This document shows positions 1 to 41,189 of a DNA stretch of 41,189 bases, piece after piece; the first letter of the stretch is position 1; each line of letters opens with the position of its first letter. The position numbers and the translations under genes were made by a program. The notes beneath the pieces were generated by a model. That model was not told where the DNA came from, searched no databases, and was given only the letters and a program-made list of their open reading frames with translations. Source of the stretch: a virus; IMG/VR virus record IMGVR_UViG_3300042522_000515, positions 1 through 41,189 of that record; one strand, written 5' to 3'.

Positions 1-819
1 CCAGCAGATGCTATGGGTCATTCTCTTCTTCTTCTCTGGGGTCCTGAGGCTCAAGGGGATATCGTCAGGTGGTTCCAACTTGGGGGACTCTGGCCTTTTG
101 TGGCACTCCACGGGGCCTTTAGTCTGATTGGATTCATGCTTCGTCAGTTTGAAATTGCACGTTTAGTAGGAATTAGACCGTACAATGCTATTGCGTTTTC
201 TGGGCCTATTGCTGTTTTTGTCAGTGTGTTTCTCATGTATCCACTCGGACAATCATCTTGGTTCTTTGCGCCGTCGTTTGGTGTTGCTGCGATTTTTAGG
301 TTCCTCCTATTCTTACAAGGTTTCCATAACTGGACACTCAACCCCTTTCATATGATGGGAGTTGCTGGTATACTGGGAGGAGCACTACTCTGTGCGATTC
401 ACGGAGCAACCGTAGAAAATACTCTATTTGAAGATAGTGAGCAAGCAAATACATTCAAAGCATTTGAACCTACGCAAGAGGAAGAGACTTATTCAATGGT
501 TACTGCGAACAGATTCTGGTCACAGATTTTTGGTATTGCTTTTAGTAATAAGCGTTGGCTTCATTTCTTCATGCTTTTCGTTCCCGTTATGGGTCTTTGG
601 ACTTCTTCTATTGGTATTATTGGTCTTGCTCTCAATCTTCGTGCTTACGATTTCGTAAGTCAGGAGATTCGAGCAGCAGAAGACCCTGAGTTTGAAACCT
701 TCTACACTAAGAACATTCTTCTGAATGAAGGTCTTCGTGCCTGGATGGCTCCAGTAGACCAACCTCATGAACAATTTGTATTTCCAGAGGAGGTTCTTCC
801 CAGAGGTAACGCACTGTGA
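1..819 (+). CDS. psbD: Photosystem II D2 reaction-centre protein, 3' part (start outside window)
   Basis: The reading frame is open from base 1 (PADA precedes [10 protein letters not shown]) and ends at TGA 817-819, giving 272 residues of a protein normally about 352 long, so roughly 80 N-terminal residues lie off the window. D2 hallmarks are visible: [15 protein letters not shown] carries the TyrD-partner and chlorophyll-ligand histidines, [20 protein letters not shown] holds a non-heme-iron histidine, RWLHFFM holds the second one, and the C-terminus is the usual [11 protein letters not shown]. In cyanophages D2 replaces the fast-turning-over host protein so that photosynthesis continues during infection; it would act in the host thylakoid membrane. 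The Met at 13 is internal, not a start. No intron or frameshift is visible in this part. Confidence 0.97.
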
Positions 820-950
820 GCATACAGTATTTTCTATACTTAGTTCTATTCGTATTTGCCTTAATCGTTATTCTGAATGAGGATCACGATAATGACGATG
901 ATCAAGATGGGGGTATTTTACAACCTGTTTATTCACGAGGAGAAACCTAG
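816..950 (+). CDS. 44-aa single-span acidic-tailed membrane peptide coupled to psbD
   Basis: The GTG start at 816 overlaps the psbD stop (GTGA), and an AGAGG at 802-806 sits at ribosome-binding distance. The product begins with about 18 hydrophobic residues ([19 protein letters not shown]) followed by a strongly acidic stretch ([13 protein letters not shown]), so it should be a one-pass membrane peptide with an acidic tail. The stop/start overlap implies translational coupling to psbD and therefore co-expression with D2. I do not recognise the family; it does not match the small PSII subunits I know (PsbI, PsbL, PsbM, PsbT). The membrane segment, coupling and ribosome-binding site support a real gene; its function is unknown. 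Confidence 0.6.
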
Positions 951-961
951 AAATAAATAAG

Positions 962-987
962 GGAGTTCCAAAAGGACTCCTTTTTTT
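962..987 (+). terminator. Rho-independent terminator after psbD and the 44-aa gene
   Basis: GGAGTTCC at 962-969 pairs with GGACTCC at 974-980 (one bulged T) around an AAAA loop and is followed directly by a run of T (981-987). It would end the photosynthesis transcript. Confidence 0.8.
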
Positions 988-1068
988 ATGGACTTTCTTT
1001 ACATTCTCCTCGTATTCCAACTGTTCGGAATTCTCATGTTTATATTGTCCATCACACAAGACCTCTAA
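988..1068 (+). CDS. Possible 26-aa membrane micro-protein
   Basis: ATG at 988 to TAA at 1066-1068 encodes MDFLYILLVFQLFGILMFIL plus SITQDL, almost wholly hydrophobic like a single membrane helix. The only candidate ribosome-binding site, AAAGGA at 971-976, lies inside the preceding terminator hairpin, so the peptide could be translated only from read-through transcripts in which the hairpin is open. Length and composition resemble the tiny photosynthetic-complex subunits (PetL, PetN, PsbT class), but there is no diagnostic motif. Tentative: a chance ORF of this size is possible, though the composition is suggestive next to psbD. Confidence 0.35.
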   Translation: MDFLYILLVFQLFGILMFILSITQDL

Positions 1069-1072
1069 ATAT
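1065..1072 (+). promoter_or_regulatory. Late-promoter-like box CTAAATAT
   Basis: CTAAATAT lies 16 nt before the ATG at 1088, following the pattern of CTAAATA-type boxes upstream of other genes here (4873, 6386, 36810, minus strand 11469). It resembles the T4 late consensus TATAAATA. It overlaps the stop of the 26-aa ORF. In DNA this AT-rich such boxes also arise by chance. Confidence 0.35.
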
Positions 1073-1087
1073 CTAAAAATCTAAATT

Positions 1088-2155
1088 ATGGATTACCCAA
1101 GAATTAGATCAAACTTTCAAATATTAAATAAATTTCTTGTTGAATTGCAAACTAACATGAATTCTGCAATTCCTGAGATTTATCTGAAACTTGAAGAGGC
1201 AGATAATCAAGAGGTGGGTCAGGGATTCATCTCTGATCTTTTCTGGAGTGCATTCAATTTAATCACAACAATCGAAACACTTGAAGGAAAAGAAGTGATT
1301 GCTTGGTTCTTGGGTGCCATTGTTCAAGATGTTCATGACCATATTGATCAGTATCCAGATTTAAATGGTGAGATTGCTAGTTTATATAACAGAATGACAA
1401 CTACTATCACCTATTTAAAGGATGATAAGATTTCACCAGTTGTAGATAATCCAGAAGCACATTTGGATGATACTTATACCTACAATGGTAAGACAATGAA
1501 AGTATCAGAGTTTAACAACTTTGATTTTGTTTATGCATCAAGTGGTTATAATCTTGCTCTCAATGCAGTCAGTAAAGAATGCAAGTCACAAGCACTTAGA
1601 AAGTGTTTTCCATATTGGAAGTGGAAAATTGGATTCTGGTTTGCAGAAAATCCACAAACAAATCCCTGTACCCAGTGCAATTGGGGATGTGATGATTGGG
1701 CTGATGTTAGAGAGTTTTATGAAGACATGAACCAACCAATATTTGATTATAAAGGAAATAAGATTGCCAATGACATCTATGATTGGGTGAAGAAACTTTA
1801 TGAAGATGCACCAGCACGATTTTATGCGATTGAACCAGTTTCGGATCCAAATGTAAGAATCAATCCCAATCATGGAAGTTACAATCCAAACGGTGCATTC
1901 ATTAATGAGTATTGTTTGGTTTGGGGCAGAGATGATTTCTTAAAAGATTGGAAGGACTTTCCTGACGATTTAGCAAGATGGATGTTTAATGATGTTAATC
2001 CAGATGGATTTGTGGATCGTAATGATTTCTATTATAATTGGAATCTTGATGCCGCAAATTGTATGTGGAAACAAACTCATCGTCCACCAGATCCAAATAT
2101 ATCAAAACCTAATTTATTTGAAAAAATTGTAAAGTATTTTTTAAAAATTATTTAA
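1088..2155 (+). CDS. Hypothetical 355-aa protein with an EF-hand-like calcium loop
   Basis: I do not recognise the family. Visible features: an N-terminal helical half (residues 1-110) with no signal peptide or membrane span; a cysteine/tryptophan-rich centre including CTQCNWGC (C-x2-C-x3-C) and several aromatic clusters; and near the C-terminus the 12-residue loop DVNPDGFVDRND (302-313), which fits the EF-hand/dockerin pattern with D1, N3, D5, G6, a hydrophobic residue at 8 and D12. The last 15 residues are basic and hydrophobic. No clear ribosome-binding site precedes the ATG. It sits alone between the psbD terminator and a run of small genes. Possibly a host-interaction or virion accessory protein, but no function can be assigned. 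Confidence 0.75.
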   Translation: MDYPRIRSNFQILNKFLVELQTNMNSAIPEIYLKLEEADNQEVGQGFISDLFWSAFNLITTIETLEGKEVIAWFLGAIVQDVHDHIDQYPDLNGEIASLYNRMTTTITYLKDDKISPVVDNPEAHLDDTYTYNGKTMKVSEFNNFDFVYASSGYNLALNAVSKECKSQALRKCFPYWKWKIGFWFAENPQTNPCTQCNWGCDDWADVREFYEDMNQPIFDYKGNKIANDIYDWVKKLYEDAPARFYAIEPVSDPNVRINPNHGSYNPNGAFINEYCLVWGRDDFLKDWKDFPDDLARWMFNDVNPDGFVDRNDFYYNWNLDAANCMWKQTHRPPDPNISKPNLFEKIVKYFLKII

Positions 2156-2287
2156 ATGATATCCTCAGAAACTCCATATAAACTTGCAGAAATTATCAGA
2201 GATACTTGGCCCAATCTTTACAGACCGATGGAGAAAGAGTATAATAATAAGACACTACAAAAATTCAATGACAAAAGGAAGCAATGA
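2156..2287 (+). CDS. Hypothetical 43-aa protein
   Basis: The ATG at 2156 follows the previous stop (2153-2155) without a gap and the frame closes at TGA 2285-2287. The product starts MISSETPYKLAEIIRDTWPN and ends in a basic segment (KFNDKRKQ), so it is small, soluble and helical. It fills the space before the next gene, whose own ATG is at 2289. This arrangement explains the DNA better than a longer upstream start for the next gene, which would overlap this frame by about 100 nt. No family recognised. Confidence 0.55.
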   Translation: MISSETPYKLAEIIRDTWPNLYRPMEKEYNNKTLQKFNDKRKQ

Positions 2288-2288
2288 T

Positions 2289-2516
2289 ATGTTAGGGCAA
2301 CTTGCAATTGCTCTTGAAAAACTTGGATGGGATTCAAATGATGAACTGCAAGTGAATATTGGTGGAGTTGCGGTGACAGGCACAGAAACAAATCCAAATG
2401 CAAATCCAAAATGGGCAAAACCTTATGGAACTATTACCTATCAGAATGATGCCTTTATCGTGATTAAAAATGTAAATCGTAATCCTGTAGTCCCTTCGCA
2501 ACCTAGTCATGAATAA
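2289..2516 (+). CDS. Hypothetical 75-aa protein
   Basis: I chose ATG 2289 (MLGQLAIALEKLGWD) because AAAGGAAG at 2274-2281 is a good ribosome-binding site and the start falls just after the preceding stop. An in-frame ATG at 2184 exists but would run through the 43-aa gene. The protein has an N-terminal helix, then a Gly/Thr/Asn-rich middle (IGGVAVTGTETNPNANP) and a beta-like end. Its last codons overlap the next start by 8 nt, suggesting coupled translation. Function unknown. Confidence 0.6.
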   Translation: MLGQLAIALEKLGWDSNDELQVNIGGVAVTGTETNPNANPKWAKPYGTITYQNDAFIVIKNVNRNPVVPSQPSHE

Positions 2517-2820
2517 GTATAATAGTGAAGATTATTTTTCAGTTATTAACACTAAGACTGGAAGGAAAATTGTTGATTGTGGTGAAGAATTAGACGCACT
2601 TGTAATGGTTTCTTTTGACCCACAAAACCGAACGATTACAAGAAATAAAATTCTGATGAGTCCTGTAATTGATATTGAGATTCCAAAGGCACTTCCAACT
2701 AACGAAGTTGTTGTGGTGTATGATGTTCCCGCAGAAAACTTTGATGAGTATTGGGACAATCTACTACCTCCCAATCAAACAAAGCTTCCACAAGGACAAC
2801 AAGAACCTTTTGTTGTGTGA
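2509..2820 (+). CDS. Hypothetical 103-aa acidic protein
   Basis: The ATG at 2509 lies inside the end of the previous gene (8-nt overlap). The product is acidic and predicted mainly beta (VINTKTGRKIVDCGEELDAL, NEVVVVYDVPAENFDEYWDN) with a Pro/Gln-rich C-terminus. No catalytic motif, membrane span or recognised domain. It belongs to the block of small accessory genes between psbD and the DNA module. Confidence 0.6.
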   Translation: MNKYNSEDYFSVINTKTGRKIVDCGEELDALVMVSFDPQNRTITRNKILMSPVIDIEIPKALPTNEVVVVYDVPAENFDEYWDNLLPPNQTKLPQGQQEPFVV

Positions 2821-2870
2821 ATCAGGGGTTATAAGAACTAGCAATAAATAAAAATAAGTTGCTAAACTTT

Positions 2871-3242
2871 ATGGAACTTTACACTTCTCCACAAGAATAT
2901 CTTTTTAATCTTAAAACTTTATCAAATCAAGAAGCAAAACGATTGTGGAGAAAATCAATTAAAGAAAAATGGAATCATCAATGTGCTTATTGTGATTCGA
3001 ATCAAAATTTAACAATCGATCATATAGTTCCACAAGCAAAAGGTGGAAGTGATTTTATTACAAATGTTGTTTGTTGTTGTGAATCTTGCAATCGTGATAA
3101 GGCACACACTGATTGGGAAACTTGGTATTATAATCAAGACTTCTTTACAGAAGCAAAAAGAAATGCTATAGTTGATTGGATGAGTAATAAAGAAAAACAA
3201 CCTTTGTATAAGTATCGTCAAAGGAGGAACAACGCTTCTTAA
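2871..3242 (+). CDS. HNH endonuclease, free-standing
   Basis: A 123-aa protein with a full HNH/zinc-finger core: CAYC (C38, C41), then IDHIVPQAKGGSD (D50-H51, the metal and catalytic pair), N65, and CESC (C70, C73) followed by NRDKAH. This is the compact HNH fold of phage homing and restriction-like nucleases. A TTG at 2859 could add four residues, but ATG 2871 gives the cleaner start. There is no intron around it and no obvious DNA-recognition repeat, so it is probably a free-standing mobile nuclease or a DNA-processing enzyme. The T/A-rich codons match its neighbours. Confidence 0.85.
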   Translation: MELYTSPQEYLFNLKTLSNQEAKRLWRKSIKEKWNHQCAYCDSNQNLTIDHIVPQAKGGSDFITNVVCCCESCNRDKAHTDWETWYYNQDFFTEAKRNAIVDWMSNKEKQPLYKYRQRRNNAS

Positions 3243-3243
3243 T

Positions 3244-3339
3244 ATGGAAGATGGTAGTTTTTACCCCATTGCTGTAGAAGTAATGGGGACTTTAATATCA
3301 ATTTTAATAATTCTTATACCCTTATTAATAGTTTTATGA
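3244..3339 (+). CDS. 31-aa single-span membrane micro-protein overlapping glutaredoxin
   Basis: ATG 3244 to TGA 3337-3339 encodes a short polar start (MEDGSFYPIAVEVMG) and a hydrophobic tail (TLISILIILIPLLIVL), a typical C-terminal membrane anchor. Its stop overlaps the glutaredoxin start (ATGA at 3336-3339), the coupling mode used repeatedly in this genome, and AAGGAGGA occurs shortly upstream at the end of the HNH gene. Function unknown. Confidence 0.5.
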   Translation: MEDGSFYPIAVEVMGTLISILIILIPLLIVL

Positions 3340-3584
3340 GTTTCACAGTTTATTCAAAAAAAGGTTGTCCTTATTGCGACAAAATTAAAATGGTTCTAAG
3401 TGATTTGAGTATCAAGAAAGGATACCCAGTTATTTGTTATGAACTCGGAACCCAATTCACAAGAGAAGAATTCTATGCTGAATTTGGGGAAGGTTCTACA
3501 TTTCCACAAGTTGTTTTTGAACAAAAGCATATTGGTGGATGTAGTGATACAGTGAAGTACTTACAAGAGAATAATATGTTTTGA
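3336..3584 (+). CDS. nrdC: Glutaredoxin
   Basis: An 82-aa single-domain thioredoxin fold with the dithiol glutaredoxin site C11-P-Y-C14 after the first strand, a cis-proline region STFPQV (P57) and a glutathione-binding GGCSD (67-71). It is likely the reductant for ribonucleotide reductase, like T4 nrdC, supplying deoxynucleotides for phage replication. The start overlaps the upstream membrane peptide and the stop overlaps the next ATG (TGATG at 3582-3586), so it lies in a tightly coupled run. The symbol follows common T4-like use; the family assignment is firm, orthology to T4 nrdC is inferred. Confidence 0.9.
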   Translation: MSFTVYSKKGCPYCDKIKMVLSDLSIKKGYPVICYELGTQFTREEFYAEFGEGSTFPQVVFEQKHIGGCSDTVKYLQENNMF

Positions 3585-3769
3585 TGGGTACTATAAATAA
3601 TTCTGGAAGAACAAACATCAATCGTGGTGTTGAGTTAATACTTCGAAAAACAGGAGGAACAAATCAACCAGAATTGGATTCTAGACAGTTCAGTTTTGGA
3701 AAAATGTTTTCTCTTTTTAATAGAGAGATACATTTTAAAATTGAACTAAAATTAATTAAAAAAACGTAG
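3584..3769 (+). CDS. Hypothetical 61-aa basic protein
   Basis: The ATG at 3584 overlaps the glutaredoxin stop. The product (MGTINNSGRTNINRGVELIL...) is basic and ends in Lys-rich ELKLIKKT. No domain recognised. The DNA just after the start contains a perfect TATAAATA (3592-3599), so this stretch might instead be a late-promoter region for the next gene; the ORF is therefore only moderately supported. Confidence 0.45.
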   Translation: MGTINNSGRTNINRGVELILRKTGGTNQPELDSRQFSFGKMFSLFNREIHFKIELKLIKKT

Positions 3770-3785
3770 TCTCTTGGAGAAAAAA

Positions 3786-4028
3786 ATGGAATCAGCAACA
3801 CCTTATATTCTTTTCTTTTGTGGTATAGGAATTATTGGTTCCTTTTTGATTGGAATTATGATAGGATGGTTTGGTAATGACTTGTTTTATTCGTTAATGA
3901 ATAAAAATAGAATAGTGACACATCCAGAAATGTTTGATGAAAACGGTAATATTATACCAGACGAAATTTTGGCAGTACGATTTGAAAACAATTATGACGA
4001 CAACGACGACGAAGAAGACAGAGACTGA
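3786..4028 (+). CDS. 80-aa membrane-anchored acidic protein
   Basis: I chose ATG 3786 over an in-frame TTG at 3774 because TTGGAGA just upstream can serve as ribosome-binding site. Residues 5-30 (PYILFFCGIGIIGSFLIGIM) form one membrane helix, and the C-terminus is very acidic (NNYDDNDDEEDRD). It resembles in layout the 44-aa peptide after psbD: a membrane anchor plus an acidic tail. Its end overlaps the next gene by 35 nt. Function unknown. Confidence 0.6.
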   Translation: MESATPYILFFCGIGIIGSFLIGIMIGWFGNDLFYSLMNKNRIVTHPEMFDENGNIIPDEILAVRFENNYDDNDDEEDRD

Positions 4029-4569
4029 ACTCGAAATTCTTCCTACAAATCCATTTGTGTTTGAAATCCTTGCTCTTGCTTCAAAACAAAGGTCAAAAGC
4101 AAAGAAAGTAGAAGTACTCAAAACATACGAACACGATTCATTAAAAGCAATTTTTATTTGGAATTTTGATGAAACCGTAGTATCTGTTTTACCAGAAGGT
4201 GATATTCCTTACTCTAATCTTAAGGAAGATTTTAAAGTAAGTGGAAATCTTTCCGATAGAGTAAAACAGGAAATTGAAACTATGGAACACTACTCCACTA
4301 CGTCGATGGGAACAATTCAAGATAGAAGTGGTAAAACAACTCTTCGTAAAGAATTTACGATGCTTTATAATTTTGTCCGAGGTGGTAACGATAGTTTAAG
4401 TTCTATTCGTAGAGAAATGATGTTTATTAATATGCTTGAAGGACTTCATCCTCTGGAAGCAGAAATTGTTTGTCTTGTAAAAGACAAAAAACTTGAAAGT
4501 AAATATAAAATTAATAAGGATATTGTTTCTGAAGCATATCCTGATATTCAATGGGGTGGAAGGTCCTAA
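3994..4569 (+). CDS. Conserved-looking cyanophage protein of unknown function, 191 aa
   Basis: I start at ATG 3994 (MTTTTTKKTETELEILPTNP); the upstream in-frame Met at 3934 would overlap the preceding gene by nearly 100 nt. The protein has a Thr-rich leader, then a mixed helical body (NPFVFEILALASKQRSKAKK, EHDSLKAIFIWNFDETVVSV, GLHPLEAEIVCLVKDKKLE). I recall this layout as a core hypothetical of T4-like cyanophages (possibly the family named DUF6433), but could not check. The helical, charged C-terminal third could bind a polymerase or DNA. No catalytic motif is seen. Confidence 0.7.
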   Translation: MTTTTTKKTETELEILPTNPFVFEILALASKQRSKAKKVEVLKTYEHDSLKAIFIWNFDETVVSVLPEGDIPYSNLKEDFKVSGNLSDRVKQEIETMEHYSTTSMGTIQDRSGKTTLRKEFTMLYNFVRGGNDSLSSIRREMMFINMLEGLHPLEAEIVCLVKDKKLESKYKINKDIVSEAYPDIQWGGRS

Positions 4570-4586
4570 TTACAAGGAAAATAATT

Positions 4587-4844
4587 ATGAATATTTTGAA
4601 AAAAGATTGCGATCCAATTGATGCAAAAGATGGAAGTCTTCCTATCAACTCTTATCTTGTAACTTATCTTGTAAAAGATAAAGAGAAGTATGATATAGTG
4701 CAAGCAGGGGGTAAGGTGGAAATTTTTGATAATTATTATGATGAATATGGTAAAGGTGCAATTAAAGAAATTAAATGGACTGATGGAAAAGTAAATCCAA
4801 AAGTTTATGGTTTTGTTCCAAAAGAAACGAAAAAGAGAAAATAA
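4587..4844 (+). CDS. Hypothetical 85-aa small basic protein
   Basis: ATG 4587 is preceded by AAGGAA at 4574-4579; an earlier in-frame start at 4551 would run into the previous gene. The product MNILKKDCDPIDAKDGSLPI... has a beta-rich centre (SYLVTYLVKDKEKYDIVQ, KVEIFDNYYDEYG) and a basic tail (KETKKRK). No family recognised. It is the last gene before the riboswitch-like region. Confidence 0.6.
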   Translation: MNILKKDCDPIDAKDGSLPINSYLVTYLVKDKEKYDIVQAGGKVEIFDNYYDEYGKGAIKEIKWTDGKVNPKVYGFVPKETKKRK

Positions 4845-4872
4845 TGGTATTAAATGTTACAAAAATAATTAA

Positions 4873-4880
4873 CTAAATAA
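4873..4880 (+). promoter_or_regulatory. Late-promoter-like box CTAAATAA upstream of the riboswitch
   Basis: CTAAATAA ends 4 nt before the conserved RNA element. Initiation about 6 nt downstream of the box would place the RNA 5' end close to the first pairing strand of the riboswitch-like element (4886). Position and similarity to the other CTAAATA boxes support it. Confidence 0.4.
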
Positions 4881-4883
4881 TCT

Positions 4884-4992
4884 GACGTTCATTTGCTATT
4901 TGCACATTGCAAATACAGACGGAAGTAAGCCGACGCGGAACGGATCGTTCAGGATTATTTCAATCCCGCAAACGCCGACTGAAGGAACGCTC
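4884..4992 (+). promoter_or_regulatory. Glutamine riboswitch-like RNA ('Downstream-peptide'/glnA motif group)
   Basis: The region has the conserved blocks I know from this RNA group: CGTTCA at the start, ACGGAAGTA in the middle (4919-4927) and GAAGGAACGC at the end (4981-4990). The closing helix P1 pairs CGTTC (4886-4890) with GAACG (4985-4989). A 7-bp hairpin (TATTTGC 4897-4903 with GCAAATA 4909-4915) follows, and the central insert can form further helices (GAACG/CGTTC around 4938-4950; GGATT/AATCC around 4952-4966). The group binds L-glutamine in cyanobacteria and controls nitrogen genes; the Downstream-peptide class lies before short ORFs, as here. Local G+C is clearly above the surroundings. 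No clear terminator or SD-sequestering expression platform was found between 4992 and the start at 5023. Confidence 0.8.
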
Positions 4993-5022
4993 TTTAATTT
5001 AAACAACTAAGGAGAAAACCTA

Positions 5023-5157
5023 ATGTCACAAGTGGTATATCGTGGTGTCCCTTATGACACCGAATTACGTAACCAAAAACAAGATCAACAACAACCTCAA
5101 CAATATAATGCACAATATCGTGGGGTAAAGTATGTAAAGGAGGTTGAGAAAAAGTGA
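5023..5157 (+). CDS. 44-aa YRGV-repeat micro-protein (DUF4278-like) under the riboswitch
   Basis: ATG 5023 has AAGGAG (5009-5014) at the right distance. The peptide contains two copies of a Y-R-G-V-x-Y motif (VVYRGVPYDTELR at 4-16 and QYRGVKYVKEVEKK at the end) separated by a Gln-rich linker (QDQQQPQQYNAQ). The YRG-x-x-Y motif is typical of short cyanobacterial DUF4278 peptides, and such peptides are what follow the Downstream-peptide RNA class. Expression would respond to glutamine, i.e. host nitrogen status. Its biochemical role is unknown; one hypothesis is a small effector of host nitrogen metabolism, by analogy with the short glutamine synthetase inactivating factors behind cyanobacterial glutamine riboswitches. 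Confidence 0.8.
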   Translation: MSQVVYRGVPYDTELRNQKQDQQQPQQYNAQYRGVKYVKEVEKK

Positions 5158-5252
5158 AAACTAAAAACAACTGGCAATTAGTTTTAATCAAGCAACAAAA
5201 AGAAAAAGAACAACGTAAACATCAAGCAAAACTAGCAATGGCAATGCGTTGA
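5154..5252 (+). CDS. 32-aa very basic micro-protein
   Basis: GTG at 5154 overlaps the stop of the YRGV gene (GTGA) and is preceded by a strong AAAGGAGG at 5136-5143 located inside that gene. The product MKTKNNWQLVLIKQQKEKEQ... is Lys/Gln-rich and probably one amphipathic helix. It ends just before a terminator, so it shares the riboswitch-controlled transcript. Function unknown. Confidence 0.6.
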   Translation: MKTKNNWQLVLIKQQKEKEQRKHQAKLAMAMR

Positions 5253-5258
5253 TTTAAC

Positions 5259-5285
5259 AGGAGGGATTGATTCCCTCCTTTTTTT
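5259..5285 (+). terminator. Rho-independent terminator of the riboswitch operon
   Basis: A perfect 8-bp stem AGGAGGGA (5259-5266)/TCCCTCCT (5272-5279) with loop TTGAT, followed by a run of T to 5285. The loop doubles as a possible -35 box of the next promoter. Confidence 0.9.
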
Positions 5286-5295
5286 ATGCTAAAAT
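5267..5295 (+). promoter_or_regulatory. Sigma70-type promoter overlapping the terminator
   Basis: TTGATT (5267-5272) and TAAAAT (5290-5295) are exactly 17 nt apart, and TGC precedes the -10 as in extended -10 promoters. The -35 box starts in the terminator loop. It would drive the 5317-6384 genes including thyX. Confidence 0.55.
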
Positions 5296-5316
5296 AAAGG
5301 GAGAAAATTTTATTAT

Positions 5317-5472
5317 ATGGATAGAGAAAAAGTTAAACTGATTATACGGAATATGGAACTGCTTTTGGATTCTTTAAAAGTAGAAATTTATTCAAACGTT
5401 CAAGCAAATAAAGTAGAAAGTAATCAAGAAATTATTGATTACGATGAAGTATTTGAGGATAATGATGACTAG
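5317..5472 (+). CDS. Hypothetical 51-aa acidic protein
   Basis: ATG 5317 (MDREKVKLIIRNMELLLDSL) to TAG 5470. The AAGGGAGA at 5297-5304 is a plausible ribosome-binding site. The peptide is helical in its first half and acidic at the end (DYDEVFEDNDD). The 3' end overlaps the next ORF by 8 nt. No family recognised; first gene after the promoter at 5267-5295. Confidence 0.6.
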   Translation: MDREKVKLIIRNMELLLDSLKVEIYSNVQANKVESNQEIIDYDEVFEDNDD

Positions 5473-5632
5473 CAGATCGAGGCAATTAGTTAAACTACTT
5501 AAAAGATTAATAAAACAGGAACATTTGTATTCAGACAAACAACTGAAGGAAATGAAATCACAATTAAAAGTTGTGGAAAATGAACTTGTAGAATTGGAAA
5601 AACTCACATCAAAAGGATTTGGAAAGAAATGA
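5465..5632 (+). CDS. Conserved-looking small basic cyanophage protein, 55 aa
   Basis: I take ATG 5465 (MTSRSRQLVKLLKRLIKQEH) rather than further upstream in-frame Mets that lie deeper in the preceding gene. The protein is a charged, likely coiled-coil helix (LKEMKSQLKVVENELVELEK) ending TSKGFGKK. Small proteins of this layout are, from memory, common upstream of thyX in T4-like cyanophages. Its stop overlaps the thyX start (ATGA at 5629-5632), implying coupled translation. Function unknown. Confidence 0.7.
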   Translation: MTSRSRQLVKLLKRLIKQEHLYSDKQLKEMKSQLKVVENELVELEKLTSKGFGKK

Positions 5633-6384
5633 AACCAATTAAAGCAAAAGACCTTCTTGAATTGGATAAAGAAATGAAAGTTGTGATGCTCAATCAAACA
5701 CAACTTCCACAGACTCTTGTTTGGCAAGGAGGTAAAAATGATTACTCAGAAGAACCTATTCATACTAAGTGTCCACCAAATGAAAAAGAGTGTGGTAAAT
5801 GGGTTATTGAGCAACTACTTGCAAATGAACGTGGGCACTGGGGTCCATTGGAGCATCCTGCGATTACTTTGGACTGCGTTGGATTTGTTCATAATGTAAT
5901 GGTTCAGGCACGAACTCATCGGGTTGGTGTAAGTTTTGATGTTCAATCTCAACGTTATACTGGTCGTCGTGTTCTAAAAGTTGCCAAGGGTGAACTGAAA
6001 CCCCAGGAAGTTTATTATGTGCGTCCTCCTGGTCTTTATTTAGACCGCAAGGCACATAAGTATGAATGGACTATGGAAGATTACGAAAGGCAGTTAAAGT
6101 TCTGTCTGTCGGCATCTGAGAGATATGCAGAGGGTTATGAGAATCGTGGTATGGCAGAAGAACATCTTCGTGATTATCTTCCTCAAAATATTCGTCAGAA
6201 CTTTGTAGTCTCATTCTCTCTTCGTGCTGTGCTACACTTTCTCGATCTTCGTGCAAAGTTGGACGCACAGGTAGAAATTCAGGCACTTTGTGAGGCAATG
6301 GTCCCTATCATTAAAGAATGGGTTCCTGAGATTTTTAGTTACTATGAAGAGAAGCGTCTTCATAAAGCACGTTTGAGTCCTTAA
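5629..6384 (+). CDS. thyX: FAD-dependent thymidylate synthase
   Basis: A 251-aa protein with the ThyX signature region in a cyanobacterial-style variant: RTHRVGVSFDVQSQRYTG (residues 95-112), where the His-Arg pair and Ser-x-Arg-Tyr correspond to the RHR...SxRY motif that binds dUMP and FAD. Other family-like segments are HWGPLEHPAITL before it and RLQ-type FSLRAVLHFLDLRAKLDAQ-E near the C-terminus. It methylates dUMP to dTMP with methylene-tetrahydrofolate and FADH2, supplying thymidine for phage DNA. It is coupled to the upstream 55-aa gene and sits in the nucleotide/DNA-metabolism module. Full length for the family. Confidence 0.95.
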   Translation: MKPIKAKDLLELDKEMKVVMLNQTQLPQTLVWQGGKNDYSEEPIHTKCPPNEKECGKWVIEQLLANERGHWGPLEHPAITLDCVGFVHNVMVQARTHRVGVSFDVQSQRYTGRRVLKVAKGELKPQEVYYVRPPGLYLDRKAHKYEWTMEDYERQLKFCLSASERYAEGYENRGMAEEHLRDYLPQNIRQNFVVSFSLRAVLHFLDLRAKLDAQVEIQALCEAMVPIIKEWVPEIFSYYEEKRLHKARLSP

Positions 6385-6385
6385 T

Positions 6386-6393
6386 CTAAATAA
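6386..6393 (+). promoter_or_regulatory. Late-promoter-like box CTAAATAA
   Basis: Lies 22 nt before the ATG at 6415, in the only gap between thyX and phoH, matching the spacing of other CTAAATA boxes here. Confidence 0.35.
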
Positions 6394-6414
6394 CCATACA
6401 CATTATTAAAATTT

Positions 6415-6657
6415 ATGGCAATATATCCCATTATTCATAAAGAAACAGGTGAAACGAAAGTTATTGAAATGAGTGTCAATGATATTATGCAGTGGTATAA
6501 AGACAACCCTGAATGGCAGAGAGATTGGTCTCAGGGTTGTGCCTCACCAGGAGAAGTTGGTGATTTATTAAGTAGACACGTTAGAAGAAACCCTGGATGG
6601 AATGATGTCCTTCACAAGGTTTCGAAAGTTCCAGGTGCAAATGTAAAACCAATTTAA
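6415..6657 (+). CDS. Small conserved-looking cyanophage protein, 80 aa
   Basis: MAIYPIIHKETGETKVIEMS opens with a beta hairpin like the start of FmdB-type zinc ribbons but without the cysteine pairs. It continues with a Trp-rich segment (QWYKDNPEWQRDWSQGCASP) and ends NPGWNDVLHKVSKVPGANVK. I recall proteins of this layout as common in T4-like cyanophages without known function. It is preceded by a CTAAATA box, so it may be a late or virion-associated gene although it sits next to phoH, whose start is 2 nt after this stop. Confidence 0.65.
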   Translation: MAIYPIIHKETGETKVIEMSVNDIMQWYKDNPEWQRDWSQGCASPGEVGDLLSRHVRRNPGWNDVLHKVSKVPGANVKPI

Positions 6658-6659
6658 CT

Positions 6660-7418
6660 ATGGCAAGAAAAAGAAGAAGCAATGACAATCATCCAATTGG
6701 TATTGGGATGACTGCAAAACAAATGAAAAAAAGAAAACCAATTAGTGCTGACTATTTGGTTGATGTTGAACCCCTTACAGAAAATCAAAAGAAACTTTTT
6801 GCAGCATATGAAGAAGGTAAGCATTTAGTTGCCTATGGTGCTGCTGGCACAGGTAAAACGTTTATTACTCTTTATAATGCACTTAGAGATGTATTAGACG
6901 AGACAACACCATACGAACAAATTTATGTTGTTCGTTCTCTTGTAGCAACTCGTGAAATTGGTTTTCTTCCAGGAGACCACGATGATAAGTCTGCTCTTTA
7001 TCAAATTCCTTATAAGAATATGGTAAAGTATATGTTCCAGATGCCAAGTGATGCAGACTTTGAGATGCTTTATGGTAATCTCAAATCTCAAGAAACTGTA
7101 AAGTTTTGGAGCACCTCATTTATTCGTGGCACAACTCTTGATAATTCAATTATCATTGTTGATGAATATCAAAATCTTAATTTTCACGAATTGGATTCCA
7201 TCATCACTCGTGTTGGTGAAAATAGTAGAATTTGTTTCTGTGGAGATGCAACTCAAACTGATTTAGTAAAGTCAAATGAAAAAAATGGTATTGTTGACTT
7301 TATGAATATTTTAAGAAAGATGGATTCATTTGACTTAGTTGAATTTGGTATTGATGATATTGTTCGTTCTGGACTTGTAAAAGAGTATATCACTGCAAAA
7401 TTGGAACTTGGATTGTGA
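6660..7418 (+). CDS. phoH: PhoH-family ATPase
   Basis: A 252-aa protein with a Walker A GAAGTGKT (60-67), Walker B IIIVDEYQNL (D168-E169, Q171), a sensor-like FCGDATQTD and a PYKNM segment. These are the features of the P-loop PhoH/PhoL family, a relative of superfamily I helicases. Here it follows a basic leader (ARKRRSNDN). phoH is a frequent auxiliary gene of marine phages; in bacteria it belongs to the phosphate regulon, but its biochemical role in phages is not settled. The stop overlaps the next ATG (TGATG), placing it in the early DNA module. Confidence 0.93.
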   Translation: MARKRRSNDNHPIGIGMTAKQMKKRKPISADYLVDVEPLTENQKKLFAAYEEGKHLVAYGAAGTGKTFITLYNALRDVLDETTPYEQIYVVRSLVATREIGFLPGDHDDKSALYQIPYKNMVKYMFQMPSDADFEMLYGNLKSQETVKFWSTSFIRGTTLDNSIIIVDEYQNLNFHELDSIITRVGENSRICFCGDATQTDLVKSNEKNGIVDFMNILRKMDSFDLVEFGIDDIVRSGLVKEYITAKLELGL

Positions 7419-8095
7419 TGTTTAATTTTATTGATATTGAACTTCCTCAACTTGAGAGGGAGACTATTGATGGAGTTCGTTATTATAAAATTCCTGATAA
7501 TGGTGAATTGCTTCGTTTTGCTTCAATTACATCTGTGACCAGTCATAAGAACCGTCAGTTCTTTGCTGATTGGAGAAACAAAGTAGGAGAAGAAACCGCA
7601 AATAAAATCACAAAGCAAGCAACTAGTCGTGGAACTGATATGCATACTCTTTCCGAAATGTATTTGAAGAATGAGAGTTTGCCCTCTGACGTTCTTCCAA
7701 TTTCACAAATGTTATTTGGAATTGCGAAACCTTATTTAAATAAGATAAATAATATTCACGCACTTGAAAATTCTTTGTATAGTAAGGTTTTAGGTGTTGC
7801 GGGAACGGTTGATTGTATTGCAGAATACGATGGGGAATTAGCAGTTATTGACTTTAAGACCTCGAAAAAACCAAAACCAAAAGATTGGATTGAACACTAT
7901 TTCGTTCAATGTGCTGCTTATGCTTGTATGTTATATGAACTTACTGGTATAATGGTAAAGAAATTTGTAATCATTATGGCTTGTGAAAATGGAGAATGCG
8001 AAATTTATGAAGAATACGACAAAGGAAAGTACATTAAGTTACTCACCGAATATATTAGAGAATTTGTTAGAGATAAACTTCAGCAGTATGAATGA
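7418..8095 (+). CDS. PD-(D/E)XK exonuclease (RecB/Cas4-like fold)
   Basis: I chose ATG 7418 over GTG 7415. The 225-aa protein has the PD-(D/E)XK core: an early acidic region (RGTDMHTLSEMYL), VAGTVDCIAEY (D132), AVIDFKTSKK (D145-x-K147) and the motif-IV glutamine helix HYFVQCAAYA. Such nucleases are widespread in T4-like cyanophages and are thought to degrade host DNA or process recombination ends. It lies in a coupled run phoH-exonuclease-gp33-gp59. There is no cysteine cluster, so it lacks the Cas4-type iron-sulfur site. Confidence 0.85.
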   Translation: MFNFIDIELPQLERETIDGVRYYKIPDNGELLRFASITSVTSHKNRQFFADWRNKVGEETANKITKQATSRGTDMHTLSEMYLKNESLPSDVLPISQMLFGIAKPYLNKINNIHALENSLYSKVLGVAGTVDCIAEYDGELAVIDFKTSKKPKPKDWIEHYFVQCAAYACMLYELTGIMVKKFVIIMACENGECEIYEEYDKGKYIKLLTEYIREFVRDKLQQYE

Positions 8096-8342
8096 TAAAC
8101 TCAAGGAAGAATTAAATAACAAATTTCTATGTCCTCAAAAGTTTGCTCAGGACATAGAACATATTGTTAAAGAATCTAAAATCAATTATATTGATGCAAT
8201 CGTCACATATTGTGAAGAAAATAACATTGAAATTGATACTATATCTAAATTAGTTTCTAAACCATTGAAAGAGAAACTTAAAAATGATGCGACCGAATTA
8301 AATTTTTTGAAGAAAACTACTCGTGCTAAATTGCCATTGTGA
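8088..8342 (+). CDS. 33: Late-promoter transcription accessory protein gp33
   Basis: I start at ATG 8088 (MNDKLKEELNNKFL), 8 nt inside the end of the exonuclease gene; a longer upstream in-frame start would overlap it by more than 100 nt. The 84-aa core (IEHIVKESKINYIDAIVTYC, EENNIEIDTISKLVSKPLKE, ATELNFLKK) lines up by eye with T4 gp33 (remembered pattern IIEKMVEEFGMSYLEATTAF, then LEENSIP and NLLRP). gp33 binds the RNA polymerase beta flap and, with gp55 and the sliding clamp, activates late promoters. This fits the late-type boxes in the window. It is shorter than T4 gp33 (112 aa), lacking the N-terminal part. Confidence 0.8.
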   Translation: MNDKLKEELNNKFLCPQKFAQDIEHIVKESKINYIDAIVTYCEENNIEIDTISKLVSKPLKEKLKNDATELNFLKKTTRAKLPL

Positions 8343-8929
8343 CTCCTTTTGATGTATATAAAACTTACTTAGCATTCAAAAATCATTTTACAAAAGAAAA
8401 TTACGATTACTTTAAGTATTGTGGAAAGTCCAGAGCATCTCTGGACTCTTTTCATAAGAGAAAGGATAGATATTTCTTTGAACGAACTTCCAGACAGAAA
8501 AATGATGATGAAATCAAAGCATATTTTGTAGCAAATTTTGCTGAATGTAATGACACACAATCTTTATGGATTGGTGAAATTATCGAAAATGGAGAACAAA
8601 TTTATACAAATTGGTTAAAGAAATCCCAAAGTCTTTTTTACTTATTCAAAACAGAAGCAGAAGTCTTTATTCATAAAGATAGTTTTGAAAAACTGTTTGA
8701 GATAAAAAATAATCAACATCCAGAAATTCTCAAAAAGTATTTTCAAAAGGCAATCAGTTTGGAAACGATGGTGATATTGGATATGATATTGGGTTATGTA
8801 AAAAAGTTTGATAAGAAATTAACAGACCCAGTGTGGGAAACCGTCAGTCTAAGAATTCGAAAATATCAACCATTCCTAAATATTGATATAGCAAAGTATA
8901 AAGAAGTCCTCAAGGAGATTGTTTTATGA
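8339..8929 (+). CDS. 59: Replicative helicase loader gp59
   Basis: GTG start at 8339, overlapping the gp33 stop. The 196-aa protein matches T4 gp59 from memory in order: DVYKTYLAFKNHF, RKDRYFFERTS (T4 RRDKYFF), SLWIGEI (T4 AWIGDI), ISLETMVILDMILGYVKKFD (T4 ISFETFILLDSFL), and DPVWETVSLRIRKYQPFLNI (T4 NLVWNNYSIKLKAYRKILNI). gp59 recognises forks and loads gp41 helicase onto gp32-coated ssDNA, and gp32 lies two genes downstream. Slightly shorter than T4 gp59 (217 aa). Confidence 0.9.
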   Translation: MTPFDVYKTYLAFKNHFTKENYDYFKYCGKSRASLDSFHKRKDRYFFERTSRQKNDDEIKAYFVANFAECNDTQSLWIGEIIENGEQIYTNWLKKSQSLFYLFKTEAEVFIHKDSFEKLFEIKNNQHPEILKKYFQKAISLETMVILDMILGYVKKFDKKLTDPVWETVSLRIRKYQPFLNIDIAKYKEVLKEIVL

Positions 8930-9258
8930 GCAGATTTTTTGATTCAGAACAGGTCAGAGAATCTTTATTTGAACTTGATGAACTTCAACATAAACTTTTC
9001 AATGAATTATTGGAACTTCCTTTTTCTGGTTCGGATAAAAAAAGGGAACATCTAGAAACAATGAAGAATTTTTTAGAAAAACAAAAAGTCTTTATTTTTA
9101 GATTATCTCTATCCAATGATCCAGAAGCAATAGAAATGAAGAATCGAATTCTTGATTCCGCTAAAATGTTTGGATTGGAATCGGGAGACAATATCAATAC
9201 GTTCTTTGCGAAAATGGAAGAGTCGATCGAAAACCTCGAAAAGACCCTTGACGACTGA
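8926..9258 (+). CDS. DUF1825-like small helical protein
   Basis: A 110-aa all-helical protein beginning MSRFFDSEQVRESLFELDEL, with a central LEKQKVFIFRLSLSNDPEA and a C-terminal Met/Glu-rich helix. It resembles the cyanobacterial DUF1825 family (FFES...; KIFMKRFELSED...), which cyanophages also carry. Role unknown; a host-derived origin is possible. Its start overlaps the gp59 stop, and the -35 box of the gp32 promoter lies in its last codons. Confidence 0.75.
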   Translation: MSRFFDSEQVRESLFELDELQHKLFNELLELPFSGSDKKREHLETMKNFLEKQKVFIFRLSLSNDPEAIEMKNRILDSAKMFGLESGDNINTFFAKMEESIENLEKTLDD

Positions 9259-9276
9259 CCTCATACCTGCTATACT
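9248..9276 (+). promoter_or_regulatory. Strong sigma70-type promoter of gp32
   Basis: TTGACG (9248-9253), a 17-nt spacer ending in TGC, then TATACT (9271-9276): near-consensus -35, optimal spacing and an extended -10. It points at gene 32 at 9321 and should be read by host RNA polymerase early in infection. Confidence 0.8.
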
Positions 9277-9277
9277 T

Positions 9278-9318
9278 AATACGTACAATACTTCCAATAC
9301 TACTAATACGGAGAATAC
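9278..9318 (+). repeat. Five AATAC boxes at exact 9-nt spacing in the gp32 leader
   Basis: AATAC occurs at 9278, 9287, 9296, 9305 and 9314, each 9 nt apart, filling the whole stretch from the -10 box to the start codon. The spacer of the last repeat (GGAG, 9310-9313) is the ribosome-binding site. G is nearly absent elsewhere, so the leader should be unstructured. T4 gp32 represses its own translation by cooperative binding to its unstructured leader; this array is a candidate operator. Confidence 0.65.
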
Positions 9319-9320
9319 GA

Positions 9321-10223
9321 ATGTCTTTTGCTGATCTTAAAAAGCAATCTAAGATGGGTTCTTTGACCGAGAAACTCATCAAACAAGTTGAGAAACTCAA
9401 CGATGGTGGTTCCAAAGATGATGATCGTTTTTGGAAACCTGTAATGGATAAAGGTGGAACTGGTTCTGCTGTAATCCGTTTTCTTCCTGCTCCCGAAGGT
9501 TGTGATTTGCCTTGGGCTCAGGTTTGGTCTCACGCATTTCAAGGTCCTGGTGGTTGGTTGATTGATAATTGCCTCACCACTTTGGGTCAAAACTGTCCTG
9601 TATGTGAAAAGAACCGTGTTCTTTGGAACTCTGGTTCTGATCGTGATAAAGAAGAAGCACGTAAACAAAAACGTAAACTTTCTTATTTCGCAAACATTTA
9701 TGTTGTAAAAGATCCTGCGAATCCTGCAAATGAAGGACGAGTGTTCCTTTATAAGTTTGGTAAGAAAATCTTTGATAAGATTATGGCTTCGATGCAACCT
9801 GAGTTTGATGATGAAGAACCAATTAATCCCTTTGATTTTTGGAAGGGTGCTAACTTCAAACTGAAACTAGTGAAGAAAGATGGTTATTGGAACTATGATA
9901 AATCTGAATTCGCACCATCTTCTGCTCTTCTTGATGACGATGATGAACTGGAAACAATCTATAAGTCACTCAACAACTTGAATGACTTTGTTGCTCCAGG
10001 TGAGTTCAAGTCTTATGAAGATTTGAAGAAACGTCTTGATTATACTCTTGGTCTCAAAGGAACTCCAAAGTTCCAAGACCCCGAGACGATTGATGAAGAA
10101 GAAGAAGTTGAAGTTTCACGTCCTGCGAAAGAAACCACTTCAGTTCGTTCTTCTGTTTCTACTGATGACGAGGAGGATGGGGATGATACACTTGCATATT
10201 TTGCGCGTTTAGCAGCAGACTGA
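9321..10223 (+). CDS. 32: Single-stranded DNA-binding protein gp32
   Basis: A 300-aa protein, about the length of T4 gp32. Visible parts: an N-terminal basic cooperativity region (residues 1-20, MSFADLKKQSKMGSLTEKLI); a zinc site with H71, C84 and C92-P-V-C95 inside the OB-fold core; aromatic DNA-contact residues (FWKP, WSHAF, PGGWLIDN); and a highly acidic C-terminal tail (EEEEVEVS..., STDDEEDGDD) that recruits partner proteins such as gp59. It coats ssDNA in replication, recombination and repair. It has its own strong promoter and a repeat-bearing leader, and is followed by a strong terminator. Confidence 0.95.
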   Translation: MSFADLKKQSKMGSLTEKLIKQVEKLNDGGSKDDDRFWKPVMDKGGTGSAVIRFLPAPEGCDLPWAQVWSHAFQGPGGWLIDNCLTTLGQNCPVCEKNRVLWNSGSDRDKEEARKQKRKLSYFANIYVVKDPANPANEGRVFLYKFGKKIFDKIMASMQPEFDDEEPINPFDFWKGANFKLKLVKKDGYWNYDKSEFAPSSALLDDDDELETIYKSLNNLNDFVAPGEFKSYEDLKKRLDYTLGLKGTPKFQDPETIDEEEEVEVSRPAKETTSVRSSVSTDDEEDGDDTLAYFARLAAD

Positions 10224-10250
10224 TTTCAAAATCAACTTTTAAATCCATTT

Positions 10251-10281
10251 TACCCCCGAAAAAAATCGGGGGTATTTTTTT
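10251..10281 (+). terminator. Rho-independent terminator of gp32
   Basis: A 9-bp stem TACCCCCGA (10251-10259)/TCGGGGGTA (10266-10274) with an A-rich loop and a T run to 10281. It separates gp32 from the convergent minus-strand late operon. On the minus strand the hairpin lacks a T run, so it seems directional. Confidence 0.92.
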
Positions 10282-10292
10282 GTCTGTAGGGT

Positions 10293-10589
10293 TCACACCC
10301 CAGTAATTTTTGGATTATAACCACGTTTAGTATTTTGATTTATATATTGTGAAGATTCCGCATACTTCATAATGTTCTTCATATCACCTATAAAGACTGC
10401 TAGGTATTCTGGTTTTAAAATTAATATTTTTCTTTTCTTTTCATTTTCCAAAACTTCATATTCATAATTACTTACTTCTTTAATAGATGAAGATGATGCT
10501 TTATTTTTATTTGTATTAGTAATAGAAATTGCTTCAACGTTTCTTGATACTTTTATTTTTACACCATTTATGGGAGGTTGAAGAGACAT
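10293..10589 (-). CDS. Hypothetical 98-aa protein, last gene of the minus-strand baseplate operon
   Basis: MSLQPPINGVKIKVSRNVEA... followed by a Ser/Lys/Asn-rich segment and a body with EYEVLENEKKRKILILKPEY and ends in a basic tail (NTKRGYNPKITGV). No recognised domain. It lies 17 nt downstream of gp53 and is presumably co-transcribed with it, which suggests a virion or assembly role. The gap to the gp32 terminator is tiny, so there is no separate terminator for this operon. Confidence 0.65.
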   Translation of the reverse strand: MSLQPPINGVKIKVSRNVEAISITNTNKNKASSSSIKEVSNYEYEVLENEKKRKILILKPEYLAVFIGDMKNIMKYAESSQYINQNTKRGYNPKITGV

Positions 10590-10606
10590 AAGAATTTTTA
10601 TTTTAT

Positions 10607-11440
10607 TTAGAATTGTTGTTTGAATTTAAATACTGGGACAATCGCACCATCTACTTCTTCGCCTACAATTTCGTATAATAATGGATTGAGGACTATATCA
10701 TTTTCAAATATAATATCAAGAACTTGAATGGCAGTATTTTCAGTTCTTCCTTTTACTGTGGTTTCTCCTCCCCAACTGGCAGGCCAAGTATCTAAACTAT
10801 TTGTGATACTAATATCAATTTTATTTTGTCTTCCACTAATTTTTAATGAAGATAAATTATATCCAATGTCTTTTATAATTGCCTGTGTGGTTTCTGTCGT
10901 ACCATTATAAACAGGAAGATATTGATTTAAATTGATTGTAATAACATCTGTATCTTCTTTTGGAAATTCACCTAAATTATAACTATTAAATTGTCCTGGA
11001 CCAGTTGCAACTGATATTTGTTTTCCTGAGTCAACTTGATAACCACCAGGAACTACAACACGTTCATATTCGTCTCTAAATTCAACAGTTTCATAGTGAT
11101 GAGGTTTTGCAAGTTCTTCATCACTTCCATACTTATCTATAAGATACTTATAAAAACTATTATTATCTAACGGCCAATTTTGATTGATATTTGTGATATT
11201 ATTTGTGATTAAAATTACCCAATCAAGGTCTGCGTTGTCGTAAACTTTTGCAGCAACTTGGTCTGGTCTTTCATTATCAATAATTTGATAATATTCAAAA
11301 GCAGTTATAGCATTCGCAATATCTTCTCTTAATTTTGCTCTTTTGAATATATTTTTAGTTACAACATAATCGTCATTAAATGACTGATTAGGAAAATTCG
11401 CAATATACTGGAAATTTGGAAGTTCTCTAAAATACGGCAT
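10607..11440 (-). CDS. 53: Baseplate wedge subunit gp53
   Basis: A 277-aa protein whose first 120 residues carry the gp53 family pattern: MPYFRELPNFQYIANFPNQS, TKNIFKRAKLREDI, FEYYQIIDNERPDQVAAKVY, LDWVILITNNITN, WPLDNNSFYKYLIDKYG. In T4, gp53 fastens wedges together and triggers hub-wedge joining. The C-terminal half is beta-rich and longer than in T4 gp53 (about 196 aa), as is usual for cyanophages. It follows the homing endonuclease and has its own CTAAATAC box at 11462-11469, keeping it expressed despite the insertion. Confidence 0.9.
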   Translation of the reverse strand: MPYFRELPNFQYIANFPNQSFNDDYVVTKNIFKRAKLREDIANAITAFEYYQIIDNERPDQVAAKVYDNADLDWVILITNNITNINQNWPLDNNSFYKYLIDKYGSDEELAKPHHYETVEFRDEYERVVVPGGYQVDSGKQISVATGPGQFNSYNLGEFPKEDTDVITINLNQYLPVYNGTTETTQAIIKDIGYNLSSLKISGRQNKIDISITNSLDTWPASWGGETTVKGRTENTAIQVLDIIFENDIVLNPLLYEIVGEEVDGAIVPVFKFKQQF

Positions 11441-11461
11441 TTTAGACGGTAGGTCTTTTGA

Positions 11462-11469
11462 GTATTTAG
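11462..11469 (-). promoter_or_regulatory. Late-promoter-like box CTAAATAC for gp53
   Basis: On the minus strand CTAAATAC ends 21 nt before the gp53 start at 11440, in the short gap between the homing endonuclease and gp53. Confidence 0.45.
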
Positions 11470-11493
11470 ATATAATAAATGAATAAAATAAAT

Positions 11494-12327
11494 TTAGGAG
11501 GCAATAGTACCATATTTTTTTATATGATAGTAAGATTTGCTAGTAATTTGTATAGCATTCAATATGCAGTCATAAATCGTTCCATCATAATATATCTTTT
11601 TTGCTGCTGGACTTTTTCCTCCAGTAATATTTGGATTTTTAATTCCTTTATTCCAAGGAACTTTTCCTTGTGTTGCTTCACTTATTTTTCTTTTAGTTTC
11701 TTCTGAATGTTTATGTCCAGGAATTCCAGTTCTTGCTTTAGCACGGATAATGACGGAGTTCTTGCTTTTTTCGGTAATAGTTTTAGATTTCCCCTTATTA
11801 GATTCTGAAATTTTTTTCTTGTGGTCTATAGTTAATTTTTTTCCTTTTGTTGCTTTACTAATTTTTTTCTTTGTTTCTTCGGAAAGAGTTTTACCATAAT
11901 TGTAATGATTTTTACCTTTTCCTTTAGAATATAATTTACCTTTCCTTTTAGAATATGATTTACCTTCCATTTTAGGATATGATTTACCTTTCCTTGCTTC
12001 ACTTATTTTTCTTTTGTGTTCTTCAGATAATGTTGTTCCGTATACAGAAAAACCAGTAGAAGTTTGATATGACTTATTAGCAAAGTGGGGATTTTCTACA
12101 ACCTTATAATATTCCTGTAAAATAATCTCATCAACATATGCTTCTTCTCTTGTAGCATAATCACTTTTGAGTATTATTTTTTGCGTTGGTTTGAATGTTT
12201 TATCTTTGAATGAACCGAAGTAGTTTATATCTTCTTTTGGTAAGCATTTACAACTTCTACTACCAAAATATCCTCTACCATATTCCTCATAGGAATAATA
12301 GACATAGTGATACTCTGTGAGTTCCAT
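11494..12327 (-). CDS. Free-standing GIY-YIG-type homing endonuclease with NUMOD3 repeats
   Basis: A 277-aa protein. Residues 6-40 (YHYVYYSYEEYGRGYFGSRS, then CKCLPKEDINYFGSF) look like the divergent GIY-YIG catalytic domain of phage homing nucleases (YVY...GYFGSR, with a later conserved EEAYVDE). Residues 95-235 hold several NUMOD3 DNA-binding motifs (LSEEHKRKISEARKGK, LSEETKKKISKATKGK, HSEETKRKISEATQGK, then VPWNKG). The end (AKKIYYDGTIYDCILNAIQI) resembles a NUMOD1/IENR1 helix-turn-helix. Four 8-residue GKxYSK-like units sit between NUMOD3 copies. It is wedged between gp48 and gp53 with its own terminator and late promoter upstream, typical of a mobile endonuclease that homes into phages lacking it. 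Confidence 0.88.
   Translation of the reverse strand: MELTEYHYVYYSYEEYGRGYFGSRSCKCLPKEDINYFGSFKDKTFKPTQKIILKSDYATREEAYVDEIILQEYYKVVENPHFANKSYQTSTGFSVYGTTLSEEHKRKISEARKGKSYPKMEGKSYSKRKGKLYSKGKGKNHYNYGKTLSEETKKKISKATKGKKLTIDHKKKISESNKGKSKTITEKSKNSVIIRAKARTGIPGHKHSEETKRKISEATQGKVPWNKGIKNPNITGGKSPAAKKIYYDGTIYDCILNAIQITSKSYYHIKKYGTIAS
11911..11988 (-). repeat. 24-bp tandem repeats inside the homing endonuclease gene
   Basis: The plus-strand hexamer TTTACC recurs at 11911, 11935, 11959 and 11983, exactly 24 bp apart, with similar intervening bases. It encodes four 8-residue units of the type (E/K)GK(S/L)YSK(R/G). In-frame units of this kind can expand or contract by slippage, changing the linker between DNA-binding motifs. 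Confidence 0.75.
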
Positions 12328-12354
12328 AACTGCTCTTAAGTTGGTGGTTATTAT

Positions 12355-12362
12355 TATTTATA
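12355..12362 (-). promoter_or_regulatory. T4-type late promoter TATAAATA for the homing endonuclease
   Basis: A perfect minus-strand TATAAATA lies 27 nt before the endonuclease start at 12327, just after the gp48 terminator hairpin. Confidence 0.6.
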
Positions 12363-12366
12363 CAGG

Positions 12367-12387
12367 AAAAGCACCCGAAAGTGCTTT
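12367..12387 (-). terminator. Terminator-like hairpin after gp48
   Basis: On the minus strand AAAGCAC, loop TTTCGG, GTGCTTT then one more T: a 7-bp stem with a short T run. It would end transcripts coming from gp4-gp48 before the endonuclease gene. It is nested inside the longer inverted repeat 12339-12414. Confidence 0.6.
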
Positions 12388-12449
12388 ATCCCAACCTGAA
12401 AAGAACCACCAACTCAGGCACTTTTATTTATTGATTGAATTAAAATGAA

Positions 12450-13991
12450 TTAGTACCCTACATCGTCTTGTTTTACTGAACTAAAATTATCCAATCTAAG
12501 ATTACCTGTAAATTTATCAGAAACATCTTCTTGATAATCACTTTCATATACAGGTTCAATTTCTTGGAAGTTTAAAGTCATTTGTACCGATACTGGTTGT
12601 CCTTTATCATACGCAGCCCATTGACCGTCAGGAGCATAAACTACACTCATATTAACAAGAGCACAAATCTTAAATTTATTTAATCCAGATATTTCTTCAT
12701 TCCCTGTTTTGTATGAAAGTTTAAAAACATTTGGAGTTCCAAGAAAAAGAGAAGCAGCACCAGCACCAGACTGTGAGTTTAATTTTCTTGGGGCACTTCC
12801 CTGTTTAAACATACGAATAATTCTTTTTACATTTGTTGCTTCACTGGCACTTCTTGGACTCATACGCCAAGTGAAACCAAATTGACGAAGTGTTGGACCT
12901 TGGAATAATAATTCAAGGTTTGAGTTTGGGACAATTCCATAACCTCTTGCTAAAATAGTTTCTGCTGGAAGTTCAAATCCAGCATTTTTTAATAATAATG
13001 AAGTTATTGCTGCTTTGGTTTGTTGATTTTGTAATAATGCATTTAAATCAGTACCAGTTCCTGCTGCACTTCCTATTGCTGCTATCTGATAGATACTTTG
13101 ACTAGGCAAATTGACACCAAACTTTGCCTGGACCGCAGTTGCCAAAGCTGCAATTACTGCTTGTGTGATTCCTGTTTGCATTCGGTTAGAACTAACTTTA
13201 CCAGCAACTGCTGCTGTAAGATTATTCATTGAGTCATCTCCCCAACCTATAGCATTATTATCTTGAATGCCAGAAGGAATTGGTAAAACTGTAGTTGCAA
13301 TTGGTTTTTTTAAAGCACTGTTTCTTTGTAATCCTTTTATCAAAACTGATGAGAAATCAAAGTTTGGATTTGTAAAAAGGTCTCCAGATGGTGGTTGATA
13401 ACGATACATTGTAATTTGTAATGTATCTTGTTGATTTTTTAAAATATCAATTGGGTATAGTAATAGACCACTATCTTTAAAAATTTTGTCTTCGTTGTTG
13501 CTATCAAAATTAAGATTAGCAGTATCATTAAGATTTATTGACCCTGGTGTTGCTGCTAATATACCACCTACTCCTGGCACTGCCGTTGCTATTCCTGGAT
13601 TTGTTCCTGGAAAACTATTGTTTACTCCTGCTGGACTATTTTGATTTGCTGGTCTTGCGGTAGCATTAACTACGTTTCCACCAGCAGCACCTCCTTTTGC
13701 TTGATATGCCGCATATACCTTTCTTCGCATATCTTCCGATAACTGTTGCGCCAGTGCTGTTGGTTTGTTTGGATCCCCATCTGTAAATAAATTCGGGTCT
13801 TTTAATGCATCATTATACCAACTACCGTTTTTATAAAATATTGCATTTCCTGATACTGCGTCATAACCAAGTATATTTTTTTCTTTTAATTCGTAGTCAC
13901 CATTTGTTGGATCGTATCTAATTCCAAGTTCAAGGCCCAAAGGTCCAACAGATGAACGATAATAATTATCTTTTAATACTTCATATGCCAT
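12450..13991 (-). CDS. 48: Baseplate tail-tube cap gp48
   Basis: A 513-aa protein, longer than T4 gp48 (364 aa) but usual for cyanophages. Recognisable parts: an N-terminal MAYEVLKDNYYRSSVGPLGL, a variable Gly/Ala/Pro-rich linker (residues 95-150), and the C-terminal tube-like core with PNSNLELLFQGPTLRQFGFT and MSPRSASEATNVKRIIRMFK, then PDGQWAAYDKGQPVSVQMTL. This core resembles the gp19 tube fold on which gp48 and gp54 are based. gp48 caps the hub and starts tube growth. The gene starts 1 nt after the stop of the 165-aa gene, within the minus-strand operon started at 14983. Confidence 0.88.
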   Translation of the reverse strand: MAYEVLKDNYYRSSVGPLGLELGIRYDPTNGDYELKEKNILGYDAVSGNAIFYKNGSWYNDALKDPNLFTDGDPNKPTALAQQLSEDMRRKVYAAYQAKGGAAGGNVVNATARPANQNSPAGVNNSFPGTNPGIATAVPGVGGILAATPGSINLNDTANLNFDSNNEDKIFKDSGLLLYPIDILKNQQDTLQITMYRYQPPSGDLFTNPNFDFSSVLIKGLQRNSALKKPIATTVLPIPSGIQDNNAIGWGDDSMNNLTAAVAGKVSSNRMQTGITQAVIAALATAVQAKFGVNLPSQSIYQIAAIGSAAGTGTDLNALLQNQQTKAAITSLLLKNAGFELPAETILARGYGIVPNSNLELLFQGPTLRQFGFTWRMSPRSASEATNVKRIIRMFKQGSAPRKLNSQSGAGAASLFLGTPNVFKLSYKTGNEEISGLNKFKICALVNMSVVYAPDGQWAAYDKGQPVSVQMTLNFQEIEPVYESDYQEDVSDKFTGNLRLDNFSSVKQDDVGY

Positions 13992-14489
13992 CTATGGTGC
14001 GTCCCAAACTTTGGTTTTAAATACTGGTTGACCTCTTTTATCAACAAATTTCTCTGTTGGAAGCAACGATACTTCTCTCCATTCTTTTTCAGGCACTTTA
14101 AAGAATTCAGTCATCACTCCAGAGAAGAGGTATTTATGTAAAGTTTTCTTGGGTGCATTTATAATTCCTTCTTTATTTAGAAAGGATTGTGCGACACCTC
14201 CACGATACTGTGGATTAAGATAGTGTAGATTTGCTCCAAGAAACCAACCTTCTGCAAAACTAATTTCTATAATGTAAGATAGAGGATGTTTATCCCAGTA
14301 TTCATATTTCTGTGGATACTTTGCAGAATACAAAAAGAAAACTAAATCTCCTGGTTTTATAAATCCAGTATCTGCTTCATTAATATCTCTTTTTTGTTGA
14401 TTTCTCAATTCATTCATTAGTGAATTGGTCCACCAATCACTACTGCGATATTTGTTGCCTGCTTGCTTTCTGATGTCGTCTGCTATCAT
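13992..14489 (-). CDS. Conserved-looking phage protein of unknown function, 165 aa
   Basis: MIADDIRKQAGNKYRSSDWW leads into a domain with KPGDLVFFLYSAKYPQKYEY, WDKHPLSYII and WFLGANLHYLNPQYR. The pattern G-D-(L/M)-x-F-x-Y, (Y/W)D-x-x-P-L and (L/F)G-x-N-(L/F)-HYL is one I have seen in many large myoviruses, always as a hypothetical or structural protein. It lies between gp4 and gp48, overlapping the gp4 stop by 4 nt, so it is a late assembly gene. No catalytic residues can be named. Confidence 0.75.
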   Translation of the reverse strand: MIADDIRKQAGNKYRSSDWWTNSLMNELRNQQKRDINEADTGFIKPGDLVFFLYSAKYPQKYEYWDKHPLSYIIEISFAEGWFLGANLHYLNPQYRGGVAQSFLNKEGIINAPKKTLHKYLFSGVMTEFFKVPEKEWREVSLLPTEKFVDKRGQPVFKTKVWDAP

Positions 14490-14953
14490 TTGACTGGAAT
14501 TCCCAATTCTTTTTCTGTGAATATTTTAAATTCATAATTTCTATCAGCACACCAATTTCTTGCTGCTTCCCATTTTGCCTGATTGACTACCCACATTTTA
14601 ACTGAATACACCCAAGACTTTGTTCTTCTTTTTGGATTTGTTTCAGGCATTTTTAAATCTTTTTGTGGTTTGATTTCAACAACAAGAGTTCGATTGTTTC
14701 CGTCTTTATCTTTATACTTCACAAAAAAGTCTGGAAAATATCTGTGAACTTTATTGTCAATTGGTGAACGATAAGCAATACAAAATTCTTCACTTTTCCA
14801 AGAGTTCACACTTTCAGTCAAATCACAATATTGCATAAACTTTAATTCATATGAAGACCTATAAACAATATTTGATGGGTCTCCACCATACTTTTGTGGA
14901 TTGTGGGGTCTATATTTTCCCTGTCTATATTTACTATCTTCGTTACGAGGCAT
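14486..14953 (-). CDS. 4: Head completion protein gp4 (nuclease fold)
   Basis: I start at ATG 14953 (MPRNEDSKYRQGKYRP) rather than a GTG five codons upstream. The 155-aa protein matches T4 gp4 in order: KYGGDPSNIVYRSSYELKFM (T4 KYRGDPKKITYRSNWE), FPDFFVKY, VVEIKPQKD, YSVKMWVVNQAKWEAARNWC, and FKIFTEKELG. D75 and E93-x-K95 form the PD-(D/E)XK nuclease core. gp4 finishes packaged heads before tail joining. First gene of the minus-strand late operon, 23 nt after a perfect TATAAATA. Confidence 0.92.
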   Translation of the reverse strand: MPRNEDSKYRQGKYRPHNPQKYGGDPSNIVYRSSYELKFMQYCDLTESVNSWKSEEFCIAYRSPIDNKVHRYFPDFFVKYKDKDGNNRTLVVEIKPQKDLKMPETNPKRRTKSWVYSVKMWVVNQAKWEAARNWCADRNYEFKIFTEKELGIPVK

Positions 14954-14959
14954 ACATAT

Positions 14960-14967
14960 TATAAACA
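14960..14967 (+). promoter_or_regulatory. Late-promoter-like box TATAAACA for the plus-strand tail genes
   Basis: Plus-strand TATAAACA, one base from the late consensus, lies 17 nt before the ATG at 14985, so the two divergent operons would share about 30 bp of promoter DNA. Confidence 0.5.
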
Positions 14968-14975
14968 CTTAAAAA

Positions 14976-14983
14976 TATTTATA
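14976..14983 (-). promoter_or_regulatory. T4-type late promoter TATAAATA of the gp4-gp48 operon
   Basis: Minus-strand TATAAATA located 22 nt before the gp4 ATG (14953). It sits next to the plus-strand start codon at 14985, in a 31-bp divergent intergenic region. Confidence 0.75.
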
Positions 14984-14984
14984 G

Positions 14985-15743
14985 ATGGCTGCTCCAGATA
15001 GAGGGTCTCCGCGTATAGGACCATTTTACCTTAAGATGACGGAAGGTGCTCCAACAAATGGAATGCCCTCAGCAAGAGATATTTTTGGTAATTTATCTCT
15101 TACTAGTCAATTTAAAGTATCATTACATTTAACAAATGTTGATGCTGGTGGAAGTGGATTGATGAGTTGGTTGCGTAATTCGAATGTTATTACTGCAAAT
15201 CAAACAAAAAATTATGTCTATGATTTTTATTGTGCGGAAGCAGTTATTCCTGGAGTTCAGTTTGATGTAACGGAAGAAATGGGAAGTCGTCAGGGAACGA
15301 TTGAAAGATTTCCAACGAGAAGAATTTTTCCAGAATTTACGATGACTTTTTATGTTGATAATGAATATAATTTAATTCGTCTTTTTGAAGAATGGATGAA
15401 TTATATCAATCCGTTATATGCTGGGACTGGTCTATTGCCACCAAGTCCAAGAGGACAGGGAGATGGTCCTGGAAAAGAAAAGACAGATTTCTTTCGTTTT
15501 AGATACCCAGATGACTATAAGAGAATTATATCACTTACAAAGTTTGAGAGAAATTTTGATAGTTCAAACCCAAATAATGTAAAATTCCCACCACATTTAA
15601 CTTATAGAATGATTGAAGCATTCCCAACAAATATCACTGCGATGCCTTTAACTTATGAGGGAAGTCAAATTGTAAAAACAACAGTCACTTTCCAGTATAC
15701 AAGATATGTAATGGAAAAGAATTACGGTACATTAGACAAATAA
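14985..15743 (+). CDS. Tail-tube-fold structural protein, probably gp54-like tube initiator
   Basis: A 252-aa protein with the features of the gp19/gp54 tube family: SQFKVSLHLTN near the start, a central YDFYCAEAVIPGVQFDVTEE, FPEFTMTFYVDNEYNLIRLF EEW (the conserved 'F...W' helix), and a C-terminal strand GSQIVKTTVTFQYTRYVM. Tube proteins end with this kind of beta strand. Its position next to gp4, gp48 and gp26 favours the baseplate tube initiator (gp54) over the main tube protein (gp19). It heads the plus-strand late cluster. Fold is likely; exact orthology is inferred. Confidence 0.7.
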   Translation: MAAPDRGSPRIGPFYLKMTEGAPTNGMPSARDIFGNLSLTSQFKVSLHLTNVDAGGSGLMSWLRNSNVITANQTKNYVYDFYCAEAVIPGVQFDVTEEMGSRQGTIERFPTRRIFPEFTMTFYVDNEYNLIRLFEEWMNYINPLYAGTGLLPPSPRGQGDGPGKEKTDFFRFRYPDDYKRIISLTKFERNFDSSNPNNVKFPPHLTYRMIEAFPTNITAMPLTYEGSQIVKTTVTFQYTRYVMEKNYGTLDK

Positions 15744-15746
15744 ATA
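15739..15746 (+). promoter_or_regulatory. Late-promoter-like box AATAAATA
   Basis: AATAAATA overlaps the stop of the preceding gene and lies 21 nt before the gp26 start at 15768. Confidence 0.4.
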
Positions 15747-15767
15747 ATTTTAATGATAGTATAAATT

Positions 15768-16496
15768 ATGCCATTACCTAAGATTTCTACACCAACGTAT
15801 GATTTGGTTTTACCATCAACTGGAAAAACAATTAAATACAGACCATTTCTAGTCAAAGAAGAAAAGATATTAATTCTTGCTCTTGAAAGTCAAAGCACAA
15901 AAGAAATTACAAATGCAATCAAGCAAGTATTAAAAGATTGCATTTTAACAAAAGGAATTAAAGTAGAAGAACTACCCACTTTTGATATTGAATATATTTT
16001 CTTAAATGTTCGTGGTAAGTCAGTTGGAGAAAGTCTTGACTTGATTATAACTTGTGGTGATGATGGAGAAACACAAGTTCCAGTTACAGTGTTTATCGAC
16101 CAAATTGAAGTTCAAAAAGACCCAGAACATAGCACAGATATTCATCTTGATTCTGATTTGGTTTTGAGAATGAAGTATCCTTCATTAGACCAGTTCATTA
16201 AAACTAATTTTGACTTTAGTGCAGAACAAAGTTCATCAAGTATTGAAAGGTCTTTTGATGTAATCACTTCTTGTATTGATGTTATTTTTAACGCAGAGGA
16301 AAGTTGGTCTGCTGCGGACTCTACTAAAAAAGAATTGACTGATTGGATTGAAACCTTAAACTCAAATCAATTTAAGGAAATTGAGAAGTTCTTTGATACG
16401 ATGCCTAGACTTTCTCATACCGTAAAAGTTACAAATCCAAAAACTAAAATTGAAAGTGAAGTTACGTTGGAGGGATTGACATCTTTTTTCGGTTAA
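15768..16496 (+). CDS. 26: Baseplate hub assembly protein gp26
   Basis: A 242-aa protein with the gp26 N-terminus: YDLVLPSTGKTIKYRPFLVK EEKILILALES, as in T4 gp26 (LPSGKKVSFRKFTVKEEKAI from memory). It continues with an IKQVLKDC segment, FDIEYIFLNVRGKSVGE and a long helical C-terminal half. T4 gp26 is needed for hub assembly and is followed by gp51 and gp27; the same order (with two inserted large genes) is seen here, strengthening the call. Confidence 0.88.
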   Translation: MPLPKISTPTYDLVLPSTGKTIKYRPFLVKEEKILILALESQSTKEITNAIKQVLKDCILTKGIKVEELPTFDIEYIFLNVRGKSVGESLDLIITCGDDGETQVPVTVFIDQIEVQKDPEHSTDIHLDSDLVLRMKYPSLDQFIKTNFDFSAEQSSSSIERSFDVITSCIDVIFNAEESWSAADSTKKELTDWIETLNSNQFKEIEKFFDTMPRLSHTVKVTNPKTKIESEVTLEGLTSFFG

Positions 16497-16498
16497 GT

Positions 16499-16678
16499 AT
16501 GGCTCATATGGAACTAGAGTCATATTTTAGAATTAATTTTGCCTTGATGCAGTTCCATAAATATTCATTAACTGAGATTGAAAATATGATGCCCTGGGAA
16601 AGGGACATCTACTTAGCACTTTTACAGCAACATATTGAAGAAGAAAAATTAAAACAGCAGCAACAACAAAATGGTTAG
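16499..16678 (+). CDS. 51: Baseplate hub assembly catalyst, gp51-like
   Basis: A 59-aa ORF starting 3 nt after gp26 and overlapping the next start by 8 nt. It carries the pattern YSLTEIENMMPWERDIYLAL (residues 22-41) seen in short gp51/tail-chaperone-like proteins: a first helix, then an (F/P)WE-x-x-(I/L)Y turn and a helix ending in Glu/Lys/Gln. The C-terminus is a run of five Gln. Gene order 26-51-27 matches T4. It is short and the family is poorly conserved, so the assignment rests on pattern plus synteny. Confidence 0.7.
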   Translation: MAHMELESYFRINFALMQFHKYSLTEIENMMPWERDIYLALLQQHIEEEKLKQQQQQNG

Positions 16679-18410
16679 TTCTGTTCTTAGTCCAGAAAAA
16701 GTAATAGGAAGACAGAATACAAATAAAGTAGCAGCACAGAACTTTATTTCAGGTGGTTCTATACTTGGTGCTTCTGTTGTGAATGGTGCTGCAAATAAAA
16801 TTGTAGGTTTTCAAAGAGCAGGAGTTCAACCAGCAGCTCCAGTAGTTAATAATATTGTAAGCACAATAACCACAAATATTAATAATAATGTAACGAATGT
16901 AATTAACAAAACTCTTCAGGGATTTTCTGCTGATTATCAAAGACGATTGAAACAAGTAGATGATGCAAAACCAATTGGTATTCTTGGTAAGTTTTTAAAT
17001 TTTTATAAGACTGCTTTAGGTTTTATAAACTTTTTTGGTAATAAAAAAAATATTAATAAAGTAAGAGATAATTTAGAGGTACTTAAAAAATCATTTACTG
17101 AAAGTTTTGAGGTTGCAAAATTAATTCGTCAAGTTATAATCAAAATTGTAAAACAATTATCTAATCTTCCTGTTGCTTCACCTTCTGGTGGTGGAGGATT
17201 AAATCTCGATGTTGATATTCCTGGTGGTGGATTGAGGAAATCTGCACCAAGAGGACTTCAGAGAATGATGGGTGGAAAAGGCAAAATGCTTGCTCTTGGT
17301 GCTGGTGCATTAGGACTTGGTGCTCTTGGTGCTGGTGCGGTAAATGCACTCTCTGATAGTCCACAAGACCAAGCACAAGCAGCACAGACATCCCCAGAAA
17401 TTCCTGGGGATGTTGTTGATAAGTTTTCTTCAATTGTTGATAGATTTGCAAATGCAATCAGTGCGATGTTTAAAACGCAAAAAGATAAACCAAAAGGATC
17501 TCCTGGTGGTGGAGGAGGTGGATCGAGAAGTCCTGGTGGTCCTAGTCCTGGTGGTCCTAGTCCAAATCCAAATTTAATGGGAGGACCTGGAATAGAAGGA
17601 TTGGCATCTTTTGTTGCAGGTGCAGAAACTGGGGGAAGATTTGATGCTTATAATGCTGACTTAGGTAAAGGAGACCCCAAAATATTGGATACGAATATAA
17701 GTAATCTTAGATCTTATATTTCAAAATACCCCAATAGTTCTGGTGCAGTTGGAGCATATCAATTTATGCCAGAAACAGCAGAGGGTTTGGCAAAACAAAT
17801 GGGAATTGATCCAACTAAAACAAAATTTACACCAGAAGTACAAAAACAATTACATTTGTTCCATTTAAATCAACTTGGATATGGAAAGTATGTGAAAGGT
17901 GAAATGTCAAAAGAAGATTTTGGTGCAGCAATTGCACAACAATATAGAGCAGTTCCAAACCCAAGAACAGGTTATACTTGGAATGATAGTGCGGCAGTTA
18001 GAAATAAGGCTCAAGTTACTAATGAGCAATATTTGAGAGCATTGGAACAATCTAAACAAGGAGCAGTTTCTGGAGCACCACCAGCACCAGTATTACCATC
18101 ACCAACACCAAAACCTGGAGTGGGTGGTCCAGATTTGCCAGATTTGATGCTTTCACCGCAGAAAAGAGAAGAATTGAAACTTTCTGCCACAACTGTTTCT
18201 CAACCACCACCATCACAACAGCAACAACAACCTATTATAATGCCGATTAATTTGGGTGGTGGAGGACAACAACAATCAGGAGGAGGTGGAATGAGTGGTC
18301 CTCCACCTTCACAAGGGAGTGGACCATCAGTTCCATTTTTACCAGCAGGAAATCCTGATAATTTCTTGGTTCTTTATTCTAGAATGGTTTATAATATCGT
18401 TGACGGATAA
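16671..18410 (+). CDS. Large tail/hub protein with a muramidase domain
   Basis: A 579-aa protein. Residues 1-180 are helical and coiled-coil-like with an Asn-rich stretch (NNIVSTITTNINNNVTNVIN). Next is a Gly-rich low-complexity zone including a hydrophobic LALGAGALGLGALGAGAV. Residues 305-465 form a lysozyme-like domain of the COG4678/lambda-R kind: FVAGAETGGRFDAYNADLG (E319 is the likely catalytic acid), SSGAVGAYQFMPETAEGLAK, FTPEVQKQLHLFHLNQLGYG. The tail is Pro/Gln/Gly-rich with PIIMPINLGGGG and ends NFLVLYSRMVYNIVDG. It sits between gp51 and gp27, where T4 has other hub genes; it may be a hub or tape-measure protein that opens the cell wall at injection. Stop overlaps next start (TAATG). 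Confidence 0.8.
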   Translation: MVSSVLSPEKVIGRQNTNKVAAQNFISGGSILGASVVNGAANKIVGFQRAGVQPAAPVVNNIVSTITTNINNNVTNVINKTLQGFSADYQRRLKQVDDAKPIGILGKFLNFYKTALGFINFFGNKKNINKVRDNLEVLKKSFTESFEVAKLIRQVIIKIVKQLSNLPVASPSGGGGLNLDVDIPGGGLRKSAPRGLQRMMGGKGKMLALGAGALGLGALGAGAVNALSDSPQDQAQAAQTSPEIPGDVVDKFSSIVDRFANAISAMFKTQKDKPKGSPGGGGGGSRSPGGPSPGGPSPNPNLMGGPGIEGLASFVAGAETGGRFDAYNADLGKGDPKILDTNISNLRSYISKYPNSSGAVGAYQFMPETAEGLAKQMGIDPTKTKFTPEVQKQLHLFHLNQLGYGKYVKGEMSKEDFGAAIAQQYRAVPNPRTGYTWNDSAAVRNKAQVTNEQYLRALEQSKQGAVSGAPPAPVLPSPTPKPGVGGPDLPDLMLSPQKREELKLSATTVSQPPPSQQQQQPIIMPINLGGGGQQQSGGGGMSGPPPSQGSGPSVPFLPAGNPDNFLVLYSRMVYNIVDG

Positions 18411-20494
18411 TGAAAAAAACACTTTCCTCTCCTTTAGTTGCTGCAGCAAATAATATTGTTTCTCTTGGTTCAAGGTCAAACTCTTTATCAAAGTTTCAAC
18501 GTGAATATATTAATTTTGGTAAATTTTTAGAAGTAGAAAAAAGGTCATTAGAAAAATTAAAACTACCAGACAAGAAGAAAATAAAAGCACTTGCAAGTTT
18601 AAATATTGCAAGTAATTTTGGAAAACCAGGAAATCTATTAGGTTCTTTGTTTAGTGGAGCATTAGACCTTGGTGGATTTGTTGGTAATATGTTTCCTGGA
18701 AGAGGGAAGATTGGAAAACCACAAAGACCATCAAATATAAAACCACCAAAACCAACACTTAGAGGACCAAAATTAAAATTGGGTGGTATGAGGGCAGTTG
18801 GTGTTGGTAATGCACTATTTGCTGGACTTGATTTTGCGACTGGTCTTGCAGAAGGTGAAAGTGTAGGAAAAGCAGCAGCAGGAACAAGTGGAGCACTTGC
18901 TGGTGGATTGCTTGGTGGAGCAATCGGTCAAGCACTCATTCCTATTCCAGGACTTGGTTTTGTTGTTGGAAATATAGCTGGTAGTTTTCTTGGTGGATTT
19001 GCTGCAGATAGACTTTATGAAGGTGGAAGTTCTCTTAAACAAAAACTTGCCAAAAGATTAAAAGGACAAGAAGAAAAACAAAAAGCACTTACTAGTGATT
19101 CTGGTTCTCTTTCTGATTCTATATCTAAATTCGACAAATCGGTTGGAAAATTTGAAGAATTTATTTATAAATCATTTGCTTCAGTTGTGAATGCTGCATC
19201 ATCTGCTGCTGGTTCTGATGAAATGATGTTGGATTATGGTTTAGATCCAGATTCAGTTCCAGATGCTCCTGAAATTTCAGGAGAACTTCCAGATATGACT
19301 GCCGAAGGTGGTCAAATGCCCAGCAAATATACTTCATCTCCTTATGGTTGGAGATGGGGAAGAATTCATAGTGGTGTTGATTATGCTATTACGGAAGGAA
19401 CCCCAGTAAGTGTGATTCAACCAGGTCAAGTAACCTACGCACAATTTAATGATGGTGGGTATGGATATGCCGTACAAGTTGCTCATCCTGGTGGTTCTAG
19501 TAGTTTTTATGGGCATCTAAGTAAAATATTAGTCAAAGAAGGACAACAAATAGAACCTGGAACTGTAATTGGAAATGTCGGAAGTACTGGACGTTCTACT
19601 GGACCACACGTTCATTTTGAAGTTAGACAAGGAAGCAAAAGATTAGAAATACCTACAAGTGAAGGAGATAAGTATTTTAGATTTGGTGGAAATGTAAAAG
19701 TAAGACCAAAAGCAGGAGTTTCTGGTGCAGGTTCCAATCCTTTTGTTTTAGAATTACACGCAGACCCAAATGCAAAAGGACAAAAAACAGGATTAATCCC
19801 AAGCAATACTAGTCCAGATACTGCTGTTTCTCAAGCACTTATTTCTAGTTTTGGGACTTATGGTAAAAATTTTAGAGGAGGATTGGGTGTTACAAATCGA
19901 GGTGGAAATATTTTAGAATCAGATATGGCATTAGGTGCTGAAGCAAATGCAAAAAGAATAGTTGAAGCAATGATGAAAGATCCTAAACGAGCATATCATA
20001 TTTTTGCAGGACACGCTGATGTAACAAAAGGTGAAACTGGTGCTTCTGGAGAAAAAGAATATAATTTGAAAACTGCGGAATTGGTAGAAAAATTAGCAAA
20101 GGCACAAGGATTAAATGTAATGTATCACAAATCTATTATTGCAAATGAAGCAAGTGATCCAAATTCAAATCTCTCCAGAATTAAAGCAATAATGGATGCT
20201 TCGAAGAAACCTGGAATAGGTGGACCAGAAGCAGACCCAAAAATGCTTGAGATGTATAAACAAGGGTTAATAAATCAAATGAGTAATTATCCATCATATA
20301 ATCAACCAGGTGGTGGTGCTTCTGTGATTATGCCTATAATGATGGGTGGAGGTGGTGGAGGACAAAAACCAGTCTTCATTCCTGTTGGAGGAGGTGGAGG
20401 TGGTGGAACTGTGATTATGCCTGGACCAACTGAAGGTCAAGTGGTAAATAGTCTTATGAAAACAATGTTACTCACCAATCTTTCCGCAACGTAA
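18410..20494 (+). CDS. Large tail/hub protein with M23 peptidase and amidase-like domains
   Basis: A 694-aa protein. Residues 1-250: helical start, basic linker (RPSNIKPPKPTLRGPKLKLG), then a glycine-zipper membrane-like region (GALAGGLLGGAIGQALIPIP). Residues 310-410: LytM/M23 metallopeptidase with SPYGWRWGRIHSGVDYA (H320, D324), YGHL (H369) and GPHVHFEVRQG (H400, H402). Residues 445-600: segments like zinc amidase Amidase_3 but in swapped order (LELHAD H450, FRGGLGVTNRGGNILE E503, then AGHADVTKGETGASGEKEYN H535 and E550). The end is Gly-rich with SVIMPIMMGGGGGG. It probably cleaves peptide bonds of the host wall during tail penetration; the glycine zipper could insert in the membrane, as in tape-measure-type proteins. 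Overlaps both neighbours by 1 nt. Confidence 0.82.
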   Translation: MKKTLSSPLVAAANNIVSLGSRSNSLSKFQREYINFGKFLEVEKRSLEKLKLPDKKKIKALASLNIASNFGKPGNLLGSLFSGALDLGGFVGNMFPGRGKIGKPQRPSNIKPPKPTLRGPKLKLGGMRAVGVGNALFAGLDFATGLAEGESVGKAAAGTSGALAGGLLGGAIGQALIPIPGLGFVVGNIAGSFLGGFAADRLYEGGSSLKQKLAKRLKGQEEKQKALTSDSGSLSDSISKFDKSVGKFEEFIYKSFASVVNAASSAAGSDEMMLDYGLDPDSVPDAPEISGELPDMTAEGGQMPSKYTSSPYGWRWGRIHSGVDYAITEGTPVSVIQPGQVTYAQFNDGGYGYAVQVAHPGGSSSFYGHLSKILVKEGQQIEPGTVIGNVGSTGRSTGPHVHFEVRQGSKRLEIPTSEGDKYFRFGGNVKVRPKAGVSGAGSNPFVLELHADPNAKGQKTGLIPSNTSPDTAVSQALISSFGTYGKNFRGGLGVTNRGGNILESDMALGAEANAKRIVEAMMKDPKRAYHIFAGHADVTKGETGASGEKEYNLKTAELVEKLAKAQGLNVMYHKSIIANEASDPNSNLSRIKAIMDASKKPGIGGPEADPKMLEMYKQGLINQMSNYPSYNQPGGGASVIMPIMMGGGGGGQKPVFIPVGGGGGGGTVIMPGPTEGQVVNSLMKTMLLTNLSAT

Positions 20495-21783
20495 TGGCAG
20501 CATCAGTAGCATCCTTTAAACCGAATTATTTTACTATTCAATCTTTGGATGGTAGTACAACTGTTGATGTTACAAACTCTTGTTTGTTCTTTGATTATTT
20601 TGAGGATATTTTATCTCCTTGTGTGACTGCTATTGCAGAACTGATGAATAGTTCGTCCTTGTTTAATATCTTACCAATTCGTGGTGGAGAAAAAGTTACA
20701 ATTAGTGTTGATACTGCTTTTGGTGAATTTGTATTGGATGACTTATATGTTTATAAAGTCAGCAATCTTGATGCACAGAAAAAAAGAGAAATGTTCACTT
20801 TACATCTTGTTTCTCGTGAAGGATTAACAAATGAAACTTCAAGGTGTCAGACAATTTATAGAGGAAATTTACAAAATACTGTAACAAAAATACTCAAAGA
20901 TGACTTAAAAACTAAAAAGTATAAAACTGAAAATATAGAACAAACATCAAATGATTATTCTTTTATCGGAAACAATCGCAAACCATTTCACGTTTTAACT
21001 TGGTTGGGACCAAAAGCAGTTCCAGCAAACGGACAAAATTCTGGAACTGCTGGTGAAGAAGCAAGAGGAACTGCTGGTTTCTTATTTTATGAAAACAAAG
21101 ATGGATTTAATTTTAGAAGTATTGATAGTTTAGTCTCAAGCACAAAAATACAAAATAATAGTGCCGATAAAGAAAATATACCATATTATCTTTTTACACA
21201 AGTAATTGAGGAAAATCAGACAAAAACTAATTTTAATATATTGAATTATAATTATGAAAAGAATATTGACTTAATGAAATCATTAAGAGTTGGTATGTAT
21301 GTAAATAAGACTTATTTTTATGATTTGTATTCCAATACTTTGGATTTATATACTTATAAAGTAAAAGACCAAGTTAAGAGTAAATTGGGTGGTGCTGAAA
21401 GTATTGCTGTATCTGATGAATTTGGTGATAGTATTTCTCGTATTATGGTAAGAACATCAGATAGAGGTTCTTTGAAATCAGATGGTTCGGTAAGTGATAG
21501 ATTGAGAAGTGGTGCTGATATGGCAATGTCATACTCTAGATACAATTTATTGTTTACACAAGCACTAAATATGGTTGTTCCTTGTAATGTAAATTTGAAA
21601 GTAGGTGGAATTATTCACGCAGAGTTTCCACGAATAGATAGAAATACAAATATGACTTCAGATGAAGAGCAAAGTGGATATTATTTAATCAAAGAATTAA
21701 GACATCATTTTGAAGGTGGACAAATGGTTACAAGTTTGAGACTGATTCGTGATAGTTACGGTCTTTATAGTTCAAATAAATAA
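20494..21783 (+). CDS. 27: Baseplate central hub protein gp27-like
   Basis: A 429-aa protein, close to T4 gp27 (391 aa). The start (FKPNYFTIQSLDGSTTVDVT) and the segments GEKVTISVDTAFGEFVLDDL, REMFTLHLVSREGLTNETSR, GNNRKPFHVLTWL and YYLIKELRHHFEGGQMVTSL fit the tube-like domains of the hub family: an N-terminal beta domain, middle insert, and the late 'YY(L/V)I...H.F..G..(Y/M)...L.L.R' strand pair. The gp27 trimer forms the hub cup that holds gp5 and adapts to the tube. gp5 follows two genes downstream, supporting the call. Confidence 0.85.
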   Translation: MAASVASFKPNYFTIQSLDGSTTVDVTNSCLFFDYFEDILSPCVTAIAELMNSSSLFNILPIRGGEKVTISVDTAFGEFVLDDLYVYKVSNLDAQKKREMFTLHLVSREGLTNETSRCQTIYRGNLQNTVTKILKDDLKTKKYKTENIEQTSNDYSFIGNNRKPFHVLTWLGPKAVPANGQNSGTAGEEARGTAGFLFYENKDGFNFRSIDSLVSSTKIQNNSADKENIPYYLFTQVIEENQTKTNFNILNYNYEKNIDLMKSLRVGMYVNKTYFYDLYSNTLDLYTYKVKDQVKSKLGGAESIAVSDEFGDSISRIMVRTSDRGSLKSDGSVSDRLRSGADMAMSYSRYNLLFTQALNMVVPCNVNLKVGGIIHAEFPRIDRNTNMTSDEEQSGYYLIKELRHHFEGGQMVTSLRLIRDSYGLYSSNK

Positions 21784-21788
21784 GAGAA

Positions 21789-21998
21789 ATGGAATTGCAA
21801 GAATTTATCAACGATATATGTGAGGAATTACAAAACTCCTCAATAAATGTACAAAGAAAAAGATATTTAAATGCATATCTAGAAGAACTTTTAGAATATC
21901 AAAAGCACAATCCTGATGCTGTTGGTATTCCAAGTACATTAGAATTATTTTGTGACTTAAACCCACACGCACTGGAGTGTAGAATTTACGATGATTGA
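21789..21998 (+). CDS. Hypothetical 69-aa acidic helical protein between gp27 and gp5
   Basis: MELQEFINDICEELQNSSIN then RKRYLNAYLEELLEYQKHNP and a closing SLELF-like segment (PSTLELFCDLNPHALECRIY). All-helical, no recognised domain. It overlaps the gp5 start by 8 nt and follows gp27 by 5 nt, so it is translated with the hub proteins; an assembly chaperone role would be reasonable but is only inferred from position. Confidence 0.65.
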   Translation: MELQEFINDICEELQNSSINVQRKRYLNAYLEELLEYQKHNPDAVGIPSTLELFCDLNPHALECRIYDD

Positions 21999-24177
21999 AG
22001 AGGCTTTATTAAAATCCAATTATATTGGAAAAGATGGTTTTAGTTGGTGGATAGGACAAGTTGCTAAAAAGAATACTTGGGAAAAAGGTTCTCAATTTTC
22101 CAATCAAGGAGATTGGTCCGCACGATGCAAAGTAAGAATTGTAGGGCATCATTCTTTTGATGGAAATATTTTAGCAGATGATGATTTGCCTTGGGCTCAA
22201 ATCATGCTTGACCCTTCTTTTGGAAGCGCACAAGGTGGAATTGGAGGAACAATAAATCTCAAGGGTGGAGAAACTTGTTTTGGTTTCTTCCTAGATGGAG
22301 ATGACGGGCAACAACCTGTAGTTATTGGTTTGTTGTATCGTAGTGATGGAGTTAAGAATTTACAAACAGAAGATGTAGTTAAAAAAGAAAGAAGTTCTCA
22401 ATTTAAACCATTTACAGGGCACCCTGGAAATAATCCACCAAGTACGCAAAGAAATATTAGAGGTGAGAAGGAAATAGACCAAGCAGACCCAAATAACTCA
22501 CCAAAAGAAACCACACCAGTCCCAAAAGATTTAGTAAATCTTGCTTACACCACCGACCTTGGGTTCAATATTGATGGAGTTCCAGTTACACCACAATTGG
22601 GAGACAAAATTGCAGGAGTATTTAAAAATATTCCTGCTTCTTCAACGAATGCTATTGGAGCAGCGTTTACAAAACAACCCGCATTTATAAAACCAAATGG
22701 TTGTCAAAACAATTTAATCGGTCAAATCACGCAAGGACTTCAAGATTTTATTGCGGTTACAAATGGATTGGACCAGTATTTGGGTACTTATATTGACCCA
22801 ATATTAAATGAAATTGTAGATATTGGAAATTCAATTAGAAATTGTGCTAGACAAATTGGTGGAATTGTAAAATTAATAATTAACAATTTAAGAAATACAA
22901 TTTTCAAATGTATTGTTTGGGCATTTAGAAAACTTGTAGGATTGGTTGTTCCTCCTCCACAACAAACAATTGTTTTGGAGGTGATGAAAAAAACATTAGA
23001 TGTAATTTTTTGTATTCTTGAAAAACTCCCTGGTGGTATTATTGATTATATTGAAGGATTGCTTGGTGATTTAGCAGCAAATACAATCAATGCACCAGTT
23101 TGTGCTGTGGAGAAATGGACTGCTGGAGTTTTAGCAAAAGTGATGGATAGTATTGAAGAAGCACTTTCCACAATTATGTCTGGAATTGGTTGGTTGACTG
23201 GTGGTCTTTCAACTGTATCTGGTATTTTAAATCAAGCAAGTTCATTAGCATCACAAATTTTTAGTTTTCTTGAATGTACTGGTCTTGCTTGTGAAACTCC
23301 AAGTGTATGGTCTGCTAATTTTGGACCAAGTGAAAAAGATGCAGACAATTGGCAAAAAATGGTTGATGATGTAAATGTATTTAAAGGTGTAAGTGATGGG
23401 TTGGGATCAATTGAATCTGCTTTTGGTGAAACTCCACTTTATGCTGGAATAACTGGAGTATCTAATAATGCATTTAGTCAATGTAACGAAAAGGTAATCA
23501 ATCCAACAACTCAAGAAGATATTGTCCCACTACCAATTGGGTCAAAATACAAAAGATGCATTCCACCAATCGCAAGAATTGTTGGTGATGGTGTAGGTGC
23601 AAGTGCTACTCCAATTGTAGATGAAACTGGTTCAATACTTTCATTTGACATTAAGAGTGGTGGAGTTGGATATACTAAAGCAACAGTTGTAGTTGTAGAT
23701 AATACAGGACACGGAAGTGGAGCACAAGCAAAGGCAATTATATCTGCTGCTGGTACTGTATCTTCAATATATTTGACTGATATTGGTTCTGGATATTGTC
23801 CTGGAAATTATACAAATGTTGGTGTTGGTTCAACTGTAAGTTCTGGAATAAGCAGTGATGTATCTGGGGGTATTCAAGATATAATTGTAATTGCCCCTGG
23901 ATATGGTTATACCTCTGGCGATACAATCACGGATGGTACAAATACTTACACTCCAATAGTTACTCCTGGTTCTGGTGCGATTGTTGGAATAAAACCAGTA
24001 ATAAATTCAATTGGTGGATTTAAGACGACACCAACATTAACTATAAATACCAGAACAGGAGTTGCTGCAAATGTTGTTCCACTTATGAAGTTTACCCCAA
24101 CTTATAATACAGTTAATCAAACAGCAACAGCAACATCAATTTCTGGAATTGTAACATCGGTAATAGATTGTGTATGA
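21991..24177 (+). CDS. 5: gp5-like central hub OB-fold protein without lysozyme domain
   Basis: A 728-aa protein. The first 125 residues match the gp5 N-terminal OB domain: FSWWIGQVAKKNTW, CKVRIVGHHS, LPWAQIMLDP, GGTINLKGGETCFGFFLDGD, QQPVVIGLLYRSDG. Residues 230-480 are unusual: a long, mostly hydrophobic helical region (IGGIVKLIINNLRNTIFKCI, STIMSGIGWLTGGLSTVSGI). Residues 545-690 carry beta repeats of the kind GGVGYTKATVVVVD and GYGYTSGDTIT. No T4-type lysozyme domain or beta-helix needle is present; the needle is encoded by the next gene, and wall hydrolases lie upstream. It should form the hub with gp27 at the tail tip. Overlaps both neighbours. Confidence 0.82.
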   Translation: MIEEALLKSNYIGKDGFSWWIGQVAKKNTWEKGSQFSNQGDWSARCKVRIVGHHSFDGNILADDDLPWAQIMLDPSFGSAQGGIGGTINLKGGETCFGFFLDGDDGQQPVVIGLLYRSDGVKNLQTEDVVKKERSSQFKPFTGHPGNNPPSTQRNIRGEKEIDQADPNNSPKETTPVPKDLVNLAYTTDLGFNIDGVPVTPQLGDKIAGVFKNIPASSTNAIGAAFTKQPAFIKPNGCQNNLIGQITQGLQDFIAVTNGLDQYLGTYIDPILNEIVDIGNSIRNCARQIGGIVKLIINNLRNTIFKCIVWAFRKLVGLVVPPPQQTIVLEVMKKTLDVIFCILEKLPGGIIDYIEGLLGDLAANTINAPVCAVEKWTAGVLAKVMDSIEEALSTIMSGIGWLTGGLSTVSGILNQASSLASQIFSFLECTGLACETPSVWSANFGPSEKDADNWQKMVDDVNVFKGVSDGLGSIESAFGETPLYAGITGVSNNAFSQCNEKVINPTTQEDIVPLPIGSKYKRCIPPIARIVGDGVGASATPIVDETGSILSFDIKSGGVGYTKATVVVVDNTGHGSGAQAKAIISAAGTVSSIYLTDIGSGYCPGNYTNVGVGSTVSSGISSDVSGGIQDIIVIAPGYGYTSGDTITDGTNTYTPIVTPGSGAIVGIKPVINSIGGFKTTPTLTINTRTGVAANVVPLMKFTPTYNTVNQTATATSISGIVTSVIDCV

Positions 24178-24731
24178 GCGACCCACATATTAAACAAAAT
24201 GTAGGACACAGAGTTGAATCTGGAACATCTTGTTCCGCACAAGGTAAAATAGATTATTCAGTTACCACTGACAATAATCAAGGATTTGTATTTTATGAAA
24301 ATGGAAATCTAATTATTAGAAATAAAGCATCTTCACACGAGTTGTGTGGAGAACATCTTACTGACGATGTGACACCAGCAAAAACTATTGATGCAGCAAA
24401 TGGAGATATTCACATTCGAGCAAAGAATGGAACAATTATTTTAGAAGCAGCAAATATTCGTTTAGTTGGTGTTGATGGAAAGGGAGGGGAAATTACAATT
24501 CAAGCATCAAAACAAGTTCATATAGATGCTCCAACAGTAGGAGGACAAGGAACAAATATAACTTTAGCTGCCTCTCAAAGTGCTAGTATTGCTGGAAGTA
24601 ACACTGATGTTACAGGACACGCGCAAGTTACTACTAGTTCTGGTGTAGATAGTGATAGTTCCTCTGTGTTGGGTCAAATTCTTCAAGCAGTTAAAAAGTT
24701 TAAAGAATTTTTCAATTCTATTTGTGCTTAA
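24174..24731 (+). CDS. Tail spike needle (gp5 C-terminal / VgrG-type beta-helix)
   Basis: I start at ATG 24174 (MSDPHIKQNVGHRVESGTSC), whose ATGA overlaps the gp5 stop, rather than GTG 24168. Residues 75-150 show the short alternating-strand repeats of the triple-stranded beta-helix that forms the gp5 needle: NGDIHIRAKNGTIILEAANI, GEITIQASKQVHIDAP, TNITLAASQSASI. The C-terminus is a short helix (LQAVKKFKEFFNS). It would trimerise on the OB hub to pierce the outer membrane. In T4 this part is fused to gp5; here it is a separate gene. Confidence 0.8.
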   Translation: MSDPHIKQNVGHRVESGTSCSAQGKIDYSVTTDNNQGFVFYENGNLIIRNKASSHELCGEHLTDDVTPAKTIDAANGDIHIRAKNGTIILEAANIRLVGVDGKGGEITIQASKQVHIDAPTVGGQGTNITLAASQSASIAGSNTDVTGHAQVTTSSGVDSDSSSVLGQILQAVKKFKEFFNSICA

Positions 24732-24733
24732 TT

Positions 24734-25597
24734 ATGGCTGATTTTACCGTCCTTAATGCTGGGGAAAAACTAGTTGTAGGACAACTAGATATGTCTTTTT
24801 TGACTGCTAATTCCAAACTTACACCTGGAACAGCAGTTATTAATGGACCTTGTTATATTGGATTAACTCCACAAATTGGAATTGCAAGAGCAACTTGTAT
24901 GATTGGTCCTCCTATACCTGGAGTTACTCTTCCTGTTTCTCTTGAAGTGACTGGAATAACTAATTTTGCTGGTATTACAAATACAGCAGGAACTGTAAAC
25001 GATTTAGCACTATCAAATATTTTTGGATTTACTAGTAGAATTGGTGCCGAAATACAAGCAGCATTTAAAGCAATTTTTGGTCTTAAAACAAATGCTGCAG
25101 TACAAATAACACAAGGTCCAAAAGTTTGTCAGGCAATTGCTACTGTTCCATTGATTAAGGCAGACCAAGGAATTTTTAATAATTGTACGGCTGCATTGGG
25201 TGTTTTTTCTTCTGTTGCTGCGCCATTTAAAAAATTTGATATCACACATCCCACAAAATCTGGTTATAGGTTAGTTCATACTTGTTTGGAGGGTCCAGAA
25301 ATTGGTGTATATTATCGTGGTAGACTTGTAAATTCAAATGTAATTGAATTGCCAGAGTATTGGAGAGGTTTGGTAGATGCTGAAACAATTACCGTTTCAC
25401 TAACTCCACATACATTTCACCAGGAACTTTATGTAAAAAGTATTGAATGGGGAACTAGAATTAAAATTATAAACAATTGTGGTGGACCAGTTGATTGTAG
25501 TTATGTTGTTTATGCGGAAAGAAAAGATGTTCCAAGATTGGAAATAGAACCAAAACAAGAAGAAGATAAAACTTATCCTGGTGATAATGCCCAATAA
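24734..25597 (+). CDS. Virion structural protein with fibre-type C-terminal domain
   Basis: I choose ATG 24734 (MADFTVLNAGEKLVVGQLDM). The N-terminal half is Gly/Thr/Ile-rich with PAAR-like proline/glycine turns (CMIGPPIPGVTLPVSLEVTG). The C-terminal half has FDITHPTKSGYRLVHTCLEG PEIGVYYRGR, a module that recurs in phage fibre and structural proteins, followed by beta strands. Directly behind the spike gene, it could be a tip or a baseplate-attached protein. Function within the virion is inferred from domain and position only. Confidence 0.72.
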   Translation: MADFTVLNAGEKLVVGQLDMSFLTANSKLTPGTAVINGPCYIGLTPQIGIARATCMIGPPIPGVTLPVSLEVTGITNFAGITNTAGTVNDLALSNIFGFTSRIGAEIQAAFKAIFGLKTNAAVQITQGPKVCQAIATVPLIKADQGIFNNCTAALGVFSSVAAPFKKFDITHPTKSGYRLVHTCLEGPEIGVYYRGRLVNSNVIELPEYWRGLVDAETITVSLTPHTFHQELYVKSIEWGTRIKIINNCGGPVDCSYVVYAERKDVPRLEIEPKQEEDKTYPGDNAQ

Positions 25598-25600
25598 ATA
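25593..25600 (+). promoter_or_regulatory. Late-promoter-like box AATAAATA
   Basis: AATAAATA overlaps the stop of the preceding gene and lies 36 nt before ATG 25637, the first adhesin-cluster gene. Confidence 0.4.
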
Positions 25601-25636
25601 TGTTATTACTATAAAGAAAAAATATAATTAATTATT

Positions 25637-27526
25637 ATGGCGATATCAACTGATTATGCTGCTGAAATACAACAGATTAATTCCACAGTCGCACAATATT
25701 TTGCGTCCATCGGTCAATCGCAAGGTTATTATGTCAACCCACCAAATACTACAAATGCACTTCAAGCACAATTAGATGAGAAAAGAACAGGTGTAGGAAA
25801 TAGTGATACTTCAATCACAGCAACCATTATTGTAGATCAACAAGAAGAGTTAGACAGAAAACTCTCAGAAGTTGAGATGTTGAAAGATCAATTGACAATT
25901 ATGGACGTTAAGATTGATCGATTTGATGCTCTTATTCAAAATATTGATAAAGAAATTATTCCTCTTATCGATGAGATTAATGTTGCAATTTCATCAGTAA
26001 AAACTGCATATGATGCTAGAATTACTGCTGGTTGTAAGAGTGATTTGTATTGGGAACAAATAGGCATCCAATATTATGGATATGGAGGTTTTTATTATTA
26101 TAATATATTATATCAATGTAAGAAAAATCCAAATGTAAGAACTGATTACGGTTATTATGGAGCAAAGTATTATAGAAAACCACAAAACCAAGATTATGGT
26201 GCAAATATTGTTAAAGAATTTTTAGGTACTATTAGTACAGGAAGTACAAGTTTAGCAATAATAAGTAGTGACGGAACATCAAATTTACAAGTTGGAGATA
26301 CGATTACAGATAATGTAGATAATCCAACAGTATTTTCTTCTGCGAACTTACCTTCAATTGTTGGTTTTGGAACCACAGCAATTGTAGGAACTTCTACACA
26401 ATTTGGTGGTACAATTAGTTATGGTTCTACGATTATCGCACATACTGGAATTGGAACTACTGGTAATATTAATGTTGGAGATACAATAACTCTTTCTAAT
26501 GTTTTAGCACCAAATACAAAAGTTGCTGGTATTGGAACTACAACTGCAACTCAAACAGTTTGGAATCCAAATTATGGTGGTGCTGGTGTTGGTTCGATGA
26601 TAAGCACATCAGTATCTGTGCCTAGTTTAATTGTAAGTGTTGCATCAATTGGTAGTACCACAGATGGAACATTTACAGTTGGTATTTTATCCACATTTCC
26701 ATCAGTAATTTTAAGTGGAGCATCCATAAAAGAAGCAACCAATACGAATTTTACATGTATAAGAACTACACAAATTGACGCAACTACATTTGATTATTCA
26801 AATAATCCCGTAGACCCAGTGACTATTGGAATTATAGGAAACAATACACTTGGATTGGGACATAAGTTAGTAAGAGTGAATAATGGAAGTCCAGTTGGTC
26901 CATTTCAATGGAAAGAAGTAATGACTTCTAGTTTTGCGGATAAAACAGACGCACAATTAAATGATAATGAAAGATATTTAAGAGCAACATATCCAGAACC
27001 CGATTGTGGTGCAAGTTATGCAAGATATTATCCAGGAAATACTTCTTGGCCTGTAAAAAATATTTTTACTTATGGTATTGGTGGATATCCTGCAATATCT
27101 ACATCATTCTCATATGCACAAGAGGGAGATACAGTTATTGTTGGATTTGGTCTTACTTCTCCTTTTGGTATTGGTTATGTAGGAGTATCATCAATAAATC
27201 CAAGTGCTGGTGTTTGTAATCCACTTGATACTGCAATCACTAATGCCGAGACAAGCAGGGATACAATTATTGCGAGAAATACTCCAAAGATTGATAGTTT
27301 AATTGCGTCGGCAAGTGCTTTGAGAAGTATTCGAGATAAGATGGAAGGACAGGCATTTGCTGTTTTACAAGGAAGAGTCTATGGTGATATCGAAGTCAAT
27401 AAACTCAAAACAGAACTTGCTGCATTGAGAGCAGTAGATTTAAAACAGTATGAACCAGAAACTTATTATTTTAATCCTGATACTGGAAAAACATCTTCTT
27501 CTACTGTTGGTATTGGAACTGTTTAA
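25637..27526 (+). CDS. Virion structural protein with N-terminal coiled coil, 629 aa
   Basis: Residues 1-125 form a helical part with a heptad-rich stretch (DQQEELDRKLSEVEMLKDQL) and IDRFDALIQNIDKEIIPLID. Residues 130-190 are unusually Tyr/Gly-rich (YYGYGGFYYYNILYQC). The middle is Thr/Ser/Gly/Ile-rich beta structure with 'GIGTTG'-like turns, and the C-terminus again helical (SASALRSIRDKMEGQAFAVL). No enzymatic motif. The architecture and location before the fibre genes suggest a fibre connector or baseplate-peripheral protein. I recognise it only as a typical cyanophage structural protein. Confidence 0.75.
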   Translation: MAISTDYAAEIQQINSTVAQYFASIGQSQGYYVNPPNTTNALQAQLDEKRTGVGNSDTSITATIIVDQQEELDRKLSEVEMLKDQLTIMDVKIDRFDALIQNIDKEIIPLIDEINVAISSVKTAYDARITAGCKSDLYWEQIGIQYYGYGGFYYYNILYQCKKNPNVRTDYGYYGAKYYRKPQNQDYGANIVKEFLGTISTGSTSLAIISSDGTSNLQVGDTITDNVDNPTVFSSANLPSIVGFGTTAIVGTSTQFGGTISYGSTIIAHTGIGTTGNINVGDTITLSNVLAPNTKVAGIGTTTATQTVWNPNYGGAGVGSMISTSVSVPSLIVSVASIGSTTDGTFTVGILSTFPSVILSGASIKEATNTNFTCIRTTQIDATTFDYSNNPVDPVTIGIIGNNTLGLGHKLVRVNNGSPVGPFQWKEVMTSSFADKTDAQLNDNERYLRATYPEPDCGASYARYYPGNTSWPVKNIFTYGIGGYPAISTSFSYAQEGDTVIVGFGLTSPFGIGYVGVSSINPSAGVCNPLDTAITNAETSRDTIIARNTPKIDSLIASASALRSIRDKMEGQAFAVLQGRVYGDIEVNKLKTELAALRAVDLKQYEPETYYFNPDTGKTSSSTVGIGTV

Positions 27527-27584
27527 TTTTACTCTATAGAATGAAACCTATATATTATAAGAAAAAAAGTACCCGCAATAAGTA

Positions 27585-30500
27585 ATGACGGACAGATTTC
27601 CACTTATAGCCAATCCAACATCTAAACAAATTGAGGAGTTGGCTTCTGGTGATAATTTAAATCTCCAAGGAAGTGGTATTGTTGGTGCTACAACTATAAC
27701 CGCAAGTAAGTTTGTTGGAACTCTCCAAGGGAACGCAACGAGTGCAGACACATTAAACGATGCTGCAAATATAACTACTGGAACAATTAGTTCTTCTAGA
27801 TTATCTGGTTATTATGGAATTGATGTAAATAGTGCAAATATACTTACGAATGCTGCAAATATAACTTCTGGATTTATTAGTAGTGATAGATTAAATGGTA
27901 ATACTTATGATATTAATATTGAAGGTCGAGCAAATCGAGCAACATATTTAAATGATGCGGCAAACATTCTTAGTGGAACTATAGATCCATCAAGATTATC
28001 TGGAACATATGATATTAATGTTTCTTCTGCTGCAACTTCTTATAATTTAGCACCAGGTCTTTATGCTGTTGATATTACTGGAAATGCAGCAACTGCCACT
28101 ACTGCTATAAATCTTTCTGGTGGCAATGTTACTGGAACAAGTTTAAACATTACTGGATTTTCTACTTTAGGTGTAACATCAGTTACAAATCTAACAGTAA
28201 CCAATACTGCAACAATTGGGTATTCTACAATCACATTCTCTTCGATTGGAATTGCTACCATAGGATTTTTGAATGCAACCAATACTAATGTTTCTGGAAT
28301 TTCCACTGTAGGATTTTTAACGGCATCCAGCATTTCGACACCAAATGCAAATGTTGGAATTTTAACAGCAAATACATTATCAGGTATTAATACTGCTAGT
28401 ATTACTAATTTGACTGTTGATTATCTTAGAGCATTACAACTTACGACTTTAGACGAAATCAATACTGGAATTGCAAGTATTGGAATTGCAACTATTGGTT
28501 TTTCTTCAATTACGAATGCTTATATTGGTATTGCGACCATAAATCAAATTAATATTAGTACAGGTATACTCACTGCGACTACATTTAGTGGAAATTTAAC
28601 TGGTACTGCTACAACTGCTACAAACCTTGCCGATGCGGCAAATATAACGACTGGAATCATAGACCCAGCAAGATTATCTGGAACTTATAATATTAGCATT
28701 ACTGGTGATTCTCAAGCATCAACAGCAACAACGGCAACTAATGTTATTGGTGGTATTGCCTCTGTTACTAATTTAAGAGCAACAGGAATTACAACTCTTG
28801 GCACTGCCAATGTGAGTCAATTAAATTCTGTTGGCATTGCTACTGCATCTTTCTTTTCTGGAAGTGGAATTGATTTAGTTGGCATTGTAACTCAACTCAC
28901 AGTAGGAACTGGTCTCACTTTAACGTCTTCTCAAGCAGTTGGAAAAGGAACAGTTCAAGTTGGAATCAAAACTTCAATTGGTAAAACAATTTACGTTGCT
29001 TTTGAAGGTAGTGATACAAACACTGGATTAGTGGAAAGTGACGCAAAAAGAACAATCAAAGCAGCAGCAGCACTTGCATTACCTGGAGATACAATTAAGG
29101 TTTTCCCTGGAACTTATGTTGAAAATAATCCTATCACATTAGCAGCAAATGTTTCCGTTCAAGGAACAGAACTTCGCAACTGTATTGTAACTCCACAATC
29201 TTCAGGTCTAGACTTATTTTATGTAAATAATGGTTGTCATATAACTAACCTAAGTTTTAATGGTGCTCCCGCAACTAATAATGCATCAGTTGTATCATTT
29301 GTTCCACTGTCTGGTGTTGCAAGTGATAGATTTTTTGATGCGGCAAGATTGATTAGACTAAATCTTGATTTCATTGCAGATGAAACTGTTGGATATTTAA
29401 CAAGCACAGATTATAAAAATCCAGTATTCAATACTGGAATAAGTACAATTAAACAAGGTGTCAAGTCTGCACTGAAAGCAGTGTCTCACGATATCACAAG
29501 AGGTGGAAATTCCAAGTGTGTAGGAGCAGGAAAATCATACTACACTGCAGAAGGGGCACTTCAAAACATTGTTGGATTTAAGACAGAAACAATTGATGCA
29601 CTAAATTATGCTGCTGGAATTGCAAGGTCTTGCATTAATAATGTTTCTTTTGCAAAAACAAGTGGTGGAAATTATCAAACGTATTATACTCAAGTAAAAG
29701 ATTTAAGTATGCAACCTGATGGTGCATACGGCAATGAAAGTCTAAGTGGTTGTGCGAATGTTGTATCGGCAATTTACTCCTGTGTTGGTGTAGTTACAAC
29801 AATTATCAATCAAGGTTTAAGTGTCCTTGGTGTGGGAATTAATACGACATATCCTGGAAATTCGGGTCTTGGCACATCAGTCGAAAATGACCCATCATTC
29901 TCTCCAGGAGTTGGAAATATTGATAAAGGACCTTATATTCGTAACTGCACTAACTTTATTGCAAATAGTATTGGTCTCAAAGTTGATGGATTTGCAGCAG
30001 AACCAGGAGACCAAACTGATATTGGTGTAACTGGTTCGATGAGTGTTGATAGTTATACTCAATACAATCAAGGTGGAATTGGTGTTTCGATTACAAATGG
30101 TGGATACGCACAATTAGTTTCCATCTTTACTATTTGTGATGATATTGCAATTTACACTGCATCTGGAGGACAGTGTGATATTACCAACTCCAACTCATCA
30201 TTTGGTAATTATGGTCTTTATTCAGTCGGTGTTGGTGACAATACAACAAAGTCCATTTATCGTTACACTGGAACCGCAACAACAGAGGCAGCAGCGAGGT
30301 CAAATGTAATTACGATTTCTGGTGTTGGAACCAATCGTCCTTATGACGGTCAATCTTGCTACTTTGGAACTTTATATTATAATATTAATACTATTCAAGT
30401 AGATAATGGTGGTTCTGGTTATACTGGACAACCAACTGTTACGATTAGTGACCCAACTGGACCAAATGGAGTTGCAGCACAAGCATCAGCAACAGTTGTA

Positions 30501-31028
30501 AATGGTTCAGTCACTGAAATTAATGTTTTAAATTCTGGTTCTCAATATTTGAATTCTGGAGTAACAGTTACAATTGCAGGACCAGCAGGTGCAGGAACAA
30601 CAGCAACTGCTTCTGTTTCTAATTATCAACCAATTTATTATAAGGTTTCTTCTGCGACTTTACCTTCTTCTGGTATTTCTACGGTCTCATTTTTACAGAC
30701 ACTAAATAATACAGTTAGTGCTGGAACAACTGTATATTTTGCAAGGGGAAGTTTACAACTCGCATCCACAATTTCATTCGAATACGTTGGTGCTGGTACA
30801 AACATTTTTACAGCAAAACCTGCTCTTGGTGGTGTTGTAATCCCTGAAAATAAAGTAGTTCAAATTGACGGTGGAACTGTAACTTATACGAGTACAGACC
30901 AATCAGGTAATTTTAATATTGGTGATGGTGTTGTGATTAACCAATCAACAGGTCAAATATCAGGTAGAGATTTTACAAAAGCACTATTCACTACTATGAC
31001 ACCATTTATTCTTGCACTATCAGATTAA
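27585..31028 (+). CDS. Tail fibre / adhesin with repeats and beta-helix, 1147 aa
   Basis: N-terminus MTDRFPLIANPTSKQIEELA, then residues 50-380 with repeated fibre units of the form (L)NDAANI(T/L)(T/S)G(T/F)I(S/D)xxR(L)SGTYDI and 'TATTATN' linkers. Residues 470-860 look like a pectate-lyase-type right-handed beta-helix (KTIYVAFEGSDTNTG, AKRTIKAAAALALPGDTIKV FPGTYVENNP). Residues 936-1013 hold 'GGSGYTGQPTVTISDP' modules, followed by a C-terminal beta cap. A host-binding fibre or spike is likely. Part of its DNA (28606-28655) is 47/50 identical to 33701-33750 in a neighbouring fibre gene. Confidence 0.85.
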   Translation: MTDRFPLIANPTSKQIEELASGDNLNLQGSGIVGATTITASKFVGTLQGNATSADTLNDAANITTGTISSSRLSGYYGIDVNSANILTNAANITSGFISSDRLNGNTYDINIEGRANRATYLNDAANILSGTIDPSRLSGTYDINVSSAATSYNLAPGLYAVDITGNAATATTAINLSGGNVTGTSLNITGFSTLGVTSVTNLTVTNTATIGYSTITFSSIGIATIGFLNATNTNVSGISTVGFLTASSISTPNANVGILTANTLSGINTASITNLTVDYLRALQLTTLDEINTGIASIGIATIGFSSITNAYIGIATINQINISTGILTATTFSGNLTGTATTATNLADAANITTGIIDPARLSGTYNISITGDSQASTATTATNVIGGIASVTNLRATGITTLGTANVSQLNSVGIATASFFSGSGIDLVGIVTQLTVGTGLTLTSSQAVGKGTVQVGIKTSIGKTIYVAFEGSDTNTGLVESDAKRTIKAAAALALPGDTIKVFPGTYVENNPITLAANVSVQGTELRNCIVTPQSSGLDLFYVNNGCHITNLSFNGAPATNNASVVSFVPLSGVASDRFFDAARLIRLNLDFIADETVGYLTSTDYKNPVFNTGISTIKQGVKSALKAVSHDITRGGNSKCVGAGKSYYTAEGALQNIVGFKTETIDALNYAAGIARSCINNVSFAKTSGGNYQTYYTQVKDLSMQPDGAYGNESLSGCANVVSAIYSCVGVVTTIINQGLSVLGVGINTTYPGNSGLGTSVENDPSFSPGVGNIDKGPYIRNCTNFIANSIGLKVDGFAAEPGDQTDIGVTGSMSVDSYTQYNQGGIGVSITNGGYAQLVSIFTICDDIAIYTASGGQCDITNSNSSFGNYGLYSVGVGDNTTKSIYRYTGTATTEAAARSNVITISGVGTNRPYDGQSCYFGTLYYNINTIQVDNGGSGYTGQPTVTISDPTGPNGVAAQASATVVNGSVTEINVLNSGSQYLNSGVTVTIAGPAGAGTTATASVSNYQPIYYKVSSATLPSSGISTVSFLQTLNNTVSAGTTVYFARGSLQLASTISFEYVGAGTNIFTAKPALGGVVIPENKVVQIDGGTVTYTSTDQSGNFNIGDGVVINQSTGQISGRDFTKALFTTMTPFILALSD

Positions 31029-31043
31029 GGAGGAGTATTAGAA

Positions 31044-31406
31044 ATGGCAATTGCGGCAGCAGCAGTAAATAATTTTAAAACATATACCAAAGTTGTTGGG
31101 TTGACAACTGATATTGTTTACACAGCACCCGCAGGATATGTTGGAGTATTTTTATTAGCTCAATGTGCTAATATTAGTACTAGCACTCAATCAATTAGTT
31201 GGTATCATAATCGTGTAAGTTCTGGTTCAACTGTAACCACAGAAATAGTAAAAGATTTTTACATTCCAGCAAACGATACAGTAAATCTATTACCTGGTAA
31301 ATTGGTATTGGAAACTGGTGATTTTATTACAATCAGTGGAAGTGCAAGTACGACCCCAGCAAAACTTAAGTTTATTACAAGTGTTCTTGAAACCTCAAAT
31401 CAATAA
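31044..31406 (+). CDS. Small beta-rich virion protein, 120 aa
   Basis: Preceded by a strong AAGGAGGAG (31028-31036) just after the previous stop. The sequence MAIAAAAVNNFKTYTKVVGL continues as alternating strands (DIVYTAPAGYVGVFLLAQCA, YIPANDTVNLLPGKLVLETG) ending in TPAKLKFITSVLE. This looks like a single jelly-roll or beta-sandwich domain. The location between two fibre genes suggests a fibre-associated or decoration protein. No catalytic residues. Confidence 0.72.
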   Translation: MAIAAAAVNNFKTYTKVVGLTTDIVYTAPAGYVGVFLLAQCANISTSTQSISWYHNRVSSGSTVTTEIVKDFYIPANDTVNLLPGKLVLETGDFITISGSASTTPAKLKFITSVLETSNQ

Positions 31407-31413
31407 TAGATAA

Positions 31414-33096
31414 ATGGCAACTCCAGGATTTCTCAGCAAGAGAGTTAAAAAGAAATCACAAACTGGTCTTACAACAGACCGTTATGAATTTTTGGGTTTA
31501 GACCAAGCAGAACCAGATTTGGGAGACCCATTAGTTGGTATTTCTTCTATTGGTGCAAATCCTGCTCCAATTGCTGGAACTCAATATGTTTTAATTTCTA
31601 ATAGTGAAAATACTGGGAAAAGATATTGGGTTGCTTCTTCTCAATTGTCTGGTGGTGGATTAATTCCTGGTTCTTTTACAGTATTTAATAACAGTATTCA
31701 GGTTGGTGCCGCAAATAGTTTTAATAAGTTTAATTTTGTTGGTACTGGGGTAACAGTAGATTTTGTTGGTGCAGCAGTAACGCAACAAACTGGTATTGCA
31801 ACAGTTAGAATTACCGTAACGGATTTAGTTGGACCAGGAAATGTAAATTCAATATCATATAAGGCAAGTAATGGACTATTAGCAGGGGCATCTGACTTTG
31901 TATATTTGAGTGGAAATATTGGTATAGGTTCCACACAACCAACAGTGCCACTAGATGTAGTAGGTAATGCAAGATTTACTGGTATTATAACTGCCTCTAG
32001 TTTTACTGGTAATCTTACTGGTACAGCAACTACAGCAACCACTGCAAATAACGTAAGTTCTACTATTAATATCAATACTTCTGGTATTATAACTGCCTCT
32101 AGTTTTACTGGTAATCTTGCTGGTACAGCAACCACTGCAACTACTGCTCTTGGTTTCTCTACAACTGCTAGTATCAATACTTCAGGTATTATAACTGCCT
32201 CTAGTTTTACTGGTAATCTTACTGGTACAGCAACTACTGCCAATAACGTAAGTTCTACAATCAATATTAATACTTCAGGTATTATAACTGCCTCCACATT
32301 TTATGGAAATTTAGTAGGTAATATTTCAACAACAGGTCAATCATTTAATACTATATCTGTCATAGGACTTTCTACATTTGCAAATGGTCCAATACTAGTA
32401 GGGAGAGCAACTACAACAGGAACTGCAACACAAGCACTTCAAGTGGAGAGTGGTGGATACTTCAATGGTTCTGTTGGCATTGGAACTACAAATCCGTCAT
32501 CAAAACTTCACGTTGTTGGTGATGGTAACTTTACTGGTACTGTTACTGCTACTTCATTTTCTGGTTCTGGTTCCAATCTAACTGATTTGTTATCCAATAC
32601 AGTATCAACTTCTTCTACAACTGCTCCTCAATATATTGGGTTTGTAAGTGCCACTAGTGGCACTATAACATCTAATTTAGTAAGTAGCACATTAACCTAT
32701 ATTCCATCAAGTGGAAGTTTGGGTATTGGAACCACAAATCCAAGAACACCACTTCAAGTTGAGACTTATGGAGTAAAAACTGGAGTTGGAACATTTGATG
32801 CGTCTGTTGGGGTTTCCACAACAATAGATAGTTTTTCTGTCTCTTCTACTGACTTTAAGGTTGCTGAATATACAGTTCATATTGGTTTTGGTTCTTATAT
32901 TCAGGCACAGAAGGTTCTCGTAACACAAGACCAATCTACTGCATATTCTTCTGAGTATGCAGTAGTTTATAATAATTCATTGATTGTTTCTATTGGAGCA
33001 ACAATTAGTGGAGGAAATTGCATTCTTCAAGCAACTCCACAAACTGATATTAGTGGATTGACGACTTATAGATTTGCAAGAAATACCTTACTCTAA
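31414..33096 (+). CDS. Repeat-rich tail fibre protein, 560 aa
   Basis: The N-terminal half (MATPGFLSKRVKKKSQTGLT) is a beta domain with 'GTGVTVDFVGAAVT'. A 'GNIGIGSTQPTVPLDVVGNA' unit opens a series of GIITASSFTGNLTGTATT / NNVSSTININTS repeats (residues 185-295, DNA 31981-32290). A second GIGTTNPSSKLHVVGDG unit follows, then a C-terminal beta domain ending TTYRFARNTLL. These 'GIGTTNP' units are typical of trimeric fibres. No S74 chaperone is present here; the neighbouring 1003-aa gene has one. Repeats are nearly identical at DNA level with those of the next gene. Confidence 0.82.
   Translation: MATPGFLSKRVKKKSQTGLTTDRYEFLGLDQAEPDLGDPLVGISSIGANPAPIAGTQYVLISNSENTGKRYWVASSQLSGGGLIPGSFTVFNNSIQVGAANSFNKFNFVGTGVTVDFVGAAVTQQTGIATVRITVTDLVGPGNVNSISYKASNGLLAGASDFVYLSGNIGIGSTQPTVPLDVVGNARFTGIITASSFTGNLTGTATTATTANNVSSTININTSGIITASSFTGNLAGTATTATTALGFSTTASINTSGIITASSFTGNLTGTATTANNVSSTININTSGIITASTFYGNLVGNISTTGQSFNTISVIGLSTFANGPILVGRATTTGTATQALQVESGGYFNGSVGIGTTNPSSKLHVVGDGNFTGTVTATSFSGSGSNLTDLLSNTVSTSSTTAPQYIGFVSATSGTITSNLVSSTLTYIPSSGSLGIGTTNPRTPLQVETYGVKTGVGTFDASVGVSTTIDSFSVSSTDFKVAEYTVHIGFGSYIQAQKVLVTQDQSTAYSSEYAVVYNNSLIVSIGATISGGNCILQATPQTDISGLTTYRFARNTLL
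31981..32290 (+). repeat. Tandem fibre repeats (GGTATTATAACTGC units) in the 560-aa gene
   Basis: Units beginning GGTATTATAACTGCCTC start at 31981, 32083, 32185 and 32278. Most continue with TAGTTTTACTGGTAATCTT and AATAACGTAAGTTCTAC blocks (32047, 32242). Spacing is 102, 102 and 93 bp, all multiples of three. The third-codon bases are conserved too, which points to recent duplication or gene conversion. Confidence 0.85.
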
Positions 33097-33141
33097 TACT
33101 GAAACTTATATTATGTTTTTCGGTATGCTTAGTTCTCAATT

Positions 33142-33149
33142 CATAAATA
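33142..33149 (+). promoter_or_regulatory. Late-promoter-like box CATAAATA
   Basis: CATAAATA lies 13 nt before ATG 33163 in the short gap between two fibre genes, one base from the TATAAATA consensus. Confidence 0.45.
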
Positions 33150-33162
33150 ACTAAAAAGACCG

Positions 33163-36100
33163 ATGGCAGATAAAAACTTTGGAGTAAAGGGGATAAACTT
33201 TGTTGGTGACCCTGGTACGCCAACAATTTCTATAGCATCCTCTACCATCACTTATGCGGGAAATTTAAACCTTAACGCACCTACTGTTGCTATCAGTACA
33301 GATGTTTCAATCGGTGGAAAAGTTGTATCAAATTTAGTTGTATCGGATACTTATTCAGTTGGTATAGGAACCACAGTTCTGACTGAAAAATTAAATGTAA
33401 GTGGAAATGCAAATATTTCGGGTGTTGTAAGTGCTACTGGTTTTGTTGGTTCTGGTGTTAGTTTAACTGGATTATTAACAAACCAATCATCTGCAATTGA
33501 TACTGGTGAATATCAGTATCTTTTAGTTACTCCTCAAACTTCTGGAACTATTTCCAGTGTTTCTTCATCATATGATTATATTGCTTTCAATCCTGCTGCA
33601 AAATATCTAGGAATTGGAACAAATACACCAATAGCAGGATTGGATGTAAGTGGTACTGGTAGATTTATAGGTACTGTTACTGCTCCAACTTTTCAAGGAA
33701 CTGCTACAACTGCTACAAACCTTGCAGATGCGGCAAATATAACTACTGGTATTGTTAGTACTGCTAGATTATCTGGAACTTATGATATTAGTATCTCTGG
33801 AAATGTTGCAACAGCAACCACTGCTTCTGGTTTAACGACAACTGCTAGTGTAAACACAACTGGTATTATAACTGCTTCTAGTTTTGTAGGAAATCTTACT
33901 GGAACAGCAACCACTGCAAATAACGTAAGTTCTACAATCAATATTAATACTTCAGGTATTATAACTGCCTCTAGTTTTACTGGTAATCTTACTGGTGTGG
34001 CATCATCTGCAATACAATTACAAACCACAAGATATTTTAGTGTCAGTGGTGATGTTTCTACTGGTTCTTCGGTTGCATTTGATGGAACTCAGAATGTTGG
34101 ATTGGCAGTAACTTTAGCACTTTCTGGTGTTACTTCTGCAACTTATGGTTCAAGTACTTCTATTCCATCTATTTCAGTTAATGATAAAGGAATTATTACT
34201 GGGGTAACAACTAGTGGAATTACTGTTGGAAATGGAACATTAGACCTCAAAACATCTGGAACAGGATTATCTGGTATTGCGACCTTTACTGCAAATCAAG
34301 CAACTGGAACTGCAGTTACGTTTACAGTAACATCTGATGCAACAAGTGCCAACACAGCAGGAGCAATTGTTGCTCGTGATGCAAGTGGAAACTTTAGAGC
34401 AGGAATTATTACTGCTACTACTTTCTCTGGAACAGCAACCACTGCAAATAACGTAAGTTCTACAATCAATATTAATACTTCGGGTATTATAACTGCTACT
34501 ACTTTTTCTACTGGTATTTCAACTCAAAATATTGGATTTACTACAGGCATTATTAGTGGTCCAAATACAATTTTTATCAATCCTTATCAAATTGGTGTAT
34601 CCACAGGAACTGTAAGAATTCTCGGAAATCTTACAGTTGATGGCACCACAGTCACAACCACACAAGCAACCATACAATCAAGTGCTACAACGATTGGAGT
34701 TGCAGTTTCAGAAACAAGTAATATTGTTCTTGATGGTGCTGGAATTACGATTGGTTCGACATCGATTCAAAAAACTTTACTATGGAATTATGGTTCAAGT
34801 TCATTAAAATCAAGTGAAAACTTAAATGTTGCTTTAGGAAAAGTTTATCAAATTAATGATAACCCAATTTTAAGTTCAACTGAACTTGCATCTAGTGTTG
34901 TTAATGCTCCTGGCATAACAACTGTTGGAACATTAAAACAATTAGTTGTTTCGGGCAATACATCAACAGATGCAGTCAAAATCACTCAAATTGGTTCTGG
35001 AAATGCTCTGGTAGTTGAAGATGAAACTAGTCCAGATGGAACTGCTTTTATTGTGAGTGCTAATGGTTCTATTGGTATTGGAACCACAATTCCATCATAT
35101 AAACTTACAATTACCAATAATGCTCTTCCAACTAGTGGTCTAACACATGCGATTGCTGATTTTACTGGCAGTGTAGATGGTTATACTCAACTTAATATAA
35201 GAAACTCTCTTGCTGCCGCAAATGCTTCTTCTGATTTGATTGCTACGGCAGATACTGGGTCCGATACAACAAACTTTATCGACTTAGGTATTAATAATAG
35301 TACTTTCTCTTCTGGTTCTTGGACGGTCAATGGAGCATTAGATGGATACTTATATGCTTCTGATGGTAGTTTATCGATTGGTATTGCCACTAGTGATACA
35401 GCAAAATATATTTCATTCTTTGCTGGTGGATTACTGGCAGAAAACGAACAAGTAAGAATCAATCAAAGTGGTGTTGGGATAGGAACCACAAATCCAACAG
35501 CATCTCTTGAAGTTTTTGGTGATTCAAGAGTTTCAGGTATTATAACTGCTTCTAGTTTTGTAGGAAGTCTTACTGGAACAGCAACCACTGCAAATAACGT
35601 AAGTTCTACTATTAATATTAATACTTCAGGTATTATAACTGCTACTACTTTTGTAGGAAATCTTACTGGAACAGCAACTACTGCAACTACTGCAACTACT
35701 GCAACTACTGCCAATAACGTAAGTTCTACTATTAATATTAATACTTCTGGTATTATAACTGCTTCTAGTTTTACTGGAAACTTAACAGGTACAGCAACTA
35801 CAGCAACTACTGCTAATAATGTAAGTTCTACTATTAATATTAATACTTCTGGTATTATAACTGCTACTGATTTTAATTCAACCTCAGATATTAACTTAAA
35901 AACCAATATTCATCAAATTGAAGATTCACTTTCAAAAGTGATTCAAATTCGTGGTGTAACCTTTGATTGGAAAGAAACCAATCGGTCCTCTGCTGGTGTT
36001 ATCGCACAAGAAGTTGAAAAAGTATTACCACAACTTGTAAATGGTGAAGATATCAAAACAGTCAATTATAATGGTGTGATTGGTGCTTTAGTTGAGGCAG

Positions 36101-36174
36101 TTAAGGAACTGAAAGCAGAAAATGATATTTTAAAAGAAAGATTGGACGAAGTTTATAAAAAAGTTTTTGGTTGA
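33163..36174 (+). CDS. Tail fibre with S74 intramolecular chaperone, 1003 aa
   Basis: Starts MADKNFGVKGINFVGDPGTP, then many fibre repeats: 'GIGTT' units, GIITASSFxGNLTGTATT, NNVSSTININTS, and DAANITTGIVSTARLSGTYD. The last 96 residues are a Peptidase_S74 chaperone: S908-D-I-N-L-K913 contains the Ser/Lys dyad used for self-cleavage, followed by IRGVTFDWKETNRSSAGVIA QEVEKVLPQLV and a C-terminal heptad helix (LVEAVKELKAENDILKERLD). S74 domains trimerise and fold the fibre, then release themselves. It has its own late-like box and is followed by a terminator, so it can be expressed alone. Confidence 0.9.
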   Translation: MADKNFGVKGINFVGDPGTPTISIASSTITYAGNLNLNAPTVAISTDVSIGGKVVSNLVVSDTYSVGIGTTVLTEKLNVSGNANISGVVSATGFVGSGVSLTGLLTNQSSAIDTGEYQYLLVTPQTSGTISSVSSSYDYIAFNPAAKYLGIGTNTPIAGLDVSGTGRFIGTVTAPTFQGTATTATNLADAANITTGIVSTARLSGTYDISISGNVATATTASGLTTTASVNTTGIITASSFVGNLTGTATTANNVSSTININTSGIITASSFTGNLTGVASSAIQLQTTRYFSVSGDVSTGSSVAFDGTQNVGLAVTLALSGVTSATYGSSTSIPSISVNDKGIITGVTTSGITVGNGTLDLKTSGTGLSGIATFTANQATGTAVTFTVTSDATSANTAGAIVARDASGNFRAGIITATTFSGTATTANNVSSTININTSGIITATTFSTGISTQNIGFTTGIISGPNTIFINPYQIGVSTGTVRILGNLTVDGTTVTTTQATIQSSATTIGVAVSETSNIVLDGAGITIGSTSIQKTLLWNYGSSSLKSSENLNVALGKVYQINDNPILSSTELASSVVNAPGITTVGTLKQLVVSGNTSTDAVKITQIGSGNALVVEDETSPDGTAFIVSANGSIGIGTTIPSYKLTITNNALPTSGLTHAIADFTGSVDGYTQLNIRNSLAAANASSDLIATADTGSDTTNFIDLGINNSTFSSGSWTVNGALDGYLYASDGSLSIGIATSDTAKYISFFAGGLLAENEQVRINQSGVGIGTTNPTASLEVFGDSRVSGIITASSFVGSLTGTATTANNVSSTININTSGIITATTFVGNLTGTATTATTATTATTANNVSSTININTSGIITASSFTGNLTGTATTATTANNVSSTININTSGIITATDFNSTSDINLKTNIHQIEDSLSKVIQIRGVTFDWKETNRSSAGVIAQEVEKVLPQLVNGEDIKTVNYNGVIGALVEAVKELKAENDILKERLDEVYKKVFG
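33862..35875 (+). repeat. Dispersed and tandem fibre repeats in the 1003-aa gene
   Basis: Blocks containing AATAACGTAAGTTCTAC occur at 33919, 34447, 35592 and 35712, with a variant near 35817, each followed by an (ATTAATATTAATACTTC) and GGTATTATAACTGC stretch. They match the repeats of the upstream gene almost base for base. Within them GCAACTACT is repeated four times in tandem at 35674-35709, encoding (Ala-Thr-Thr)4. Confidence 0.85.
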
Positions 36175-36194
36175 GACACTTCTCAAAGTGGCAC

Positions 36195-36220
36195 AGACTC
36201 CCACATAAGGGGGTCTTTTT
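36195..36220 (+). terminator. Rho-independent terminator after the S74 fibre gene
   Basis: AGACTCCC (36195-36202) pairs with GGGGGTCT (36209-36216), 8 bp with one G-T pair, loop ACATAA, then TTTTT to 36220. Confidence 0.88.
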
Positions 36221-36221
36221 G

Positions 36222-36230
36222 TGCTAGAAT
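36222..36230 (+). promoter_or_regulatory. Extended -10 promoter element TGCTAGAAT
   Basis: TGC-TAGAAT immediately follows the terminator T run and lies 26 nt before ATG 36257. No good -35 is present, but extended -10 promoters can work without one. It matches the TGC-TAxxxT elements at 5287 and 9268. Confidence 0.4.
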
Positions 36231-36256
36231 ACTAGAGCAGTCAAAGAGTTTTGTTT

Positions 36257-36439
36257 ATGATGATTTCCCGAGACACCCTTTCCGACCTCCGTGAGATGCA
36301 AGAAGATATGGCAGAACATTTTACAGATGAGAATTTTCCAATTAGTGGAGAAACATATTGGACGTGTGTAGAGTGTCTTGCAACGGCAAAACTTGCTGAA
36401 CTTCGTGGTGAACTGAATGAGTTAAATACAAGTATGTAA
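36257..36439 (+). CDS. Hypothetical 60-aa acidic protein
   Basis: I start at the first ATG (36257; MMISRDTLSDLREMQEDMAE). The protein is helical and acidic with a CVEC pair in its middle (YWTCVECLATAKLAELRGEL). It lies on its own transcription unit between the fibre genes, behind an extended -10 element, and so may be expressed early unlike its neighbours. No family recognised. Confidence 0.6.
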   Translation: MMISRDTLSDLREMQEDMAEHFTDENFPISGETYWTCVECLATAKLAELRGELNELNTSM

Positions 36440-36449
36440 GATTAATAAA

Positions 36450-36722
36450 ATGAAATACAAAATCACATATGCCTACTGCTGGTACAATGAAGGTAGTATG
36501 ATTGTGAAAATGTATTTTATCAACGAAGTTCCTTTTACGTTTGATGAACTCCCCCATTATGCGTATGAAGACTCAGAGTTAATAAAACAGGCAGATTTGC
36601 AAAGAAGATTTGAACCAGAAGATTTGTATCGTTCTTCTTTTTATCTTATAGATGAAGAAGCACACCCTTGTTTGTTCGATGTAGAACTAGAAAATCCACA
36701 AGATATGCCTTGTGATGAATAG
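36450..36722 (+). CDS. Hypothetical 90-aa acidic protein
   Basis: MKYKITYAYCWYNEGSMIVK is beta-like, then FTFDELPHYAYEDSELIKQA and FEPEDLYRSSFYLIDEEAHP, ending in acidic ENPQDMPCDE. Ten bases after the previous stop, thus probably the same transcript. No recognised domain. Its composition (Trp/Tyr plus acidic) resembles other small early cyanophage proteins, but function cannot be stated. Confidence 0.62.
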   Translation: MKYKITYAYCWYNEGSMIVKMYFINEVPFTFDELPHYAYEDSELIKQADLQRRFEPEDLYRSSFYLIDEEAHPCLFDVELENPQDMPCDE

Positions 36723-36751
36723 TTGCAAAAAATAAAAAAATATGTTAGGAT
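36723..36751 (+). promoter_or_regulatory. Sigma70-type promoter TTGCAA-N17-TAGGAT
   Basis: TTGCAA (36723-36728) and TAGGAT (36746-36751) with a 17-nt spacer ending in TGT (extended -10). A transcript starting near 36758 would meet the terminator at 36780-36804 after about 45 nt, with no ORF between. Confidence 0.45.
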
Positions 36752-36779
36752 TTACTTTCCGTGTGAAGGAAGTCTTTAA

Positions 36780-36804
36780 AACCTCTCCTTTGGGGAGGTT
36801 TTTT
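36780..36804 (+). terminator. Rho-independent terminator
   Basis: AACCTCTCC (36780-36788) pairs with GGGGAGGTT (36792-36800) as a 9-bp stem (one G-T pair) with a TTT loop, then T to 36804. It ends the 36257-36722 transcript and isolates the giant structural gene. Confidence 0.9.
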
Positions 36805-36809
36805 AACGT

Positions 36810-36817
36810 CTAAATAT
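36810..36817 (+). promoter_or_regulatory. Late-promoter-like box CTAAATAT of the giant structural gene
   Basis: CTAAATAT lies 28 nt before ATG 36846, directly behind a strong terminator, so a promoter is needed here; this is the best candidate. Confidence 0.5.
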
Positions 36818-36845
36818 AACTAGAAAAGATTATAGTGCGAGTAAG

Positions 36846-39800
36846 ATGCCTCTTTCTAGATTAGAAAATTTCTTAAAGAATGCAGAAGGTAATATTCTTT
36901 ATGTGAGTCCATCGGATTTTGATGCTACTGATAGTTTTGAGAATCAAGGCAACTCATTAACAAGACCATTCAAAACCATTCAAAGGGCATTAATTGAAGC
37001 AGCAAGATTTTCATATCAAAACGGAAGAAATAACGATAAAATTGATAGAACTACAATTCTAGTTTATCCTGGAACTCACTATATTGATAATAGACCTGGA
37101 TATTCTATTACTGCATCAGGAAGTAATGTTTCTTATAAAAAAAGAACAGGTGCTACAACTTGGACCTCCGCAACTCTCGATGAGTTTGGAACAAATACAA
37201 ATTATGATATTTTAAACACAAATAACGACTTATATAAATTTAATTCAGTTAATGGTGGTGTAATTTTACCCCGTGGTACATCCATTATTGGTTATGATTT
37301 AAGAAAAACAAAAATTCGTCCTCTCTATGTTCCAAATCCAGAAGATACTACTATTGAAAACAGTAGTATCTTTAATGTAACTGGTACTTGTTATTTTAGT
37401 GTTTTTACATTTTTGGATGCGGATACAACAAAGACAGTATTTAGAGATTATACAGACAATAGATTTGTTCCTAATTATTCTCACCACAAATTAGTATCAT
37501 TTGCTTATGCTGATGGTGTAAATAAAGTCGTTTTGGGTGGAACAGAACAGACTGATTTGACTGACCTTGATATGTATTACTACAAGGTCGCAAGAGCATA
37601 TGGTGATTTAACAGGAAGAGGAGTTATTGACTATCCAAGTAATAATGATTTTGAAACTTCTGTTGATGAATACCGTATTGTAGGGTCACTTCAAGCAAAT
37701 CCTTTTGGTATTTCATCAATTTATGGTGGAGATGGTGTCACTACTCCAAAAAATGTTATTACCGTAACAACTAAAGATTTCTTAACAGGAGATGATAAAC
37801 CACACGGATTATCTGTTGATAGTCCTGTTTTGATTTCTGGAATTACCGCAGATTCGGCAGCATTTAATGGTTCATTTACTGTAAAAGAAGTTGTTGGTTT
37901 AACAACATTTACTTATACCTCTACTGCAGCACCAGCAAACGTAACTCCAGCAGCAAGTGATTACGAAAGTGGCATTGTAACAATTGAATCCGACACCGTA
38001 AGTTCTGCATCTCCTTACGTCTTCAACTGTTCTATTCGTTCTGTTTATGGTCTTTGTGGAATGTGGGCGGATGGAGCAAAGGCAGATGGATTTAAGAGTA
38101 TGGTCGTCGCCCAGTATACTGGGGTTTCACTTCAAAAAGATGACAATGCTTTCTTAGTATATGAGAATGGTGCTTATCAAAGTAATGAAACTTTAGATAT
38201 TAACAGCACTCAAAGACCATTGCATACAAATGGAAATGCGATTTATAAACCAGATTATGAGAATACACATATTCGTGTATCAAATAATGGTTTCGTTCAG
38301 TGTGTTTCAATCTTCGCAATTGGTTTTGCTAAACATTTCTTAACCGAAAGTGGTGGTGATATGTCTATCACCAACTCAAACTCCAACTTTGGTGCAATTT
38401 CTCTCGAATCAACTGGATTTAGAAATGAATCATTCGATAGAGATGATGTTGGTTATATTACACACATTATTCCACCAAAAGAGATTGATAATATTGAAAA
38501 TGAAGTTACTTGGTTATCTTTAGATACAGAAAAAATAATTAGTGTTGCAAATACAAGTAAGTTATATCTTTATAATTATAAGTCTTTAGATGTAAAACCA
38601 ACACATCAAGTCGATAATTATAGAATTGGTGCAAGAGTAAATGACAACTTAAATCTTACAGTTATTATTGGAACAGCACAAACAACTTACACAACTCCAA
38701 TTTTAATGACTGTTCCAAGTGGAACAGGTATTTCTTCAAAGAAATCATATACCGTAACAAGAACAGGAACACAAAATGATATTAGCAATAATACATTTAC
38801 ATTAAGTACAAATCATCAAATTTATAATGGTGAAAGTGTAAGGATTTTCAGTGATACAAGTCAAGGACCAGATGGAATTGATGCTGATGTTGTATATTAT
38901 GCAATTACTACAGGATTGGGTTCAAATGAAATCAAAATTGCATATTCTTTAAATGATGCACTTGCAAATCGACCAATTACAGGAATTAATAATAATGGTG
39001 GCATCCTCACGATTGTAAGTTCGGTAACCGATAAGTTTCCTGGTGATTTGGGTCATCCTATTCAATATGATACAACGCAAAACCAGTGGTATATTACAGG
39101 GACAACAACAACTGCAACAAATAAAATTTATGATGCAATTGTAAATTTTGGGTCTGCAACGTTAGGAAATGAAACTGCATCGACTTTTGTAAAACGTAAA
39201 GTTGATACTCGTTCAATTGAAGATAGAATTTATAAAGTTCGTTATGTAATTCCAAAAGAATTTACAAATGCAAGACCACCACAAGCAGGATTTGTACTAC
39301 AAGAAACTAAAACTGTTGGTGTAAGCACAATTTCATTTGACAATACATATACTCTTTCTGGTTCAACTCCACCTGCTTATTTGAGAAATGAAAAAATCAT
39401 CTCAAATGTAACAGTTGGTGCTGTTTCAAATGGAAGTCAAACGGTAACAGCAACAACAGAACTTCCACACGGATTTATAGTTGGAGATAAAGTCAAAGTT
39501 CAAAAAATTAAGAGTACAAATAATCCACTCGGAACTGGTTTAACTTCAACTTATAATGGTTCATATCAAGTTCTTTCAGTTCCAAGTACAAAACAATTTA
39601 CATATCAAATTTCTGGAGTAAAAATTAATCCAGGAACATTCACAAACCTAATCAATGAACGTGACACAAGACAAGAAAGAGACCAATTACCTTTAGTGTC
39701 AAGAGAACAATATTCTGGAAATTATTTTATTTACAGAGTAAATCCAATTAAAAATCATGTTCCAGGAACTGACGGTCAAGATGGAATTTATAATTTAATT

Positions 39801-41189
39801 ATTCTTGCATCAAACGTAAGTCCATCATCAATCGTTGGATATGGAATTTCTCAAAAAGCATTTAATCAGGATGTAAGAAATCTTTATCCACAAATTGACC
39901 GAGATAATTTTGTTTCAGACCCGACTGAAGCAGTTAGTTTTGCTGACATAAAAACATTAGGTAAAGTAGTTACTGGTGATAAGAAAAAATCAATCACTAA
40001 AGAGGCAATCAATAGTTTTATAAGAAATACAAGAATTGGTTTTGGAATTACTGGTATATCTACAAGTGGAATTGCGGGAACAACAATTACCGTTTATACG
40101 GATGTAGAACACACATTAAACTCATTAAAACGAGTATCAATTTCTGCTGCTGGTGCTGGTTATGGAAATACTACAATTTATGCATCAAGTCTTACTGGTG
40201 GTTCTGGTGCAAATGGTTCTGTAAGGGCAAATTTAGCAGCAGGAACAGTTCAATCTGTAAGTATTGTTGACCCAGGTTCTGCTTATGTGGTTGGAAATAC
40301 ACTCACAGTTTCTGGTTCTCCAGGAATTACACCTTCCGTCAATTCAACATTATCAGTTACAGAAATCAATAATAATGTTGGTGATGGTATTGAACTTTCT
40401 GGATTCAATCAAACTGATTTAAATGGTGTATTTAAGATTTTAAGTGTTCCGACATCTAAATCTTTTACAATTTACAATCCATCTGGAACAACTTCTTATA
40501 ACGAAAATACTAATGGAAGAATACCAACTGCAGTCTTAGCATCAAAAGGAGTTGGAATTACTTCATTCCGTTTTGATACCGTATCAACAGGTATTGTTAC
40601 CGTTACTACATTATCAGCACACGGATTGCTTTCAGGAAATAAATTCACAATTGTTGGAAGCGGTCATACAATTTATGATAGTTCTTTCTTTGTTAAAGAA
40701 AATGTTGGTCTCAATACATTTACATTCTATGTTGGTATTGTAACTCAAACAAAAGCATCAACAACAGGAACTCTTCTTAAAGGTGCTATAAGTGCTAATG
40801 CACTTAACTTGACTAGGGGTGAGGAAAATCTTGGGTCAAGAGCATCGTACATTTATGCTGGCATTACCACATCATTAACTACAACACTTACAACTTCTAG
40901 TTCTACTGTTGGATTGAGTAGTGCTGCTGGATTTAATCGAGGTGATTATGTTTTAATTAATGCTGAAATTCTTCGTCTTGCAAGTTCTCCAACTGGAAAT
41001 ACATTTACGGTTCTTCGAGGTCAATTTAGCACATATAAAACAACTGCTGAGGTTGGAACTCAGGTTAAGAAGATTGATATTCTTCCTATGGAGGTTCGTA
41101 GACCTTCATTTATGAGAGCATCAGGACATACCTTTGAATATCTTGGATATGGTCCAGGAAACTATTCAACTGGTATGCCACAAAAGCAA
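36846..41189 (+). CDS. Giant virion structural protein, 5' part (runs off window)
   Basis: From ATG 36846 (MPLSRLENFLKNAEGNILYV) the frame appears open to the end of the window; I checked it at several points rather than codon by codon. That gives at least 1448 residues. The first 450 residues look like a pectate-lyase-type beta-helix (ILYVSPSDFDATDSFENQGN, RPFKTIQRALIEAARFS, ILVYPGTHYIDNRPG, WADGAKADGFKSMVVAQYTG). Long beta repeats follow, with 'SAAGAGYGNTTIYASS' modules (about 1095-1166). The visible end contains SGHTFEYLGYGPGNYSTGMP, which I recall from the very large structural proteins of T4-like cyanophages. Probably a long adhesin or baseplate-attached protein. It has its own late-like box and is isolated by a terminator. 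Confidence 0.88.
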   Translation, partial: MPLSRLENFLKNAEGNILYVSPSDFDATDSFENQGNSLTRPFKTIQRALIEAARFSYQNGRNNDKIDRTTILVYPGTHYIDNRPGYSITASGSNVSYKKRTGATTWTSATLDEFGTNTNYDILNTNNDLYKFNSVNGGVILPRGTSIIGYDLRKTKIRPLYVPNPEDTTIENSSIFNVTGTCYFSVFTFLDADTTKTVFRDYTDNRFVPNYSHHKLVSFAYADGVNKVVLGGTEQTDLTDLDMYYYKVARAYGDLTGRGVIDYPSNNDFETSVDEYRIVGSLQANPFGISSIYGGDGVTTPKNVITVTTKDFLTGDDKPHGLSVDSPVLISGITADSAAFNGSFTVKEVVGLTTFTYTSTAAPANVTPAASDYESGIVTIESDTVSSASPYVFNCSIRSVYGLCGMWADGAKADGFKSMVVAQYTGVSLQKDDNAFLVYENGAYQSNETLDINSTQRPLHTNGNAIYKPDYENTHIRVSNNGFVQCVSIFAIGFAKHFLTESGGDMSITNSNSNFGAISLESTGFRNESFDRDDVGYITHIIPPKEIDNIENEVTWLSLDTEKIISVANTSKLYLYNYKSLDVKPTHQVDNYRIGARVNDNLNLTVIIGTAQTTYTTPILMTVPSGTGISSKKSYTVTRTGTQNDISNNTFTLSTNHQIYNGESVRIFSDTSQGPDGIDADVVYYAITTGLGSNEIKIAYSLNDALANRPITGINNNGGILTIVSSVTDKFPGDLGHPIQYDTTQNQWYITGTTTTATNKIYDAIVNFGSATLGNETASTFVKRKVDTRSIEDRIYKVRYVIPKEFTNARPPQAGFVLQETKTVGVSTISFDNTYTLSGSTPPAYLRNEKIISNVTVGAVSNGSQTVTATTELPHGFIVGDKVKVQKIKSTNNPLGTGLTSTYNGSYQVLSVPSTKQFTYQISGVKINPGTFTNLINERDTRQERDQLPLVSREQYSGNYFIYRVNPIKNHVPGTDGQDGIYNLIILASNVSPSSIVGYGISQKAFNQDVRNLYPQIDRDNFVSDPTEAVSFADIKTLGKVVTGDKKKSITKEAINSFIRNTRIGFGITGISTSGIAGTTITVYTDVEHTLNSLKRVSISAAGAGYGNTTIYASSLTGGSGANGSVRANLAAGTVQSVSIVDPGSAYVVGNTLTVSGSPGITPSVNSTLSVTEINNNVGDGIELSGFNQTDLNGVFKILSVPTSKSFTIYNPSGTTSYNENTNGRIPTAVLASKGVGITSFRFDTVSTGIVTVTTLSAHGLLSGNKFTIVGSGHTIYDSSFFVKENVGLNTFTFYVGIVTQTKASTTGTLLKGAISANALNLTRGEENLGSRASYIYAGITTSLTTTLTTSSSTVGLSSAAGFNRGDYVLINAEILRLASSPTGNTFTVLRGQFSTYKTTAEVGTQVKKIDILPMEVRRPSFMRASGHTFEYLGYGPGNYSTGMPQKQ

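Follow-up and report, generated by a model that had tools for sequence, protein, structure and literature searches.

In phage T4, gp32 acts as a repressor of its own mRNA by way of UUAAA repeats lying over the ribosome site (PMC535899, PMC3014915), in an operator which also comprises a 5' pseudoknot acting jointly with them (PMC535899); the site size of the protein is given either as 7 nt (PMC10484735) or as 8 ± 1 (PMC12893549). The gene 32 leader of RB49 resembles the one described here in being a T4-like gp32 leader, and is reported to be without the pseudoknot (PMC535899); it has no 9-nt periodic array, and the two papers differ as to whether any UUAA units are left in it (PMC535899, PMC3014915). 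The present leader belongs to a virus of cyanophage type and lies in a window of 41,189 nucleotides, corresponding to positions 1 to 41,189 of IMG/VR virus record IMGVR_UViG_3300042522_000515. It precedes the same gene as the T4, T2 and RB69 operators and shares with them short A+U-rich repeats over an unstructured ribosome site, cooperative filling by gp32 being proposed for both; many marine relatives also feature, like T4, a 5' structure, in the form of a hairpin before the array. It differs from them in the core, AAUAC (AAUCC or AAUCU in relatives) instead of UUAAA, in the period, 9-10 nt instead of 5, and in the 5' structure, present in T4 and not predicted in the window; gp32 is, moreover, here a putative ligand. 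The TRAP-type operators of bacterial trp leader RNA, made of evenly spaced triplets, one per protein binding pocket, may be compared by analogy only: they too consist of short motifs set at even intervals in a leader RNA devoid of structure, but the protein is unrelated and ring-shaped, the period shorter, and the system tryptophan-dependent.

The ORF following the array is a member of the gp32 protein family (PF08804, DNA-binding core), matched with an E value of 2.5e-44 and 152 bits, against a cut-off of 26.8. It also matches phrog_224 (E 4e-117) and the gp32 chains 8gme, 2a1k and 1gpc from PDB (E about 1e-44 to 1e-46). Its 5' neighbours are a gp33-like late-transcription coactivator, gp59 and a DUF1825-like protein, in an order which recurs upstream of gp32 in marine cyanophage records; on the 3' side, the terminator reported in Table 1 is the predicted end of the gp32 transcript.

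Elsewhere in the window, the baseplate wedge gene 53 looks split into two ORFs on the minus strand (10293-10589 and 10607-11440), mutually unlike: the 277-aa ORF, which has an extra 130 aa, resembles positions 2-143 of phrog_232, the 98-aa ORF positions 130-212. A NUMOD3 homing-endonuclease-like gene (11494-12327, minus strand), containing a 24-nt tandem repeat (11911-11993), lies between the gp53 and tail-tube-cap genes, and tandem repeats of 102-120 nt (31979-32240 and 35581-35875) are found in two long ORFs (31414-33096 and 33163-36174), perhaps encoding tail-fibre-like proteins.

Table 1. Location of the repeated units, signals and gene at the gp32 locus of the window
Feature	Position	Strand	Remarks
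Sigma-70-like promoter TTGACG-17-TATACT, extended -10 (TG)	9248..9276	+	predicted; 10/12 match
AATAC copy 1	9278..9282	+	read from sequence; abuts -10 box
AATAC copy 2	9287..9291	+	read from sequence; conserved core
AATAC copy 3	9296..9300	+	read from sequence; conserved core
AATAC copy 4	9305..9309	+	read from sequence
GGAG Shine-Dalgarno	9310..9313	+	linker between copies 4 and 5
AATAC copy 5	9314..9318	+	between Shine-Dalgarno and ATG
gp32 gene	9321..10223	+	ATG at 9321; Pfam and phrog matches
Intrinsic terminator	10251..10274	+	3' of gp32; 9-bp stem, 6 G-C pairs, T run

The five AATAC copies, read directly, begin exactly where the earlier note had placed them, and both the near-consensus promoter it had located before the array and the GGAG it had assigned to the last period were found again. 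The copies are separated by the linkers GTAC, TTCC, TACT and GGAG, the last one being followed by GA and the start codon; because the linkers differ, the TRF score of the array is a modest 40. Five AATAC-N4-AATAC pairs are present in the window, four of them in the gp32 leader, where 0.18 are expected, and none of 100 shuffles contains five or more. Over the last 52 nt of the leader, self-match at lag 9 is 0.63, against 0.29 in shuffled sequences, a value reached by none of 2000 dinucleotide shuffles, in agreement with the view that the regularity goes beyond AT-richness; when the maximum over lags 3-24 is considered, 2 of the 2000 shuffles reach the value of the window.

The array had also been said to fill the whole leader from promoter to ATG. 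This holds for its location between the two, but copy 1 is probably absent from the RNA made from this promoter: it would lie at or before +1, as promoter-proximal DNA outside the leader. Transcription is likely to start about 7 nt past the -10 box (~9283), so that the promoter transcript would carry four copies; RNA reading through from upstream genes would carry five. The promoter is kept, in position and near-identity, by close relatives. At L207, L208, L209 and many other IMG/VR loci, sigma-70-like and TAAATA elements overlap about 45-75 nt before gp32, and a hairpin follows.

The possibility, raised by the earlier note, that close relatives with gp32 lack the repeat was checked on the best 80 gp32 homologues in IMG/VR, which yielded 33 distinct leaders: 29 keep at least three exact in-register AATAC copies, while in the other four the copies are degenerate or re-spaced, an outcome which does not refute the proposal. 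Among near relatives units are gained and lost (six copies in L020, three in L042) and linkers vary freely; conservation is highest in units 4 and 5. When 169 distinct leaders were selected by gp32 protein similarity alone, 131 were found to contain at least three ATAC, ATCC or ATCT units spaced by 8-11 nt, compared to 0.12% of shuffled sequences; the leader set extends to gp32 proteins near 50% identity with the queries. Strong autocorrelation was observed, for 83 diverse leaders, at lags 9 and 18 only (z 17.1 and 8.0), while control sequences, taken upstream at the same loci, show no peak at lag 9 (z=1.7). The lag-9 signal persists (z=8.4) after removal of the GGAG unit, and simple ribosome-site conservation was rejected on this basis; leaders without AATACGGAG have peaks at lags 10 and 9 (z 8.3 and 5.1). 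The mean frequency of the major letter is 0.85 in cores and 0.50 in linkers, on rows partly chosen by register, the autocorrelation and the 169-leader count being the unbiased measures. Taken from comparison of sequences, these data support selection on the array, with cores kept, linkers free and unit number variable.

The expectation of a conserved 9-nt periodicity is borne out in most relatives, but the period is 10 in others; similarly, the AATAC core is kept in many, while in some lineages it is replaced by AATCC or AATCT. These latter cores are found in S-SKS1, P-SSM2 and many other phages, often with a period of 10 nt. Units tend to agree within a leader: 302 of 365 pairs are concordant, against a shuffled mean of 200, and 59 out of 75 leaders are pure for one core dialect. 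Dialects are clustered on the gp32 tree, with about nine switches, at least four of them on well-supported branches, and a phylogeny-aware pair test of concerted core change has three supported pairs only; concerted evolution of the core letters across units is thus no more than suggested. In L357, L359 and L356, all of the AATCT dialect, a longer duplicated unit (e.g. ACAAGCCAAATCT) replaces the 9-nt array.

The position of the array points to the process in which it may take part. Measured back from the ATG in 75 diverse leaders, the start of the last unit is found at 7.7 ± 2.5 nt and the -10 box at 52 ± 11 nt; the units being fixed to the start codon and not to the -10 box, the array belongs to translation initiation rather than to the promoter. 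The leaders of relatives are weakly folded (median MFE -0.8 kcal/mol over 42 nt). That of the window, with a folding z of +0.8, is an unstructured stretch with a repeated A+U-rich element, which covers the ribosome-binding site of the gp32 mRNA. A hairpin in this leader was rejected, as none is predicted by folding; nor is a stable structure predicted 5' of the array, by a program which does not predict pseudoknots as such. A known RNA family was likewise rejected, nothing having reached the gathering score in an Rfam search of 8900-9600.

Many marine relatives, on the other hand, feature a hairpin before the array, a few bases past a late-promoter-like TAAATA element. Its arms differ among phages, yet pair (TGCTAC/GTAGCA, TGTTAC/GTAACA, GCTATCCT/AGGGTAGT), and it is on this that its weight rests, since the count of hairpins, 64 out of 87, is only moderately in excess of the 41.7 expected from a simple shuffle. 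On average, the region upstream of the array folds better than shuffles (mean z -1.2, s.e. 0.17). A two-part layout, composed of a 5' structure and repeats, may therefore be present in relatives and reduced in the clade of the window.

As to gene specificity, in P-SSM4 (413 ORFs) and in a freshwater relative (171 kb, 447 ORFs) the gp32 leader alone contains a chain of three or more units. Uniqueness is claimed for these two genomes only; in P-SSM2, a genome-wide ORF ranking missed the gp32 leader, the likely cause being the choice of another start codon. When IMG/VR was scanned for AATAC units, three in phase, the matches listed comprised leaders directly before gp32, the rest being mostly coding repeats, such as those of collagen-like genes. 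Exact IMG/VR matches to AATACGGAGAATAC lie directly upstream of gp32 in 94 of 120 cases; among the remaining ones are coding sequence and a single UvsX-like gene, named by eye. In L281 a single AATACGGAGAATAC (4078-4091) directly precedes a UvsX/RecA-like recombinase ORF, the one non-gp32 replication gene noticed with this sequence.

The window leader lacks the UUAAA/UAAA unit of T4, its unit being AATAC and lag 5 not being among the top lags, and no structured 5' nucleation element, which in T4 is a pseudoknot, is predicted in it; it is therefore classed as a variant of the T4 operator, not as a member. None of the enteric leaders checked has the 9-nt period, that of T4 showing lag 5, while in a KVP40-like Vibrio phage leader ATAC units recur at lags 5 and 10. 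The suggestion that the period is near the footprint of one monomer holds as an approximation, 9 being close, but not equal, to the 7 nt or 8 ± 1 given for T4 (PMC10484735, PMC12893549).

The array is proposed to be the translational operator of gene 32, with a probability of about 0.7. Its anatomy, that is its site in the leader, signs of selection, anchoring to the ATG, inclusion of the ribosome-binding site, weak folding and specificity for gp32, supports, as far as sequence goes, a cooperative gp32 operator. The mRNA would expose nearly unfolded AAUAC units, every 9 nt, from the ribosome-binding site to the start codon; when gp32 is in excess over single-stranded DNA, monomers would bind adjacent units, roughly one each, and the cooperative row thus formed would hide GGAG and AUG from the ribosome, stopping gp32 synthesis. 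As the ligand is not identified by conservation alone, gp32 binding, with one monomer per unit and repression as its outcome, is what we infer. Several points weigh on the other side: units 4 and 5 double as part of the ribosome site; the window has no predicted counterpart to the 5' pseudoknot of T4, and the enteric leaders checked do not have its period; and T4 gp32 shows little preference for sequence when binding single strands, which leaves no obvious need for a specific 5-letter core. No published binding or expression data were found for any cyanophage gp32, nor did the open-access literature searched yield an account of the repeat.

An unfolded A-rich leader could also load ribosomes, e.g. 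through protein S1, acting as a translation enhancer or ribosome standby site with no feedback. The weak structure of the leader, the array ending at the ribosome site, and the abundance of gp32 in T4 are all compatible with such a role; yet it needs neither a fixed 9-nt period, nor a 5-letter core, nor a coherent change to AATCC or AATCT, and no other leader in the two relatives has the array, although other genes are highly expressed. This explanation is considered rather unlikely. Still less probable is a site for another RNA-binding protein, either of the host or the phage translational repressor RegA, rather than gp32. The identity of the ligand is indeed a deduction, and unstructured A+U-rich RNA in the vicinity of start codons is a target of RegA (PMC3014915); but RegA acts on about 30 T4 mRNAs through variable sites (PMC3014915), while in the genomes scanned the array precedes no gene other than gp32.

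Little room is left for a DNA-level element, such as a repeated transcription-factor or replication-related site at the gp32 promoter, which the contact between copy 1 and the -10 box in the window might suggest: the array keeps its distance to the ATG while that to the promoter varies (sd 2.5 vs 11-17 nt), stops at the start codon, and has a period which does not match the DNA helical repeat. A promoter element was rejected because the position of the array follows the ATG. Least credible of all is an ordinary origin, with the context of the ribosome-binding site retained by descent along with a functionless AT-rich tandem duplication, or else a coded Asn-Thr repeat. AATACGGAGAATAC is widespread, the period of 9 is divisible by 3, and the array is read through by an out-of-frame ORF; but the lag-9 signal does not depend on the GGAG unit, linkers diverge while cores stay, and, of 183 spacings in diverse relatives, 58 measure 8, 10 or 11 nt, which breaks the frame and led to rejection of the coded repeat.

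The operator reading may, tentatively, be carried further, to a view somewhat less probable than its opposite. In cyanobacterial T4-like phages and their deep-branching relatives, operator spacing would read the gp32 filament, each 9-nt unit docking one monomer via its 5-letter core; the number of units would tune the threshold of repression, and the dialects (AAUAC, AAUCC, AAUCU) would coevolve with gp32. The conserved operator itself would bring translational autocontrol by the SSB to a large phage group, where the searched literature shows none, and the variation it displays in nature, in core, period, number of units and 5' hairpin, constitutes a ready-made test series. If the extended view is true, an SSB that is sequence-independent in name singles out its own messenger by a phased sequence, and not by a pseudoknot.
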